From Pseudomonadota bacterium (GTDB lineage Bacteria; Bdellovibrionota; UBA1018; CAIMNF01), in NCBI GenBank assembly GCA_027486675.1, contig JAIXOQ010000017.1, positions 1-64,000 of the forward strand: DNA of 64,000 nucleotides, in the 5' to 3' direction. Positions 1 to 64,000 of this stretch are shown here, in pieces. Under the pieces are notes generated by a model, which was not told the DNA's origin, searched no databases, and saw only the letters and a program-made list of their open reading frames with translations. The position numbers and the translations under genes are program-made. Positions within the stretch are counted from its first letter, which is position 1. Each line of letters starts with the position of its first letter.

Positions 1-474
1 CAAACCACGGACGATAGGCCTGCACTCCTAGGAAGGATCAAAACCCTGGAAAATGACATCGCGACCATCCAAAGACGAAACGAAAACCTGATTGAACGCT
101 TATCGGAACTTCCTAAAGGCGTCCCAGCTGAAGGGATCTACAGTCAGATCCAAAGCAACACGGTGAAGCTCACCACCCTCAATCAGACACTAACGAATCT
201 CACCACAGGCGCAGCCCGTTCTCTACATGAAACCCCAGACCGCGACGGCCTCAGGTTCCGCATCAAACGGGCGATCCAAAACTTAGAAAAAACCCCGATC
301 GAAATGAGACGCGGGATCTACGCGAAACTCATTCAGTTCGTTGAACTGCATCCAGAGAAAATTAGGTTGGGGTTAAAAGCTCCGGCGATGCGGGAGGGCT
401 TAGCCGTTTCCGGAAACGCGGCTGGCCGTGCCGGTTCGTGTACTGTATCAAGTGGTGCGCGAGGGGGGACTTGA
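1..474 (+). CDS. Large serine recombinase, C-terminal part (5' end outside window)
   Basis: The frame is open from the first base, so only the C-terminal part is present. The visible ~157 residues hold a charged coiled-coil segment (RIKTLENDIATIQRRNENL) followed by a helical block and an ending that resembles the tail of large serine recombinases, where a short beta segment such as FVELHPEKIRLGL follows the coiled coil. The catalytic resolvase domain would lie to the left of the window. The last residues and the TGA stop fall inside the antisense tRNA-Leu gene, so the tail sequence is set by the tRNA rather than by protein selection. This is the usual position of a recombinase at the edge of an integrated element. 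Without the N-terminus the family call stays tentative. Confidence 0.6.
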   Translation, partial: QTTDDRPALLGRIKTLENDIATIQRRNENLIERLSELPKGVPAEGIYSQIQSNTVKLTTLNQTLTNLTTGAARSLHETPDRDGLRFRIKRAIQNLEKTPIEMRRGIYAKLIQFVELHPEKIRLGLKAPAMREGLAVSGNAAGRAGSCTVSSGARGGT

Positions 475-536
475 ACCCCCACACCTTGCGGCATACGCCC
501 CTCAAACGTACGTGTCTACCATTCCACCACCCGCGC
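453..536 (-). tRNA. tRNA-Leu (anticodon GAG)
   Basis: Read on the minus strand, a 7-bp acceptor stem (GCGCGGG with CTCGCGC, one G-U pair), a D-arm, a 5-bp anticodon stem around loop TTGAGGG (anticodon GAG), a long class II variable arm as expected for leucine, a T-arm with loop TTCAAGT, discriminator A and an encoded CCA end can all be folded. The 3' half overlaps the end of the recombinase gene on the opposite strand. Confidence 0.95.
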
Positions 537-620
537 ACTTGGAATCGATGCCTGAACAAACAGACTGAGGGCTAGCGTTTGAAAGTAACGGTCCGAGTGG
601 GACTAGTGCAACTGACTTTT

Positions 621-1295
621 TTAGAACTCCAGCCTGAGCCCCATAAAATAGCTGGTTCCATCGATCTCAATGGTGGGGTCAGAAATTTTTTGAGGTTTCA
701 TTTCCAAAGTCAGGTAAGAGCGTTTCAAGCCCGAGCTCAAATACCCCTCTGTTGCTTCCTTCTGATCGAAGAACCCTAAGCTCAGCATGACTCCCAAGGA
801 AACACCCGCATTCGTCGTGGTGAGCCATCCCTGGTTGTCTACACCGCGTATCCTCAGCATGGTGAGCTCAAGTGCGGCAGTCGGGACGAAGAGCTGGTTC
901 TTCATGAACCGAAGCAAATAGCGAAAATGAATCCCTGCGCCTAGGTTTCTAGCATCCACCGGCAATCGATCAGAGACTTGAAGATTGAGTATGCCGATGT
1001 GTGCACCGAGTCCAAAAACTCCAGCCTTTTGAAAGGGGAGGAGATATTCGGCCTGAAACTGATAGATGTCGCCCAAAGACCTTGGCATTGGGAAATTCTG
1101 AAGAGCTACCCGGATTGCTAAAGCCCACTCCGAGGGAAGGTTTTCAGCGTAAGGCACACTGGAATCGTAGTCTTCCTGATCCATGATTCCTGGATCCACT
1201 TTGGTCGGTTCTTCGGCAAAAGCAATTGCTGCCGGTGTAAGAGCCAGCATTGCCGATACGAAAACCATGGAAGGGTAAAAACGAAGAAAATGCAT
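621..1295 (-). CDS. Secreted outer-membrane beta-barrel-like protein, unknown function
   Basis: A protein of 224 residues. The chosen start gives a clear signal peptide (MHFLRFYPSMVFVSAMLAL, then cleavage near AIAFA-EE). The frame stays open further upstream, but that extension lies over the start of the neighbouring SEC-C gene and looks non-coding. The mature part alternates hydrophobic and polar residues in short strands separated by turns and ends in phenylalanine (MGLRLEF), which is the usual C-terminal signature of proteins inserted by the BAM complex. No specific family was recognised. It is divergent from the SEC-C/tex operon, with about 70 bases between the starts. Outer membrane location is an inference from the signal peptide and the terminal Phe. 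Confidence 0.7.
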   Translation of the reverse strand: MHFLRFYPSMVFVSAMLALTPAAIAFAEEPTKVDPGIMDQEDYDSSVPYAENLPSEWALAIRVALQNFPMPRSLGDIYQFQAEYLLPFQKAGVFGLGAHIGILNLQVSDRLPVDARNLGAGIHFRYLLRFMKNQLFVPTAALELTMLRIRGVDNQGWLTTTNAGVSLGVMLSLGFFDQKEATEGYLSSGLKRSYLTLEMKPQKISDPTIEIDGTSYFMGLRLEF

Positions 1296-1364
1296 TCTTA
1301 CCCCTAGTTTAAGGAGCAAGCAGTTGAAACCAAGCTCGTTTTTGTAGCACGATCTAAAAAACTC

Positions 1365-1793
1365 ATGAATGAAGCAGAAACGCCAAAAGTCGGACGCAAC
1401 GAGCCCTGCCCCTGTGGGAGTGGGAACAAATACAAACGCTGCCATGGAGTAGACGCTGCCCCGAAGCTGTCCGCCCCGAAACAAAATGCGCTGGCGGATG
1501 CGGCCATGCCTGAGATGCCCGACTTAGGCGAAGGAGGCATGCAGTGGGTGGCTCAGTTCTCTGAAGCGATGCGCACCTTGCCTAAGGGGCAGGCGCAGAG
1601 ATTCCAAGCCTTAGCTAAAAAAGCGATGCTCGGTCGGGATGTATCCAAGGAAATGGAGGAGTTTCAAAAATCTCTTCCTCTTCACATGCAGTCTCTAATG
1701 AGTGCTGCGCCACAAATTCAAAATGAGAGTCAGACAGAAGAACCGAATCGTAAAAATCTTTGGAAACGTTGGTTTGGAAAGAGTGAAAAATGA
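1365..1793 (+). CDS. SEC-C motif zinc-binding protein
   Basis: A protein of 142 residues. Near the N-terminus (about residues 10-28) it has the SEC-C zinc motif, seen as [19 protein letters not shown], the same zinc ligand set (CxC...CH) found at the end of SecA and in YecA-like proteins. The remaining helical, Lys/Gln-rich part was not recognised and carries a basic tail ([13 protein letters not shown]). The stop overlaps the start of tex by four bases (ATGA), so the two are almost certainly translated from one message. The SEC-C motif in SecA binds zinc and contacts SecB and ribosomes. Whether this protein does something similar is not shown by the sequence. Confidence 0.8.
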
Positions 1794-4309
1794 GTAGTTT
1801 TTATCAGTTCGCGAAAGAACAAGGACTTCAGGCTTCAGAAAACGTATTAAACGCTGTCGTCAGGCTTCGCGAAGAAGGATGCACCATTCCCTTTATTGCT
1901 CGATATCGTAAGGAGCAAACCAACAACTTGAGTGACGAAGGCGTGCAACGCGCTTTTGAATTGAAGGATGACTTTGATGAAATCATTTCCAGACAAGCTT
2001 TCATTGTTGGTGAGATTGAAAAGCAAGGTCGCCTCACGGATGAACTCAAAACTGAGATTCTCTCGACCTGGGCGCGCGATCGGTTAGAAGACCTTTACCT
2101 TCCCTACAAACAAAAACGAAAAAGCAAAGCCTCCCTTGCTCGTGAAGCTGGGCTGGATCAGCTGGCACATTGGATTTGGGAGGTCGGCCACGGCCTGATT
2201 TCGCCCGATCCCGAACTAAAGTTAGATCTATGGGCATTTAGCTTTAAAAACGAAGAAAAAGGCTTTGCAGATGCGGATGCATGCTTGCAAGGGGCGACCG
2301 ATATTTTAGTAGAGCGGCTCAGCGAAGATCTTGATTTGCGCACTCACGTGCGGGAACTCTTTTCTTCCCGTGGCTATGCAAAAAGCACAAAGGCTGACAA
2401 AGCAAAAGAGTCTTCAAAATATTCAAACTATTTTGACTTTGAAGAGCGCATCTCTTCTTTGCTTGAACCCAAGAATAGTCACAGGTATTTGGCAGTGCGG
2501 CGTGGCTGGATCGAAGAGGAAGTGAAGTTGAGCTTAGGTGGATCTAAAGCGGACGAATCCTTCGATACGGACCTGCTCAGCAAGTTTTTGAAGCGTGCTG
2601 CAGCCGACCGTCAAACGCTTGTGCAACCAGTTCTGGAGAAAGCAGCACGAGTTGCACTGAAAGCCCATGTCCTGCCCAGCATCGATAATGAATTTCAGAA
2701 GCGCTTGAAAGAGGCGGCCGATCATGCGGCGATTCATGTTTTTGCTGAAAACGTTCGTAAGCTCTTGCTCGCCTCCCCTTATGGCGCTCGGGGAGTATTA
2801 GGAATTGATCCAGGCATTCGCACAGGGTGTAAGATTGCGGTGGTCGATGGATCGGGCAAGTTTATTGCCGATAGCGTGATCAAGCTGAATTCAGATGAAG
2901 AGAAAAAGCAGGCGACACAGTTTCTAACTGCGGTAGTCGGGTCGGGCCAAATCGATGCCATCGCAATCGGAAATGGAACAAACGGACGAGAGACCGAAAT
3001 TTTTGTTCGTTTGGTTTTAAAAGAAGCGGGAATCACCCATGTCCCTGTCGTACTGGTCAGCGAGTCTGGGGCCAGTGTCTACAGCGCAAGCCCTGTAGCG
3101 CGGGAAGAGTTTCCTCAATTGGATGTTACAGTGCGTGGCGCCATCTCCATTGCACGAAGATTTCAGGATCCACTGGCAGAGCTGGTTAAGATTGATCCAA
3201 GAAGTGTCGGGGTGGGGCAGTACCAACACGACGTGTCTCAGGTGGCTTTAAAGCGCTCACTCGATGCGGTTGTTGATCTCTGTGTGAACGCAGTTGGCGT
3301 GAACTTAAACACAGGTTCGACCCATCTTCTTTCTCACGTCTCCGGCATTGGGGAAGCTTTGGCCAAAAGCATCGTCGAGTATCGGCAGCAATTTGGCTTA
3401 TTTAAAACCCGTGCAGCACTTCTGAACGTTCCGCGCTTTTCTAAGAAAGCCTATGAACAAGCGGTTGGATTCCTGCGTGTTCCTGCCTCAGAGAATCCGC
3501 TCGACCAGACGGGTGTACACCCTGAAAGAGAGAGTGATCTTGAGGAGCTTGCACGCGCTGGCGGAAAACAACTCTCCGATCTATTAACTGCGGAGGGTGC
3601 ACGTTGGCTGAGAGCACTTCCAGAGGCGAAAGAAAAATTTGGGCAGTTCACGCTTGATGACATTGTCGATGAACTCGAGAAGCCCGGACGTGACCCACGT
3701 CAAGCATTTGAAACTCACTCTTTCCGAAGTGACATCTTTAAACTTGAGGACGTGACCGCGGGTATGGTGTGTCCTGGAGTTGTGACCAACGTCGCAAACT
3801 TCGGTGCATTTGTAGACATCGGTGTGCATCAAGATGGATTGGTTCATATCTCGCAACTGGGTAAACGTTTTGTCTCCGATCCAAGAGAGATCGTCGGCCC
3901 AGGGGACTGGGTGACCGTTAAAGTTCTTGAGGTCAATCTTGAGAAGCGTCAGCTTGCCCTGACCATGCGCATGGAAGAGCAGACTGAGCGTGGACCAAAA
4001 CCGGAACGCAAGAAGGCCAAAAAACAAGCTCCAGCAGCCCCGGAAAAGACTTTGGTTGTGCAGTATCAGGAGCCCGCTGAAGCACGTCCAAAACCGGTAG
4101 TGACTCACACGCCTGTTGCAGCGCCGCGGCAAGCACCGAAGCCGCCAGCGCCTCAGAGCGCCGCAAGAATCCAAGCAAAGACAGCCGGAAGCGGGGGCTC
4201 CGCTCAAAGGCATTCTGCTGATCGCCCCCTGAAGTCGGCGCCGCAAACGCCTTTCAATAACGCGTTTGCAGGCTTGGCGGGTCTCAAAGAACAGTCGGCG
4301 AAGAAGTAG
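1790..4309 (+). CDS. tex: Tex-family RNA-binding transcription accessory protein
   Basis: A protein of 839 residues with the full Tex layout. It has an N-terminal helical domain beginning with the family-typical [20 protein letters not shown], then a YqgF/RNase H-like domain around residue 340 ([19 protein letters not shown]). Helix-hairpin-helix motifs follow around residues 515-560 ([20 protein letters not shown]), and an S1 RNA-binding domain at about 658-730 ([20 protein letters not shown]). After S1 there is a tail of about 110 residues rich in Pro, Ala, Lys and Gln, longer than in the usual ~770-residue Tex and probably disordered. Tex proteins bind nucleic acid at the transcription elongation complex and are widely conserved. 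The gene is coupled by a 4-base overlap to the upstream SEC-C gene. Confidence 0.96.
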
Positions 4310-4311
4310 AC

Positions 4312-4839
4312 CTATTCCGGTGTGCCCTTCTGTAACAGCCGACAACGGGCGTAGATCACGTGTTGATGCCTGACCTCCTCAAAGCCATGGGATTGGACTG
4401 TGCGCGCTTGAATCGCTTCCAAAGCTTCGTCGTGGAACTCAAAGATTGATCCACAATCAACGCAGACGATGTGGTCATGGTGGTCTTCACTTGTGAACTC
4501 AAACAACGACACGCCAGCGCTGCCTTGAAAGGTTTCTCTGAGAATTCCGGCTTCTACAAGCGTTTTTACCGTGCGATAGACTGTCGCAGCACCAATGTCC
4601 TTATATTTTTTTTGCACACGAGCTACCAGCTGTTGAATGTCAAAATGTTCCTCTGACTCCGCGACGACGCTCGCAACCTTTGTTCGAGCTTCACTGTGTC
4701 TTAAACCCTTGTTTTTAAGGTAGTTCAAGAGCTTTCCCTCCCAGGCTGTTTTCATGCTTGGGGCAAAGGAAGGGGATGGCGCTGCATGAAGTTCTGGTGC
4801 TCGGCCGCACAGGATCTTTGTTTTTTTTTCTTTCGACAT
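4312..4839 (-). CDS. Fur-family metalloregulator
   Basis: A protein of up to 175 residues. The winged-helix part (LNYLKNKGLRHSEARTKV ... IGAATVYRTVKTLVEAGIL) and the metal-binding half (EDHHDHIVCVDCGSIFEFHD) are characteristic of Fur/PerR/Zur repressors. The first CxxC zinc pair is present, but the usual second pair near the C-terminus is reduced to one Cys (YARCRLL), so the structural zinc site is incomplete. Met29 (base 4755) matches the usual family start, because the preceding 28 residues are low-complexity and neither start has a good Shine-Dalgarno sequence. The true protein may therefore be 147 residues. It is convergent with tex and divergent from the HU-like gene. The metal or peroxide ligand cannot be assigned. 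Confidence 0.88.
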   Translation of the reverse strand: MSKEKKTKILCGRAPELHAAPSPSFAPSMKTAWEGKLLNYLKNKGLRHSEARTKVASVVAESEEHFDIQQLVARVQKKYKDIGAATVYRTVKTLVEAGILRETFQGSAGVSLFEFTSEDHHDHIVCVDCGSIFEFHDEALEAIQARTVQSHGFEEVRHQHVIYARCRLLQKGTPE

Positions 4840-4910
4840 TGCTTCGAAGTGTCAGAAAAAAGTTGCGTCACGTCAAATTTGATCTAGTCTTCAATGAAAC
4901 GGAGGAAAAA

Positions 4911-5297
4911 ATGGCTAAAAGTACGAAGAAGACAACAGGTAAGACAAAAAGCAAAACAACAAAATTCTCGATCGTGAACAATCTTCATGAATCGATTCTT
5001 GCTATTGCTGAGGTGACCAAAAGCGGTCAAGTAAAAATCAAGCGCACCGAGCTGAAGAACACGCTAGAAGACACGTTCAAAGCCGCTGCTGCAGAAGCTG
5101 CAAAAGGCCAACGCGTTCGCTTTCCAGTGATCGGAACATTGGCTCGCCGTGATGTAAAAGGCCGTAAAGCTGGAAAAGGCGTAAATCCTTTCACTGGCGA
5201 AGAGATGATGATTAAGGCACGTCCTGAATCCAAGAAGCCACGCTGGTCTTTCCCAAAATCCATCAAAGAAACTTTTGCAAACAAAAAGCTTTGGTAG
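4911..5297 (+). CDS. HU/IHF-like DNA-binding protein
   Basis: A protein of 128 residues. A strong ribosome-binding site (ACGGAGGAAAAA) directly precedes the ATG, which fixes the start. A basic Lys/Thr-rich tail of about 17 residues leads into a bacterial histone-like fold, with the conserved beta-arm region seen as GVNPFTGEEMMIKARPESKK in place of the usual NPxTGxxxxIxA. Such proteins bend and compact DNA. The basic N-terminal extension is longer than in ordinary HU and resembles histone-like tails. A possible promoter (TTGCGT, 16 bases, TAGTCT) lies at 4863-4890. The gene stands alone and is followed by a strong terminator. Confidence 0.9.
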   Translation: MAKSTKKTTGKTKSKTTKFSIVNNLHESILAIAEVTKSGQVKIKRTELKNTLEDTFKAAAAEAAKGQRVRFPVIGTLARRDVKGRKAGKGVNPFTGEEMMIKARPESKKPRWSFPKSIKETFANKKLW

Positions 5298-5323
5298 TTT
5301 TTAAGGACTGAAATGTTTTGATG

Positions 5324-5365
5324 AAAGCGGCGTCCTGGGCTGGTCCTAGGGCGCCGCTTTCTTTT
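5324..5365 (+). terminator. Rho-independent terminator after the HU-like gene
   Basis: A 9-bp perfect stem (AAAGCGGCG with CGCCGCTTT) encloses about 19 bases and is followed by CTTTT. It ends the HU-like transcript. Because the stem begins with AAA, it also ends in TTT when read from the minus strand, so it may serve the methionine operon too; the stop codon of the small minus-strand gene lies in its loop. Confidence 0.8.
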
Positions 5366-5675
5366 GTGCAAGAGCTACACCTTCGGCTTCTAAGTACTCT
5401 TCCACCGCAGCGTGAAGGGTCGTGTAGGGCTTCCCGCCGGGTGCCGCACCTTCTGCAGCACAAGAGAGATAATGAATCTGGTGCGGGATCTCAAGCGTGG
5501 ACGCTCTTGATTCTAAGTGCTGTGCCAATGCACCCCAAGCACGGGCCCAGTCTTCAATAGGAAACGGGCTGTCATCCACAAGCGTCAGGAAGTCTTCTTG
5601 CTCCTGAAGAGTCAGTGTGGGCAAAGAAAGCTTAAGCTCAGAGAAAACGGAAGAGAGAGGCGCTAATACGCTCAT
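5346..5675 (-). CDS. Small conserved-looking protein downstream of metH, unknown
   Basis: A protein of 109 residues, mostly helical by composition, with no signal peptide, membrane segment or motif that I recognise. Its start overlaps the metH stop by four bases (ATGA), so it is translationally coupled to MetH. Its stop lies inside the terminator hairpin shared with the HU-like gene. The arrangement favours a real gene rather than chance, and the context suggests a role linked to methionine or cobalamin metabolism. No function can be assigned from the sequence. Confidence 0.65.
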
Positions 5676-8600
5676 AGTGCGTTCTTTCTTTTTGCATAGT
5701 CTGCTTCTTGGTCTGCAGCAACATCTCCCACCCCAAAATAAATTGCTTTCTCATGGAAGAAATAAAGACCGGAGACGGAGCTTGCGGGAATCATCGAGCA
5801 CGTCTCACTCAAGGTCACTCCGATGCTTTGATCGGGTTTTAGGATCTCCCAAAGCGTTCGTTTCTCAGTGTGGTCTGGGCACGCGGGGTAACCCAGCGCC
5901 GGGCGGATGCCGCGATATTCTTCCGAAAGCATCTGCTCAACACTGAGGCCCTCAGTCAATCCATACCCCACTTCATCTCGAACATGTTTGTGAAGGTACT
6001 CGGCGGCTGCCTCAGCAAGGCGGTCCCCTAAGGCCTTCACTTGAATCGCATTGTAGTCGTCTTGTTTTGCTTCGAAGGTTTTAGCGAACGCTTCAACTTC
6101 CGACCCAGAAGTCACACAAAATAACCCCAACCAGTCGGGCAGGGGTTCACGAGGTGTGCTTGGCGCTATAAAGTCCGCCAAAGAATAGTAGGTCTGTTGC
6201 CCCACCTTCTTTTTTTGCTGTCTTAAAAAATGCAGACTGTGCCCAGAACCGAGTTTCACAGAGTCTCGCTCGGATCCAGCGCGGCAGTATCCATAGGTCC
6301 CTTTCAGTTTAAATCTCTTGTTCTCAATGATGTCTTCTAACAGTTCGAGAGCATCTTGATAGACGCGTGTCGCCTCTTCACCGTGTTTTGGGTGTTTCAG
6401 AATGCCAGGGAAGGAGCCTTTGAGTTCCCAGGTCCAAAAGAAAGGAGACCAGTCTATAAAACGCGCGACCTCTCTCAGTGGTAAGTCGAGGACCTTAACC
6501 CCTTCAAACGGTGGGGCGACAGTGCCATGAAAATCTAAGTCAGGCTTTTTTTCTCGAGCCTCTGAAAGCGGAAGAAATTCAGCCTCTTGTTTGTGTTTTT
6601 CAAAATTTGCACGGGTTTTTTCCTGCTGCAGTCGCACTTCAGCTATGAAGTCTTCCTGACGCTCGCTTTTTAGCTCAGACAGTAGGCCAGAAACACGGGA
6701 AGCGTCGCCTACGTGAAGCGTGAGCCCAGGGTAGAAGGGAGCAATCTTCACTGCAGTATGTGCTGCACTGGTGGTAGCCCCACCAATCAATACAGGAATG
6801 CGCTCATTTTCAGTCTTCAGAAGGGTGACTAACTCGATCATTTCATCTAACGAAGGAGTGATGAGCCCGCTGAGTCCTAAGAAGTCCGCCTTTTCTTCTC
6901 GGATCGCTTTTAAGATTTTATCCTTTGCGGTCATGACTCCAAGATCCACAACGCGGTAACCCGCACAGGCGAGTACAACGGCCACAATATTTTTCCCAAT
7001 ATCGTGGACATCTCCTTTCACGGTCGCGATCACGAAGGTCCCTTGCGAAGAGGAGCCAGTGCGTTTGGCCTCTTCCGTCATTTGGGGTTCTAAGTAAGCG
7101 ACGGCCTTCTTCATGACGCGGGCGCTTTTGACCACCTGAGGCAAAAACATTTTCCCAGCACCAAAAAGATCGCCAACCACGCCCATTCCCGCCATGAGCG
7201 GTCCTTCAATCACGTCGAGCGGGCGGCCTAGGGTCTCTAATGCCTCTGCTACGTCTTGATCGATGAAATCTGCGATCCCATGGACCATGGCATGCTTGAT
7301 ACGCTCCTCGGCCCCGAGTTGTCGCCACTCCAGGTTAGTCTTAGGCTTTCCACGCCCAGTACCGCTCTGGGTCTCCATCTGGGATGCAAACTCGAGGAGT
7401 TGCTCCCCCGCATCTGCCCTACGGTAGAGGATCACGTCCTCAACAAGCCGCCTAAGCTCTGGATCGATATCCTCCATCAAGGTCACCATGCCAGCGTTGA
7501 TGATCGCCATATCTAGACCCGCTTGTATGGCATGGTAAAGAAATACGCTGTGCATGGCCTCCCGGACTCGATTATTGCCTCGGAAAGAGAAGCTCACGTT
7601 TGAGATACCGCCGCTCGTCTTGGCACCTGGGCACTGCTGTTTAATCAGACGCACCGCTTCAATAAAGTTCTTCGCGTACTCGTCGTGCTCAGAAATCCCG
7701 GTCGCAACAGTGAGAACATTGGGGTCAAAAATGATGTCTTCCGGGGGAAAGCCCTCTTCTAAAAGAATCTTGTAGGCACGCTCACAAATAGAGACCTTTC
7801 GCTCAGTAGTTGCGGCCTGACCTTCCTCGTCAAAGGCCATGACAACGACAGCAGCTCCATACATCCGAATAGTGCGTGCATGAGCACGGAACGGGGCTTC
7901 GCCTTCCTTTAAGCTAATGGAATTCACTACACCCTTGCCCTGTAAACACTGCAGTCCCGCTTCTATGACTGAAAACTTAGAGCTATCGATCATCACGGGA
8001 ATGCGCGCAACTTCCGGGTCAGAAGCGACAAAGTTTAAAAAACGTGTCATTGCAGCCGGGCCGTCTAACATTCCTTCATCAAAGTTGACGTCTAGAATAT
8101 TTGCTCCCCCCTCCACCTGCTGCCGCGCAATTGTCAGCCCGGCTTCGTATTCGCCCGCTTGAATGAGAGCTGAGAATTTAGGAGAACCCGTGACGTTGGT
8201 GCGTTCGCCGATCACTAAAAACTGACCAGGAAGAGAGGGCAGGGGTTCGAGTCCGCTCAGCCAGTATTGTTTGAGCTTTGTAGGAGGCTTGCGAGGCTTA
8301 AGGCCCTCAATGGCGTTCCTCATCGCTGCAATGTGCGCAGGCGTAGTTCCGCAACAGCCGCCTAAGACGTTCAGTAACCCTTCTTCCGCAAAGGCCCTGA
8401 CGTCGTGCGCCATGCTTTCTGGGGTTTCGTCATAACCAGTCACAGCAAGTGGGTTTGGAAGACCCGCATTCGGGTAACAGCTGACTCGGTGGGGCGTACA
8501 CTGAGAAAGCGTCTGTAAATAAGGACGCATCTCCCGCGCGCCTAAGGCGCAGTTGAGTCCAATGGACCAGGCATCCACGTGCGCCACAGATGTGAGGAAT

Positions 8601-9283
8601 GCCTCAAGGGTCTGCCCTGAAAGCACGCGTCCCGATGCGTCTGAGATCGTAGCTGAGATCAAGAGCGGAATCTTTCCAGAGGGATCAAGAGTCTTATATG
8701 CGTAAAGAGCTGCTTTTAGGTTCAGTGTATCGAATACAGTTTCGGGAAGCAGTACGTCGACCCCACCTTCAATTAAGGCTTGAATCTGTTCGGAGTAAGC
8801 TGCGACTAGATCGCGAAACCGGATCGCACGGTAGTCAGGACGGTTCACATCCGGTGAAAGGGACGCAGTCTTTGATGTAGGGCCCACAGCACCTGCGACA
8901 AAACATTTTCGTGAAGGGTGCTTCTTCATGAAATCGAGGGCTGCCTCTTTTGCGATCCGTGCCGATTCAAGATTGAGTTCCCTGGAGAGGGATTCCAGGC
9001 CGTAGTCCGATTGGGAGATTCGATTGGCGTTAAAGGTATTGGTCTCAATGAGGTCTGCGCCCGCTTCAAGATAGGACCAATGAATCGAACGAATCACTTC
9101 CGGGCGCGTGAGGACCAGAAGTTCATTATTGCCTTTCAGGTCTTTGTGGTAATCCCGAAACCGCGTACCCCGGTAGTCTGACTCCGTGAGTTTATAGGTC
9201 TGAATCATCGAGCCCATTGCGCCGTCGATGATGACAATCCGCTCTTCTGCAAGCTGACTGAATGGATGAGTGTGCTTGTTCAT
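5672..9283 (-). CDS. metH: Cobalamin-dependent methionine synthase MetH
   Basis: A protein of 1203 residues, the usual full length. In order it carries the homocysteine domain ([10 protein letters not shown] at about 20, zinc ligands in GLNCALG near 243 and GGCCGTT near 307), the pterin-binding domain ([16 protein letters not shown], about 355), the cobalamin domain with cofactor-ligating His in [10 protein letters not shown] (about 757), and the C-terminal SAM-binding activation domain ([17 protein letters not shown]). It transfers methyl from methyl-tetrahydrofolate through B12 to homocysteine in the cytoplasm. The activation domain means it can be reactivated reductively with SAM. Its start overlaps the stop of the upstream methyltransferase/MTHFR fusion by four bases, so the methyl donor and the acceptor enzyme are made together. 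Confidence 0.98.
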
Positions 9284-11139
9284 GATTTTAAGATCTCCAA
9301 AACAGGGTCAATTTTTCCAAGTGGGGCACTAATCGCAAAACCTTCGCAGTGATCTCTCAAGGCGTGCATCGCTTCAAGAGCGATCGCAATTCCTTCCTGG
9401 CTAGCAGAGGCCGGATCGTCTGCCCACTTAGACATTCTGACGAGAGCCCAGTCCGGCACGTGAACGCCGGGCACTTCGTGCGCCATGAATTCTGCATTTC
9501 TTAAGCTTGAGAAAGGCCAAATCCCGATCACATGAGGGAGAGCAAATTTTTGGGTCCTATCTTTCCAGCGGAAGAAAGATTCCGGGTCAAAGATAGGCTG
9601 GGTGACTGCAAAATCGGCTCCTGATTCGACCTTGTATTTGAATCGCTCCAGTTCAAGCTCGAGGTTCACCGCAGTAGGGTTAGACGCAACGCCGATCCCA
9701 AATTGTGTGGCTTCGGGAATGGTTTCGCCGGACCCATTGAACCCTTGATTGAGGCGGTGGGCCAGATAAGTCAGACCAATCGAGTCAATATCGTAAACAG
9801 CCGTGGCTTCCTTAGACACGCCAAGCTTCGGTGGATCCCCGGTGATGAGTAGAAGGTCATGTACCCCATTGACCGAGGCTCCAAGAAGGTCCGCTTGAAG
9901 CGCAATTAGGTTCCGATCTCTTGCGGTGAGGTGGGGCAGCACACGAATGCCGATATCAGTCCTCTGATTGATGTGAGCCGCCAAGTGAAGAGAGCTCACC
10001 CTTGTGCTGGCGCGTGCGCCATCAGGAACGTTCACCCAAGTCACACCTTGGCCGGCCAGGCGCTTTAAGTCGGAGACAAAACGATCGATAGAGGCACCTT
10101 TTGGAGACTGAAGTTCTATGCTGATGAGCTTTCCGCCACTCGCTATGATTTGCCCGATTCTAGACTTTTTTCTCTGACTCCACGCATCAGACGGGTTGCG
10201 CTTGGTTGTGATTTCTACTTTCTCAAAACGATGGGCCACTTCTGTTTCAAGTTTGACTTGAAGCATGTGCACGGCTTCAGCAATTGCCCGTATATGGTCT
10301 GGACCAGTACCGCAGCATCCGCCGACTGCATTGGCGCCTGCCTCCACAAATCTTTTAGCGTATTTAGCTAAGTAGTCGGGCGACGTCATGTAGAAATAAC
10401 GCCCATTGATTTGACGCGGAATACCAGCGTTTGGCTCGACTAGGATGCTAAGACTAGTGAGAGGTCTAAGAATCCGCACCGCTTCAAGCAACCCAGCGGG
10501 TCCTTCAGAACAGTTAAATCCCATTCCCGAAACATCATCCCGCTGCCCGAACCGGGAGGCATATTGTCTGACCCGATCTAACACGCCGTCTTGATCCATG
10601 AGTGTTATGGAGATAAAAAGTGGGGTGGTGGGGTCAACGGAACGAATCCCTGAAATCGCTTCCTCGAGTTCATCTAGGTTCGAAAATGTCTCAAGCACAT
10701 ACCTATCAGCGCGCTCAGTTTTAGGAAGCTGCAAATGAATGCGGGCAAGTTCAGCAAACTCTGTTCTTACCTCGTGGCGGCTCAGCGGACCTAGCGGCTC
10801 CATCAATGCGCCGGAGGGTCCAAAACTGAGAGCGACACTGGGACGCAGGCCTCTTTCGCCCGCTTCATCTGCTGCAAGGCGCGCGATCTGAACTCCCGCT
10901 AGAAGGAGCTTACGCTGGTCGTTTTGAATCCCAAATTTTTCAAGTACGAAACGGTTAATCGAGAAGGTATTGGTCGTTATGACCTGTGCCCCGGCATCCA
11001 CATAGGCTTTGTGAACTGCCTTTACATCGGTGGGGTTAGACGCATTGAGCTCCTCGAATAGGCGATTGATGTAGAACCCCCGTTCGTAGAGTTCTGTGCC
11101 CATTCCACCATCCCAGACTTCGACCCTAGGTTCCTGCAT
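9280..11139 (-). CDS. Homocysteine S-methyltransferase / methylenetetrahydrofolate reductase fusion
   Basis: A protein of 619 residues. The first ~300 residues are a homocysteine methyltransferase domain ([13 protein letters not shown], zinc ligands in GFNCSEG near 204 and GGCCGTG near 272). The rest (from about 330) is a MetF-like reductase, with [16 protein letters not shown] and [10 protein letters not shown] typical of the FAD barrel. The layout matches the YitJ-type bifunctional proteins of Bacillus and others. It should reduce methylene-THF to methyl-THF. The first domain may methylate homocysteine or serve another acceptor. It is the first gene of the metH operon, and no separate metF is seen in the window. 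The 106 bases upstream hold no recognisable SAM or B12 riboswitch. Confidence 0.93.
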
Positions 11140-11245
11140 TAGGCCTAAAAACTTAACATGTCAGATACCCACATAACGACCCTCTCCGAAGAACGATGCA
11201 AAATTGACAATGAGTACGGACGAACTTTGAGGTTAGACTATTCAC

Positions 11246-11704
11246 ATGGATCAACAAACCAATCGCAAAAAGCGATCCCTTCTGATTAACCCAAGGTTTC
11301 AAATTACCCTCATCGCGTATGTCGGTGGTTTAGCACTCGCCATCATCGTGAGCATGACTGCTCTGATCGAGCATGCCTTTCGGCGGTTTATTGAAATCGG
11401 AAAAGACGCTGGATTAAGTGGGGATCACATTTATTTTCAGTTCATATCGATGCAGCAAACTGCCTTTAGAAACGTTACAATCGCGATTGCAATCGTTGTA
11501 GGCGGATTGCTCGTGTTTGGCGGACTTGCGATTTCTCATAAAATTGCAGGGCCAATCTACAGAATGAAAAAGAGTTTAGACGATATGACTGCCTCAACGG
11601 AGCCGGCCGTTCTCAAGCCGATTACCTTTCGGAAGAAGGACTTTTTCCCTGAGCTCGCGGACTCTTTCAATGCGCTCGTTAAGAAAACGGGCGGCAAGGT
11701 CTAG
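11246..11704 (+). CDS. Two-helix membrane protein with HAMP-like tail
   Basis: A protein of 152 residues. A basic N-terminus is followed by a membrane helix (about 20-42), a short extracytoplasmic loop of about 30 residues, a second membrane helix (about 77-97), then a HAMP-like segment (SHKIAGPIYRMKKSLDDMT ... FPELADSFNALVKK). No kinase, methyl-accepting or GGDEF output domain follows, so the protein ends just after the HAMP-like region. Proteins of this size and shape may signal by partnering with another protein. The PilZ gene starts 20 bases downstream, suggesting a joint transcript and a link to cyclic-di-GMP signalling, which is inference. Confidence 0.7.
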   Translation: MDQQTNRKKRSLLINPRFQITLIAYVGGLALAIIVSMTALIEHAFRRFIEIGKDAGLSGDHIYFQFISMQQTAFRNVTIAIAIVVGGLLVFGGLAISHKIAGPIYRMKKSLDDMTASTEPAVLKPITFRKKDFFPELADSFNALVKKTGGKV

Positions 11705-11724
11705 GGCAGGGGGGCTCATACCTC

Positions 11725-12522
11725 GTGAGCTTGAAGCCAGCTAACGACTTTAAAATTCCACCTGAAGCCCTGGCGGTCGACAAACCGGCTGAGGTGAATC
11801 TGGTGCATTTTGAAATGAAGCAGGTAAAACCCCGTGGGACCATCTCGGTGCCCGGAGCTCTTCGTCCCGTTAAATTTCAATTTGTGGTCGGGGAGACGCT
11901 TTCAGATGGGATCTATGCCACTTTAGATGAGCCTATTGCTGGAGTGCGGCCTCTAGTTGAAGAACTTGAAAAATACCCCCGCCTGGAGTGTTTAATCACA
12001 ATCACCTTGCTCCAGAGCAAGATCCTGATGGTTATGCCGCGCCATACATTGGTCGCAGGATCACAGGTGAAGACCTTTCATTTTGGTTTTCCCGAAAAAT
12101 TCATGAAGATGCATAGAAGGCGCCACATCAGGATCCCTTTTAATGAGGGCTTTCCCGCTGAGCTGCGCTTCCAAATGCCTGATGAACGCGTCATTTCTCG
12201 TAAGCTTCGGGATTTAAGCCGCGAAGGCATGCGCATCAAACTTGAGGCTCAAGACCAAACGTGTTTTAAGGCAGGGGACCGCTTAAAAGGCGCGACCCTG
12301 AAGGTCTTAGATAAAGAGATCCCTATGGGACTGCAGGTTGTTGCTGTGTACCCAGGTCCCCAGGCAGGGCTTAAGATCATTGCTTTGTCAGATTCGGATA
12401 AGGTTTGGCTTAAGGACGTTATTCGAGTTCTCATGGCGCAGTTGCTCAAGCTTCCAAAAGCTGAGATCGAAGCGAGTGAGAAAGAGTCGGATGAGGAAGA
12501 GGCAGAAGAGTCGAAAAGTTAG
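11725..12522 (+). CDS. PilZ-domain protein, probable cyclic-di-GMP receptor
   Basis: A protein of 265 residues starting at GTG (the nearest good start after the upstream stop). The second half holds a PilZ domain: the arginine motif RRRHIRIP (about 130) and the D-x-S-x-x-G motif in DLSREG (about 163), the two elements that grip cyclic-di-GMP. The N-terminal ~110 residues form a beta-rich domain that resembles the YcgR N-terminal part. The C-terminal tail is acidic (ESDEEEAEESKS). It probably couples cyclic-di-GMP level to motility or surface behaviour. The output partner is unknown; the HAMP-like membrane protein upstream is a candidate. Confidence 0.85.
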   Translation: MSLKPANDFKIPPEALAVDKPAEVNLVHFEMKQVKPRGTISVPGALRPVKFQFVVGETLSDGIYATLDEPIAGVRPLVEELEKYPRLECLITITLLQSKILMVMPRHTLVAGSQVKTFHFGFPEKFMKMHRRRHIRIPFNEGFPAELRFQMPDERVISRKLRDLSREGMRIKLEAQDQTCFKAGDRLKGATLKVLDKEIPMGLQVVAVYPGPQAGLKIIALSDSDKVWLKDVIRVLMAQLLKLPKAEIEASEKESDEEEAEESKS

Positions 12523-12613
12523 AAAACGACTCGCATTTCTTCAGAAGATGATATTCGTTGCATCCATTATTCACTTTTAATGAGTCAAGTATTCGCTTAA
12601 AAATGTCGATCCT

Positions 12614-13301
12614 ATGCGGCATTTCGGCATTCTGTTCACAATATCATTTTTCCTCATCGTCCCTTCTGGGCGCGCCGGAGATGGCACTCTGGGCGAATTC
12701 AGTCAGGCCTTGAAGGACGCTTTCAGATACAGCTCCGAACGCTCATCGGACAAAAACCAAAAGGCGGAGCTGAGAAGGCTCATTTCGTCGCGCAATCAAT
12801 GCGTATATTCAGTACCGCAGCGACCTTTTAGGCATTTCTGTGGAGTCTTTGCCGTGGCAGGGCAGTCCGGGGGAGTTTCAATTTCCACCGAGCGGGGAGT
12901 TAAACCTAAGACTCAAGCAGCGCGATGACGCGCAACAGCTCCAGATCGACTTTCTGAGCAGCATGGTGGAGAGGAAATCGAAAAGCCAGAATCTTGCTGA
13001 CTTTAAAGAAGTCGCAAGCGACCTCATTATTGATTTAGTGGATAGAACTTTTGCAATCCATGCGGAATCCGGTGGACGAATTTTTGATCCGATCAGAGCG
13101 AATGCGATGAAAATCGTCATCGCTGTAGGATCCACAAAAGATGACATCCTCACAAAGGGGAAGTACGCACAGGTCTTTAAGGACCTGTGCCCGCATTTCA
13201 CAGACAGGCCTTCCCGAGAGCCAGTCATGAATGAGTCGTCTGTGGTGCCCGATTTCACTGGAGTGATGCGGTGGCCAGGTGGCTCCATTACCGTCGAATG
13301 A
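12614..13301 (+). pseudogene. Secreted protein interrupted by a frameshift
   Basis: The first frame (from ATG at 12614) has a signal peptide (MRHFGILFTISFFLIVPS then GRAGDG) and a helical segment up to about residue 60. It then becomes implausible (HFCGVFAVAGQSGGVS) and stops at 12928. The next frame is open from just after a stop at 12771 and gives a coherent protein: YIQYRSDLLGISVESLPW onward to the stop at 13301, including LADFKEVASDLIIDLVD. Joining the two near 12775-12835 would yield about 228 residues. Either a one-base insertion (or two-base loss) has broken the gene, or the base call there is wrong. A separate GTG start at 12840 for the second part is possible. The family was not recognised. 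Confidence 0.6.
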
Positions 13302-13306
13302 TCCGC

Positions 13307-13335
13307 TTGACGCCTATATCAAATTAACATAATAT
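13307..13335 (+). promoter_or_regulatory. Sigma-70-type promoter
   Basis: TTGACG and TAATAT are separated by exactly 17 bases, in an AT-rich stretch that also contains the palindrome TAATATATATTA. Transcription would begin near 13342, ahead of the secreted protein gene that starts at 13420. Confidence 0.55.
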
Positions 13336-13419
13336 ATATTATCAGACGTTTTAAGAATCAATCCATGGCATCGCTTCTTGACCATGGCAGCGAGTTCCAT
13401 TGAACATGGCGACACGCCT

Positions 13420-14400
13420 ATGATCATTCTCAGTCTTCTGTCGACATGGATCTTCTCGTCTTTCAGTTTCGCTGATCTTCCACGGGTCAACCCCTTTTGT
13501 CTGGCCGCTGTTGACTCTTTTGAGCTCGAAGGAAAACTAGAAATCGACCCCGCCGAAGTTCAAACGATTCTTCGCTCCTTAATCTCTGAAACCAATGACC
13601 CTAGGCTTGAACTTCCTGAAGTCCCACGGAGGTTCTCGTACCAATCAGGAGCCCCGAGAAAGGCACAAACTGCGGCCGCTGCTTTAGACGAGATTCTTCA
13701 GGATCTGGAAAGCAGTAGACCTACAAGGCATGTTCTCTACTTTCAAGGCGAGGAAGCGATCTTAGGGTTCTATGCTCGCTATAAAAACCTCGCTCGATTC
13801 ATCGCAGCTCAACAAACTTCTTTTGAACCAGAGCTATGGGAGAAAATCTACCGTGCTGTTATCGGAAAGCTTGGTGCGCTTTGGTCTGCAAAGAAGTCGA
13901 TGATCTTTGGAGGGACTGCGGTTTCAGCAGGGCTCTTAAGTCGGTACACCTTAGGCATCGATGAGGTCACTGAGATCGGTACGGTTATTATAGGCCTAGT
14001 CCAGTCGGCAATAGGTGCGCTCGTCACCTACGGTCCTACTCGTGGGGCAAATGCATGGAGTGTGATCTCTAACGCAGCACTGACTCAAAACGACCGCCCT
14101 GTTTTTCCGGATTACTCCCCCTCTGAGGTCTTTCAGTTTTATAACCCTGGTGAATGGCAGTTCAACAAATCCCTTTTTACTGAGCCCACTGAAGCAGTCG
14201 GCAGCAGACAGTCTCCGATGGCTCTACTGAATGCACCCCCAGGCGTTACGGCAAAACATGTACGACGATACGCTCTTTCTGGGCGGCCTGAATTCATGGC
14301 GATCACCTCACAGGTCGCAACCAAGTCAGTCCTAGAGTCACTCATCTACGTCGATCAACAGGGCGGTAAACACTTCCTCTTATTTGTGAAGCCTCTCTAG
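13420..14400 (+). CDS. Secreted protein of unknown function with internal hydrophobic segment
   Basis: A protein of 326 residues. The start at 13420 gives a signal peptide (MIILSLLSTWIFSSFSFAD). An in-frame TTG at 13378 and ATG at 13384 would add a polar leader and are less likely. The mature part is globular up to about 150. A Gly/Ala/Ile-rich stretch follows (MIFGGTAVSAGLLSRYTLG and EIGTVIIGLVQSAIGALVT) that could be one or two membrane helices, and then a basic/aromatic C-terminal third. No family was recognised. The gene has its own promoter just upstream, and its stop overlaps the stop of the convergent neighbour by four bases. Confidence 0.65.
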   Translation: MIILSLLSTWIFSSFSFADLPRVNPFCLAAVDSFELEGKLEIDPAEVQTILRSLISETNDPRLELPEVPRRFSYQSGAPRKAQTAAAALDEILQDLESSRPTRHVLYFQGEEAILGFYARYKNLARFIAAQQTSFEPELWEKIYRAVIGKLGALWSAKKSMIFGGTAVSAGLLSRYTLGIDEVTEIGTVIIGLVQSAIGALVTYGPTRGANAWSVISNAALTQNDRPVFPDYSPSEVFQFYNPGEWQFNKSLFTEPTEAVGSRQSPMALLNAPPGVTAKHVRRYALSGRPEFMAITSQVATKSVLESLIYVDQQGGKHFLLFVKPL

Positions 14401-15620
14401 ATCATGAGCTGAGGTGGGAGCAGGCCATTCCCAAGGACCTCTTGGTAGGTCTTCCGCAACACTTTTGCTTCATCAAGAAGGCCCTCTACCGTAATTTTTG
14501 CTGTGGTCTCACTGCCAAGATCGCACGTGCTGCGGAGACGCGTATGGAGTAACCCCTTTAAAGTCTCATCCTGGGTTATATCCATAAGAAAGCCATCAAA
14601 GCCAAGAAGTACACGCTCTGGATCTTCCCTCCAGTAGAAGAAGAATAATCGATCGAGCAGGTCCTGTTCCTCCTCACTCTTCAGTCGCTTCCGTGTCGCT
14701 TCATACCAGTGGGTTTCCATGAGGTGAACATAAAGACGATTGTAAAACGGACTCAGAGTGTCAGTGCTGATGCCGAAGGTCTGAAATGTTTTTTCTGTGT
14801 TTTTGTTGTGGAGTTTCCCCGCACGGATCATCCCTTCTACCATTGCAGCATGCTGACCATCGTGGTCAAAGAGTAGCTCCGACCAATATTCGAACTTATC
14901 AGCCATACTGATGCCGGTTGCGACCTCAGAAAAAGAGAGTAGCCAAGCATGCTGATTCATAGCTCGTACAGACTTAGAGCGGAATACGACTGCATTCGTT
15001 TGAATCCACAGAGCTGGGTTCCGAATGACATATAGACGCTGAGTTACATATGGATCACGTGGTCCTAAGATCGCCACGAACGAAAGATTATATACGCTCC
15101 ACCGATCGAGGGCGGAGAGTCTGCTGCCAAAGATCTGAAGCATTTCCAGCGTAATGCGAGGCTTTCGTTGATCAAGAATCAAGCTCAAATCTTCCTTCAG
15201 TGACTTGAGAGCGCGGGATTGAAACTCCATTGCGACGGAAAATGCCATTTCTATTTTTTGATCCGTGAGAGTGACTCCAAAGTACTCTTGCTCTTTGGAA
15301 ACAAAACTCCTTGTTAAAAAATACTCTTTGAACTCCTCTAAGCTCTTCAAAGACAGTGGTGCATCTTCCAGCTCCTGAATCCGAAGTCTCATTTTACGAA
15401 GAGTCGGCAAGAGGAGATGAGACGCAGCTTTGGCCTCCGTCGTAGCACTCTCCCCTTTCGTCAAAAGCCAAAACTTCAGTGCGTTTTCATAGTCCTCGTC
15501 GTAATCGAAACCTCCGTTTACGAGCTGACCGCAACGAATCTGACCATAAAGGTCATCTGAAGAAGCAAATGCTTTGGTCCCTATCGTGAAAGAAAGGATG
15601 AGAGCGAGCAGACGGAACAT
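14397..15620 (-). CDS. Secreted protein of unknown function
   Basis: A protein of 407 residues with a signal peptide (MFRLLALILSFTIGTKAFAS, cleavage after AFA or FAS). The mature protein is predominantly helical and charged. It contains one His/Asp cluster (ELLFDHDGQHAAMVEG, about 250-265) that could bind a metal, and two Cys (QIRCGQL near the N-terminus, RSTCDLG near the C-terminus) that may form a disulphide. No family was recognised. A promoter-like pair (TTGACC, 17 bases, TAGGTT) sits so close to the ATG that the message would be almost leaderless. Confidence 0.65.
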   Translation of the reverse strand: MFRLLALILSFTIGTKAFASSDDLYGQIRCGQLVNGGFDYDEDYENALKFWLLTKGESATTEAKAASHLLLPTLRKMRLRIQELEDAPLSLKSLEEFKEYFLTRSFVSKEQEYFGVTLTDQKIEMAFSVAMEFQSRALKSLKEDLSLILDQRKPRITLEMLQIFGSRLSALDRWSVYNLSFVAILGPRDPYVTQRLYVIRNPALWIQTNAVVFRSKSVRAMNQHAWLLSFSEVATGISMADKFEYWSELLFDHDGQHAAMVEGMIRAGKLHNKNTEKTFQTFGISTDTLSPFYNRLYVHLMETHWYEATRKRLKSEEEQDLLDRLFFFYWREDPERVLLGFDGFLMDITQDETLKGLLHTRLRSTCDLGSETTAKITVEGLLDEAKVLRKTYQEVLGNGLLPPQLMI

Positions 15621-15709
15621 GGAAGAAACCTAAGGGATTGCCTCATGCTGGTCAAGCAACCGCTTAAAGGGGTAAATGGCCAGGGGACGACCGCTCTAGG
15701 TCTTAGAGC

Positions 15710-16918
15710 TTAATTCTGAAGTTCCACCAAACGGTCAATGAGTTCTTCTGCCATGGCCCTGAGTGCTGAGCTTTCAAGCGCGCGATCTTGTTGAAAGAGT
15801 CGGTTGAGATCTTGGCCCTTTAAAATCACAAGCTCTGATTGGCCTTGGGCAATGACTGAGGAAGTGCGTTTAATCCTACGGATCAAACCCATCTCACCAA
15901 AGAAACTCCCCGGCCCCAAAATCTTCACTGATTTCTTTTTTCTCTGAACCTCAACAAGTCCCTTGTGAAGAACATAGAGTTCATCACCAGACTGGCCTTC
16001 TTCAATAATAACTGTGCCCGCCCCTACGGTCTTAAATTCTGAAATCGCGGCGACTTGAAGTTTCTGGGCTTCATTCATGTATCGACAAAGAGGTGTGCTT
16101 TCAATCAGGGCTACGCGTTCGCTTGCAAGCATGGCTTTCGGCTCTTTCGCCTCTTCCTGAGTGAAACTCACCGCAGTTAGCGTCGCATCATCCCCAATCG
16201 TGAGTGCCGCAGACTTTGCAAACTCTTCTAAATCGGAGACCTGAAGGTGGGGTTTGACGATCAGAGAGATCGACTTCTCATTGAGGTTTCGGTACGCCCC
16301 GTCGGTCATCAGAAACAAGCGGTCACCCACCTGAAACTCAATTTGTAAAACATCGGGCAACTCAAATCGGGAGTTTCCAAAGGCTCGGGCGAGGTGGTTT
16401 GAAAGCGGGTGTTTCTTTGCGACAGCTTCGGATACCCCTGCTTTAATCAGCTCTCCATAACCGATATGATCTTTGGTGAGCTGATACATGTTTGATCCTC
16501 GAAATAGGTACGCTCTTGAGTCCCCCACGTGAGCGATCAGCCCGACACGATTCTCAATCCAAACTGCGACACAGGTTGAGGCAGCGAGTCGGTAAGGGGA
16601 TTTTGGGTCACGCTGGGATTCGACTAGAAGTTCGTCCTGGGCCTTTGCAAAGGCATCAAGGATTATTCCCTGCATCTTAAAGAGCAGTTCCGCAGGCTTT
16701 AGGGTTTTCAAACTTGCGGCGATGCTCCGTCTTTTATTTTGCACCGTTTGGGTGATTGAATCAGAGACTAGGCGGGAAGCTAAGTGACCCTGCCCTCCTT
16801 CGCTCACACCGTCACAGGTGACAAAAATTCCTGAGTCCGGATGAGAACCAAAGGCATCGTCATTTTTTTCGTGTGTCCTACCCTGGGAAGTGAATGAGAG
16901 AGCCTCGTACTTCAGCAT
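15710..16918 (-). CDS. PP2C-type protein phosphatase with C-terminal cyclic-nucleotide-binding domain
   Basis: A protein of 402 residues. Residues 1 to about 245 are a PP2C/Stp-like Ser/Thr phosphatase with the metal-binding motifs in order: EKNDDAF, VTCDGVSEGGQG, AHVGDSRAYLF, LMTDGAY and GDDATLT. Residues about 275-390 are a cNMP-binding fold (EFKTVGAGTVIIEEGQSGD, then GPGSFFGEMGLIRRIKRTS), where the GEMGL-R segment corresponds to the phosphate-binding cassette. It should remove phosphate from Ser/Thr-phosphorylated proteins under control of a nucleotide ligand. The start overlaps the stop of the substrate-binding protein gene by one base, making it the last gene of the gltX-ABC transporter chain. 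Confidence 0.88.
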   Translation of the reverse strand: MLKYEALSFTSQGRTHEKNDDAFGSHPDSGIFVTCDGVSEGGQGHLASRLVSDSITQTVQNKRRSIAASLKTLKPAELLFKMQGIILDAFAKAQDELLVESQRDPKSPYRLAASTCVAVWIENRVGLIAHVGDSRAYLFRGSNMYQLTKDHIGYGELIKAGVSEAVAKKHPLSNHLARAFGNSRFELPDVLQIEFQVGDRLFLMTDGAYRNLNEKSISLIVKPHLQVSDLEEFAKSAALTIGDDATLTAVSFTQEEAKEPKAMLASERVALIESTPLCRYMNEAQKLQVAAISEFKTVGAGTVIIEEGQSGDELYVLHKGLVEVQRKKKSVKILGPGSFFGEMGLIRRIKRTSSVIAQGQSELVILKGQDLNRLFQQDRALESSALRAMAEELIDRLVELQN

Positions 16919-17868
16919 CAGTAACTCCTAAATGATTTGGAGACATCCAGGTTCGGGCCTATTAACCCCAAAACCATCAGCTGCTGTTTCGTCTCCTCCC
17001 AGCGTTTTAGTGTCATTGACCCGAGCCCATTCTTCTTTGTTTCTAAGGTCTCGACAAATGGAAGCTGACGTTTTGAGGCTTCGTTAAAAGTAGCAAGGTC
17101 CATCGATGTGTTGAGTCCCGCCATGAGTCGATTGGTCTCTTCGGGGGCTCTCAGATAACTCTGAAGACCTAATCGTACGGCCTGCACAAGCTTCTTTACG
17201 ACTTCAGGATTATTGGTCAAAAAATCTTCATGTGTTGCAAGAACCGTCAGGTAGGGATTAAATCCAGTATCCTTGGAAAGAAAGACAACGGGTTTCTTTC
17301 CAAGTCTCTCGGCTGAAATCGGCTCAGAGAAAACAAAGCACTGCTGAGCATAGTCTTTTCTCCTTAAAAATTCACCTACCCCACCAGAATAGGGAATGAG
17401 CTTTGCGTTCTTTCTTGGAAATTTATGCTCAAGCCACTGAACAAAAGGCAGCCCTTTTGAAACAGCTATGTCTCCCTTTTCCGCAAACAGTTCGGCAAGC
17501 GAATGAATGTTTCTAGAGGGGTCGACCATGATTCCGTGTGGATCATCTTGGTAGATCGCAAACAGAGCTACGATTTTTCCCCCTTGGCTGCGATTGATCA
17601 ATACTGCGTCCGAGGCGACGATTCCAAAGGGAACTGTCTTTGCTGCAATCATCTGTGCAACAGGTTGCCCGGAACCTCCTTGAAGGATCTCGACATCTAG
17701 CCCAGCTTTCTGAAAGAGCGATAAGCGTTCCGCTTCATAAAAGGCGCCAAATTCTGGCTCTGGTTTCCAGTCGAGGGCAATTTTTATGGAATTCTCTTTT
17801 GTAACGGCTACCGAGCTGAAGCAGGTCAAAATCATGGTCACTATCAAAAGTCGTTTGAGTTGGTTCAT
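16918..17868 (-). CDS. ABC transporter substrate-binding protein, NMT1/THI5-like
   Basis: A protein of 316 residues. The start is fixed by a GAGGA ribosome site and an ATGA overlap with the permease. A signal peptide (MNQLKRLLIVTMILTCFSS) precedes the family-typical opening IKIALDWKPEPEFGAFYEAE and the region LFQKAGLDVEILQGGSGQP. Proteins of this group bind pyrimidine precursors of thiamine, riboflavin precursors, taurine or nitrate. The DWKPEPEFGAFY-like motif (in place of DW.PN..H.G) fits the ThiY/THI5 side best, but the ligand is not certain. With the permease and ATPase it makes a complete importer; the protein would act in the periplasm. Confidence 0.85.
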   Translation of the reverse strand: MNQLKRLLIVTMILTCFSSVAVTKENSIKIALDWKPEPEFGAFYEAERLSLFQKAGLDVEILQGGSGQPVAQMIAAKTVPFGIVASDAVLINRSQGGKIVALFAIYQDDPHGIMVDPSRNIHSLAELFAEKGDIAVSKGLPFVQWLEHKFPRKNAKLIPYSGGVGEFLRRKDYAQQCFVFSEPISAERLGKKPVVFLSKDTGFNPYLTVLATHEDFLTNNPEVVKKLVQAVRLGLQSYLRAPEETNRLMAGLNTSMDLATFNEASKRQLPFVETLETKKNGLGSMTLKRWEETKQQLMVLGLIGPNLDVSKSFRSY

Positions 17869-18611
17869 TTTTGGTCCTCGGGATGCCATCGCGATAGAAA
17901 AATTTTAGACAGAATTTGTACGAATCCAAAAAACACAATTCCGATGACAGAGCCTAAAAGCACTGCAACAAAGACGCGATCCACCCTCTGCTGCGTCCTA
18001 GACTCATCGATCAGGCCACCTAAGCCCGTGCCGCTCACAAACTCGCCGACAATGGCACCGATGACAGCGAGCCCTGATGAAATTCTAAACCCCGTCAGGA
18101 TAGACGGAAGTGCATAAGGTAGCCGCAGAGAAAACACAGTTTGAAGTTTTGATGCGCGTAAAACGCGAAACAAGCTCAGCAAAGTAGTATCAGTCGAACG
18201 CAGCCCACTCACTGTGTTTGCAATGATCGGAAACAAGGACGCGACAAAGGACGCAGCAACGACTGTTGGCAGCCCATAACCAAACCAGATCACCAAAAGG
18301 GGCGCGATCGCGATGATCGGCACGGTCTGAAAAAGTACGGCATAGGGCAATACCATGTGCCTTAGGGTGGAAGAGGCCGCAATCATTGCTGCCGATAGAA
18401 GCCCTACTCCAACACTTAAGGAAAATCCCAAAGTCGATCCAAGCAGTGTTTCTAGGGAAACTGAAAGAAATCGAGAACGGTCTAGAGCGAAGGCAGTCCA
18501 CATAGCGCTAGGCGCGGGGAAAACATAGACCGGAAAAAATCCGATCCGAGACAGCCATTCTAAAATAAGAATGACAAAAATCGCAGGAATGATCGGCAGT
18601 AGATTCTTCAT
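17865..18611 (-). CDS. ABC transporter permease, SsuC/ThiX type
   Basis: A protein of 248 residues with about six membrane helices. It has the opening typical of the SsuC/TauC/ThiX family (FFPVYVFPAPSAMWTAF) and the EAA loop that contacts the ATPase (LFRVLRASKLQTVFSLRLPYALPSI). The C-terminal family signature GAIVGEFVSGTGLGGLI is present. It overlaps the ATPase gene upstream and the substrate-binding gene downstream by four bases each. It forms the inner-membrane channel of the importer. Confidence 0.9.
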   Translation of the reverse strand: MKNLLPIIPAIFVILILEWLSRIGFFPVYVFPAPSAMWTAFALDRSRFLSVSLETLLGSTLGFSLSVGVGLLSAAMIAASSTLRHMVLPYAVLFQTVPIIAIAPLLVIWFGYGLPTVVAASFVASLFPIIANTVSGLRSTDTTLLSLFRVLRASKLQTVFSLRLPYALPSILTGFRISSGLAVIGAIVGEFVSGTGLGGLIDESRTQQRVDRVFVAVLLGSVIGIVFFGFVQILSKIFLSRWHPEDQK

Positions 18612-19366
18612 TTGCGTCTCTTTCCAGCCACCAAATCATAGATCTGTTGGGTGAGACGAATAAACTCAGGGTCACCCCTCACCTCAAATGTTCTATCTGC
18701 AGGCCAGGGTAAGCGACGGTCGAGTACTATTTTTCCTGGGGAGCCGTCGATGACCAGCACCCTAGTGGCTAGAGTCAACGCCTCAAGAATCGAATGAGTG
18801 ACAAAAAAAACCGTCGGTCGAGACTTAAGCCAAAGAGTCCTTAAGTCTTCTGCCAATGCCCAGCGTACGGGTTCATCGAGCGCAGAAAACGGTTCATCGA
18901 GTGCAAGCCACCTCGGCTCATCGAGGAGAGCGCGAGCCAAAGACACACGCATCTTCATGCCGCCTGAAAGCTCATGCGGGTAAAGACCCCGAGCACCTTC
19001 TAATCCTAATTGAGTCAGGAGGTCTAAAGCGTGCTTAAGCATCGGCCCCTTAGGCATCATTCTCAATCGTTGGGGAAGCAGGACGTTTTCTAGGGCATTC
19101 TTCCAAGGAAGGAGCGCTGCATCCTGAAAAACAAAGCCCCAGGTCGCTAAATCGCAAGTATCTGGAAAACGGATATTCCCTGAAGTTTTTTCTTCAACCC
19201 CACCTAGGAGGCGCAGGAGCGTGGACTTGCCCGTCCCTGATCCACCTAGGATCGCTACAAAGTCACCCCGATCGACCTCAAAGGAAATCGGTCCTACGCC
19301 ACCGCCACGGGCATATTTTTTTTCGACGTTTTCGACAACGATTTTAGGCTCTGTCTTAGGCTCCAA
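18608..19366 (-). CDS. ABC transporter ATP-binding protein, SsuB/ThiZ type
   Basis: A protein of 252 residues. Walker A is GGSGTGKST (41-49), the Q-loop glutamine is near 81, the signature is LSGGMKMR (133-140), Walker B is RWLALDEP (152-159), and the H-loop lies in FVTHSILEA. The sequence between Walker A and the signature resembles the nitrate/sulfonate/thiamine-precursor ATPases. The start lies 11 bases inside the end of gltX, so it is co-transcribed with it. Confidence 0.9.
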   Translation of the reverse strand: MEPKTEPKIVVENVEKKYARGGGVGPISFEVDRGDFVAILGGSGTGKSTLLRLLGGVEEKTSGNIRFPDTCDLATWGFVFQDAALLPWKNALENVLLPQRLRMMPKGPMLKHALDLLTQLGLEGARGLYPHELSGGMKMRVSLARALLDEPRWLALDEPFSALDEPVRWALAEDLRTLWLKSRPTVFFVTHSILEALTLATRVLVIDGSPGKIVLDRRLPWPADRTFEVRGDPEFIRLTQQIYDLVAGKRRK

Positions 19367-20867
19367 TGGCGCCCTCGTCTAGGAGACGTGTCATTCTCGT
19401 GGCTAAAACCTCCCACGGAAGAACGGGCAGCAGATCAAACAACCCAACCGAGGAGACTGCGCGGGCCGTGACCGCCACCCGGAGTGGCTGTGTGAGGTCG
19501 GAAAGCTTGATCCCAAAACGTTCGGCATACGCCCTTAAAAGCTGATCGATGTCTGCGTGATGGTATCCAAGTTCCATGAGTGAGGGACTTGTGCCCCAAA
19601 GCTCGGCTTCTGAAGCCTTCCGCTTGGAGGCTCCGTGTTCTACCGACCGAGAATTAATTTCCTTTTTTAAGCATTGGATCGCTTCAAAAGAACGGGACCT
19701 AAGTTCTGGATCCTTACGAAGCTTAAGCCCACTCCAGTCGATCACTCCAGGGTCGTCCAGTAAAAGAGGTTCAAGCTGTGCAGCCACCTCTGAAAGAAGT
19801 TTCACCTTTCCCTGCACAAACGCCACAAGCGCGAGTCCAATCTGACTGGTCAGCCTCGCTCTCGCTTTCTCAGTGAGCCCTTTGGAATAATCGTCTCTGA
19901 GAATCTGAGCGAGTTTAAAGCCATCTAAGCGTTTGAGGTGCTCGCCTTGTGTCCAAAGCAGTTTCTCTTTGTTAAACACAGCGCCATTCACTTGCACATG
20001 TTCAAAGTCAAAGTGACGAATCATCTCGTCGCGGCTAAAGATCTCCTGATCCCCATGACTCCAGCCTAAGCGAACAAGAAAGTTCAGTAACCCGTCCGGC
20101 AAATAACCCTCTTCACGGTAAACACTTGCAGATGTTTCGCCCGTACGTTTAGAGAGCTTTTTCTTATCTTCCCCTAAGATCATGGGCAGGTGCGCAAAGA
20201 ATGGTACGGTGCTACCTAAAGCAGAATATAGGTAGGCCTGTTTGGGTGTGTTGTTAATATGGTCATCCCCACGAATGACGTGGGAGATTTTCATGTCGAT
20301 ATCATCGACGACGACGACAAAATTGTAAGTTGGCACTCCGTTGGAACGCACCATGACGAAGTCATCGAGATCAGAGGTCGGGAAAGATATGTCTCCACGA
20401 ATGAGATCCTTAAACGCGATTGACCCTTCCATAGGCATCTTGGCGCGGATTGCATAGGGACGGCTCGGCGGGGTTTCCTTTGTGTCACGCCAATGGCGGT
20501 CGTACATGGGCTTACGACCTTCTGCAGTCGCCCGCTTGCGCATCTCTTCTACTTCTTCTTCCGTTGAATAACATTTGTACGCTAAGCCTTGTTCCACTAA
20601 TTCATGAGCCAACTTCAGGTAATGGTCGCCCCGGGCACTCTGATAGACGACTGCTTCGTCGCTCTCCATTCCAAGCCAGGATAAGCAGGCCAAAATGTCT
20701 TTTGTGTACTTGTCCTCGGAGCGCTCTATGTCGGTATCTTCAATTCGAATCAAAAACTTCCCGCCATGCTTACGCGCGAAGAGATAGTTAAATAATGCGG
20801 TGCGAACCCCACCGATGTGGAGCCAGCCAGTTGGAGAAGGGGCAAAACGAACTCGGATTGGATTCAT
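19356..20867 (-). CDS. gltX: Glutamyl-tRNA synthetase
   Basis: A protein of 503 residues. The class I HIGH motif is seen as APSPTGWLHIGGVRTALFN (10-28) and the KMSKS motif as KKLSKRTGE (about 236). The Rossmann core and C-terminal helical anticodon-binding part are complete, and the length is normal. It charges tRNA-Glu, and possibly tRNA-Gln for later amidation. The start is coupled by ATGA to the cytochrome-like gene upstream, and its end overlaps the ABC ATPase gene, an unusual mix of housekeeping and transport functions in one transcript. Confidence 0.97.
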   Translation of the reverse strand: MNPIRVRFAPSPTGWLHIGGVRTALFNYLFARKHGGKFLIRIEDTDIERSEDKYTKDILACLSWLGMESDEAVVYQSARGDHYLKLAHELVEQGLAYKCYSTEEEVEEMRKRATAEGRKPMYDRHWRDTKETPPSRPYAIRAKMPMEGSIAFKDLIRGDISFPTSDLDDFVMVRSNGVPTYNFVVVVDDIDMKISHVIRGDDHINNTPKQAYLYSALGSTVPFFAHLPMILGEDKKKLSKRTGETSASVYREEGYLPDGLLNFLVRLGWSHGDQEIFSRDEMIRHFDFEHVQVNGAVFNKEKLLWTQGEHLKRLDGFKLAQILRDDYSKGLTEKARARLTSQIGLALVAFVQGKVKLLSEVAAQLEPLLLDDPGVIDWSGLKLRKDPELRSRSFEAIQCLKKEINSRSVEHGASKRKASEAELWGTSPSLMELGYHHADIDQLLRAYAERFGIKLSDLTQPLRVAVTARAVSSVGLFDLLPVLPWEVLATRMTRLLDEGAIGA

Positions 20868-21580
20868 CGAATGCTTAGGTTACCGGAGTCTAAGCCCGAA
20901 AGGGAGGCCGCCTCACAGTAAGCTTGCAATCCACGGTGCGCGTACTCATCAAGGGCATGGCCCCACCTGTCTCCATGTTTGGCATTGAGTGCATTGCGCG
21001 GAAGCCCACAGGCGGCTTTAACGTTGAAGGGAGGGTTTTTAGGGAGAGAGTGGCAAGAGAGGCAATTGTGGGTCAGGAGTTTTTCTCCGCGAACTGCAGC
21101 TGGATTCGTCCTCAAGGCGAGCCTGATGCCTGGGTACTGCTTCCAACTATTGACCATTTCCACCCGAGCCAGCGACGCAACATCCATTTCAGCAAAGGGC
21201 ACCAGCTGTCCCTCTGTTGGAAGGACTCGAGCAGAAATTGTTTTCAACTTTGGATCAATTTTAAGACGCACTCGATCCCTCCAGATCAAAAACCTTGGGA
21301 CTCGGGCGATAATCTTTCCGCTTGGGTCATAAAAGTTAAAAAGATCCACCTCGCTCAATTTCAAATCATTGAGGGATTCAGAAGAAACCTCGACGAGTTC
21401 TTTTAAAGAAATATTTCCCTGCTGAGGGCGCTTTGAAAGTTCCGATTCACTCCATAATCGGAGCTGCTCGGGAGAATTTGTGACCTGCGGATTATACAGA
21501 ATGGTTAGAGTCCCCGCCTCTGCGGACGCTTGCGCCAGAACCGTGACGCAAAAAATCGCCTGGATAAGGGGAAAACCCAT
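20864..21580 (-). CDS. Exported monohaem c-type cytochrome-like protein
   Basis: A protein of 238 residues. The start at 21580 gives a signal peptide (MGFPLIQAIFCVTVLAQAS). The open frame continues upstream, but the extra 43 residues overlap the divergent gene and lack signal-peptide character. A single haem-attachment motif CLSCH is at 173-177, preceded by AAVRGEKLLTHNCLSCH, typical of class I cytochromes. No Met follows it, so the sixth iron ligand would have to be a His (GHALDEYAHRG) or be absent. The N-terminal ~150 residues have a different, beta-rich character (LTILYNPQVTNSPEQLRLW). No specific cytochrome family was recognised. It is the first gene of the gltX chain. Confidence 0.75.
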   Translation of the reverse strand: MGFPLIQAIFCVTVLAQASAEAGTLTILYNPQVTNSPEQLRLWSESELSKRPQQGNISLKELVEVSSESLNDLKLSEVDLFNFYDPSGKIIARVPRFLIWRDRVRLKIDPKLKTISARVLPTEGQLVPFAEMDVASLARVEMVNSWKQYPGIRLALRTNPAAVRGEKLLTHNCLSCHSLPKNPPFNVKAACGLPRNALNAKHGDRWGHALDEYAHRGLQAYCEAASLSGLDSGNLSIR

Positions 21581-21639
21581 ACTAAAATTCAAGCGAAGTA
21601 GCGCAGATAAGTCAACAACACTGTATTCTGACGTTAGAG

Positions 21640-22395
21640 ATGGAAACACAAGACCTACAGTCTTTAGGGCGCTTAAGTTACTCCCTCTTCGGGGATTGGA
21701 ATCAAGCATTAAGCACGGGTGAACGTACTCTTCGCACTATTGGGCTTAAGGATGGTTTAGATAGTCGAGCGATAGAAAAAGCAGCACTTGCGCACTTGTC
21801 GCGCGCTGAGTCGATTCAGAAGGAATCCTTTGACTTATCTACGCCCTTTTTTCGTCTCTCAGCACTGAACCGATTTCTTCTTGCAGCAAATCATGTTGAA
21901 CACTGGTCCTATGCAAGAATCGCGAGAACTCTAGAGCTTCCAGCGGAGGCTATTCCTCCGCTGCTCTGGCGAGCTCGGCTTCAGTATATTTTTGATGAAT
22001 GTAATCTTGCGCTCGCTTACCCAAGCGGCGGCAAGCTTGCTTCGTCCCACTGCCCTATTTATGACGCGACCGATCCCTGGACAGCGAGGCTGCTGGATGA
22101 AGAGATGAAGCCTCAGGAAAGACAGTTCTTACAGAATCATATGGTTGCATGTGATGCGTGCAGGAATGCGCTTGGACGGGTGCGTGAGCTCATTCACGCG
22201 ATTGATGCGCTGATGCCGTCCAAACAATGCGAGACCTGGGTGTTAGATGAAATGCACGCACAGGCGAGACGTTTGGCAGGTAGCGGCATGACCTACGGTC
22301 GCTCTACTCTTCAGACCAGCCTCACCCAATGGTCAAGGAGTCCCGGGACTTGGCTCGGCATTGGGCTGTTGCTCTGGGCTATTGTTCGCTGGTGA
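21640..22395 (+). CDS. Sigma region 4-like / zinc-finger / membrane-anchor fusion protein
   Basis: A protein of 251 residues. Residues about 75-118 look like the DNA-binding region 4 of ECF sigma factors (LNRFLLAANHVEHWSYARI, then ELPAEAIPPLLWRARLQ, compare the family's AxxLGxxxGTVKSRLxRAR). Residues about 165-180 carry a zinc-binding anti-sigma motif (NHMVACDACRNAL, that is H-x3-C-x2-C), and the last ~17 residues form a membrane helix (TWLGIGLLLWAIVRW). No typical sigma region 2 was seen in the N-terminal part. Such a single chain would be a membrane-tethered regulator. It is divergent from the cytochrome-like gene, with about 60 bases between the starts. The domain calls are from motif inspection only. 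Confidence 0.6.
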   Translation: METQDLQSLGRLSYSLFGDWNQALSTGERTLRTIGLKDGLDSRAIEKAALAHLSRAESIQKESFDLSTPFFRLSALNRFLLAANHVEHWSYARIARTLELPAEAIPPLLWRARLQYIFDECNLALAYPSGGKLASSHCPIYDATDPWTARLLDEEMKPQERQFLQNHMVACDACRNALGRVRELIHAIDALMPSKQCETWVLDEMHAQARRLAGSGMTYGRSTLQTSLTQWSRSPGTWLGIGLLLWAIVRW

Positions 22396-22857
22396 TGGCG
22401 CTTTCCCTGCAGGCCATACCTCAATCGGGGGATCCCGCTTTTCTAAGACGGCAGCGTTAAACTGGATCTCAGCGTTCATGCGTCGCTCTTTAAAAAGTTT
22501 CCGTTTTGTGGCCCAGTCCTGGCTTAAGTCTAAGCTTCCTTGTTCTTGCGCCTTTTCAAATTTTTCTTTCCGCTCCAAGTAGTTTTGTACATATTCCCGG
22601 CGCTCCTTTCCGCTCATATGGGCCGCAAAAAATGCATGTCTTTCGGACCGCTCCTTATTTCGCCATTCCTTGCTCTGTGCCTTTTGCGCTGTGCGGTGCT
22701 GACGGAGTGCAACCGCGCTCTGATGCTCAAGGGCCTTTCTTTCAAGATCCCAAGTTTTTTTAAACTCGCGCTGCAGAGCCTGATTGGGTACGGCGTGTCC
22801 CACCGAGACTAGACATAAAAAACTAAGCACCCCTACCGCCACACGCATAAAAGTCAT
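22333..22857 (-). CDS. Exported charged coiled-coil protein
   Basis: A protein of 174 residues (171 if the Met at 22848 is used). A signal peptide (MRVAVGVLSFLCLVSVGHAV) precedes a long highly charged helical region rich in Lys, Glu, Arg and Gln (REFKKTWDLERKALEHQS and similar), and then a Pro-rich tail (APSPANNSPEQQPNAEPS). It is likely periplasmic and elongated. Its last ~20 codons lie antisense to the end of the sigma-like fusion gene. It is nine bases downstream of recJ on the same strand and probably the last gene of that transcript. The family was not recognised. Confidence 0.65.
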   Translation of the reverse strand: MTFMRVAVGVLSFLCLVSVGHAVPNQALQREFKKTWDLERKALEHQSAVALRQHRTAQKAQSKEWRNKERSERHAFFAAHMSGKERREYVQNYLERKEKFEKAQEQGSLDLSQDWATKRKLFKERRMNAEIQFNAAVLEKRDPPIEVWPAGKAPSPANNSPEQQPNAEPSPGTP

Positions 22858-22866
22858 TTCTAAAGC

Positions 22867-24615
22867 TTACCGCCCGTCCTCCCTAAAGTCGCGCACCCGC
22901 ACCGAGGGCTTAGATGCGCCGCGAAACCGATTCAGCTCAGGAACCCCAGCCCACTCGAGCAGCGCTCCGGAGCGCCTTGCCCCCTCAAGAGCATCAATAG
23001 CCGCTGGGCGCTCGGCTCCATTGAACCAGATTCCCTCCACCGAATAACCTTCTGCCTCAAATTGAAGCTTCAGATGCCGGCCCTTTAAAATATTCACTGA
23101 GCTCACCGCGGCAAATGTAGAAAAGGCAGGCTCTGGATTGCCGGGCCCAAAAGGGCCTAAACTCTCTAACTGCTCTAAGGCGGGTCTTTTCAAGTCAGCC
23201 AAAAGAATACGTCCGTCGAGCTTAAGATCCTTGGTCTCTGGCTTCTGTGTGAGCGCGTGTTCGATCGCTTCATCGAACATCAGTCCAAAGGCATCTAAGT
23301 TCTCTGGTTTCAGGGTTAACCCAGCGGCCATCTTGTGTCCGCCAAATCCTAGAAGCAGACTTTGGCAGGCCTGAAGAGCTCCTAAGACATTAATGCCTCG
23401 CAAGGAGCGCACAGAGCCCTTAGCAATTCCATCTTCACGAATGGCGAGGACGACAGCGGGCTTCTTAAAATGATCCACAACACGGGATGCGACAATACCT
23501 ACAACCCCTTCGTGCCAGCCTGGATCAGCGACGACAATGCCATGCTTAAATTGCCCAAGCTGCTGTCGCTCCTCCACGTCAGCGCGTACCTCGTCCCAGA
23601 TTGCATTCTGTAGATCGGCGCGCTCCGCATTCAGCGCGTCTAGTTTGCGAGCGAGTTGCTGCCCTTCACCCACGTCAAGTGTCGTCAAGCACCGCAGTGC
23701 TAGACCTGCGCTCGCTAATCTCCCCGACGCATTGATGCGCGGTCCGAGTGCAAACCCTAAAGAAGAGGGGCTTACTCGTGTTGGGTCCACGCCCGCCACC
23801 TGCATCAGGGATTTTAGGCCAGGCTTCCTGGTCTCCTGAAGTACCTGAAGTCCATGACGCACGAGCGTTCTGTTATCCCCGGTCAGAGGCACTTGATCCG
23901 CTGCCGTTGCAAGCACCACGAGGTCTAAGTGTTGTTTTAAGTTGGGTAGAGTCCTGGTGGGGTCAAGTTCTCTGAGTCGCGTCCGTAAAGCGCGAGCGAA
24001 ATAAAATGCGAGTGCGCAGCCACACAGTTGTGTTAGTCCGCTGCCGCAGTCTGAGCGTTGCGGGTTCACGATCGCATCTGCGACGGGCAGGCCAAGAATG
24101 GGGTCCACTTGATGGTGATCAATGACGATCACCTGAAGTCCGAGCTCTCTTGCACGCTGGATCGCTGCAAAACTAGAGATTCCGGCATCCACCGTAATCA
24201 GAAGTGAAAATCCGTCCCGGACTGCTGCTTCGACCGCAGGAACCCCGAGCCCATAACCGTCTAAGAAACGATCTGGCTGTTTGGCTTCATAGCGCACGGA
24301 TAGTTCACGGAACACATGGCTGAGTAAGGCTGCCCCTGTCGTGCCGTCGACGTCGTAATCCCCATACACCAAGATGGGTACGCCTTTTTCCATATGAGAC
24401 AGGACTAAGGTAACTGCGCGCTCCATGTCTTTGATCAGAAATGGGTCTTTTAGGGACTCTAATTTGGGACTGAGAAACTCACGGATGTCTTCGATCGACT
24501 TTAGATTTCGATTCCAACAAACCCGTGCGACCAACTCTACAATGCCAGAGGCTTTCGCCTCTCCTAAGAATGTCTTTAGGCTTTCACTATCCTCAGGCAA
24601 GGTCCACTCACTCAT
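22867..24615 (-). CDS. recJ: Single-strand-specific exonuclease RecJ
   Basis: A protein of 582 residues, the normal length. DHH-family motifs are complete: VYGDYDVDGTTGAAL (motif I), VDAGISS, IDHHQVDP (the DHH motif), and the DHHA1 part with FGGHKMAAGLTL. A C-terminal OB-like domain follows. RecJ degrades single-stranded DNA 5' to 3' in recombination and repair. It follows secF with a 12-base gap in the long queA-secDF transcript, so DNA repair is tied here to protein export only by position. Confidence 0.96.
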   Translation of the reverse strand: MSEWTLPEDSESLKTFLGEAKASGIVELVARVCWNRNLKSIEDIREFLSPKLESLKDPFLIKDMERAVTLVLSHMEKGVPILVYGDYDVDGTTGAALLSHVFRELSVRYEAKQPDRFLDGYGLGVPAVEAAVRDGFSLLITVDAGISSFAAIQRARELGLQVIVIDHHQVDPILGLPVADAIVNPQRSDCGSGLTQLCGCALAFYFARALRTRLRELDPTRTLPNLKQHLDLVVLATAADQVPLTGDNRTLVRHGLQVLQETRKPGLKSLMQVAGVDPTRVSPSSLGFALGPRINASGRLASAGLALRCLTTLDVGEGQQLARKLDALNAERADLQNAIWDEVRADVEERQQLGQFKHGIVVADPGWHEGVVGIVASRVVDHFKKPAVVLAIREDGIAKGSVRSLRGINVLGALQACQSLLLGFGGHKMAAGLTLKPENLDAFGLMFDEAIEHALTQKPETKDLKLDGRILLADLKRPALEQLESLGPFGPGNPEPAFSTFAAVSSVNILKGRHLKLQFEAEGYSVEGIWFNGAERPAAIDALEGARRSGALLEWAGVPELNRFRGASKPSVRVRDFREDGR

Positions 24616-24627
24616 GGTGAGACTGTA

Positions 24628-25602
24628 CTACATTCCTAAGTGAGCTTCGGGTGCGAGTTTCACCTGACGGCGCTTCTTGGTGTGGCCTGATTTACGCTTC
24701 TTTTCCTGGTAGTGCGTCAAAGCGATCACAACCGAGGAGGCAATAAAGATTGAGCTATATGTTCCGACAAAAATTCCAATGATGTAAGTCAGAGCAAAGG
24801 GCTTCAGCACGCTGCCACCAAAGAAATAAAGGGCAACAACGGTCACCAAAGTCAAAAAGGAAGTCATTAAGGTACGGCCAAGAGTCTGGTTGATCGACAT
24901 ATTCACGACCTGCTCGATCGAAAGACTTGGGTTCAGCTTGGTCTGCTCTCTGACTCGGTCGTAGACGATGATGGTGTCATTGTTGGAATAACCGATCAGT
25001 GCAAGTAAGGCCGCAAGAACGGTGAGATCAAACTCGACACCAAAAACCATAAATACACCCAAAACCAAGACTGAGTCGTGGAATAGGGCGAGCACTGCGC
25101 CTGGAGCAAATCTAAAGTCAAAACGAATGGCTACGTAAATCAGGATTGAAAGCAGCGCATAAAATGCCGCAAGTAGTCCGTTCGCCCTAAGTACCCCACC
25201 TGCTGAAGGTCCGACGACATCCGCAGATTTCACGGTGACATCTGATTTGTTCGGAGCCGCCGACTCAAGCGCCTGGGTGATGGAGGTCGCAATGGTTGCG
25301 ATTTCTTGACTATCTTGCTGCACCCGAATTAAAAACTCGTGATCGGAGGGGGCCCCAATCGTGATGATCTTTGCAGCCGCAAGTCCTTTTTCAGAAAGAA
25401 CATTGCGAATAGAATCCGTCGTCCAGGAATCCGGGACTTTAACCTTCACCTCAGCGCCACCTGTGAAGTCGATGCCGTAGTTTAAACCCTTCGTGAAGAA
25501 CAACACGAGTACAGCAAGGATCGCGATACCTGAGAGTGAAATCCAAAACTTCCATCTGCTCACGAAATCAATTTTTAGATTCGGACTAATAATGTGAAAC
25601 AT
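24628..25602 (-). CDS. secF: Protein translocase subunit SecF
   Basis: A protein of 324 residues with the six-helix SecF topology. It has an N-terminal membrane helix, the family motif LNYGIDFTGGAEVKVKV in the first periplasmic segment, then five helices including the DRVREQ region (NNDTIIVYDRVREQTKLN). A basic cytoplasmic tail (KKRKSGHTKKRRQVK) ends the protein. With SecD it forms the proton-driven accessory unit of the Sec translocon in the inner membrane. Confidence 0.97.
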   Translation of the reverse strand: MFHIISPNLKIDFVSRWKFWISLSGIAILAVLVLFFTKGLNYGIDFTGGAEVKVKVPDSWTTDSIRNVLSEKGLAAAKIITIGAPSDHEFLIRVQQDSQEIATIATSITQALESAAPNKSDVTVKSADVVGPSAGGVLRANGLLAAFYALLSILIYVAIRFDFRFAPGAVLALFHDSVLVLGVFMVFGVEFDLTVLAALLALIGYSNNDTIIVYDRVREQTKLNPSLSIEQVVNMSINQTLGRTLMTSFLTLVTVVALYFFGGSVLKPFALTYIIGIFVGTYSSIFIASSVVIALTHYQEKKRKSGHTKKRRQVKLAPEAHLGM

Positions 25603-25623
25603 AAATGATTTGTTCCCGATGAT

Positions 25624-27351
25624 TTAGATACTAATGGTTTTAGAGTTTCTGGCTTCCAGACGACCTAGATAGAGATCAAAGAGGACACGGCAAACGAAGA
25701 CTGCGGTAAAGAGAGTGGTCACGATCCCAACGAGCATGGTCACAGCAAAACCTTTGATTGGGCCTGTCCCAAAAAGCATCAGAATCACGGCAGCGATCCC
25801 ATTCACAACGTTGGCGTCTAAAATGGTCTTGAAGGCTTTTTCAAACCCCGCTTCGACTGCGGAGAGGAGTTTCTTTCCTGCATTCAGCTCTTCGCGGATC
25901 CTTTCATAGATCACGACATTTGAATCCACCGCAATGCCGACGGTCAGAGCAATACCTGCAATACCCGGAAGCGTTAAAGTCGCGCCCAAGAAGACCAGGA
26001 TCGATAGAACCAATACGACGTTAATCGCGAGCGAAACCACAGCGATGAGCCCTGATACCCGGTAATAAAGTGCTGTGATCAAGAAAACGGCGAGGATCCC
26101 AATGAGGCTTGCCATCGCTCCTTTTTTTACGCTGTCTGCCCCTAGGCTTGGACCTACAACCCTCTGTTCAGAGAGTTCGAGACGGGCTGGAAGCGCTCCG
26201 GCACGCAAGACGATTGCAAGGTCCCGTGATTCCCGCAGGGCTTGGTCATAATTGCCACCCACCGTGATTACGCCACGCTCTTCAATTTTTGAATTGATGA
26301 CAGGGGCGCTGAAGACCATTCCATCGAGCAAGATCGCCAATCGTTTTTTAACGTTTTCGCCTGTGAGTTTACCGAAAGCCACCGCGCCCCTTGGGCTCAT
26401 TTGAAATTGGACCTCTGAAAGCCCGTTCTCATGGTTTGCTCCAACCTGTGCATCTGCCAGATCTTCGCCGGTGACCATTGCAATGCGATTCAGAAGATGC
26501 GGAATTCGAACGCCTGTGTCGACTTCTCCTGTGACGCTGTTCTTCACGCGCTCAAAGGCGACCTCTGTATCTTTCGGTAGGCGCTCTTTCAAAACTGCAT
26601 TTAACTTGCGAACGTACTCAGAGAATTGGCCCTGCTTTTCATCAAATGAAATGTTATGGGTCTTTTCTTGCTCTTTAATGAGTGTTTCTAACTCGCCAGG
26701 AGCCATCGAAGTATCATCGACGATCCGGAATTCAAGTTTGGCGGTACGCCCGATCAGATCTTTTGCGCGATCGACGTCCTGGATTCCTGGAAGTTCAACC
26801 ACAACTCGATCGGAACCTTGACTTGAAATTGAGGGTTCAGCGACACCAAACTCATCGATCCTGTTTCGAATCACCTCAATGCTTTGATTGAGGGTTCGCT
26901 CCCGAACTTCAGCCCGTTCGTCAAAAGTAAGTGCGTACTCAACGCCATCGTCTGACTCACTCACTAAGCGCATGCCCTGCAGTTCTTTTTCAACGACTTC
27001 GCGCACGCGCGCTTTTGAGCCGGCAGGGAACCGAATCTTAAGCCTTGGATCATCGAGAGCCGAAGGCAGCGCCGTCACCTCGAGGGACTGAGTAGTGACT
27101 GACTTTTCTTTTAGGGACGCTTCAGCACGAGACTTTCGTTTCTCCACTAAGTCCTGATAGACCCGGTCAAAATCAACTTTCATGACCAGATAGAGCCCGC
27201 CTTGGAGGTCAAGCCCAAGATTTACCTTTTGAGTGAAGGGAAACTTCGTGGTGAGGGGGTCAAGATTGAGGAAGGTAGGGACCAAGGAAAGACCGGCCCC
27301 TACAGTGATAGCAATTACTAGGACAAATTTTGTCCACCATGAACGAGTCAT
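25624..27351 (-). CDS. secD: Protein translocase subunit SecD
   Basis: A protein of 575 residues. It has an N-terminal membrane helix, KVNLGLDLQGGLYLVMKVD (the SecD hallmark), a large periplasmic P1 region, and then five C-terminal helices with SNVVIYERIREELNAGK. The motif pairs with that of SecF in the next gene. It uses proton-motive force to help pull substrates through SecYEG. It lies 27 bases downstream of yajC, the standard order. Confidence 0.98.
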   Translation of the reverse strand: MTRSWWTKFVLVIAITVGAGLSLVPTFLNLDPLTTKFPFTQKVNLGLDLQGGLYLVMKVDFDRVYQDLVEKRKSRAEASLKEKSVTTQSLEVTALPSALDDPRLKIRFPAGSKARVREVVEKELQGMRLVSESDDGVEYALTFDERAEVRERTLNQSIEVIRNRIDEFGVAEPSISSQGSDRVVVELPGIQDVDRAKDLIGRTAKLEFRIVDDTSMAPGELETLIKEQEKTHNISFDEKQGQFSEYVRKLNAVLKERLPKDTEVAFERVKNSVTGEVDTGVRIPHLLNRIAMVTGEDLADAQVGANHENGLSEVQFQMSPRGAVAFGKLTGENVKKRLAILLDGMVFSAPVINSKIEERGVITVGGNYDQALRESRDLAIVLRAGALPARLELSEQRVVGPSLGADSVKKGAMASLIGILAVFLITALYYRVSGLIAVVSLAINVVLVLSILVFLGATLTLPGIAGIALTVGIAVDSNVVIYERIREELNAGKKLLSAVEAGFEKAFKTILDANVVNGIAAVILMLFGTGPIKGFAVTMLVGIVTTLFTAVFVCRVLFDLYLGRLEARNSKTISI

Positions 27352-27378
27352 CTTAAAATCGAGCCCCCTCTACGAATC

Positions 27379-27840
27379 TTAGGCCTGTAGTTCAGCGATA
27401 CTGCCTTTGACGATCTGATTGACCTGGCTTTTTAAAACTCGGAGTTTGACGTTGTCTGAAACTTCCAGCGTCACGACCTTCTCCGATAAACCAGCGATTC
27501 TTCCAATGATACCAGCACTTGTAACAACTTCATCCCCTTGCTTTAAGGTGGACATCATTTCTTGGTGTTGCTTTTGCTTTTTTTGCTGAGGACGAATCAT
27601 GAGGAAGTACATCACCAGCATCACAATCGCGAAAGGAGCCATCATGGAAAGCATGCTCCCCTGTGGTGGAACCTGGGCCTGAGCCGTAGCGATGGTGGTG
27701 CCACCAGTTGAAGCAAGTGCCTGTGCTGACGCGGGTTGGCCAGGAGCGACAACCTGCGGAGTGGTACCCTCATCCGCAAAAGCGGCTGAAGAAAAAGCTA
27801 AGAAAAATACGAATCCGAACGTTCTAAATGTTTTTGCCAT
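27379..27840 (-). CDS. yajC: Preprotein translocase subunit YajC
   Basis: A protein of 153 residues, longer than the usual ~110 because of an N-terminal signal-like helix (TFRTFGFVFFLAFSSAAFAD) and a Gln/Ala/Pro-rich linker. Then comes the true YajC membrane helix (LSMMAPFAIVMLVMYFLMI) and the conserved RPQQKKQKQHQEMMSTLKQG segment. The start at 27840 places it 17 bases inside the end of tgt. Most YajC proteins have only one hydrophobic segment, so the extra export signal would put the N-terminus in the periplasm before processing. Confidence 0.92.
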   Translation of the reverse strand: MAKTFRTFGFVFFLAFSSAAFADEGTTPQVVAPGQPASAQALASTGGTTIATAQAQVPPQGSMLSMMAPFAIVMLVMYFLMIRPQQKKQKQHQEMMSTLKQGDEVVTSAGIIGRIAGLSEKVVTLEVSDNVKLRVLKSQVNQIVKGSIAELQA

Positions 27841-28960
27841 TGAATCGTGTATAGAAGTTCGTTCGCCACTCGTCAAACCGATTCTCTTGTATGGCGATTC
27901 TCATCTCACGCATCAGTTGCAAGTAGAAGCTCAGGTTGTGCTGCGTATTTAATCGCATCGATAGAGCTTCGCCCGCAGTGTAAAGGTGGCGGAGATAGGC
28001 TTTGGAGTAATGTGCACAGGTATCGCAGGGGCAGTTTGGATCGAGCGCAGAGGCATCGTCTGCGTATTGCGCATTCTTAATATTGACCTTGCCCAGAGAA
28101 GTAAAAAGCTGACCGTTGCGTGCATTTCTGGAAGGAAGTACGCAGTCAAACATATCGATTCCTGATCTCACAGCCTCCACCAGATCCTCCGGCCGCCCAA
28201 CTCCCATTAAGTAGCGAGGTTTGGTCTTCGGCAAAATCGGTGCAACTTCCATCAGAATTTCGTGCATGAGCGGCATCGGTTCCCCAATGGCAAACCCGCC
28301 TAGCGCAAATCCATCAAAGGGCAGCGGAGTGATTTGTGCAGCCGATTCTCTGCGCAGTTCGACATCAAGCCCGCCTTGCACAATTCCAAAACGAGCTTGA
28401 TGGTCTTTCAACTCAAAATGAAGACCGCGCTTTGCCCAGTCGAGCGTCCGCCGCATCGCTGCCCGCACCACATCTGCAGTTGCTGGAAAGGGCGGACATT
28501 CATCAAAGGCCATCACGATGTTTGAACCTAAGGCTCTTTGAATCGCCATACTGTGTTCGGGCGTGAATCGGTGTGTGCTGCCGTCGAGATGAGATTGAAA
28601 AGTGACACCTTCATCGTCGATCTTTCTTAAACCAGCCAGAGAAAAGACCTGGAAGCCGCCGCTATCAGTCAGGATGGGGCCATCCCAATTCATGAATTTG
28701 TGCAAGCCCCCCAGGCGTTCAACCCGCTCATGGCCCGGGCGGAGATAGAGGTGGTAGGTGTTTCCTAAAATAATCCCGGCCCGAATTTCATGAAGCTCTT
28801 TCACAGACAGAGACTTCACAGTGCCTAAGGTTCCCACAGGCATAAAGGTTGGGGTTTCGATCTCATGATCCACCGAAGGATTCAGAGCGCTTTTTAACCG
28901 CAATAACCCCGCTCTTGCGGCTCCAGACTCATGAAGAAGTTGAAACTTAAGAGCACTCAT
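27824..28960 (-). CDS. tgt: tRNA-guanine (queuine) transglycosylase
   Basis: A protein of 378 residues. It has the TIM-barrel motifs TPTFMPVGTLGTVKSL, DSGGFQVFSL (with the catalytic-region Asp), RYLMGVGRPEDLVEAV, and the zinc site CPCDTCAHYSKAYLRHL. It exchanges guanine 34 for the preQ1 base in tRNAs with GUN anticodons. It sits in the conserved queA-tgt-yajC-secDF order, interrupted here only by one metallo-hydrolase gene. Confidence 0.97.
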   Translation of the reverse strand: MSALKFQLLHESGAARAGLLRLKSALNPSVDHEIETPTFMPVGTLGTVKSLSVKELHEIRAGIILGNTYHLYLRPGHERVERLGGLHKFMNWDGPILTDSGGFQVFSLAGLRKIDDEGVTFQSHLDGSTHRFTPEHSMAIQRALGSNIVMAFDECPPFPATADVVRAAMRRTLDWAKRGLHFELKDHQARFGIVQGGLDVELRRESAAQITPLPFDGFALGGFAIGEPMPLMHEILMEVAPILPKTKPRYLMGVGRPEDLVEAVRSGIDMFDCVLPSRNARNGQLFTSLGKVNIKNAQYADDASALDPNCPCDTCAHYSKAYLRHLYTAGEALSMRLNTQHNLSFYLQLMREMRIAIQENRFDEWRTNFYTRFNGKNI

Positions 28961-28962
28961 AA

Positions 28963-29631
28963 CTAGGAAGACCCCACTCCAACATAAGGATTATTACGAC
29001 GCTCAAAGCCCACTGAGGAACTAGGGCCATGCCCGGGAAAAACTGCTGTATCCCGATCCAATTGAAACAAACGATCCTGAATACTCTTTTTCAGGATGGC
29101 TTCATCACCGCCCCAAAGATCAGTCCTGCCCACGCTTTCCCGAAACAAGGTGTCCCCAGAGAACAAAAGTCCATCACAATGAAAACAAACACCGCCTGGT
29201 GAATGTCCAGGTGTATGAATCACTTGAAGTGAGATCGATCCAAATTTTATAACTTCTTCGTGACTCACGAAGCGATCGACCGGGAGAGGCTCCTTCATTG
29301 GGATACCAAATCGCTCCCCTTGTTTCACAAGTGCTTGATAGAGCTTGAGGTCGTCCGCGTGCAGCAAAATTTCGGGCACGGATTGAAAGTGTTCTTTCAC
29401 TTCCCTGGTCGCGCCAAAATGATCGAAGTGCGCATGGGTATGCAACAGGCCTAAAATCTTGATTTTGTACCCAAGCTTTGACTCTTCAGCTTCAATCCAT
29501 CTTGCAATCTTTCCTGGTTCAGCACCTGGGTCGATCAGAACCGCGCATTTGGAAGTGGGATCGATCAAGAGCTGACAGTTGCACTGCAAGGGACCGACAG
29601 GAAGGGTTTGATGAACGAGGGATGTCGACAT
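28963..29631 (-). CDS. MBL-fold metallo-hydrolase, glyoxalase II-like
   Basis: A protein of 222 residues. The zinc-binding motif is THAHFDHFGA (T-H-x-H-x-D-H), followed by HTPGHSPGG, FSGDTLF and FPGHGP, giving the complete metallo-beta-lactamase-fold ligand set. It matches the short hydroxyacylglutathione hydrolase-like group that hydrolyses thioesters of glyoxal adducts. The exact substrate cannot be read from the sequence. It lies between queA and tgt with gaps of one and two bases, so it is certainly in the same transcript, though a function in queuosine synthesis is not known. Confidence 0.9.
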   Translation of the reverse strand: MSTSLVHQTLPVGPLQCNCQLLIDPTSKCAVLIDPGAEPGKIARWIEAEESKLGYKIKILGLLHTHAHFDHFGATREVKEHFQSVPEILLHADDLKLYQALVKQGERFGIPMKEPLPVDRFVSHEEVIKFGSISLQVIHTPGHSPGGVCFHCDGLLFSGDTLFRESVGRTDLWGGDEAILKKSIQDRLFQLDRDTAVFPGHGPSSSVGFERRNNPYVGVGSS

Positions 29632-30705
29632 TTAGAGAATCAGCATAGCGTCACCGTAGCTAAAGAAGCGATAACGCTGAGAAATAGCCTCGCGATAAAT
29701 CTCAAATAAAAAGGAACGATCCCCTAAGAATGCCGCAACCAGCATCAGCAAGGTGGATTCTGGAAGATGGAAGTTTGTAATCATGGCGTCAACGACTTTA
29801 AAGGTATGAGCATTTGGGTAAATAAAGAGATCAATTTCTCCTGCGCGTGAAACTACCCCGTGAATCGGGTCATAAAACCCTTCAAGGGTTCGCACGGATG
29901 TAGTGCCGACTGCAATCACGCGCTCACGATTTTCTTTCGCAGCTTGTATCCTAGCGGCCGTAGATGGGCCAATGATTGCCCATTCCGAGTGCATGGTATG
30001 TTCAGTGACCGCATCTACCTTCATCGGCTGAAAGGTCCCTGCCCCCACATGCAGAGTGATCTCCTCCCAGGTGTGCCTCAATTTTAACTGATCGAGCAAC
30101 TCTGGGGTGAAGTGCCTTCCTGCAGTGGGTGCCGCCACGGAGCCGGCCTCCTTGGCAAAACTGGTGTTGTATTCCCGCTCTATTCGAGGCTGCTCGGACT
30201 GGTCCAGTGAGTCCCGAATGTACGGGGGCAGCGGTACAAGCCCTCCTAATTCAAGGTCAAGTGGAGTATACCATCGCACTTCAAAAATGGGGGGAGTGCC
30301 CGGTTCGACACTCGTGACAGTTGCAAGGTTTCCATCACATTCAAATTGAAAGCCAGGGAGCACCCTTGCCGAAGACTTGATGAAACCGTAGGTGAGTTTC
30401 CCATCCCGTGGGTCGCCGGAAAGCCAGAAAAACTCAACCCTCCCGCCCCCACTTTCAGGTGCTACGCGATGCCCTATTCTTCGTGCACGGATCACACGTG
30501 TGTTGTTCGCGACAAATACGGCCCGGGGGCTGCCTACAACATCAAGCAATTCAGAAAAGCGATGGTGCCGGATAGCCTTCGTTTTACGGTCAACCACCAA
30601 GAGGCGAGATGTATCTCGAGGGGTCACTGGAGTCTGCGCAATCAGCTCCTCGGGGAGGTCAAAACGATAAGATTCCTTACGCCAATCTACGGGGATGTCA
30701 GTCAT
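29632..30705 (-). CDS. queA: S-adenosylmethionine:tRNA ribosyltransferase-isomerase
   Basis: A protein of 357 residues from the chosen Met (base 30705); an upstream in-frame Met at 30732 would add nine residues and neither start has a strong ribosome site. The family motifs are present: YRFDLPEELIAQTP near the N-terminus, LRHTWEEITLHVGAGTFQP, and the conserved ending VDAMITNFHLPESTLLMLV. QueA builds the epoxyqueuosine side chain on tRNA from SAM. It is the first gene of the queA-tgt-yajC-secDF-recJ transcript. Confidence 0.96.
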   Translation of the reverse strand: MTDIPVDWRKESYRFDLPEELIAQTPVTPRDTSRLLVVDRKTKAIRHHRFSELLDVVGSPRAVFVANNTRVIRARRIGHRVAPESGGGRVEFFWLSGDPRDGKLTYGFIKSSARVLPGFQFECDGNLATVTSVEPGTPPIFEVRWYTPLDLELGGLVPLPPYIRDSLDQSEQPRIEREYNTSFAKEAGSVAAPTAGRHFTPELLDQLKLRHTWEEITLHVGAGTFQPMKVDAVTEHTMHSEWAIIGPSTAARIQAAKENRERVIAVGTTSVRTLEGFYDPIHGVVSRAGEIDLFIYPNAHTFKVVDAMITNFHLPESTLLMLVAAFLGDRSFLFEIYREAISQRYRFFSYGDAMLIL

Positions 30706-30856
30706 TGGACCGCCATATGCAATGGCTGCCATAGAAAAGTGGGACGCATGTCGCGCCGATTATCCGCTTGGATCAGTCTGAGTCAAGGTGATACATCGTA
30801 GGATCAGGCCGAGATTTCATGGCTTTCTTTGAAAGAACCGTGAGGTAAGGATTTCA

Positions 30857-31651
30857 ATGAGCGCGCCAGTCAACACTTCACGACTCTCCACACTTGATAT
30901 TCGCGGTTTTAAGATCAGACGCGAAAAGATAGCTGCACTCACAGCCTACGACTTTCCTGCTGCACGGTGGTGCGATGATGCCGGCATCGATGTAGTCCTG
31001 GTCGGCGATTCGATGAACAGCGTGGTCTATGGTGAAAGAGATACTCTTTCGATTAGCGTCAGCGACATGATTCGCCCCGTACGCGCAGTCGTCCGCGGGA
31101 CAGAGCGCGCTATGGTTGTTGCGGATCTCCCTTTTCTTTCTTATGAAATTTCTCCAGAAGAGGCGATCCGTTCCGCCGGCCGTTTCATTCAAGAAGCGGG
31201 AGCCGGGGCTGTGAAGCTTGAAGGCGGGCGTGACCGATCGCAGACAGTACAAAGACTGACCGAGGCAGGCATCCCCGTGATGGGCCACATTGGCCTAACG
31301 CCCCAGCGCATTCTTGCCATGGGCAAATACCGAATGCACGGCAAGGAGGCATTAGAAAAGGAACTCCTCATGGCTGATGCGACCGCACTCTGTGAGGCCG
31401 GTGCCTTTGCGATTGTGCTCGAGTGTGTTGACTCGAAGCTTTCTGCTGAAATCACAGCAGCCATTCCGATTCCGACGATCGGCATCGGCTCGGGCTTCGA
31501 TACGGATGGTCAGATCCTAGTGCTGCATGACTTATTGGGATTCACCCAAGGGAGAGTCCCAAAGTTTGTGACACCCGAGGCGCAATTGGGAACCTTGGCG
31601 ACAGAAGCGATCGCTCGCTACAGAACACGAATCAAAGAGCATCAAAAATGA
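30857..31651 (+). CDS. panB: 3-methyl-2-oxobutanoate hydroxymethyltransferase
   Basis: A protein of 264 residues, the usual length, with a ribosome site GAGGTAAGGA ahead of the ATG. The family motifs are ALTAYDFPAARWCDDAGID, VVLVGDSMNSVVYG (metal and substrate site), VKLEGG and IPVMGHIGLTPQ. It makes ketopantoate from ketoisovalerate with methylene-THF. It is the first gene of a four-gene pantothenate/CoA operon, coupled to the next gene by ATGA. Confidence 0.97.
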   Translation: MSAPVNTSRLSTLDIRGFKIRREKIAALTAYDFPAARWCDDAGIDVVLVGDSMNSVVYGERDTLSISVSDMIRPVRAVVRGTERAMVVADLPFLSYEISPEEAIRSAGRFIQEAGAGAVKLEGGRDRSQTVQRLTEAGIPVMGHIGLTPQRILAMGKYRMHGKEALEKELLMADATALCEAGAFAIVLECVDSKLSAEITAAIPIPTIGIGSGFDTDGQILVLHDLLGFTQGRVPKFVTPEAQLGTLATEAIARYRTRIKEHQK

Positions 31652-32427
31652 GACTTCTGATCGACGTTGGTAACTCTTCAACAAGCTTTGCCCTTCAGAG
31701 CACCAAGGCGTCGCTCGGCAAAGAAAAGGACTTTGCTTTCCGAAGCTTTGTTCCAACCCATCCGCATTCAAGTCTGGGAACAAGGATTCGCGCGCTCCTG
31801 CCTGAGCTTGCGGTCGAGTCCGTTTGGGTTGCATCCGTTGTGCGCGGCGCGAGCGATAATATTTCTCGGGCTTTTAAGGAACCTTTCTTTCATAGGATCT
31901 CAACCCAAGATCTTCATGCAATCCCGAATCGAACCTTAAAACCCGAGCAGGTCGGAATGGATCGCCTTGTTAATGTGCGCGGCGCTCTGGATCGCGTAAA
32001 GCCACCTTTTTTGGTTGTAGATTCTGGAACTGCAATCACTGTTTGTGTCGTGGATAGAGAAGGCGCGTATCGCGGTGGAGCGATACTTCCGGGCCTCATG
32101 CTTTCCTCAGAAGCACTCCATCAACACACCTCCCTTTTGCCGTCGGTCGAGATTGGCTCCCCCACTCATGCAACCGGCAGAACGACCGAAGAAGCGCTGC
32201 TCAGCGGAATTGTTTTAGGCGCAGTTTCGGCCGTCGAAGGTTTGATTGCCCGGATGAAAAAGGAGCTTTTACTGGAAGATGCTCCAGTCATTGGAACAGG
32301 GGGAAGCATTCATTGGCTCGCACCCTTCACCTCGCTTTTTTCAATTTTAGACTCTGATCTCACTCTTAAAGGAATTGCGTCAGTTGCGTCTGACGTCACC
32401 GAGATGAATAAAAAGACGCAGAAATAG
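31648..32427 (+). CDS. coaX: Type III pantothenate kinase
   Basis: A protein of 259 residues with the ASKHA kinase motifs of the CoaX type: LLIDVGNSSTSFAL (phosphate 1), VGMDRLVNVRGA, and VVDSGTAITVCVVD with YRGGAILPGL (phosphate 2 and substrate region). This form is not inhibited by CoA and does not resemble CoaA. It phosphorylates pantothenate, linking PanC to CoaBC, whose genes flank it. Confidence 0.94.
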   Translation: MRLLIDVGNSSTSFALQSTKASLGKEKDFAFRSFVPTHPHSSLGTRIRALLPELAVESVWVASVVRGASDNISRAFKEPFFHRISTQDLHAIPNRTLKPEQVGMDRLVNVRGALDRVKPPFLVVDSGTAITVCVVDREGAYRGGAILPGLMLSSEALHQHTSLLPSVEIGSPTHATGRTTEEALLSGIVLGAVSAVEGLIARMKKELLLEDAPVIGTGGSIHWLAPFTSLFSILDSDLTLKGIASVASDVTEMNKKTQK

Positions 32428-32437
32428 GTAGTTTAAA

Positions 32438-33652
32438 ATGGATCCTTTTTGGCAAAGCCTCTATCAACCCTACTTTCAGAATAAAAAGGTTCTGCTTTGC
32501 GTCACTGGATCCATCGCAGCCGTGAAGTCACTGGAACTCTGTCGCACGCTTCTTAAACTCGGTGCTCAGGTGCGTGTCGTTCTCACCGACTCAGCTCTTC
32601 AGTTTGTAACACCTCTCAGCTTTGAAACGTTTACCGGAACTCACTGCTTCACGAATCTTTGGGAGAACACCCACGGCACTAAGCACATCGATCTGGCCCG
32701 CTGGCCGGACCTTGTTTTGATTGCGCCTGCAACAGCAAATACTATTGCAAAGCTCGCTCATGGATTTGCCGATGACCTCCTCAGCACCGAACTCCTGGCT
32801 TACACGGGCCCCCTCTTTATAGCACCAGCCATGAACCCCTCGATGTGGTCCCACCCCGCCACCCAGGCAAATGCGGCAACCCTCACGGTCCGAGGCGCCT
32901 CCCTCATAGGACCTGCAGAAGGTGATACTGCCTGCGGCGAGTTTGGAGCTGGGCGCATGTTAGAGGTGAAGGAGCTGATTGAAGTCTTAGCCGCACGAAT
33001 TGCATTGCCCCGAACAAAAGGAACAGCGCTGATAACGCTCGGTCCGACAAGATCGAGCTATGATCCGGTGCGCTATCTTACGAATCGCTCCAGCGGAAAA
33101 ATGGGGGCCGCTATGGCTTTCGCGCTCGATCGTGCAGGTTATGAAGTGCACGTGGTATCAGGGCCTTGCGACGTACCCCTCCCTCACCTCTCTTGCGTGA
33201 CGAGGGTTTCGACCGCAGAGGAAATGCTCCTGGAGTGCCGTAAAGTATTTAAGGGGGCAAGCGTACTGATTGCTGCAGCAGCGGTTTTAGACTATCGATT
33301 TCAAGAAACAAGGGGCGAAAAGGCGAAGCGAGCAGACGCATCCCTGAGCGTAACTTTAGCGCCCAGCATCGATGTCCTCTTCGAATTGAACCGCGAACGG
33401 ACCGATCAGCAGAAGACGATTTTAGGATTTGCTGCCGAAACCAACGACTGGTTGGCGCATGCGGCTCAGAAACTCAAGAAGAAGGGCTGCGACGCCGTTT
33501 TTGTGAACCCAGTTGGCGGAGATACCGGCGCATTTGATGCAGACGACAATGAGGGTTGGCTCCTTCTTCAGGGAGGACAGCCCGAAAAGAGGTTTGAGCG
33601 AACGACTAAGGCGGCGCTTGCAGATGAGATCGTGCGATCGTTAGGGTTATGA
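32438..33652 (+). CDS. coaBC: Bifunctional phosphopantothenoylcysteine decarboxylase / phosphopantothenate-cysteine ligase
   Basis: A protein of 404 residues. The CoaC flavoprotein half (KKVLLCVTGSIAAVKSLELC, later APAMNPSMWSHPATQAN and GDTACGEFGAGRM) is followed by the CoaB half (ITLGPTRSSYDPVRYLTNRS, then SGKMGAAMAFALDRAG). The length is normal. It joins cysteine to 4'-phosphopantothenate and decarboxylates the product in two consecutive steps of CoA synthesis. It is coupled to panC by a four-base overlap. Confidence 0.96.
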   Translation: MDPFWQSLYQPYFQNKKVLLCVTGSIAAVKSLELCRTLLKLGAQVRVVLTDSALQFVTPLSFETFTGTHCFTNLWENTHGTKHIDLARWPDLVLIAPATANTIAKLAHGFADDLLSTELLAYTGPLFIAPAMNPSMWSHPATQANAATLTVRGASLIGPAEGDTACGEFGAGRMLEVKELIEVLAARIALPRTKGTALITLGPTRSSYDPVRYLTNRSSGKMGAAMAFALDRAGYEVHVVSGPCDVPLPHLSCVTRVSTAEEMLLECRKVFKGASVLIAAAAVLDYRFQETRGEKAKRADASLSVTLAPSIDVLFELNRERTDQQKTILGFAAETNDWLAHAAQKLKKKGCDAVFVNPVGGDTGAFDADDNEGWLLLQGGQPEKRFERTTKAALADEIVRSLGL

Positions 33653-34515
33653 ACGTCTTCCGAGGGATTGCCGAGTTTAAGGAATGGAGAGCGAAGGTCC
33701 CCCAAGGCGTTAGCGTTGGTTTTGTCCCCACCATGGGGGCGTTACACAATGGGCACGCAGCGCTCCTCGCGCGTTCTTCCCAAGAATCAGATATCACGAT
33801 CCTTTCTATATTTGTGAATCCCACTCAGTTTGGCGCAACAGAGGATTTGTCTCGATACCCAAGAACGATTGAGGATGACCTCGCTTTGGCAAGACGCCTG
33901 AGGGTGGATGCTGTTTTGCTTCCCGAGGTTTCTGACGTTTATCCAGACGGTTACTCAACCTCCGTCTCTGAAAACGTGGTCTCCGAACCCCTCTGCGGTA
34001 TTTTTAGGCCAGGCCACTTTGAGGGAGTGGCAACGATTGTTCTGAAGTTATTCCTCTGGGTGAAACCAAATACTGCTTATTTCGGGCTCAAGGATGCCCA
34101 GCAGTTTTTCGTCGTGCAGAAAGTCGTGCGCGACCTGGATCTCGATATAAAGATTTGCGGGGTTGAAACCATCAGAGAAGTGAGCGGACTCGCTCTGAGT
34201 TCACGCAATCGCTACCTCAGTAAAAATGCTCAGGAGCTGATCGCACCGAAAATTTTTCTGCACCTGAACCAATTAAAAGACGCTGCCCTCGAAAGGCAGC
34301 TGAACGAAGCGCTACTCGCTGACGCCAAAAACGCTCTCACAAAGCTTGGTTTTTTAGTTCAATACCTGGAGGCAAGAACTCTTCCTGCCTTAGGTGTTCC
34401 GTCCCCGGATGATCTCTTGTCTACAGATCTCGTGATCGCGTTTGCAGGCATCTTAGAAGGCACCAGACTCATCGATAACGTGCTTGTGCTGCATCGATTC
34501 CGTAAGATTTCTTGA
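33649..34515 (+). CDS. panC: Pantothenate synthetase
   Basis: A protein of 288 residues. VGFVPTMGALHNGHAALL carries the HxGH nucleotide-binding motif, and FVNPTQFGATEDLSRYPRT and YFGLKDAQQF are further family hallmarks. It joins pantoate and beta-alanine. A panD gene for beta-alanine and a ketopantoate reductase gene are not in the window. Its last 157 bases are covered on the opposite strand by the end of the HExxH-protein gene. Confidence 0.96.
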   Translation: MNVFRGIAEFKEWRAKVPQGVSVGFVPTMGALHNGHAALLARSSQESDITILSIFVNPTQFGATEDLSRYPRTIEDDLALARRLRVDAVLLPEVSDVYPDGYSTSVSENVVSEPLCGIFRPGHFEGVATIVLKLFLWVKPNTAYFGLKDAQQFFVVQKVVRDLDLDIKICGVETIREVSGLALSSRNRYLSKNAQELIAPKIFLHLNQLKDAALERQLNEALLADAKNALTKLGFLVQYLEARTLPALGVPSPDDLLSTDLVIAFAGILEGTRLIDNVLVLHRFRKIS

Positions 34516-35297
34516 TCCACTTGGCTTAGTCCTGAATACTGCCGCGCTTTTAAGCGCTCACATAGACCACTCGTAAATTCCAAGTACTCTTCAGCAAGAG
34601 CGAGCGGATAAGGCTTCCGAGCTGCGGCTGAAATCAGCGGCGCTGCTCTGTCCCGAAGGGGGAGGGAACGAAGAAGTGGGCCTAGGGTTTCAATATCCGC
34701 ACCGACAAAGTAGAGCACTCGGTACCAAAATGGACCTCGTGTTTGTTCACCCCAAACCGGCGCGCATCGACTTCGTAGCCGAATCACGTCTTGAGCTGAC
34801 ACTTGGGACAAGAGCTCTCGCGCTACCTTACATTCGGTTTCAATAGCTCGGCCTTCACCCCCTTCTCCCTCAATTCCGATGCGCACGTAACGCGTCAAGG
34901 AAAGACTTGGATCATAGGGGTTCACGCGTGGACCTAAAACATGGGTGAGTTCATGTACCAAATCGATCGCTTGGTCGATCGGCTCTTGCTGGTCTGAGAG
35001 AGTCAGCACAGTACGCCAATGCGAGGGCAGCAGATCCCCTTGACTTCGCGTTGCCACAAACTCCGTTTTGGAGGTATCTCCAAACTTAAGTTCCACGGAT
35101 GCATACTGTGCTTCTTTCAGAAGCCGCTCTGCCGTTTCACTTAAGCTTAAGTATTGAAGCGCTGCCTCGGGAGGTGTTAGGGCAAAGACCATGGGGGAAA
35201 AAATGAATGCTAAATACGCCATCACAAGAATCTTTTCGGCACCTAGAGAGGAAAGGGTGAAGAGGGGTTTCTGGCGCAGGCGGAGTTGTCGAAACAT
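34359..35297 (-). CDS. Exported protein with HExxH motif, putative zinc peptidase
   Basis: A protein of 312 residues. A hydrophobic export segment (MAYLAFIFSPMVFAL) begins at residue 26; translation may start there (base 35222) instead. HELTH at 115-119 matches the zincin HExxH motif and is followed by VLGPRVNPYDP. A downstream acidic stretch (RIGIEGEGGEGRAIETECK) could hold a third zinc ligand. No known peptidase family was recognised. The last ~50 codons are antisense to the 3' end of panC and their content (SKMPANAITRSVDKRSSG) looks like read-through rather than a folded end. The 3' boundary may therefore be recent. Confidence 0.6.
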   Translation of the reverse strand: MFRQLRLRQKPLFTLSSLGAEKILVMAYLAFIFSPMVFALTPPEAALQYLSLSETAERLLKEAQYASVELKFGDTSKTEFVATRSQGDLLPSHWRTVLTLSDQQEPIDQAIDLVHELTHVLGPRVNPYDPSLSLTRYVRIGIEGEGGEGRAIETECKVARELLSQVSAQDVIRLRSRCAPVWGEQTRGPFWYRVLYFVGADIETLGPLLRSLPLRDRAAPLISAAARKPYPLALAEEYLEFTSGLCERLKARQYSGLSQVDQEILRNRCSTSTLSMSLVPSKMPANAITRSVDKRSSGDGTPKAGRVLASRY

Positions 35298-35427
35298 TAG
35301 ACAGCTGAAGTGGAAGCTTTACCTAAAGTTAGTTAACTGAATCCATTAAGCAATGAGAAAATCGAGTCATTTCAATAGCATAGAAAACCAGACTCTTGGC
35401 ATCAACCTTGTATCTATCTTGAGTAAG

Positions 35428-36516
35428 ATGTTCTTCATCCCTGCCCTCCTCACCCTGTTGATCTCTTCCCATAGTTTCGCTGCAGGCGTTGGCTCTGACC
35501 CAAAGCCGATGGTGCTTGAGTTTGCGAAATGGCTCTCCCGTTATCAGAACTGGGGAGTCGATGAGATGAAAACTGCCTGGAAGTACACCGAAGGCGATCA
35601 GGGAGTCATCGTTGCCGTCATTGATACCGGGATCGATGGAACCCACCCAGACCTAAAACCAAATCTTTGGAAAGACCCTTCTTCTGCAGGCCTGACCTAC
35701 GGTTGGGATTTTGTGAGCAACACATCCAACCCTAAAGACGAACACGGCCACGGCACCCACATTGCTGGCATCATCGGCGCCATAGCAAACAACAAGAGCG
35801 GGACCGCAGGTGTAGCTCAAAAAGTTTCACTCATGCCCATTCGGTACTATTCCGAGCGTGCGACAGGAAAAGTAAATTTGGCGAATACGATTCAAGCGCT
35901 TCATTTTGCGATTGAGAAAGGCGCCCGCATCATTAATTACAGTGGCGGCGGTCCTGAATACAATGAACAAGAATTTAGAGCGATGAAGCTCGCAGAACAA
36001 AAAGGCATCTTGATCGTTGCTGCGGCGGGAAATGAACACTCAGACACAGACCAAGTTCGAAACTACTACTACCCTGCAGCCTATAGCTTAAAAGGTCTCA
36101 CCAATATCATCACTGTTGCTTCGATCGACTCAGAAAGACAGTTGATGAAAAGCTCAAATTGGGGCCAACGCACGGTGGATGTTGCAGCTCCGGGTCACAA
36201 CATCTTAAGCACACTGCCACACGCACAGTACGGGCGAATGTCAGGCACCAGCCAGGCAACAGCGTTTGTTTCGGGGCTTGCTGCACTATTGCTTTCTGAG
36301 GATCGCACGATGACTCCCTCTCAGATTCGTGAGTCCATCTTAAAAACCGTAGACCGTGAGAAACCTCTTGTACGTAAGGTCGCGTCCGAAGGACGTATCA
36401 ACGCATCACGCGCGGTAGAGTGGGTTCTTTCTCGTACAAAACACAAAGCACCAGCGGGGTCAAAGCCGCTTAAAATTCTGACAAAGTCTGAGCCAAGCTC
36501 GACATCGTCCAGCTAA
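35428..36516 (+). CDS. Secreted subtilisin-like (S8) serine peptidase
   Basis: A protein of 362 residues. The chosen start gives a signal peptide (MFFIPALLTLLISSHSFAA). The catalytic triad is complete: Asp in VAVIDTGIDGTHPDL (66), His in HGHGTHIAGI (108) and Ser in RMSGTSQATAF (275), with the oxyanion Asn in AAAGNEHS (202). The prodomain between signal peptide and catalytic domain is very short (about 40 residues), and there is no C-terminal domain beyond a basic/Ser tail. It probably acts outside the cytoplasm on proteins. It lies 21 bases before lnt on the same strand. Confidence 0.9.
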   Translation: MFFIPALLTLLISSHSFAAGVGSDPKPMVLEFAKWLSRYQNWGVDEMKTAWKYTEGDQGVIVAVIDTGIDGTHPDLKPNLWKDPSSAGLTYGWDFVSNTSNPKDEHGHGTHIAGIIGAIANNKSGTAGVAQKVSLMPIRYYSERATGKVNLANTIQALHFAIEKGARIINYSGGGPEYNEQEFRAMKLAEQKGILIVAAAGNEHSDTDQVRNYYYPAAYSLKGLTNIITVASIDSERQLMKSSNWGQRTVDVAAPGHNILSTLPHAQYGRMSGTSQATAFVSGLAALLLSEDRTMTPSQIRESILKTVDREKPLVRKVASEGRINASRAVEWVLSRTKHKAPAGSKPLKILTKSEPSSTSSS

Positions 36517-36537
36517 TCAAGCGATCATAACCTTACT

Positions 36538-38097
36538 GTGACCTGGCTAGCTTCGATCCTAAGCACTCTTCTTTATGTATTCTCTTTCGCTCCTTTCAAT
36601 CAAGGAGGTCTAAGCTTTCTTGCTCTGGTCCCGCTTTTTTTTGCGTGGAATCTGGAAAGAAAAATCAAAACAACACTCTGGACTGCATTTCTCATTAACT
36701 TTGGGATTGGGCTTGGAGGCTTCTCCTGGATCGCCTATGCAAGTGTGCAATTTGGACAGCTTCCTTGGGTGATTGGCATCCTGGTTCTTTTTCTGTTTTG
36801 TGCAACCGGCCAGCTGGTTTGGATTGCCTACGCCTATTTGCGTTTTTCTTTAAGAAGCAAACACCCTTTTCTATGGCTACTCAGCTCAGGCTTTATTTTC
36901 AGTGGTCTAGAGTTTCTTATACCTAAGCTCTTTTTAGACTCTTTCGGAAATGCTTGGCACGACCTCCCTGTACCGCGGCAGCTGGCCTCACTCGGCGGAG
37001 TTCCACTGATCACGGCATTTCTCATTTCGTGGAACGAAACCTTGGCCCTAGTGCTTGGGACTTGGAGAACACAAAGAAACAAGGCTTTTGCCTGTGTTTT
37101 ATTGGCTCTCCTCTGCGCTTCTGGGACTTGGGTTTACGGGACGAAAAGGCTTGCCACATTGCGGGCCGAATCCTTAGATCAGCCACTGAAAGTGAGTATC
37201 GTCCAAGCAAACATCGGGGACGTAATGAAAATGGCTGCAGAAAGCGGTCTAGGTGATGCGTCGGCCGAAGTGATTCAAAAGTATTTATCCCTTTCTCAGG
37301 AAGCAGTGCGTGCCAGCGCACCCGATCTCATAGTCTGGCCTGAGACCGCGTACCCGAGTGTTTTTGGTCAGCCCATCCGAAGAGGTGAACGGGCCTTAGA
37401 GGAAAAGATTTCTGAATGGAAAGCCACCTACCCAGGGGCACTTGCTTTCGGAGGATATGATCGTGATCAAGATCACAAGGAATACAACTCGGTTTTCTTG
37501 TGGAACGGTGGCGAAGAAGGCGTTCGTACCGTGTACCACAAAAGCGTTCTCCTGATGTTTGCCGAAACGCTTCCTTTTGCCGACTCTTTACCCTTCTTAA
37601 AAGGGCTGATCCCAAACATGGGTTTTTTTGGAAGAGGAAACGGCCCTGAAATTCAGACACTTCAAACTCAAGATGGAAGGCAATTTTTGCTTTCACCGCA
37701 GATTTGTTACGAGGGCCTATTACCTGAGTTTAGCCGCAAAGCAGCAGAGCTCGGGGCATACGCACTCCTCAATGTGACGAACGACTCCTGGTTTGGAAAT
37801 ACGGGTGAACCCGAACTTCATCTCGCCCTCACTATTTTTCGGAGCATTGAAACGGGTCTGCCTATGATCCGGGCAACCAATACAGGAATATCAACCCTGA
37901 TCGACGCCACAGGCGAGATCACGCAGGCTACAAAAGTCGGGGAAGCTACCGTAGCGTCTATTCAACTGACACGCTTTGCCGCACCTGCGCCCACATGGTT
38001 CACAAAATTTCCTCATGCGGTGCGTTATTTTTCTTTAGGTTTACTGGCAATCGCTCTTTTTGCCGCCGTCAACAGGAAGACGAAGCTTACTCTTTAG
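36538..38097 (+). CDS. lnt: Apolipoprotein N-acyltransferase
   Basis: A protein of 519 residues from a GTG start. It has five to six N-terminal membrane helices, a nitrilase-like periplasmic domain with the Glu-Lys-Cys triad in VWPETAYP, VYHKSVLLMFAE and SPQICYEGL, and a final membrane helix. It adds the third fatty acid to lipoproteins in the inner membrane. The frame continues to the TAG stop at 38095. A lipoprotein gene starts 29 bases downstream. Confidence 0.95.
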   Translation: MTWLASILSTLLYVFSFAPFNQGGLSFLALVPLFFAWNLERKIKTTLWTAFLINFGIGLGGFSWIAYASVQFGQLPWVIGILVLFLFCATGQLVWIAYAYLRFSLRSKHPFLWLLSSGFIFSGLEFLIPKLFLDSFGNAWHDLPVPRQLASLGGVPLITAFLISWNETLALVLGTWRTQRNKAFACVLLALLCASGTWVYGTKRLATLRAESLDQPLKVSIVQANIGDVMKMAAESGLGDASAEVIQKYLSLSQEAVRASAPDLIVWPETAYPSVFGQPIRRGERALEEKISEWKATYPGALAFGGYDRDQDHKEYNSVFLWNGGEEGVRTVYHKSVLLMFAETLPFADSLPFLKGLIPNMGFFGRGNGPEIQTLQTQDGRQFLLSPQICYEGLLPEFSRKAAELGAYALLNVTNDSWFGNTGEPELHLALTIFRSIETGLPMIRATNTGISTLIDATGEITQATKVGEATVASIQLTRFAAPAPTWFTKFPHAVRYFSLGLLAIALFAAVNRKTKLTL

Positions 38098-38126
38098 AAA
38101 AAAACAGGAGCGGCCGAGAGGATTAC

Positions 38127-38648
38127 GTGAAGAAATATAGCCATATCATTTTAGCTCTTTTTGCCCTCAGTGCCTGCAGCAATACAAAGCCAGCGGCAAC
38201 TACAGGATCCAATCAGACTGCTCCTCCGAACGCAGATAACACGGCAGGCTCAACCTGCCCAAGCGGCGCTAACGTCACAAGCACCACAGGGAGTGGCGAT
38301 CCGTTCACGCAATACATCGTGTGCAAATTTGCCGCAAACGAAAAGCGCGCATGGATTAAGCCCGCGAATGCTCAAGCAAGATCCGTCTGTGTTTATCCAG
38401 TTCTCTTCCAAAACGGCTTCAGACAACTTTATACGAGCGGCAATACAACCAGTCCAACGGCCGGTTCAATTTCTGGCGGATGTTTTAACTTAGATAGCAC
38501 CGGTATCGTGGTGGATTTTGCAGTCGGCAATGCAAATGCTATGTACATTATCCCAGGGAATTACCAATCCCAATTTGCGCAATGTCTCATTAGCTCGCCA
38601 GCGCCTGAAGCCTGCTCGAATTACCACAGCTACGGCCAGTGGAGATAA
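38127..38648 (+). CDS. Lipoprotein of unknown function
   Basis: A protein of 173 residues starting at GTG, preceded by GAGAGG. The signal sequence KKYSHIILALFALSAC ends in a lipobox with Cys at about residue 16. It is followed by a long Thr/Ser/Asn/Pro-rich linker and a Cys-rich globular part (six or so Cys after the lipobox, suggesting disulphides). The open frame reaches back to 37995 within lnt, but the stretch before the GTG is not export-like. No family was recognised. Placement just after lnt suggests co-transcription. Confidence 0.8.
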   Translation: MKKYSHIILALFALSACSNTKPAATTGSNQTAPPNADNTAGSTCPSGANVTSTTGSGDPFTQYIVCKFAANEKRAWIKPANAQARSVCVYPVLFQNGFRQLYTSGNTTSPTAGSISGGCFNLDSTGIVVDFAVGNANAMYIIPGNYQSQFAQCLISSPAPEACSNYHSYGQWR

Positions 38649-38658
38649 AATTTAAGCT

Positions 38659-39645
38659 CTAGTGAAGATGACCTTTTCCACCACTTCCTGTGGTTCCGGT
38701 CGCGCGATACTCCTCAGTTGCATCAGTTCCTTCTTCTGAATTAGGCAGGGCTCGCTTCGATCCCAGCCTCGCCCTTTCAATCAGCAATGGATCTCTCGTC
38801 GGAAAAGCATCCACGAGTTCAATCTGTGTCGGATCCTCTGCATCCCGTGCGATGACAACGTACCAAAAGCGCTCTTTTCGCTCATATTCCTTGATGAAGT
38901 GGTAGACCTTCTTCTTTCCTGAATCATCATAGTTCCAAAGCTCGGTTGGGTCCTGGAGTGTAGCTTCCAGGCAATCTTCATATTCCGAAAATGCTTGTTC
39001 AGGTATGTCTTCCTGGGTTCTATACTGCACGAGCCCTGCCCGTGCTGAGTCATCCGCTGTCCATGAGTCAGCGAGTCGGTCCCGTGAAGGCACTGGCGAA
39101 TCTTCATGCCGCTCCCGGGTCAAAGTCACGGGACGCCCCCTACAGAATGCATCCACTAGACTCCGGTGACGCGTGACAAAGGCAATGAATAGGAAGCTTG
39201 GTTCTCCGCGAAGCATGAGACATACCGACACCCCGTACACTTTCTCGCCGTCATGGTCCCCCTCTGCAACAAAGGAATACCGCAGATCGCCAGAGGCTAG
39301 CTTCTCTTGATAGGTCTCCGAAGGAGCCTCAAGAGCCCTCCACCGAAGGTGGGCATAAGACTCACGTACGTCCGCATTTAACTCTGTCGGGAGAACTGTT
39401 TTAAAATAAGTTTTTTCTAAAATCTGAATCTCGGGCCTGAAATACTGAATGATGCATTCTTCAGAACAAAAGAGTCTTCCGATCTCCTCCTCAACAAAAT
39501 AGGCAGAGTCCCTTGCAACGATGGGCGTCTGACAGCACACGCATTGCACGATGGATTTTTTTGAAGCACCCTTCTCCGAAGCCTTAGTCTTCCGTGACTT
39601 AGTTGGTTGTTTCACCCTAGAGTGCCCACCCTTCTCCTTTGGCAA
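38659..39645 (-). CDS. Zinc-finger protein with unknown C-terminal domain
   Basis: A protein of 328 residues. A basic N-terminal tail precedes a four-Cys finger (Cys35, Cys38, Cys60, Cys64, read as VQCVCCQTPIV and RLFCSEECIIQYF), similar to TRASH/MYM fingers. The middle (about 95-190) is a beta-rich region that I do not recognise. Near 240-290, KKKVYHFIKEYERKERFWYVV and IELVDAFPTRDPLLIERAR look like a compact alpha/beta unit, and the tail is low-complexity. The zinc finger could bind protein or nucleic acid. The gene is convergent with the lipoprotein gene with ten bases between stops and stands alone. Confidence 0.6.
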   Translation of the reverse strand: MPKEKGGHSRVKQPTKSRKTKASEKGASKKSIVQCVCCQTPIVARDSAYFVEEEIGRLFCSEECIIQYFRPEIQILEKTYFKTVLPTELNADVRESYAHLRWRALEAPSETYQEKLASGDLRYSFVAEGDHDGEKVYGVSVCLMLRGEPSFLFIAFVTRHRSLVDAFCRGRPVTLTRERHEDSPVPSRDRLADSWTADDSARAGLVQYRTQEDIPEQAFSEYEDCLEATLQDPTELWNYDDSGKKKVYHFIKEYERKERFWYVVIARDAEDPTQIELVDAFPTRDPLLIERARLGSKRALPNSEEGTDATEEYRATGTTGSGGKGHLH

Positions 39646-39795
39646 TTGTAGGGATGATGGCGATTGCTGGTCAAACTTGGCCTATGTCAAAGGGCAGTCG
39701 CATTTGCTAAGCGGATGAAAGATGGGGAGAATCTAAAGATAAGAGAGGCTAGGATGGCCTTTCGCAAGAATTCCTAGGAAGGGAAACACTCAATC

Positions 39796-40098
39796 ATGAT
39801 CGAAGTTTCGCAAAGCCGTATGGCAGAGGTGGAGTACTTACTCACTCAATCAGAACAAGGCAATCACATATTGTTTGATCTCTCTTTGATTCGTGAAGCT
39901 CTGGAGACCGATTCCGTGAGCGCTGAGGAAGCCTACAGAATGGAGCCCTTGTTAGAGCGCCTGTTTGAGCTCCCTACTCTAGGACACAAAAAACACTTTA
40001 TTGCCTCTCTGGCAAAAGAAACACGAACCAAACTCATACGTGTGTACTTCAACGTTGTTGAGAACGCGCTCATCGAGGGTGAAACCATCCGTCAGTAG
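39796..40098 (+). CDS. Small helical protein preceding a coiled-coil protein
   Basis: A protein of 100 residues, largely helical, with no signal peptide or membrane segment and no motif that I recognise (for example RMEPLLERLFELPTLGHKK). A GGAAGG ribosome site lies upstream. The next gene starts 27 bases after its stop, so the two are likely one operon. Function unknown; the pairing with the coiled-coil/ACD gene is the only clue. Confidence 0.6.
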   Translation: MIEVSQSRMAEVEYLLTQSEQGNHILFDLSLIREALETDSVSAEEAYRMEPLLERLFELPTLGHKKHFIASLAKETRTKLIRVYFNVVENALIEGETIRQ

Positions 40099-40125
40099 CT
40101 GTCAGAAGAAAGGACTCTTTCCCTC

Positions 40126-41262
40126 ATGGCCTCTGTAAGCCCTACCGGACAGCATCAAGTAAAAGCCGAGGAGTATTCTAACCTTCAGGAAGAGAAGGAA
40201 CAGCTGAAGGCTGAGCACGAACAAGAGATCAATCGCCTAAAACATGCCTTTGCGACCGATGAGCAGAGCACTAAAGACCGTTATGAACGAACTCTGCAAA
40301 ACACTAAACTTAAGAACTACGAAAACTTAAATGCGATCAAAAGGGCGTCGGACAGAAGTGAGCAAGAGCTCCAAAACAAAGCGACGGCCCACTACAACCA
40401 AGCCCAGGAGGACTTGTATCGGGACACCGTTCAACGCGACACCTCTCATAAATTGATGCTCTCTAAGGTTCAGAATCAAAATGCAACCGAACTCCAAAAC
40501 TTGAGCCAACAAGCTGCGCTCCAACAAGAGTTTCTAAAAGAAACAACCGCGGGTCAAACAAACGCGATCGTCCAAGATTCACAAGTAAAGCTTGGAACAC
40601 TTCAAGAACAAAAAAATGCTGAACTCGCACGCCAGCAAGCAAATTCGCAAATGGCAAAGACTCAGATTCAGGCCAAATATGAGGGGGATCGGAATGAACT
40701 CCAAACTCGTCTAGTCAAAGAATATTCTGCCGTCCAGAACCGTGTCTCAGAGCACTTAGATCACTTAAGAAAAACAAACGCTCATCGACTCGGGGCTTAT
40801 ACGGAGCGCCTCAATGATCCGTTCTACCATATTGTTCGTTTTGATGCAGACATCAGCGAAAAAGACGATTCAGTACAGATCAAAGTGAAAGTGCCACCCC
40901 ATGAACGAGAGAACGTCCGACTTCAGGTCAGCGTCAATTCAGCAAAGATTGTCGGAATCAGAAGCAACTCTGAGGAATTTGAATCAGGACCTGGACGCAA
41001 GGTTGCAACCTCCGCACAGCAATCCTTTTCAGAAACAGTCGCGCTTCCTGCTGCCGTTGACGCAAGGTCGATGCGCGTCGAAGAGAGTGGCGAATTCATG
41101 ATTTTTACTTTGGATAAGTTAGGGCCAAACAAACAAAAGCCTATGCACAAAAGCACTCAGCACGCGGCCGATCGCACCCATGCCGCAGAGCCCGATTTTC
41201 CAAGCAGCTTGCCGCAAGCGACTCCACAGTCACATAGCGCAAAATCAAAGACGATGAGTTAA
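40126..41262 (+). CDS. Coiled-coil protein with alpha-crystallin-like C-terminal domain
   Basis: A protein of 378 residues. Residues about 15-235 are a long charged coiled coil (SNLQEEKEQLKAEHEQEIN and following). Residues about 233-335 resemble the alpha-crystallin/Hsp20 domain: FYHIVRFDADISEKDDSVQI, then KVPPHERENVRLQVSVN and QSFSETVALPAAVDARS. This is the pattern of a small heat-shock protein beta sandwich ending in a hydrophobic edge (FMIFTLDKLG). The tail is disordered. Hsp20 domains normally follow a short variable N-terminus, so a 220-residue coil in front is unusual. A role as a chaperone scaffold is an inference. Confidence 0.65.
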   Translation: MASVSPTGQHQVKAEEYSNLQEEKEQLKAEHEQEINRLKHAFATDEQSTKDRYERTLQNTKLKNYENLNAIKRASDRSEQELQNKATAHYNQAQEDLYRDTVQRDTSHKLMLSKVQNQNATELQNLSQQAALQQEFLKETTAGQTNAIVQDSQVKLGTLQEQKNAELARQQANSQMAKTQIQAKYEGDRNELQTRLVKEYSAVQNRVSEHLDHLRKTNAHRLGAYTERLNDPFYHIVRFDADISEKDDSVQIKVKVPPHERENVRLQVSVNSAKIVGIRSNSEEFESGPGRKVATSAQQSFSETVALPAAVDARSMRVEESGEFMIFTLDKLGPNKQKPMHKSTQHAADRTHAAEPDFPSSLPQATPQSHSAKSKTMS

Positions 41263-41516
41263 AGCACTTCTCCGCGAAATCGTTCAGGAAACGCAGACTC
41301 AAGATCGCGAGCCAAAAAATGAAGCCGCCACTCCAGGTCACTGAGATTGGAATAGGATTGCCTTAGGCTCATAGCAGCCTCTGTGGCGCTTTCATGAGCA
41401 ATCCATGACTCTAGGCCAGCATTCTTCGGAAGACTAAAGACAAGCCCTGTTAGGACCTGTGGGCTGGACTGTTCTGAGGATGTAGCTGAATTCGAGGGCG
41501 ATTCATTGCTGTTCAT
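41259..41516 (-). CDS. Small acidic protein, unknown
   Basis: A protein of 85 residues with a Ser/Asn-rich start and an amphipathic helical rest. The stop overlaps that of the convergent coiled-coil gene by four bases. No motif was recognised. Reality rests on the tight fit between neighbours and normal composition only. Confidence 0.4.
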   Translation of the reverse strand: MNSNESPSNSATSSEQSSPQVLTGLVFSLPKNAGLESWIAHESATEAAMSLRQSYSNLSDLEWRLHFLARDLESAFPERFRGEVL

Positions 41517-41632
41517 GCCTAATCCTTTTGCAAGGGTGATGCCTGTATCGTTGACGACTCAGATCGATTTTATCCTATCCTTACCGTGGGTTCCCTTACC
41601 CCGCTTTACACGAGTGTCTAAAAAATAGACAC

Positions 41633-41962
41633 CTAGTCTACGGGCTGCTTGGGCGTCTCTTTTACTTTGATTTTGATTTCGAGCGTGACTTCGTTTTTCC
41701 GAAAGAACTCCCCCATGAAGAGATGCGGATCAAAACGACCTGAGACCTTGGACATCAGCTCGCTTGAGAAATTTTGAATGAAATCAGAGCGGAGTTTACC
41801 CGCGTTCTCAAGGATCGCGCTCAATACTTCCTTCGGCAGTTTAAAGTCTTGAGCAAATCCCCGGATACTTTCTTCAGTTAGAAAGATCGCGCCCACCCCT
41901 AAGGTCAGAAGTTTCTTCGCCCAGTCGATTGGATTTCTTGTGCCGCCGTCTTGGTCTTCCAT
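41633..41962 (-). CDS. Small amphipathic helical protein, unknown
   Basis: A protein of 109 residues. A short hydrophobic stretch (KKLLTLGVGAIFLTEESI) is followed by amphipathic helices and a charged tail (LEIKIKVKETPKQPVD). Its start abuts the stop of the SRPBCC gene, so the two are one transcript with glpX. The overall shape resembles phasin- or PhaR-like coiled helical proteins, but this is only a guess. Confidence 0.6.
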   Translation of the reverse strand: MEDQDGGTRNPIDWAKKLLTLGVGAIFLTEESIRGFAQDFKLPKEVLSAILENAGKLRSDFIQNFSSELMSKVSGRFDPHLFMGEFFRKNEVTLEIKIKVKETPKQPVD

Positions 41963-42397
41963 TTAGATCTCCTTTGCTCGTGCTTCAAAACCACGAACCA
42001 TTCCTGGCAAACTTCCCTTCACAAGACCCTTCAACATGAATCCAGGAATACTGATCTTAAATTCAACATCCAGATCGTAGGTCACTTTCGTGTGCTGACC
42101 GGTGCTTCCGGATTCTAACCTCCAGCTCCCTGTGTTCTTGGAAAAAAAATCGCTCTCCACGAGCGTCCATGAGAGCGACTTCGTTCCTGTTACCGCAATA
42201 TGATCGAGTACATAGACAAACTCTTTACCCATCATGCTCAGACGATAGCGAACCCGAGTTCTATCGCCCTTCACTTCTAGGATTTCAGCGCTCTTCATTC
42301 CATCTACAAAGCGAGGATAGGAAGCGTAGTCCAAAATCACTTTGTAGAAACGGTCAGCATCAACACCCACTTCTGAGGAATAGTCCGCCCTTGCCAT
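41963..42397 (-). CDS. SRPBCC/polyketide cyclase-like lipid-binding protein
   Basis: A protein of 144 residues; the start at 42397 lies five bases after the FBPase stop. The START-like (COQ10/RatA) pattern is visible as RADYSSEVGVDADRFYKVIL, then DYASYPRFVDGMKSAEILE and the strand-rich rest ending in a long C-terminal helix (FMLKGLVKGSLPGMVRGF). Such proteins bind quinones or lipids. It lies between glpX and the small helical gene in the same transcript. Confidence 0.75.
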   Translation of the reverse strand: MARADYSSEVGVDADRFYKVILDYASYPRFVDGMKSAEILEVKGDRTRVRYRLSMMGKEFVYVLDHIAVTGTKSLSWTLVESDFFSKNTGSWRLESGSTGQHTKVTYDLDVEFKISIPGFMLKGLVKGSLPGMVRGFEARAKEI

Positions 42398-42401
42398 GAT
42401 T

Positions 42402-43355
42402 TTAGTACCTAGGCTTTCCTTCGAAGTGGTGCTCTGCATCAATGTAACGAACCGTCCTTGTTTCACTGCGCATCACCACCGAATGTGTATTTGCTCCCCC
42501 GGGAAAAAAGCGAACGCCATTTAAGAATGGCCCTTGCGTTACCCCAGTCGCACAGAACATGACATGACCTTGCGCTAACTCATCGATACGGTAGGTCTTG
42601 TTTAAGTCTGAGATTCCCATCTTTTTAGCGCGTACTTTCTCTTCTTCATGCCGAAAGACGAGCTTCCCTTGAAAATCTCCACCACGGCACCGAAGCGCCG
42701 CTGCTGCGATCACACCCTCGGGCGCGCCGCCAATTCCCATCAATACGTCAACTCCGCTTTGCGGCTGACAAGTAGCAATTGCTGCAGAGACGTCTCCATC
42801 TCCGATCAACCAGATCCGCGCACCTGCCAAGCGCACCTGTTGGATCAGATCTTCGTGCCGCGGACGATCTAGAATCGTGACGGTCAGGTCTGCAACTGCA
42901 CATCGCTTAGCGCGCGCAATATTCTTCAAGTTTTCTTCAACTGATGCAGAGAGATCAACCGCCCCTTTTGCTTCAGGCCCTACTGCGATTTTTTGCATGT
43001 AGCAGTCCGGGGCATGCAGAAAACGTCCTTCTTCTGCGATTGCGATCACGGATATAGAATTGTTGTGGCCCTTTGCACAAATAGTGGTTCCTTCCAGCGG
43101 ATCCAGAGCGAGGTCAAGCTTCACCGAACCACCCCTGCCGACTTTTTCGCCGATATAAAGCATCGGTGCTTCGTCACGCTCGCCCTCACCTATCACGACA
43201 GTTCCGTCAAATTCGATTGAGTTCAACGCAGACCGCATGGAATCGACGGCGGCTTGATCTGCGATCTTTTCATCTCCACGCCCCATAAATCTTGCGGACG
43301 CAAGAGCAGCAGCCTCAGTGACACGTACAAACTCGAGTGCAAAGTTTCTATTCAT
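42402..43355 (-). CDS. glpX: Class II fructose-1,6-bisphosphatase
   Basis: A protein of 317 residues, the usual GlpX length. It has the metal-binding motifs of the class II family: SIEFDGTVVIGEGERDEAP, LDLALDPLEGTTICAKG, and VDVLMGIGGAPEGVIAAAAL. It hydrolyses fructose-1,6-bisphosphate for gluconeogenesis in the cytoplasm. The start is coupled by four bases to the upstream PilZ gene, an unexpected operon partner. Confidence 0.95.
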   Translation of the reverse strand: MNRNFALEFVRVTEAAALASARFMGRGDEKIADQAAVDSMRSALNSIEFDGTVVIGEGERDEAPMLYIGEKVGRGGSVKLDLALDPLEGTTICAKGHNNSISVIAIAEEGRFLHAPDCYMQKIAVGPEAKGAVDLSASVEENLKNIARAKRCAVADLTVTILDRPRHEDLIQQVRLAGARIWLIGDGDVSAAIATCQPQSGVDVLMGIGGAPEGVIAAAALRCRGGDFQGKLVFRHEEEKVRAKKMGISDLNKTYRIDELAQGHVMFCATGVTQGPFLNGVRFFPGGANTHSVVMRSETRTVRYIDAEHHFEGKPRY

Positions 43356-44038
43356 TTCTTAGGACCTCCATTTGAAAACCAGGGTCCCTCTATACTCGCT
43401 GCTCGGGTCACTCGTTCAAAACGATCAACCAAATCCCTATCGAGCGGCTCGATCCACTCGATCGCGTGCCAGTCGAAGCGCATTAAGCTTGCCTCAGAAA
43501 TGGTGTCTCTTAAGAAGGCGCCTAAGCCCGTCCGATACCCCTGCCCTTTTCGCCAAGAGAGCCAGGAATCGCGAAACCGGACCAATGCTTCAGTGCAATC
43601 GCTTAAAGACTGAGCCGAGCCCATCAACCACAGATCAAAACCGCCGGGTGCGGAGTAAGCGACACAGTCCTGATCCGTGCCTGGACCCACCCGCACTTTT
43701 CTAAGCCCAAGTGCGAGCTCTTCAGGGGATTCCGCATCTTTTAAGATTGCCGACAGCACTGAGTCGACCTCCACCCAGGAAGCTCCAATGCGACTCGTTG
43801 ACCAATGGACAATACGAATCTCGATTCTCGTGCGATGGCGTCCGAATCGAAGCTCTCCTTTTAAGGTCTGCCCAACACTAAATGAGGCTGCGTCTGCTGG
43901 CTCAAGTAGCCTTAAAGAACAACCACTCGCTGACAAATCTTCAACACCCACTGTCCTGCCTAAGGCATCCAGATGAATCTGACAGAAGGCGACCGCAATT
44001 CTAGGCACAGCTCTTTTTTCGAGTTCCATGATGCTCAA
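43352..44038 (-). CDS. PilZ-domain protein
   Basis: A protein of 228 residues (a Met three residues in, at 44029, is an equally good start). Residues about 5-100 are a PilZ domain with a basic start KRAVPRIAVAF and VEDLSASGCSLRL (the D-x-S-x-x-G motif). The first arginine motif is reduced compared with canonical RxxxR, so nucleotide binding is less certain. The C-terminal ~115 residues were not recognised. It is divergent from pgsA and coupled to glpX. Confidence 0.75.
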   Translation of the reverse strand: MSIMELEKRAVPRIAVAFCQIHLDALGRTVGVEDLSASGCSLRLLEPADAASFSVGQTLKGELRFGRHRTRIEIRIVHWSTSRIGASWVEVDSVLSAILKDAESPEELALGLRKVRVGPGTDQDCVAYSAPGGFDLWLMGSAQSLSDCTEALVRFRDSWLSWRKGQGYRTGLGAFLRDTISEASLMRFDWHAIEWIEPLDRDLVDRFERVTRAASIEGPWFSNGGPKK

Positions 44039-44084
44039 GCTTTATCGTGGACAATCCCGATTGCCTTCGTCAAGTTGGAACTAG

Positions 44085-44636
44085 ATGCAACTCATGTCCC
44101 AACTCCCAAACATCCTGACTGCCGGAAGAGTCGCGATGATTCCGGTCGTGATCTACGGGCTCGCGCAACAAACTCTTTCTTGGGACTGGGTGGCAGCGAT
44201 TGTTTTTGGCGTTGCTGGAATCACAGATTATTTTGATGGCTACCTCGCCCGTCGCTACAGCTTAGAAACTATTTTTGGAAAACTTCTTGATCCTTTGGCA
44301 GATAAATTTTTGGTCGTGTGTTCTGCAGTTATGCTTCAGCAACTGGGACGACTCAGCCCCTATCTTGTGATGATTCTTATTTGCCGCGAACTTGCGATCA
44401 CAGGACTTCGGGCAGTCGCAAGCGCTGAGGGCCTAGTGATTGCTGCAAGCCCGGGCGGAAAATGGAAGACCACAGTTCAGATGTTTTCCCTCCCCTTCAT
44501 GATGGTGACGGACGATCGATATTTCCCATTCTTTAAAGTGGGTACCGTCTTACTCTACGTTTCTTTGGTATTAAGTCTTTGGTCTGCGTTTGTGTACATC
44601 GGCGACTTTTTCGTTAGCATGCGCAAAAAAGTCTAA
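44085..44636 (+). CDS. pgsA: CDP-diacylglycerol-glycerol-3-phosphate 3-phosphatidyltransferase
   Basis: A protein of 183 residues with four to five membrane helices. The CDP-alcohol phosphatidyltransferase signature DYFDGYLARRYSLETIFGKL, then LDPLADKFLV, is complete. It makes phosphatidylglycerol-phosphate in the inner membrane. A Met at 44094 could be the real start. It is convergent with the adenosyltransferase gene, with eight bases between stops. Confidence 0.93.
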   Translation: MQLMSQLPNILTAGRVAMIPVVIYGLAQQTLSWDWVAAIVFGVAGITDYFDGYLARRYSLETIFGKLLDPLADKFLVVCSAVMLQQLGRLSPYLVMILICRELAITGLRAVASAEGLVIAASPGGKWKTTVQMFSLPFMMVTDDRYFPFFKVGTVLLYVSLVLSLWSAFVYIGDFFVSMRKKV

Positions 44637-44644
44637 TGAGGCTT

Positions 44645-45202
44645 TTATTTGCCGTGAGAAGGAACCCAAGGGGTTTCCGAGACTTGCAGCAAATGATTCA
44701 CAAATCGACAAACGACAAATAGATAATCGCTCAAACGATTTAAATACTTCTCAACCACAGGTCTGGTTTCACCTGAAAGATGGAGCTCGATCAACTGACG
44801 CTCTGCGCGGCGGACAATCGTTCGCACTATATGGAGATAAGCCGACGCGGCACTTCCACCTGGAAGAACGAAGGACTTAAGAGCAGGAAGCTTCGACTCC
44901 ATTTGATCTATCGCAAGTTCCAAGCGTTCAATTTCCTTTTCGCTCACGAGCGGCATCTTAAGCCTAGCCGGATCAGGAGTTGCGAGCTCAGCACCGACAA
45001 CAAAAAGTTCATTTTGAATTTGCAACAGTTCGGAGGCGACCTCGTTCAAAGATGTCGGGAGTAACGTCAGAGCAAACCCCAAAGCTGAATTTGCTTCATC
45101 GAGCGTGCCGTACACCGACACCCGGAGATGGTCCTTGCGTACCCGACCGCCAGCAAAAAGACTTGTTTCACCGTCATCGCCCGTCTTTGTGTAAATCTTC
45201 AT
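44645..45202 (-). CDS. PduO-type cob(I)alamin adenosyltransferase
   Basis: A protein of 185 residues from the Met at 45202, whose sequence is the family-typical MKIYTKTGDDGETSLFAGG followed by RVRKDHLRVSVYGTLDEAN. The conserved ATP-binding region (SAASAYLHIVRTIVRRAERQ) is present. The open frame extends 21 residues upstream without family similarity. It attaches adenosine to cobalt in B12 cofactors. With B12-dependent MetH also in the window, the organism evidently uses cobalamin. Confidence 0.93.
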   Translation of the reverse strand: MKIYTKTGDDGETSLFAGGRVRKDHLRVSVYGTLDEANSALGFALTLLPTSLNEVASELLQIQNELFVVGAELATPDPARLKMPLVSEKEIERLELAIDQMESKLPALKSFVLPGGSAASAYLHIVRTIVRRAERQLIELHLSGETRPVVEKYLNRLSDYLFVVCRFVNHLLQVSETPWVPSHGK

Positions 45203-45288
45203 AGGCACGAGGTTAACGTAATTTTTGATTATCCTTCTGAGATGTTCTTTCGCAGACTCAATCATTCGTGTGGACAGTGAGGATCACC

Positions 45289-45318
45289 TTGACCAGGACG
45301 AGGCTATCCCTTTATAAA
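45289..45318 (+). promoter_or_regulatory. Promoter of the tRNA-Gly gene
   Basis: TTGACC and TATAAA are separated by 18 bases. Transcription would start near 45325, about 15 bases before the tRNA. Confidence 0.6.
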
Positions 45319-45339
45319 CAGGACTCTACTTCGATAAGG

Positions 45340-45417
45340 GCGGGCATAGCTCAGTTGGCTTAGAGCGCCACGTTGCCAACGTGGAGGTCGAGGGTTCGAG
45401 CCCCTTTGCCCGCTCCA
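45340..45417 (+). tRNA. tRNA-Gly (anticodon GCC)
   Basis: The acceptor stem GCGGGCA/TGCCCGC, D-arm, anticodon stem CCACG/CGTGG with loop TTGCCAA (anticodon GCC), and T-arm with loop TTCGAGC fold cleanly. The discriminator is U and CCA is encoded. Length 78 bases. Confidence 0.95.
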
Positions 45418-45475
45418 TTTATTCGAGAGTAGAAGCACAAAAAATCCAAGGGACACGCAGAAAAGGAGCCATAGT

Positions 45476-46687
45476 TTGCTGGCACTATTGCTCGCCCTAA
45501 TTGGTTTCGCGGCATTCGAGAGTCCCGAACAACTTCTCTCTGAAGAATCGATTCGATGCCGGCTCATCGCTGAAGAAATAACAAGCTTCGCCCCTCCCGA
45601 TATCGTTACAGCAATTGCAAGTCTGCCGTACGCCTATGCCCCGGCCGCAGCGGTTCATCCAAAAAATTGGGGTGATAGAAGCGTGCCAGCCTCGACACTG
45701 CCCACTCTCTACAACTGGAATTCTTCGATTTCCGCTTCCCCTGTTTCCCCTATCGCTTCTTTAGATCGCCTGGAACAGGCTCTGACGGCATTTCATGGAT
45801 CCAACTGGCGTAGAGAAAATACTCACGGTTCTTTACGCAAGATTTATAAAACGCTCAAACTAAAAACCAAAGTAAATCGGCAGTTGGCAGCCCTGACTGA
45901 ACTTTCGGCCCAGTACTCTACCCTGCTGAATGGTTTAGTGGATGAACGTTTGAAGCGCTCCATTTCCGGGGTGGACCCACTGACCAATCGCGTGCTCGTT
46001 GAGCTTGTACTTCTCAATGCTTTAAGGGCATCGAACTTCGGCTGGCCCGATCTGTGGGCCGTTTCTCAGGCTGAAGGATCAAAAGACGTGCCGAACATCC
46101 AGGATTTAGAACTCTTGGTCTCAGATTGGCTTCTGCGAGCACAAAGATTTCTAAGTGGGATGGACGGACTTGGAAAGTCCGGCCTCATCCTTCCCTACCT
46201 CGGTGAAAGAAGTCGCCTTGAGCTCAATTTTGTAGCAACCCTCCCTATCCTCACTGTCGAGTCCGCTACCACCACCGGTCATGCTGATGGATTAGTTCAC
46301 ACCCCCCTTGAGAAAGGTCTTCACGACCTCCTTGACCATGCCCCCTCCATTTGGACTGCTTTCAGTGGCGAACCTCTCGGGCCATTGTTGAAACGTTACT
46401 TCAGCCTGATGAGCATCTATCAGAAGGCTCTTAGCAGCGCCAAAGCGCGCGAAAGAGAGTGGATCGCAGACCTTTTGTTCTCAGTTCACGAGCGACCATC
46501 TTCCTTCCGATTCTTAACGACCCCTGAAGAGTTCTTACAAAATCTTGAAGAGACAGCCCTTCAGTCGATCTTCTATCGATCCAGTGTTCCAGGGGACTAC
46601 ACCCACAGCTTCGACACCCAGGCCTCTGAGCAACGCATCCAAGAGATCAAGAAAGCTTTGAGTCGCATCAAAAGATCTATGCCTTAG
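45476..46687 (+). CDS. Secreted protein of unknown function, TTG start
   Basis: A protein of 403 residues. The TTG start at 45476 is supported by AAAGGAG six bases upstream and yields a short signal peptide (MLALLLALIGFAAFES). The mature protein is predominantly helical with leucine-rich stretches; no domain, metal site or repeat was recognised. It is a lone gene between tRNA-Gly and the RAYT-like gene. Its size and export signal resemble those of several other unknown secreted proteins in the window, though I see no clear alignment with them. Confidence 0.65.
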   Translation: MLALLLALIGFAAFESPEQLLSEESIRCRLIAEEITSFAPPDIVTAIASLPYAYAPAAAVHPKNWGDRSVPASTLPTLYNWNSSISASPVSPIASLDRLEQALTAFHGSNWRRENTHGSLRKIYKTLKLKTKVNRQLAALTELSAQYSTLLNGLVDERLKRSISGVDPLTNRVLVELVLLNALRASNFGWPDLWAVSQAEGSKDVPNIQDLELLVSDWLLRAQRFLSGMDGLGKSGLILPYLGERSRLELNFVATLPILTVESATTTGHADGLVHTPLEKGLHDLLDHAPSIWTAFSGEPLGPLLKRYFSLMSIYQKALSSAKAREREWIADLLFSVHERPSSFRFLTTPEEFLQNLEETALQSIFYRSSVPGDYTHSFDTQASEQRIQEIKKALSRIKRSMP

Positions 46688-46770
46688 GCGCCCCCCGCCC
46701 CTGGCTTCTCCAAGATGCTTTGTTTAAAAATTGCATTGCCCCCTGCAGAAAAGTTGATTACACTAAACTC

Positions 46771-47325
46771 ATGAACGGGCACAGGCTTTCACCGAAGATG
46801 GGTTACGGGGGCACAGAAACCAAAGGGAGACGCAAAGCGGGACGGCCATTCGTGGGCACTCTGCCTGTATTGTTCGTTTTTCGTGCTCGCGACTCTAAGA
46901 ACGAAAGATCCCTCGCCCACCGAAAGAATAAAGCAAGAATCATGAAGCTCGTTTACGGCTTAGGAGCTCGCTACAAGATCAAGGTCTTAGAGTTCTCAAA
47001 CGTCGGATCTCAATTACACGTCCTCCTTCAGACCGATGATCGCTACAGCCTGACCTGCTTCTTGCGCGTTATGGCGGGCAGGGTCGCCCAAACCATCACG
47101 GGGGCTAAGAAGGGCTTAAAACGCGGACGCTACTGGGCGGGCCTCTGTTGGAGTCGCTTATTGAAACGAGGTCCGGAGCTTAAGAAAATTCAGAGTTTTC
47201 TTCGTCTCAGTAAGATCACTGAGCTTGCGCTAGCCCTAGGAAGAGAGCGGGATTCCTGGAAAAGACTTGAGCCAAAAGAATTGCTCAGGCTGCACTTGCT
47301 TGATCGAAAGACCGTTGTCCCGTAG
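46771..47325 (+). CDS. REP-associated tyrosine transposase (RAYT)-like protein, apparently inactive
   Basis: A protein of 184 residues. The layout follows the small Y1-transposase/RAYT family, including GRPFVGTLPVLFVFRARDS near the start, where the family often has HVTxR. The helix ends MAGRVAQTITGAKKGLKRGR and YWAGLCWSRLLK follow, then the terminal helix bundle. In the HUH position the sequence reads SQLHVLL, so one of the two metal-binding His is replaced. Where the catalytic Tyr normally lies (family pattern xxYIxxNP) the sequence is IQSFLRLSK, with Phe instead. It therefore looks like a domesticated or decayed transposase. It lies between two tRNA genes. Confidence 0.65.
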   Translation: MNGHRLSPKMGYGGTETKGRRKAGRPFVGTLPVLFVFRARDSKNERSLAHRKNKARIMKLVYGLGARYKIKVLEFSNVGSQLHVLLQTDDRYSLTCFLRVMAGRVAQTITGAKKGLKRGRYWAGLCWSRLLKRGPELKKIQSFLRLSKITELALALGRERDSWKRLEPKELLRLHLLDRKTVVP

Positions 47326-47338
47326 CCTGTCTTGCAGT

Positions 47339-47415
47339 GCACCCGTAGCTCAATTGGATAGAGTATCTGACTTCGGATCAGAGGGTTTCAGGTTCAAGTC
47401 CTGACGGGTGCGCCA
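47339..47415 (+). tRNA. tRNA-Arg (anticodon TCG)
   Basis: The acceptor stem GCACCCG/CGGGTGC, the D-arm, the anticodon stem TCTGA/TCAGA with loop CTTCGGA (anticodon TCG), and the T-arm all fold cleanly. The discriminator is G and CCA is encoded. Length 77 bases. Confidence 0.95.
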
Positions 47416-47433
47416 TATCTTTCTCATTCGACT

Positions 47434-47591
47434 CATTCAAAAACCCTTGTGATCTGTTTTCTCGGGCGGCACCCGTCCATGGGCAGATCACGTCGCTCTC
47501 GGTTCCGCATCCTGCTCCACCGCTGCACATTAAGCGCAGTTGCCTTCTCGGGCTCCTGCCCTCGAAACCAAATCACAAGGGTTTTTGAATG
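47434..47591. repeat. 158-bp palindromic element with perfect 20-bp terminal inverted repeats
   Basis: The first 20 bases (beginning CATTCAAAAACCC) are the exact reverse complement of the last 20. The similarity continues inward, with a few mismatches, for another ~15 bases. Two small inner hairpins (CGGG..CCCG near 47461 and GGGC..GCCC near 47550) complete the structure. No target-site duplication is obvious. It begins 18 bases after the tRNA-Arg and contains no open reading frame. It resembles a miniature transposable element or a REP-type palindrome. I noticed no second copy in the window. Confidence 0.6.
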
Positions 47592-47619
47592 TAGGAAGGC
47601 GAATAAAGGCGTATTTTTT

Positions 47620-47647
47620 CACGGGACCGCGACCAGCCGTGGTTTTT
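47620..47647 (+). terminator. Possible terminator downstream of tRNA-Arg
   Basis: A 5-bp stem (CACGG/CCGTG) is followed by GTTTTT. It is short, so the call is weak. It would end transcripts from the tRNA-Arg side and abuts the stop of the minus-strand HNH gene. Confidence 0.3.
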
Positions 47648-48650
47648 ACGAAGGCTTCAATTCCGACCCTCCCTGCCGAATTCCATTTGGCACCGCAAGC
47701 CCCAAGTCGAGCGCGGCCTTTAGGTTATGCGCCGGACATAAATGACGAAGATTCCTAAGCTCTGTTTTTCCACCGAATGAGAGCGGTGTCTGATGATCCA
47801 CCTGCAAATGCGCCCGCGATGGGCAACGGGTATGTGTGACGGGAGACACATATTCACACTGTCCACCCGACCTCGCATGGATCTGGCGTTTGAAGCTCAG
47901 CGGGATGAAGCGTGAGGTGGTCGGCAAAACCGCGGCTGGACGGGATTTTTTGGCTTGTGTCGGTTCTTCGAATGAAGCTCCCTCTGACTCGACCTTCCCG
48001 AGGCTTCGCTCCTTCTTTTCGATCAGTGTCTTTAGGGCTTCAGTCAATAGGTTCGCAGTCGAGTCTGCTCCCACCAGTTCGCAAGCATGGTAGAGCAGCC
48101 TCATTCCTTCTTCATCTAAAAACACTTTAATCTCTGTGTGCGTTGCTGTTACGACACGAGTGGATTCTTTTAGCCTAGGCGTCTCTGGTAATGAATATTG
48201 CGATAACAGAAACTTCTCTGTCTCCCTCTTTGATTTCCCAGCAATGGCCGAAAGCAGCTCATTTTGTTCCTCTGTAGTCAGCTCATGGCCCACCGATTTT
48301 TCTTCTTTCATAAATCTCTGAATCTGAGTTGCCCCGGTTAAAGTCAGTTCGCCGGATTCAATCATTCCCTTTGCCTTTTCATTCTGTCTGGCTAAACGCA
48401 TCGCACCGAAACGCTCATAGGCGGAGGACTCGGAATACCCAAGTTCGCGCTTCACATATTCAAAAAGACTTGGGTAGGACAATAGTGCGTAGGCCTTGCT
48501 TCGATCCACCTCCTCCAGATGAGTCACCAGTGTCGCAGTGGCGCGTTGTTCGATGCGGGATAACGCGAAAGTTGCGTGCAGAAGTTCAAGGTCATTGAGG
48601 GGGAGAGTGTGTGAATCCTGGCTGGAATTGGCTTTGGTTTGTTTCTTCAT
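47646..48650 (-). CDS. HNH endonuclease
   Basis: A protein of 334 residues from Met at 48650; a further 19 residues are open upstream without typical features. The first ~230 residues are helical (DLELLHATFALSRIEQRATA, ELGYSESSAYERFGAMRLAR). The C-terminal part carries the HNH nuclease: a zinc-like Cys pair (QCEYVS and TRCPSRAHL) and the catalytic HLQVDHQTPLSFGGKTELRN followed by LRHLCPAHN. The fused helical N-terminus is a type I recall from Bdellovibrio-like genomes, where such genes can be multicopy. Function (defence, mobile or competence-related) is not shown. Confidence 0.85.
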   Translation of the reverse strand: MKKQTKANSSQDSHTLPLNDLELLHATFALSRIEQRATATLVTHLEEVDRSKAYALLSYPSLFEYVKRELGYSESSAYERFGAMRLARQNEKAKGMIESGELTLTGATQIQRFMKEEKSVGHELTTEEQNELLSAIAGKSKRETEKFLLSQYSLPETPRLKESTRVVTATHTEIKVFLDEEGMRLLYHACELVGADSTANLLTEALKTLIEKKERSLGKVESEGASFEEPTQAKKSRPAAVLPTTSRFIPLSFKRQIHARSGGQCEYVSPVTHTRCPSRAHLQVDHQTPLSFGGKTELRNLRHLCPAHNLKAALDLGLAVPNGIRQGGSELKPS

Positions 48651-49021
48651 TTTAAAATCATAACCCCGTGTTTCTGAGACGCCTCGCTGCCCGTAATACT
48701 TCGTCAAAATGGATTTTTGATTTCAAAAGACAGTTGAGGTGAGATCAGCACACTCAAACGAAACTTGGGCGCCAGAGCGAGAATTCTTTTGTTCAAGGGC
48801 TATTCGAAAAGTCGATATAACAAGAAGTCGTCAATCAGAAAAATAATTTTGGCGAAAAGATCTCATTATTTTTCTGAGGCGACTCACATTGCGATTGAGT
48901 ACTTCTTATCCTCGTTAGGTCAAGAATCTGCTCAAAAGCATCATCGCAAAAGACTCAACGACCACAGCTGAACCTAAGAATCACTCGACCCAATCCCCCT
49001 CCCCTTGGTACCTTCTCACGC
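48651..49021. other. Intergenic stretch with no supported gene
   Basis: About 370 bases between the HNH gene and the first tandem paralogue. A 68-residue open frame at 48765-48971 has no recognisable features or good ribosome site and is not called. Near 48980 the 10-mer ATCACTCGAC recurs, as it does ahead of the next two paralogues. Confidence 0.5.
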
Positions 49022-50110
49022 ATGATTTCCTTCGTTTTTGCTTTAATGACGGCCCCATCGTTAGCCACCGCTGGACTGTTATTTGATCAGCTATTTCTAG
49101 TAGTGAATAATTGCCGAAACGCTGCGGATCCGGAGCAACGGGTACGCACAAGACAGATCCAAAAGTTCCTTCTCGAGGCAGGATTTAAAGAGAAGCAGCC
49201 TAGTTTTACGCTTAGTGAATTAGATGAGATTGGCTCTGCCACGCCACAGTCGAATATAGATAAAGCTGCGCAAAGTTTCGCGCAGGAGGCTCTAGCGCCT
49301 CACGTCACACGGCAGGTTGGGTGGCCCAAGAAGGAATTTCTGAGAGCCCTTCGTGTATCTCAACTCAAAACAAAAGATTTTTTGACTCTAAAGGACTCTC
49401 CGGTCTGGCACCTTTATGAGGATAAGGTTCGAGTCGAGTGGAAAGCTTATCCAACGGGGATTGCAAACGAACTAGGTACTCTGCCATTTCCTATTGCAGC
49501 TTTTCTTGCGTCTGCCCCTGGACTCAGGGTCCGAGGATGGACAAAAGAGCTGGACACGACGAGTGCTTCGAGTTGGAAGAAGCCCGTCTCGTCTTTGCTC
49601 AGCGGACTATTGTCCGACTCTCAACTCTTGGACTACAAGGAACTCTTCGCGTCCGGGAAGCTTGAATCGCCAGAGCTTAGAGATACTCACAACTCTGCCT
49701 TCTTAAAACTGGCAATCGACTTTTCTGTTCTTCGCTTCATTCAAGACGAACTCTTTGGTAGCTCGATGTGGGTAGACGGCAGCATTGCTCCTTGGATGAT
49801 TGCACTTCAGGCCGATTTTCCTTCAGTGATTCAAGCTCGGAAGCAAATTCTTGAATTCTTTAAAGATTTAGAGAAAAGCCACTCATATGACGATTTCGGC
49901 AGGTATATGGGGAAAGATTGGCATGCTAGCAAACCTACGATTAGGTCCCCGAAGGAGTTCTATCTCTATGTGGAATTTACACAGAAGTACTTATTCTTCC
50001 TGAAAAGAGAACCTGAAGAGTTCGTTCACAGCTTAAGATACGGCGCAGAAGAATGGGCTCCGAAACAGTTTCAAAGACTAATCGAGCTCAGACGGCAGAT
50101 TCAGATTTAA
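49022..50110 (+). CDS. Tandem secreted family, copy A, unknown function
   Basis: A protein of 362 residues. The short signal peptide lacks basic residues (MISFVFALMTAPSLATA, cleavage before G). It is paralogous to the next two genes: NCRNAADPE near residue 30, PFPIAAFLASAPGLRVRGW near 155, DFSVLRFIQDELFGSSMWVD near 238, and the C-terminal RLIELRRQIQI. Copy A is the most divergent of the three. The whole protein is helical with many Leu and charged residues. No domain family was recognised. Confidence 0.7.
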   Translation: MISFVFALMTAPSLATAGLLFDQLFLVVNNCRNAADPEQRVRTRQIQKFLLEAGFKEKQPSFTLSELDEIGSATPQSNIDKAAQSFAQEALAPHVTRQVGWPKKEFLRALRVSQLKTKDFLTLKDSPVWHLYEDKVRVEWKAYPTGIANELGTLPFPIAAFLASAPGLRVRGWTKELDTTSASSWKKPVSSLLSGLLSDSQLLDYKELFASGKLESPELRDTHNSAFLKLAIDFSVLRFIQDELFGSSMWVDGSIAPWMIALQADFPSVIQARKQILEFFKDLEKSHSYDDFGRYMGKDWHASKPTIRSPKEFYLYVEFTQKYLFFLKREPEEFVHSLRYGAEEWAPKQFQRLIELRRQIQI

Positions 50111-50132
50111 GGTCCCACGTCGATCTCTCTAG

Positions 50133-50202
50133 GATTTAAACCGCAATCATTTTGCTAAATGATCACTCGACTTAGCTCCCCCATCTCTGCAAGATTCCTT
50201 GC
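50133..50202 (+). repeat. Intergenic repeat copy 1 ahead of paralogue B, with hairpin
   Basis: 70 bases, 66 of them identical to the copy at 51258-51327 by eye. It contains a perfect 7-bp hairpin ATCATTT/AAATGAT at 50146-50163 with a 4-base loop, then ATCACTCGAC 31 bases before the ATG. Between the two copies the loop changes but both stem arms stay intact. It probably includes the promoter or an operator of the gene. Confidence 0.7.
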
Positions 50203-51264
50203 ATGATTTCCATCATTTTTGCTCTGATGACGGCCCCTTCATTAGCCCATGCGGGCCCAATGTTTAATCGGCTGTTCGTAGCCGTGCATCAATGCAGAAA
50301 TACAGCCGCTCCAGGGTTGAGAAAGCGCACTGTAAGTGCGAGAGAATTCCTGAATGCTGCAGGGTTTTTGAGCAATCAGGCCGTATTTAGTAAGCAGGAG
50401 CTGTTTGACCTAACCCGGCTAAGAAAAAATGGCTTGTATGTCGATGTTAAAAGAGACCTCTACTTTAAAAGAGACCTCACACTAAAAAATGAGAGAAAGG
50501 TACAGACGAAGCATTACCTTAATGCGCTTCTAGTAACGATGCTAAGTGATGATGCGATAAAGAAGCTCCGGGACTTCGGAGGCAGCACCTCAGAAATAGA
50601 ACCAGAGGTGCTTGAAGTACTTTCTGAAAAAAGTGGCCCGCTTAAGGCTGCCGAAAAAATAGATGCCTTGCCATTTCGGATTGCCACCTTTCTTGCGAAC
50701 GCTCCTGGATTAAACGTTCAGGGATGGACAAAATTGAAAAATTCAGGAGTAGCTTGGAGTTGGTACATCTCGATCCATTCATTGATTTCTGATCTCACTC
50801 ATGATTTTCAATCGGTAGCCACAAAACACTTTCCGATCCATGAGTCCTCAGCAAGCGAGGAGCTTCAGAAAATAAGTGCTTCTACTTTGATGAAGATGGC
50901 GATCGACTTCTCTGTGCTTCGCTTCATTGAAGAGGAGCTCTTTGGGTCAGCAATGTGGGTAGATGGAACTTTTGCACCTTGGATGTTTGGGCTCAATACG
51001 TTTGCTCCTCAGATCATTCTGGCGCGCCCGAGGATCGTTCAATTTTTTAATCAGATCGATCAAAGTCCTACGACTCTTGTCTATAGAAACTCTGGCGAGA
51101 GGGCTGGAAGGCAGATTGAGATTCGCACCCCGAAGGAATTCTATAATTATCTCGATCATCTTTTGTGGCTCGCACAAAACAACATATCGATGGGTCGGAG
51201 TGAAAATCTGGCACTCAAGCAGCTTGAACAGCTCGTCGAGCTCAGACTGCAGCTTCAGATTTAA
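50203..51264 (+). CDS. Tandem secreted family, copy B, unknown function
   Basis: A protein of 353 residues. Signal peptide MISIIFALMTAPSLAHA then GPMFNRLFVAVHQCRN. Shared blocks with copies A and C: PFRIATFLANAPGLNVQGW, DFSVLRFIEEELFGSAMWVD, and the C-terminal LVELRLQLQI. It is closest to copy C, also at DNA level (the stretch around 50805-50850 matches that at 51925-51970 in most bases). An in-frame stop ten codons upstream of the ATG and lack of another start fix the N-terminus, although there is no Shine-Dalgarno sequence. Confidence 0.7.
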   Translation: MISIIFALMTAPSLAHAGPMFNRLFVAVHQCRNTAAPGLRKRTVSAREFLNAAGFLSNQAVFSKQELFDLTRLRKNGLYVDVKRDLYFKRDLTLKNERKVQTKHYLNALLVTMLSDDAIKKLRDFGGSTSEIEPEVLEVLSEKSGPLKAAEKIDALPFRIATFLANAPGLNVQGWTKLKNSGVAWSWYISIHSLISDLTHDFQSVATKHFPIHESSASEELQKISASTLMKMAIDFSVLRFIEEELFGSAMWVDGTFAPWMFGLNTFAPQIILARPRIVQFFNQIDQSPTTLVYRNSGERAGRQIEIRTPKEFYNYLDHLLWLAQNNISMGRSENLALKQLEQLVELRLQLQI

Positions 51265-51327
51265 ACCGCAATCATTTGCCTAAATGATCACTCGACTTAG
51301 CTCCCAAATCTCTGCAAGATTCCTTGC
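51258..51327 (+). repeat. Intergenic repeat copy 2 ahead of paralogue C, with hairpin
   Basis: The second copy of the 70-base repeat. The 7-bp stem ATCATTT/AAATGAT is at 51271-51288 with loop GCCT (TGCT in copy 1), followed by ATCACTCGAC 31 bases before the ATG. Its first bases contain the stop codon of copy B, showing that the duplicated unit included the gene end. Confidence 0.7.
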
Positions 51328-52383
51328 ATGATTTCCTTCATTTTTGCATTGATGACGGCCCCATCTTCAGCCTTTGCCGGTCCAATGTTTAATCGGATGT
51401 TCCTAGCGAAGCACCCGTGTGAAACCTTCGCCGATCAGGACATGAGGGACCGCCCTATAGCTGTAAGAAGTTTCTTAAGCTCAATTGCTTATAGCAATCA
51501 GGCCGTATTTAGTTTGTTGGAATTGGATGAGATTAACGCACCAGTAGGAGCCGACGACCAGCTCGCTTACCTTGTAGAAGGTCCACAACTCAAAAGTCGG
51601 CAGGAGGAGAAGACGAAAGATTATCTAGACGCTCTTTTTATAGCGAGGCTGAATGACACGGAGCTAGGAAAGCTCAGGGCCCTGAGTGTCATTAAGCACG
51701 CTTCTCTAAGAAAAGCGACCTGGCTACTCTTGGATCAAAACGATGGTCCACAATATGGCGGCCTTAAAATCGGCGCATGGCCACTTCGGATCGCATCCTT
51801 TCTAGCGGCAGCGCCTGGTTTAAATGTTCAAGGATGGTCGGAAGTTAAAGACGCAGAAACAATCGCAAATTGGGCCAAGCCTCTCCAGCTTTTGATCGCC
51901 GGTCTTACATCTAATTTTCAATCTGTCGCTACAAAACACTTCCCCATGAGTGAGTCTTCGGCGACAGAGGCGCTTCAGGAAATAAGTGCTTCGTCTTTGA
52001 TGAAAATGGCGACCGACTTCTCTGTGCTTCGTTTTATTGAAGAGGAGCTCTTTGGGTCATCGATTTGGGTGGACGGAACTGTTGCACCTTGGATGAAAGC
52101 GATTAAAGCCTACTACCCCAAAATGATTCAGGCGCACCCGTTTATACTTCAATTTTTGAAGCAAATGGATCAGAGTCTTGCGGCTCGTGAATATCGAATG
52201 TTGCCTGAGAACAGGGGACGAAGAAATATTGAGATTCGTACCCCAAATCAATTCTATGCCTATCTTTCCTTTCTTTTGAAGTCTGCACAAGAGCAAGACC
52301 AGGGCGAAAACTGGGCACTTAAGGAGCTTGAAAAACTCGTGGAGCTGAGACAGCAAATTCATTTCGAGAGGAAGTGGCTTTAG
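51328..52383 (+). CDS. Tandem secreted family, copy C, unknown function
   Basis: A protein of 351 residues. Signal peptide MISFIFALMTAPSSAFA then GPMFNRMFLAKHPCET. It keeps the shared blocks PLRIASFLAAAPGLNVQGW, DFSVLRFIEEELFGSSIWVD and ELRQQIHF. The C-terminus is slightly longer and basic (ERKWL). It ends five bases before the convergent msrA stop. No catalytic motif is evident in any of the three; the Cys at residue ~31 is the only conserved Cys. Confidence 0.7.
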   Translation: MISFIFALMTAPSSAFAGPMFNRMFLAKHPCETFADQDMRDRPIAVRSFLSSIAYSNQAVFSLLELDEINAPVGADDQLAYLVEGPQLKSRQEEKTKDYLDALFIARLNDTELGKLRALSVIKHASLRKATWLLLDQNDGPQYGGLKIGAWPLRIASFLAAAPGLNVQGWSEVKDAETIANWAKPLQLLIAGLTSNFQSVATKHFPMSESSATEALQEISASSLMKMATDFSVLRFIEEELFGSSIWVDGTVAPWMKAIKAYYPKMIQAHPFILQFLKQMDQSLAAREYRMLPENRGRRNIEIRTPNQFYAYLSFLLKSAQEQDQGENWALKELEKLVELRQQIHFERKWL

Positions 52384-52388
52384 CTCAC

Positions 52389-52985
52389 CTAAAACTTCAA
52401 ATCCCGCACCTTGTGGTTGTCGTATCCACCGGGATGCTTCACTAGATATTTCTGGTGATCCTCATGTGCGGGCCAAAAAGTTCCTGGCGATCTGATCTCT
52501 GTGACGATCGGCTCCTTCCAGGCCTTAGAAGATTCGACTTTTTTCTTAAATAGGTCGGCCCTCCGCTTCTGGTCGTCACTGGTGGTGAAAATTGCCGACC
52601 GATACTGGGTACCCACATCGTTTCCCTGCCGATTCAATGTCGTGGGATCATGCATCTTAAAAAAATGATCGAGCAGCGTTTCATAGCTCACTTGAACCGG
52701 ATTAAATTTGATCTCCACGCTCTCAGCATGCCCTGTGCTGCCATCGTGGGTTTCATCGTAGTGTGGATTCTTCTTATGCCCACCGGCAAACCCCACACGT
52801 GTTGCAACCACACCGTCTATTTTTCTAAAGTACTCCTCCATCCCCCAATAGCAGCCGCCTGCTAAAATCGCTGTTTCAGTCTGAGGTGGCGCAAGGGGCA
52901 CAGCTTGGCTTTTGAGCATCAGATTCCATTGTAAAACAGCCACCACTGCCCAACCGTAGATACTCATTTTCGCTTGCCTCGACAT
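52389..52985 (-). CDS. msrA: Exported peptide methionine sulfoxide reductase A
   Basis: A protein of 198 residues from the Met at 52985, which has a GGGGGCG ribosome site; the longer open frame upstream is not family-like. The active-site motif AILAGGCYWGMEEYFRKIDG (catalytic Cys in GCYWG) and NDVGTQYRSAIF are diagnostic. The N-terminus carries a hydrophobic segment (MSIYGWAVVAVLQWNLML then KSQA), so the enzyme is probably exported or membrane-anchored. It repairs oxidised methionine in proteins. Confidence 0.93.
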   Translation of the reverse strand: MSRQAKMSIYGWAVVAVLQWNLMLKSQAVPLAPPQTETAILAGGCYWGMEEYFRKIDGVVATRVGFAGGHKKNPHYDETHDGSTGHAESVEIKFNPVQVSYETLLDHFFKMHDPTTLNRQGNDVGTQYRSAIFTTSDDQKRRADLFKKKVESSKAWKEPIVTEIRSPGTFWPAHEDHQKYLVKHPGGYDNHKVRDLKF

Positions 52986-53048
52986 CACGCCCCCCATTCC
53001 TGGATTAGGTGTTGGAACCACCTCTTTTATTACAGTAATCTTTTCTTC

Positions 53049-53408
53049 ATGGCTAAAAGTCACCCAGGCGCGTGCGAAATCAGAACCGTACGTTTGCTGA
53101 AACACAAACGCGCAACAGTCTTTGCCGCATGGCAGGACAAAAAAGCCCTAGACCAGTGGTGGCCCGATCACGGCTTTAAGCGCATCTTTCATGTCAAAGA
53201 AAATGAACGAATCGAGTTCGATCACAACGATGTGCCCAAGTTCCTAGCTATCGTGACTTTCGTCGATGAGTTTCAGAATACAAAAGTAACGCTCCGCATG
53301 ATGTTTAAGACTCCTAAAGAGTGTGAAGCTGAAAAGGTGACTCGGGTCGCTGAAACTGAAGCGACCTTTGATCGGCTCGATGCGTTTTTAAAATCTCTCC
53401 CCGCCTAA
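53049..53408 (+). CDS. AHSA1-type SRPBCC protein
   Basis: A protein of 119 residues. The START-like AHSA1 pattern is visible: TVFAAWQDKKALDQWWPDHG, and RMMFKTPKECEAEKV near the C-terminal helix. It is shorter than the usual ~140-150, with the long beta-hairpin region around the ligand cavity shortened. It ends two bases before tonB and probably begins that operon. Function unknown; the AHSA1 group has many ligands. Confidence 0.7.
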   Translation: MAKSHPGACEIRTVRLLKHKRATVFAAWQDKKALDQWWPDHGFKRIFHVKENERIEFDHNDVPKFLAIVTFVDEFQNTKVTLRMMFKTPKECEAEKVTRVAETEATFDRLDAFLKSLPA

Positions 53409-53410
53409 AG

Positions 53411-54019
53411 ATGCAAACACTTCCCAGACAGCCGCCTCTGAAACCATTCTTTCAATCGTTAGGCCTACATACCGGATTGTTATTGATCGGACTCATCCTT
53501 TACACAAGAAGCGACCTTTTTGAGGCTCCCCTGCCCGTCGATATCATTGAAATCAAGCGTGCTGCGATCGGGAACCCAAATCCAAGCAATAAACCCAAAG
53601 AGCAAAAGCCTGCAGCAGTACCCTCAAAAAGCGCGGCACCCACAACAGCAAGCACTACCTCAACCGCGCCTTCCGCGCCGGCAGTAACTTCTGCTGCGTC
53701 CAGCGAGGCAACCGCGGGCGGAGTCGGACCTGTGAGCGAAGAATTTGAAGTCAATGAACTGCCGGTTCTTGTCGGGGAAGTGAAAATTCCTTATCCGAAT
53801 GATTCCAAATCAAAAGGGATCGAGGGCGTGGTCTTGATGGACCTCATCATCGATACGGATGGCCGCGTCAGAAAGGTAGACCTCATTCAGAGCCCTGCCC
53901 AAGATTTGGCGGTCGCTGCAACTGGGGCCGCAGAGAGATTTAGATTCAAAGCCGCACGCGTCGGAGAAAAGGCAGTGAACGTTAAAATTCGATACGCCTA
54001 TCGCTTCGTTCTTGAGTAA
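53411..54019 (+). CDS. TonB-like energy transducer
   Basis: A protein of 202 residues. A single N-terminal membrane helix (LGLHTGLLLIGLILYT) anchors it. A periplasmic Pro/Ala/Thr/Ser/Lys-rich stalk (about 50-110) leads to a TonB C-terminal domain (IEGVVLMDLIIDTDGRVRKV ... AVNVKIRYAYRFVLE). TonB proteins pass proton-motive energy from ExbBD to outer-membrane receptors. The receptor is the next gene; exbB and exbD are not in the window. Confidence 0.88.
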   Translation: MQTLPRQPPLKPFFQSLGLHTGLLLIGLILYTRSDLFEAPLPVDIIEIKRAAIGNPNPSNKPKEQKPAAVPSKSAAPTTASTTSTAPSAPAVTSAASSEATAGGVGPVSEEFEVNELPVLVGEVKIPYPNDSKSKGIEGVVLMDLIIDTDGRVRKVDLIQSPAQDLAVAATGAAERFRFKAARVGEKAVNVKIRYAYRFVLE

Positions 54020-54031
54020 ACTAAATGAATT

Positions 54032-56266
54032 GTGACGCCATTTTCATTCTTTCTTCCGTTCGCAGCTCTGAGCTTTGTCTCATCAGCTCACGCATCGAGT
54101 CAGTACGAAGGTTATGTCCGCACTCGTGGAACTAAGGCGCCGCTCAAACAAATCAGCCTCTTTGTTCTGCCTCTAAAAATCAGAATCACGACCGATGACA
54201 AGGGCTATTACAAAACTCCTGAGATCCCCGAAGGGCCGTTTGAGTGGGTCGTCAATGCATCAGGTCACGAACGTTATACAGAAAACGCAACTTCTACTGC
54301 AGTCTCCGAACTCGTCACAAAGGATTTTTATCTTGAGCCCTTAAGTTCAGGAGTTTTTGAAACTACAATCACGGCTCAAGAAACCAACGATTCCTCCCGG
54401 CAAACTTTAAAAACAAAAAAGGCTCAAAGTTTACCGGGCGCGGGACTTGATCCAGTTCGCGCAATACAAAACCTACCCGGAATCAACAGATCCAGCGGCT
54501 TTAGTGCACGGGTCATCGTTCAAGGCAGCGCGCCTCAAGAGACTCGGTACCAGATCGATGGCCATGAAGTGCCACTCATCTTTCACTTCGGAGGCTTAAG
54601 CTCTGTCGTTTCGCCCGATCTCTTAGAGTCCGTCGATTTCTATGCCGCAGGTTACCAAGTCAATTTTGGTAGAGCGCTTGGCGGTGTGATCAATCTACAA
54701 ACTGCTGACCCTTTCAAGGAACGCTGGAGAGGCAGCGCATTTGTGGATGTCTTTAACGTCGGAGGACACGCTGAAGGACCCATCGGGGAAAAGAGTTCCC
54801 TCTCTGTTTCAGGTCGCTATAGCTACATCGGTCCAGTTTTAGGAGCAGTCGCAAAAGCGAGTGACTCTTTTAACCTCACTACAGCTCCTACTTTCTATGA
54901 CTTAAGCTCTGTCTTCACCACAGAACTTTCAGATACTTTAAAGTTTAAGCTATTCAGTACTGCAAGCCGAGACGAACTCAAATTCGTAACAGCAAAAGGT
55001 TTTGGCGAAGATCCACTTCTTCGTGGTGCCTTTCGCAATGAGGTTTCTTTCTTTCGATTTATTCCGCAGCTCCTCTACCGCCCTGATTCACGTACAGAGG
55101 GGCGCCTATCATTAGGTATTGGCAATGACTCGATCTTAAATGAAGTCGGCACGCAGTTCTTCAAGCTAAATAACACCGCCGTAACCGCAAGAGGACAGTA
55201 CTCAAAACAAGTGGTCGATGAAGTTTGGAAAGCATCGATCGGAATGGACAGTCGCTTGAACTGGGCTGATATCGACCTCTTGCTGCCAAGCGTCGTGAAC
55301 TCAGGTGGTATTTTAAATCCGCTCTCAACAGGCGAACAAAGACGCACCTCACTTAAAAATGTGCAAACTCATCAAATCGGGGTCTACACCAATCACGAAA
55401 TCAGACCCGGCGCGCAGTCACCCTGGACGATCACCCCAGGTCTCCGATTTGACTACTACACGACTCTTAAAGCCCTTGAAGTTGCCCCTCGTATCGCTAC
55501 GAAATACAAATGGGCAGAGGCTTGGAGTTTAAAAGCGGCAACGGGTCTTTACAGCCAACAGCCGGGTGAGGGCGAATCCTCTAAAGATTATGGTAATCCA
55601 AATTTAAAGCCAACTCGTGCAGTGCATGCTACGGTCGGCGCAGAACGAAGCCTGGATCTAGAAGTAGGACAAGGATCAAAGATCTATAGCGGAGTTTTTG
55701 GAAGATGGTTTGATCGACTCGTTGTGCCGGATACCTCCACTGTTTATTCAAACTTGGGCAAGGGGCGCGCAATCGGATGGGAAAACCTGATCACGGTGGA
55801 ATCAAAGCCTTGGTTTGGCTGGATTTCTTACATGTTATCCCGCAGCACAAGGTGGAACCCAAGCCAACCTGAGGCTTTGTCGCAGTTTGACCAGACTCAC
55901 CTTTTGACACTGATCGGTGGTGTTGATCTTCCACGGCGATGGAAGATTTCAGCTAGAGTCCGATATGTCACCGGTACCTTAGTCACGCCGATCACTGGAT
56001 CTGTTTTTGATGCGGACAATGACGCCTACATACCGCTTCGTGGTCCCGTGTATTCGCAAAGACAAAGTCCTTTTTACATGGTGGACCTTCGGATTGATAA
56101 ACAATGGATCTTCACGAAGTGGACCTTGTCTCTTTACTTAGATATTCAAAATCTACTCAATCGCGCCAATCCCGAAGGACTGCAATACAGCTACAACTAT
56201 TCCGCGAGCGAAAGCGTCGCAGGCTACCCGATCCTTCCTACTTTCGGCTTAAAAGGAGAGTTCTAA
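54032..56266 (+). CDS. TonB-dependent outer-membrane receptor
   Basis: A protein of 744 residues from a GTG start, with signal peptide TPFSFFLPFAALSFVSSAHA. A carboxypeptidase-regulatory-like beta domain (SQYEGYVRTRGTKAPLKQIS) precedes the plug (GAGLDPVRAIQNLPGINRSS, YQIDGHEVPLIFHFGG and VNFGRALGGVINLQT). The barrel fills the rest and ends in Phe (LKGEF). It imports an unidentified ligand. No clear TonB box with a known sequence was fixed. The operon neighbours are TonB upstream and a lipoprotein downstream. Confidence 0.92.
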   Translation: MTPFSFFLPFAALSFVSSAHASSQYEGYVRTRGTKAPLKQISLFVLPLKIRITTDDKGYYKTPEIPEGPFEWVVNASGHERYTENATSTAVSELVTKDFYLEPLSSGVFETTITAQETNDSSRQTLKTKKAQSLPGAGLDPVRAIQNLPGINRSSGFSARVIVQGSAPQETRYQIDGHEVPLIFHFGGLSSVVSPDLLESVDFYAAGYQVNFGRALGGVINLQTADPFKERWRGSAFVDVFNVGGHAEGPIGEKSSLSVSGRYSYIGPVLGAVAKASDSFNLTTAPTFYDLSSVFTTELSDTLKFKLFSTASRDELKFVTAKGFGEDPLLRGAFRNEVSFFRFIPQLLYRPDSRTEGRLSLGIGNDSILNEVGTQFFKLNNTAVTARGQYSKQVVDEVWKASIGMDSRLNWADIDLLLPSVVNSGGILNPLSTGEQRRTSLKNVQTHQIGVYTNHEIRPGAQSPWTITPGLRFDYYTTLKALEVAPRIATKYKWAEAWSLKAATGLYSQQPGEGESSKDYGNPNLKPTRAVHATVGAERSLDLEVGQGSKIYSGVFGRWFDRLVVPDTSTVYSNLGKGRAIGWENLITVESKPWFGWISYMLSRSTRWNPSQPEALSQFDQTHLLTLIGGVDLPRRWKISARVRYVTGTLVTPITGSVFDADNDAYIPLRGPVYSQRQSPFYMVDLRIDKQWIFTKWTLSLYLDIQNLLNRANPEGLQYSYNYSASESVAGYPILPTFGLKGEF

Positions 56267-56269
56267 ATT

Positions 56270-57247
56270 ATGATTCAAAAGAACTTCATCAAAGAACAGG
56301 CTGCCGTTCTCCTAACGCTCTTTACGGCATCCTGTTCTGATTCCACGCTCCCTAAATATCAGGTCTTAAATACGTTACGAATCGCGGCCATCGTCGTCGA
56401 CCAGCCTGAACTGAACTACACAGGCGCTGGAGCGCCAAGCGCCACCGTGACCTTCACGCCTTACATCAGTGACGTAAACGGCGGCGGGCGAGCGCTGACT
56501 CTGAGTCTCGCCTACTGCTTAGATCCAGGAATTGCATTTGGAGCAACACCTACCTGTTCCGGGAGCAGTAGCCGCGTAGTCGTGCAGAGTGGAACCGCCA
56601 TAAGTAACGTCGCCGGACAATTCGATACTCCGAATTACACCGGTGCAATCACCCCCATCGCGGTCGACTTAAGCGCTATGCCCGCTCAATCCTCTGCCCT
56701 ACTCCAAGCCGTGTTTTTAGCTTCCTCTACAAGCACTCGCTACAATGGGGTCGCCTTGCTCTTTGAATTCACACTCGAAACAGCGACAGGTGACGAAAAG
56801 CTTGCTGCAATTAAAAGGGTCCTTCTTTCTTCGACCGAAAAAACTTTAAAGAATCAGAATCCAAGCGGTCTAGAGGTCCGGGTGAACGATACCGACATTG
56901 GAACTGCTTGGCCCACATCTGACACAGAGCTCACCGCCTATTGGCCGACAAGCTCTATTGAAAACTACACGCTTCGCTCTGTGAGCGGGCAGGACTTCTC
57001 AGAGAGCGAAACTTTGCAGGCAACCTGGTTTTTAACAGGAGGTAGCGATGACACTTGCAACCGCGAGACCGACTGCGCTCCCGACGGCGTCTTAAACTTA
57101 ACTCGAAGTTTTTTAGGTGAAATCAACAAATACGTCTCAAGTGTAAATGCACCAACCCTCAGAGGCACTGTTGCTCTGGTCGTCGCCCAGGATGAACGTG
57201 GAGGCACTGCAGTTAAACGTCTATGCAGTGGCGCGGTTTGTCCTTAA
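56270..57247 (+). CDS. Lipoprotein partner of the TonB-dependent receptor
   Basis: A protein of 325 residues with lipobox LFTASC (Cys at about residue 22). The mature part is beta-strand-rich with many Thr/Ser/Gly. It starts three bases after the receptor stop and is thus translationally linked to it. There are Cys clusters (CLDPG, CSGSS, CNRETDCAPDG, CSGAVC) that may form disulphides. No family was recognised. Placement suggests a surface or periplasmic ligand-binding helper of the receptor; this is an inference. Confidence 0.8.
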   Translation: MIQKNFIKEQAAVLLTLFTASCSDSTLPKYQVLNTLRIAAIVVDQPELNYTGAGAPSATVTFTPYISDVNGGGRALTLSLAYCLDPGIAFGATPTCSGSSSRVVVQSGTAISNVAGQFDTPNYTGAITPIAVDLSAMPAQSSALLQAVFLASSTSTRYNGVALLFEFTLETATGDEKLAAIKRVLLSSTEKTLKNQNPSGLEVRVNDTDIGTAWPTSDTELTAYWPTSSIENYTLRSVSGQDFSESETLQATWFLTGGSDDTCNRETDCAPDGVLNLTRSFLGEINKYVSSVNAPTLRGTVALVVAQDERGGTAVKRLCSGAVCP

Positions 57248-57255
57248 CCCTAAGC

Positions 57256-57930
57256 TCACTCAGTTTCGCTTGGTTTAGCTCCGACATGTCGCACATCTTC
57301 GCCTGATGAAGCATAGATCACGTCTTCTGCAATGTTGGTGGCGTGATCGCCCAAACGCTCCAAGTTCCTTGCAATGAGAATCAGAGCCAACCCTGAACTC
57401 ACTTTTGAAGAATCCTTCCGCATGATCTCCAGAAGCTCTTTCACGATCGCATCCCGCTCTGAATCCACTTCGTCATCCCTCAGTAAAACCTTGCGCGCTA
57501 AAGATTCATCGCGACGCAGGAAAGAATCTAAAGAATCTGCAATCATCCTGCGGCAAGTCAGCGCCATCGCTGAAAGCCTGAGAGATAAATCAATAGGGGT
57601 CTCTTTAAGATAGTCCTTAACACAGTGAGTGATATTCATCGCCTGATCACCCATGCGTTCTAAATCCATGGTCATTTTAATCGCTGCAATCACAAGACGT
57701 AAATCGCGTGCTACGGGCGTGTACTGCGCGATGAGCTCCACGCACTCTTGGTCGATCTCAACTTGAAGGCGATTGATCTTTGTTTCAGTCTCCCTGACGC
57801 GCTCAAAACCATCTACGCTACGAACCAAGAGAGCCTGAGTCGCGTCTTCAACGGACTGTTCAACAGCAGTGCCCATCTCAAGGAGGCGTTTTCTTATTCC
57901 ATCTAACGCAAGGTCGAGCTGTCGATTCAT
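57256..57930 (-). CDS. phoU: Phosphate transport regulator PhoU
   Basis: A protein of 224 residues from the Met at 57930. Two PhoU three-helix repeats are visible: MGTAVEQSVEDATQALLVRS and the second around RRMIADSLDSFLRRDESLAR. Typical metal-ligand stretches are DLERMGDQAMNITH and NLERLGDHATNIAED. PhoU links the Pst transporter to histidine-kinase signalling. No phoB/phoR pair lies in the window. Confidence 0.95.
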   Translation of the reverse strand: MNRQLDLALDGIRKRLLEMGTAVEQSVEDATQALLVRSVDGFERVRETETKINRLQVEIDQECVELIAQYTPVARDLRLVIAAIKMTMDLERMGDQAMNITHCVKDYLKETPIDLSLRLSAMALTCRRMIADSLDSFLRRDESLARKVLLRDDEVDSERDAIVKELLEIMRKDSSKVSSGLALILIARNLERLGDHATNIAEDVIYASSGEDVRHVGAKPSETE

Positions 57931-57937
57931 CGGACTC

Positions 57938-58702
57938 TTATCCAAACCTTCCTGTGATGTACTCTTCCGTCTTTCGATTCTTCGGCGTCGTGAACACTTC
58001 GCGTGTTGCACCGTACTCTACAACATTACCATATAAAAAGAAGGCAGTGCGGTCAGAGATACGAGAAGCCTGCTGCATATTGTGGGTCACAACGACGATG
58101 GTCATCTGTTCTTTCAGATGTGCAACGAGTTCCTCGATCTTCGCGGTCGAAATGGGATCAAGAGCCGAGGTCGGCTCATCCATCAGTAACACTGGCGGCT
58201 TCACCGTCAAAGCGCGAGCAATGCAAAGTCTTTGCTGCTGTCCCCCAGAAAGCGAAGTGCCAGGACGGTCTAAATAGTCTTTAACCTCATCCCAAAGTGC
58301 AGCCTGACGCAAGGACCGCTCCACCGCCTCTTGGAGAACGCTCTTGTTTTTCACGCCCTGCAAAACAATTCCTGCTGCGACGTTGTCAAACACACTCATC
58401 GAAGGAAACGGATTTGGCTTTTGAAAGACCATGCCGATCCGGCGACGCAAGGCCACTGGGTCAGATTTGCGGTCGTAAAGTTCGATTCCCTCAAGTACGA
58501 CGCTTCCCTCCACATGGGCGCCCTCGGTTTCTTCGTGCAATCGATTTAAGCAGCGCAAGAAAGTAGATTTACCGCAACCCGATGGGCCAATAAGCGCCAC
58601 AACCTCGCGCTCCCCAACAGCGAGGTCTATGCCGTGCAATATTTCAAAGTCGGCGACAAAGGCTTTTAAACCCTTGGTAACGAGTAGGTTCTTAGAATTC
58701 AT
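57938..58702 (-). CDS. pstB: Phosphate ABC transporter ATP-binding protein
   Basis: A protein of 254 residues; the start at 58702 makes an ATGA overlap with pstA. Walker [10 protein letters not shown] (about 39-47), signature [15 protein letters not shown], Walker [14 protein letters not shown] and H-loop [14 protein letters not shown] are all diagnostic of PstB. It powers PstSCA. Confidence 0.97.
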
Positions 58703-59535
58703 GAGCGAGTACTCCGACGTTTTGTCCACATCATACGGACGAATAGATTTAAGCCGACCACAAGTACAATCAGTACAAGTGCTCCGCCCCAGGCCTTTTC
58801 ATGCCAATCCTCATAGGGGCTAATGGCGTAGTTATAAATAGTCACAGGAAGGGAGGCGATCGGTTGATTGAGCCCCTGAAACCAACGCTGACTTCCAAAA
58901 GCGGTAAACAAAAGAGGCGCTGTTTCACCAGCAATCCTTGCTACCGCAAGAAGGACGCTGACTATCAGGGACCCAATACTTCCACCGACTACGATTTTTA
59001 GAATCACCTTCCAGCGCGGTAAGCCTAAGGCAAGTCCAGCCTCCCGTACACTTGTCGGCACAAGCTTCAGCATCTCTTCGCTCGATCTGGCGATCATCGG
59101 CACCATGACTATAGCTAGGGCAACGGCACCGGCGTGAGCGGAGAACCCTTTCATTGGCTTCACAATGACTGCATAAGCAAAAAGGCCTACGACAATAGAC
59201 GGAACGCTCGAAAGAACCTCAACCACAGTGCGCAGTGCTCTGGCGGTTTTTCTTTTCGGATATTCAGAAAGAAGGATGCCCATGGCTAGTCCTAGTGGAA
59301 CTCCAATCGCACTTGCCATCAAGATCAGGAGTAATGTTCCAAGAATTGCGTGCCCAATTCCACCGCCCGCTTCACCCACAGGTACGGGAGTTTTTAGGAA
59401 GAAGTCCAATGAAAGTGCTGGCAGTCCTTTGCTGATCACAGTGTAAAGGATACTGAGCAGCGGCACCAATGCGAGTGCGAGGAGTGCATAACAAAGCGCG
59501 ACCATCAGTCTGCTTTTTAAATCTCGAGAGATCAT
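58699..59535 (-). CDS. pstA: Phosphate ABC transporter permease PstA
   Basis: A protein of 278 residues with about six membrane helices; the start at 59535 makes an ATGA overlap with pstC. The conserved [20 protein letters not shown] and [20 protein letters not shown], then the EAA loop ([20 protein letters not shown]), identify it as PstA rather than PstC. Confidence 0.95.
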
Positions 59536-60440
59536 CTTCCAGACCCCTTGAGTGCCCACTTCGTGCTGTAGAACACCAGAGCTGAAATCAGAAGTAGCAC
59601 AAATCCAACCATGCCTAACGCCGCAAGGTGGGTTCCGCTTGCCTCAGCCACTTCGCTCGCCATAGCGCTTGCCATCGTTTGACCTGGAGCAAACCAGGAG
59701 AAATCAAGCTCAGAGCGATTCCCAATCAACATCGTGACCGCCATGGTTTCACCTAAAGCACGTCCAAGGCCTAACACCATTGCGCCAAAAATTCCGCTTC
59801 GACTGCTATCTAAAACAGCCACCTGAATCATCTCAAATCGAGTGGCTCCTAGGGCAAGCATTCCGTCCCGTTGTACTTGTGGAATGTTTGCGAATATCTC
59901 CCGACAAACTGCCGTAATGGTTGGAATCACCATAATGGCAAGGATGACGGCCGCCGAAAAAACGCTGACCCCGTAGATGGGGCCGCCAAAAATAGGTAAA
60001 AAGCCTACGAACTTCTGCACAAAGGGCATGACGGTCTCACGCAGTATGGGAACCAAGAAAAATAATCCCCAAAGCCCGTACACGATGCTTGGAATGGCCG
60101 CCAACATCTCGACCAAAAACCCAAGGGCCTTGGCCAACTTTCCAGGTGCCAACTCTGAAAGCACCACAGCACTCGCTACACTCACCGGGGTTGCAATGAA
60201 GAGTGCAAGCAGCGAGGTCAAAAGTGTGCCGTAAATAAACGACACCATCCCAAAAACTTTAAGCGGTGGGTTCCATTCCAGGGTTAGAAGGTTAAACCCT
60301 AAGTCGCGTAGTGCCGGAAATCCGAGGTCAAAGAGAAAAATAAAGAATCCGGTCAGCAACAAGAATGCAACCCAAGCGCAGATCATCAGGATCCATCGAA
60401 ACGAAACGTCGGGTCGGTGCACTTCTCTCAGAGAATTCAT
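59532..60440 (-). CDS. pstC: Phosphate ABC transporter permease PstC
   Basis: A protein of 302 residues with about six membrane helices. LAAIPSIVYGLWGLFFLVPI and the EAA loop QRDGMLALGATRFEMIQVAV are typical for PstC. It overlaps pstS upstream and pstA downstream by four bases each, in the standard pstSCAB-phoU order. Confidence 0.95.
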   Translation of the reverse strand: MNSLREVHRPDVSFRWILMICAWVAFLLLTGFFIFLFDLGFPALRDLGFNLLTLEWNPPLKVFGMVSFIYGTLLTSLLALFIATPVSVASAVVLSELAPGKLAKALGFLVEMLAAIPSIVYGLWGLFFLVPILRETVMPFVQKFVGFLPIFGGPIYGVSVFSAAVILAIMVIPTITAVCREIFANIPQVQRDGMLALGATRFEMIQVAVLDSSRSGIFGAMVLGLGRALGETMAVTMLIGNRSELDFSWFAPGQTMASAMASEVAEASGTHLAALGMVGFVLLLISALVFYSTKWALKGSGR

Positions 60441-61489
60441 GGTGAAACCTGAACCCCTTCTACCAAGTCAGCCTGTTTTAGAATTCTACCCACGAGTGCC
60501 TCGCTGATTGGCGCGTAATCCATCTTCGCTGCAATCTTCTGCCCATCACGATACATCCAGCGCAGCAATGCAATGAGCCCGTCTCTTTTTGGTTTTGCCA
60601 TCTGTTTGTAGACCAAGAAGTAGGTAAACGAGGAGATGGGATAAACCCCCGCCCCTTTTACAGCAGTCAAAGAAACTCTAAAGTCTTCTGGAATCTGACC
60701 CGCCATCACTTCAGCGGCGCGCGACACGGACTCAATCGAAGGTGCGACATACTCACCTGATAGAGACTCCAAAGCCGCGACCGAAAGTTTAAGTTGTTTT
60801 GAAAAAACAAGTTCGGTGTAAGCAATAGAGCCTGGCAAACTTTTCACAAAACTCGCTACCCCTTCGTTTCCTTTTCCGCCTATTCCCATGGGCCACCGAA
60901 GCGCACTCCCCTGCCCGACTTTCGTTTTCCATTCAGGGGATACCTTAGCGAGGTAATCACTAAACACAGCCGTTGTTCCACTCCCATCAGAGCGGTGAAC
61001 GACCAAGATATCTCGACCTTGAAAAGCCGAGAGCCAGGGATTCTGCTTTAACAATACAGGGTCATCCCATTTCCGGATTTTTCCTAAAAAAATATCAGCC
61101 ACCTGCGCTCCCGACAGCCTAAGCTCGTTATTCTGTGCGCCTAAGTTATAGGTCACGACCACAGCACCTAAGACTGTCGGAAAATGAAGGATCGGTCTTT
61201 TAGCACCTTTTAACTGATCGTCTTTCATAGGCGCGTCGGACGCACCAAAGTCGATCGTCTCATCGAGCAATTGCCTCACCCCGCCGCCGCTTCCGATGCT
61301 TTGATAATTAAAAATTGTTTCTGGATTCGTTTTCTCAAACTCAGCAAACCACTTGGAATAAAGCGGGTAAGGAAACGTGGCTCCAGCGCCGTTTAAGACC
61401 ACTTGTTGATTTGCGGCATGGGCGGCAAAATCCCCCATGACGCACACGAGTCCCAAGGTCATCACCAAGCAGGCTCGGAGAGTGGTCAT
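60437..61489 (-). CDS. pstS: Periplasmic phosphate-binding protein
   Basis: A protein of 350 residues. Start Met at 61489 with a GGGG ribosome site and a signal peptide ending at AHA-ANQ. VLNGAGATFPYPLYSKW, YQSIGSGGGVRQLLDETIDF, GASDAPM and VVHRSDGSGTTAVFSDYL are diagnostic PstS phosphate-binding segments. The longer open frame upstream overlaps tyrS and is not exported-like. It binds phosphate for PstCAB. It is divergent from tyrS with 64 bases between starts; no clear Pho box was identified there. Confidence 0.95.
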   Translation of the reverse strand: MTTLRACLVMTLGLVCVMGDFAAHAANQQVVLNGAGATFPYPLYSKWFAEFEKTNPETIFNYQSIGSGGGVRQLLDETIDFGASDAPMKDDQLKGAKRPILHFPTVLGAVVVTYNLGAQNNELRLSGAQVADIFLGKIRKWDDPVLLKQNPWLSAFQGRDILVVHRSDGSGTTAVFSDYLAKVSPEWKTKVGQGSALRWPMGIGGKGNEGVASFVKSLPGSIAYTELVFSKQLKLSVAALESLSGEYVAPSIESVSRAAEVMAGQIPEDFRVSLTAVKGAGVYPISSFTYFLVYKQMAKPKRDGLIALLRWMYRDGQKIAAKMDYAPISEALVGRILKQADLVEGVQVSP

Positions 61490-61553
61490 TTGGGCCCCAG
61501 TATCAGGGAACCCATCTGGCAGTGCAATCGTCAATTTGATAGGGTGAAGATCC

Positions 61554-62819
61554 ATGAGACTCGCAGAAGAACTGAAGGCCCGAGGGATTCCACACCAGTG
61601 GACTGATGAAAGCTTATTTTCAGCAATCAATAACGAGCATTTAACTCTTTATGTCGGTTTTGATCCCTCTGCAGACTCCCTGCACGTCGGTAGCCTCTTT
61701 CCTCTAATCACCATGAAACGGTTTCAGGAAGCAGGTCACCCTGTGATTGCGGTTCTAGGTGGGGCCACAGGAATGATCGGTGATCCCAGCGGCAAAAGCA
61801 CAGAACGGGTACTGCTCGAGGGCGACGTTTTAAAACATAATATCGCCGGAATCAGACAAAACATCGAGCAGATCCTCGACCCAGTCAAAACCCGCGTGAT
61901 CAACAATGCGGACTTTTATTCCAATCAAAGCGTGATCGATTTTTTACGCGATGTGGGCAAACATTTCACCGTCAATCACATGGTCGCCAAGGACTCCGTG
62001 CGCTCCAGGATGGAGGATCGCGACCACGGAATTTCCTACACAGAATTTAGCTACATGTTGCTTCAGGCTTACGATTTTTACGTGTTACACCGCGATTATG
62101 GATGCCGCTTACAAATAGGCGCCTCAGACCAATGGGGCAACATTACGGAGGGGTGTGAACTGATCCGCCGTAAAGGATCCAAAACACAAACTTTCGGCCT
62201 GACTCATCCTTTGATTACTAAAGCGGATGGAACCAAGTTTGGCAAAACCGAATCAGGAACAATCTGGCTTGATCCTAAAAAAACATCTCCCTACCAGTTC
62301 TATCAATTTTTTATACAGGTCCCTGACGACCAGGTCTTAACACTGCTCAATTGGCTCACATTTATTTCGTTGGAAGAAATCACGGTTTTAGAGAAATCCC
62401 TGAAAATTGCGCCGGAAAGGAAGGATGCGCAGACTCGCCTAGCTCAAGCGATGACCGAGCTTGTTCACGGCAAAGAGGCCCTTTCGGTCGCAGAAATTGC
62501 TACGAAGGCTCTCTTTTCGGAGGACATTATCACCGTTTCTAAGTCTGTCCTTGCGTCTGTCATTGTTGGGGCGCCCCAGACGAGGAAGGCGAAATCAGCT
62601 ATTTCAGACGGGGTCCCACTCGTCGATGCCCTGGTTGAGACAGGGTTGTTTAGCTCTAAAGGAGCGGCCCGTAAGGACATCCTAGCTGGAGGAGTTTATG
62701 TCAATAACGTGCGCTCCGCGGATCCAGGCCGAATCCTAAACGAAGGGGACCTGATTCAAGGGCTTGCTTTGCTGCTTCGCAAGGGGAAGCGTAACTATCA
62801 CTGGCTCATGATGGATTGA
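61554..62819 (+). CDS. tyrS: Tyrosyl-tRNA synthetase
   Basis: A protein of 421 residues. The class I motifs are DPSADSLHVGSLFPL (HIGH-like) and KADGTKFGKTESG (KMSKS-like, KFGKT as in many TyrS). SDQWGNITEG is the family substrate pocket. A C-terminal S4 domain (VDALVETGLFSSKGAARKDI) is complete. It charges tRNA-Tyr in the cytoplasm. Confidence 0.97.
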   Translation: MRLAEELKARGIPHQWTDESLFSAINNEHLTLYVGFDPSADSLHVGSLFPLITMKRFQEAGHPVIAVLGGATGMIGDPSGKSTERVLLEGDVLKHNIAGIRQNIEQILDPVKTRVINNADFYSNQSVIDFLRDVGKHFTVNHMVAKDSVRSRMEDRDHGISYTEFSYMLLQAYDFYVLHRDYGCRLQIGASDQWGNITEGCELIRRKGSKTQTFGLTHPLITKADGTKFGKTESGTIWLDPKKTSPYQFYQFFIQVPDDQVLTLLNWLTFISLEEITVLEKSLKIAPERKDAQTRLAQAMTELVHGKEALSVAEIATKALFSEDIITVSKSVLASVIVGAPQTRKAKSAISDGVPLVDALVETGLFSSKGAARKDILAGGVYVNNVRSADPGRILNEGDLIQGLALLLRKGKRNYHWLMMD

Positions 62820-62888
62820 CCCTTCAAGGCCAGACACGTTTGACAAGCCCCCATTAAACAGGCAAACCCATGGCTAAGAATTATCCTT

Positions 62889-63794
62889 ATGTCATTGGCC
62901 TTAGTTTTAACGCTAGCTCAGTTCTCTATTGGGATGTCATTTGCATCGGCTCTGCCCCCAAACTGGGAGGTCCTGCCGGGTGGAGGCGTAAGATACATCA
63001 ATTGCAGAGGCATCGTAGAGAACAACCCAGCCAGGAGGCGTTTCATACAAGAAATCATTTCCTACGACGAGGAGCTGAACGTTAAAAGACAGCAAACCTT
63101 AGCCCAGATCTTAGGCCAAGAGACCAACTATTTGAAGCGTCGCAATTCCGCTCAAGCGAAGAAGGCTCGGTCACTCTTAGTTGAGGTTGGCCTAGCACAA
63201 GAGATAAAGAATTCAGATGGGATCACGATCGATGCCGATCTACTTCTTCTTCAACTAGGCGAACTGGTTCCTCCTAAAGAGGTGTCTCCGTCTTTAGAAA
63301 TGTTGCAATCGATCGTGGAGCTCGACGAAAAGTCTAAAATCAACTCTTGGTTCCCAGAAAACTCAAAGTTTCTCAGGAGTAATGCGGGCGCTGCACTGCC
63401 TCTCACTCCTGAGCAATTCGAGGAGTTCAAATATGAACTCAATATCTCAAGCAAGCGCTACTTACTTTTGCTGGATTCATTAAAAACAGCTGCAATAATC
63501 ATCGATATTTTTAGAAACTCCACCAGTGCCGACAGTGAGATGAGAAGCATTGGCGCCGAAATGATTGATAAACTTTGGCTCGCAACTACCTACGTGCGCA
63601 CCTCTTTTGCCGCCTTATTGGCAAAGTATACCATTGGGACGTACTTCTCTGATGAAGTGAAGGACCTCACAGAAGACAACTTCAGAGAGATGCTTCAAAG
63701 CTTTCAGTATGAAAATTTTCCGAACCAAACCTTCCACGATTTACAGCAAGATCTGGTCGAAAACATTAAACAGCTGACTGATGTGAATTATTAG
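62889..63794 (+). CDS. Secreted protein of unknown function
   Basis: A protein of 301 residues with signal peptide MSLALVLTLAQFSIGMSFASA (cleavage before LPP). A different-frame ATG at 62870 (MAKNYPY) would give a more typical basic n-region, so a small frameshift at the start is possible. The mature protein is helical and charged, with no recognised motif. It resembles in size and style the other unknown secreted proteins here. Unique Cys at about 38. Confidence 0.65.
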   Translation: MSLALVLTLAQFSIGMSFASALPPNWEVLPGGGVRYINCRGIVENNPARRRFIQEIISYDEELNVKRQQTLAQILGQETNYLKRRNSAQAKKARSLLVEVGLAQEIKNSDGITIDADLLLLQLGELVPPKEVSPSLEMLQSIVELDEKSKINSWFPENSKFLRSNAGAALPLTPEQFEEFKYELNISSKRYLLLLDSLKTAAIIIDIFRNSTSADSEMRSIGAEMIDKLWLATTYVRTSFAALLAKYTIGTYFSDEVKDLTEDNFREMLQSFQYENFPNQTFHDLQQDLVENIKQLTDVNY

Positions 63795-63813
63795 CCGTAG
63801 ACACAAGAACTAC

Positions 63814-64000
63814 CTAAGGGTTGATGCGGCTCCAGCCGGGCCCTGCAGATAAGTGATTTTTTCGATTCTTAAACCAATCCCAGAATGCGGCCCGCGCTTC
63901 CCATTGTGGGATATGGCCCGTGTTTTCAAGCAGAATGGCTTCTGCTGTGTCTCCGTACATTTCAATCCAGGACCTAAACCATCGAGTTGGGACCAGAAGA
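63814..64000 (-). CDS. Alpha/beta hydrolase, C-terminal end (start outside window)
   Basis: 62 codons to the TAG at 63814-63816. The stretch ILLENTGHIPQWEARAAFWD matches the end of alpha/beta-hydrolase folds, where the catalytic His lies in the GHxPxxE motif. The nucleophile and the rest are to the right of the window, so the substrate cannot be judged. Confidence 0.65.
   Translation of the reverse strand, partial: LLVPTRWFRSWIEMYGDTAEAILLENTGHIPQWEARAAFWDWFKNRKNHLSAGPGWSRINP

What the first reader, a model, noticed from the sequence alone, without database searches (positions are those of the whole stretch)
49022..52383. Three tandem paralogues of an unrecognised secreted family
Copies A, B and C (351-362 residues) share a signal peptide type, a central FxVLRFIxxELFGS-like block, a PGLxVxGW block and C-terminal ELRxQI. 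B and C are the most similar. Tandem expansion of exported proteins with fast divergence suggests a role at the cell surface or against another organism, such as effector, adhesin or immunity.
Basis: partly seen in the sequence, partly recalled or inferred. Interest (0 to 1): 0.6.

Follow-up and report, generated by a model that had tools for sequence, protein, structure and literature searches.

The report
Three private secreted orphan paralogues
A bacterium of the Bdellovibrionales (the order of predatory Bdellovibrio) carries three neighbouring, diverged copies of an apparently exported helical protein that has no detectable relative in any genome searched; they are real and under selection, but what they do remains unknown.

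Summary
Three intact ORFs (362, 353, 351 aa) at 49022-50110, 50203-51264 and 51328-52383 (+) are homologous along their whole length (A-B 38%, A-C 35%, B-C 49% identity). Each has an 18-residue hydrophobic N-terminus ending AxA-G and a single Cys at position 31. Divergence is highest at third codon positions and pN is below pS, so these are real, constrained proteins; no sign of positive selection.

No relative was found in Pfam, NCBIfam, PHROGs, PADLOC, PDB, 369 genomes of the phylum, GTDB, IMG/VR, phages or plasmids, and no fourth copy in this genome. The host is a Bdellovibrionales MAG. AlphaFold gives a low-confidence all-helical model without a PDB match.

New here: the 68-nt leaders of B and C differ at only 4 sites although synonymous sites differ by about 57%. 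The leader holds a dyad found exactly nowhere else in the genome and a hairpin touching the AUG. B and C apparently arose by duplication at a GATTTAA microhomology.

Best reading: a lineage-restricted, exported, co-regulated helical family, possibly acting on prey or other cells (inferred). The same genome carries a second private exported family with an HDxxH-like motif.

The parts
49022..50110 (+). paralogue A, 362 aa, putative exported protein
50203..51264 (+). paralogue B, 353 aa, putative exported protein
51328..52383 (+). paralogue C, 351 aa, putative exported protein; convergent with msrA (52389-53105, -)
50135..50202 (+). leader of B, 64 of 68 nt identical to the leader of C
51260..51327 (+). 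leader of C (its first bases are the end of B)
50146..50163 (.). dyad ATCATTT-TGCT-AAATGAT upstream of B
   Evidence: only exact copies in the genome are these two
51271..51288 (.). dyad ATCATTT-GCCT-AAATGAT upstream of C; arms kept, loop changed
48980..48998 (+). block ATCACTCGACCCAATCCCC upstream of A (counterparts at 50162-50180 and 51287-51305)
51313..51328 (+). hairpin TGCAAG-ATTC-CTTGCA touching the start codon of C (same before B)
50133..50139 (+). GATTTAA, one end of the inferred duplication unit; also 50104-50110 (end of A) and 51258-51264 (end of B)

Best explanation
A, B and C are a genome- or genus-restricted family of Sec-exported, all-helical proteins in a Bdellovibrionales bacterium. 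A is the older branch; B and C came from a later tandem duplication whose ends lie in the sequence GATTTAA, at the stop codon and about 70 nt before the start (inferred from the junction). Each gene keeps its own leader, which in B and C is under stronger constraint than silent sites, so the three are probably expressed together from copies of one regulatory element (inferred). After export and cleavage after AxA, the mature proteins (about 333-344 aa, one conserved Cys near the N-terminus, conserved core around DFSVLRFIxxELFGS-x2-WVDG-x2-APWM) would work in the periplasm or outside the cell, possibly on prey or competing cells, with variable segments giving different specificities (inference from lineage and family pattern only).
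For: Full-length homology; AxA-G N-termini and single Cys31 in all three; position-3 excess and pN<pS; no relative in 97 relatives, all 369 held genomes of the phylum, GTDB pattern scan, IMG/VR, phages, plasmids; only three copies in the genome; leader identity 64/68 against pS 0.57, binomial 5e-19; dyad and leader block unique in the genome; GATTTAA at the junctions; sister genomes lack this stretch next to the shared TonB operon; all-helical models; a second private exported family in the same genome.
Against: Signal peptides lack positive n-regions and no SD is seen; the models are low confidence (pLDDT 51 and 63), so even 'all-helical' is provisional; nothing in the neighbourhood (pgsA, cobalamin adenosyltransferase, RAYT-like transposase, HNH protein, msrA, TonB operon) indicates predation or contact; leader identity could come from gene conversion instead of regulation; 'private' rests on a genus with one held genome.
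Confidence: 0.35

Rival explanations
1. Ordinary periplasmic or envelope proteins that evolve fast under relaxed constraint; tandem copies are incidental and have no role against other organisms.
For: Purifying pN/pS, no positive selection; housekeeping neighbours; exported orphans are common in this window.
Against: Leaders and core blocks are kept far better than silent sites, and three copies are retained intact.
Confidence: 0.35
2. The conserved leader is a recombination block: repeated gene conversion between B and C keeps the leaders alike, as homology blocks do in tandem immunity-gene arrays, and no regulation is involved.
For: Conserved DNA blocks of about 55-100 nt are linked to recombination between tandem esaG genes (PMC9484751); the block here extends about 47 nt into the gene.
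Against: The signal-peptide region beside the leader has pS about 0.47, not converted; dyad arms are kept while its loop changes; part of the block is shared with diverged A.
Confidence: 0.25
3. Array of immunity-like proteins, each neutralising a different toxin of other strains.
For: Tandem strings of diverged paralogues, accumulated even without the linked toxin, occur in known immunity arrays (PMC9484751).
Against: No toxin, secretion gene or defence family nearby; no relative among known defence proteins.
Confidence: 0.08
4. A, B and C are decayed, motif-less cousins of the genome's other private exported family (407-aa protein and paralogues with an HDxxH-like motif).
For: Same layout by eye: export signal, Cys about 12 residues into the mature protein, a DG-x4-P-like block (WVDGSIAPWM), then a late TPxEF block; the 403-aa neighbour at 45476-46687 shows the HD motif.
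Against: Profile-profile comparison gives nothing: E 0.71, probability 0.07%; E 0.69.
Confidence: 0.1
5. Recently acquired cargo of a mobile region beside tRNA-Arg.
For: GC 45-47% against 51% (sd 1.8) for neighbours, RAYT-like transposase, HNH protein and a repeated inverted-repeat element next door; no synteny in sisters.
Against: No integrase, no att repeats, no phage or plasmid relative; other private exported genes in this window also have low GC.
Confidence: 0.2

Closest known systems
Secreted helical proteins of unknown function in Bdellovibrio bacteriovorus, e.g. Bd0434 (up on prey attachment; PMC12546842)
   Same: Order (Bdellovibrionales), export signal, helical prediction, no known function
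   Different: No sequence relation was tested directly; Bd0434 is not described there as a tandem family; expression of A, B, C is unknown
Tandem immunity-gene arrays (esaG, tipC; PMC9484751)
   Same: Diverged tandem paralogues with conserved DNA blocks at gene ends and more variable middles
   Different: No toxin or secretion system linked; no homology found; function untested
HDxxH-like exported family of the same genome (407-aa protein, 14397-15620, and copies on contig C13)
   Same: Private to this genome, exported, N-terminal Cys
   Different: No HDxxH in A, B, C; no profile similarity

Membership tests
Any Pfam, NCBIfam, PHROGs or PADLOC family | Profile score above curated cut-off or E < 0.001 | tested here: not met
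   (best: DUF7726, E 0.16, one member only)
Any family with a solved structure | Sequence or fold match to a PDB chain | tested here: inconclusive
   No sequence hit; no Foldseek hit below E 0.5, but models have pLDDT 51 and 63
HDxxH-like exported family of this genome | Profile similarity | tested here: not met
HDxxH-like exported family of this genome | HDxxH-like motif | tested here: not met
   Motif scan lists the 403-aa, 407-aa and C13 proteins but none of A, B, C
Tandem immunity arrays (esaG/tipC-like) | Linked or cognate toxin | tested here: not met
   No toxin or defence family among the neighbours scanned
Tandem immunity arrays (esaG/tipC-like) | Neutralises a toxin | not testable with these tools
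   needs an experiment
Sec-exported proteins | N-terminal signal with positive n-region, hydrophobic core, AxA | tested here: inconclusive
   Hydrophobic core and AxA present in all three; no K/R in the n-region; no SignalP run

The most novel reading that the evidence does not exclude
A previously undescribed, genus-private family of exported helical proteins that diversifies by tandem duplication under a shared, conserved leader (dyad plus start-codon hairpin) and serves as a contact or predation factor with copy-specific targets, one of several such private families in this genome.
Probability: 0.2. Interest if true: 0.6.

Novelty: new member of a known kind. Interest (0 to 1): 0.35.

Why it matters
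Much of what predatory and related bacteria export is without a name. A family that is real, under selection, private to one lineage and tied to a conserved leader is a clean candidate for lineage-specific interaction proteins, and the leader gives a handle for asking when they are made. If the proteins are ordinary envelope components, the case still shows how quickly exported families turn over in this order.

Tried and rejected
Homologues by profile and pattern search: none; the marginal hits (e.g. E 0.003 in G339) fall in a PhoR-like histidine kinase or in frames with stops. Foldseek matches (nuclear receptors, alpha pore-forming toxins) have probability below 0.4 and come from low-confidence models, so they are not used. 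A regulon for the leader block or the dyad: the block has no other site with fewer than 3 mismatches (10 others at 3, against 5 for the reversed-pattern control), and the two other dyad hits (1 mismatch) lie inside coding sequence (an lptE-like ORF and a 290-aa ORF), so no regulon. Link to the HDxxH-like family or to the 403-aa neighbour: not significant. Link to other exported ORFs (E 0.012 over 40 columns, probability 3.5%): rejected. An upstream start codon: B and C have an in-frame stop ten codons upstream and no ATG/GTG/TTG between; A has none either. Rfam: only the two tRNAs reach threshold.

Full report
They align over their whole length, with 35-49% identity, and share all the blocks described, the C-terminal one loosely. 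Position-specific divergence (third codon positions 0.44-0.60, second 0.30-0.40) and pN below pS in every pair (A-B 0.42/0.72, A-C 0.42/0.71, B-C 0.30/0.57) show that the frames are real and constrained. The most variable stretch is alignment columns 125-155, where pN is about equal to pS; with so few silent sites this is not evidence of positive selection.

Export: each N-terminus reads MIS-x2-FALMTAPS-x-A-x-A-G, a short hydrophobic stretch ending in AxA. It lacks the usual K or R at the start, and no longer start is available in B and C because of an in-frame TAG ten codons upstream. No clear ribosome-binding site precedes the ATGs. I take export as likely but not shown. Each protein has exactly one Cys, at position 31 of the precursor.

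Family: no match in Pfam, NCBIfam, PHROGs or PADLOC, none in PDB sequences, none in phages or plasmids by tblastn, none in IMG/VR or GTDB by conserved-peptide patterns. A profile search of 97 relatives and then of all 369 genomes held for the phylum found only these three copies; the few hits at E 0.003-0.5 are short, lie in frames with stops or in a PhoR-like kinase, and are taken as chance. AlphaFold on three sequences gave pLDDT 51 (full length) and 63 (C-terminal 215 residues), helical throughout, without a credible PDB match.

Host and place: relatives of the TonB-dependent receptor downstream (54032-56266) are in MAGs titled Bdellovibrionales, Oligoflexia and Bdellovibrio, so the genome belongs to that group; its genus has no other held genome. 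In the sister genus the TonB operon is conserved (48-49% identity for the receptor) but none of the genes from 43.3 to 53.4 kb lies next to it. The profile does not hit any ORF in those loci. The array is thus in a stretch that is not shared. It has lower GC (45-47%) than neighbouring conserved genes (51%, sd 1.8) and a poorer fit to their codon usage. Next to it are a RAYT-like transposase, tRNA-Arg, an inverted-repeat element with partial copies elsewhere in the genome, and an HNH protein.

The leaders: B and C share 64 of 68 nt before the ATG, though their silent sites differ at 57% (binomial 5e-19). Within it the dyad ATCATTT-N4-AAATGAT keeps its arms while the loop differs; no other exact copy exists in 2.7 Mb. 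A block ATCACTCGAC-YYARYY-CCC is shared with A too and is unique in the genome with 0-2 mismatches; it was chosen after the fact. A hairpin TGCAAG-ATTC-CTTGCA ends on the A of the start codon in B and C, and these leaders fold better than shuffles (z -2.0 and -2.9; A: 0.1). Either this is regulation acting per gene or a block kept alike by recombination; unconverted silent sites right beside it (pS 0.47) favour regulation. GATTTAA occurs at the end of A, 70 nt before B, and at the end of B joined directly to the leader of C, which is the expected scar of a duplication of the B unit.

A second private family: the 407-aa exported protein at 14397-15620 (-) has paralogues on contig C13 (about 156, 337, 344 and 380 kb) and none in the other 368 genomes of the phylum. 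Four of its five members carry an HDxxH-like motif. The 403-aa orphan at 45476-46687 has a similar motif but no significant profile link. A, B and C show no significant link to either.

Function: not shown. Bdellovibrio exports many proteins of unknown function, including a secreted alpha-helical one strongly raised on prey attachment (Bd0434; PMC12546842), and this makes a role towards other cells reasonable but not demonstrated. I therefore accept the observation, accept 'unrecognised exported family', and treat 'against another organism' as one of two about equally likely readings.

Noticed in passing
window 14397-15620 (-); G000 contig C13 at about 156, 337, 344 and 380 kb (L086, L087, L085, L095): Exported family with an HDxxH-like motif (DHDGQH, NHDRIH, DHDLGH, HDDGH), five members in this genome and none in the other 368 genomes of the phylum; one copy (L087) lacks the motif through an internal gap and one (L086) ends early at a TAA with homology continuing beyond.
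   Followed up: partly
window 45476-46687 (+): 403-aa orphan, possible export signal, with DGLVHTPLEKGLHDLLDH resembling the HDxxH-like family; no relative in 57 related genomes and no significant profile link.
   Followed up: partly
window 47434-47591: Element with 41-nt inverted repeats (83%) just after tRNA-Arg and the RAYT-like gene; partial copies on five other contigs, two at identical contig-end positions (C7 and C19, 33-102).
   Followed up: partly
window 47646-48707 (-): HNH endonuclease-like protein with weak Pfam match (E 7e-4, below cut-off).
   Followed up: no
window 62889-63794 (+): 301-aa exported orphan with a signal lacking K/R, like A, B and C; no profile similarity to them.
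   Followed up: partly
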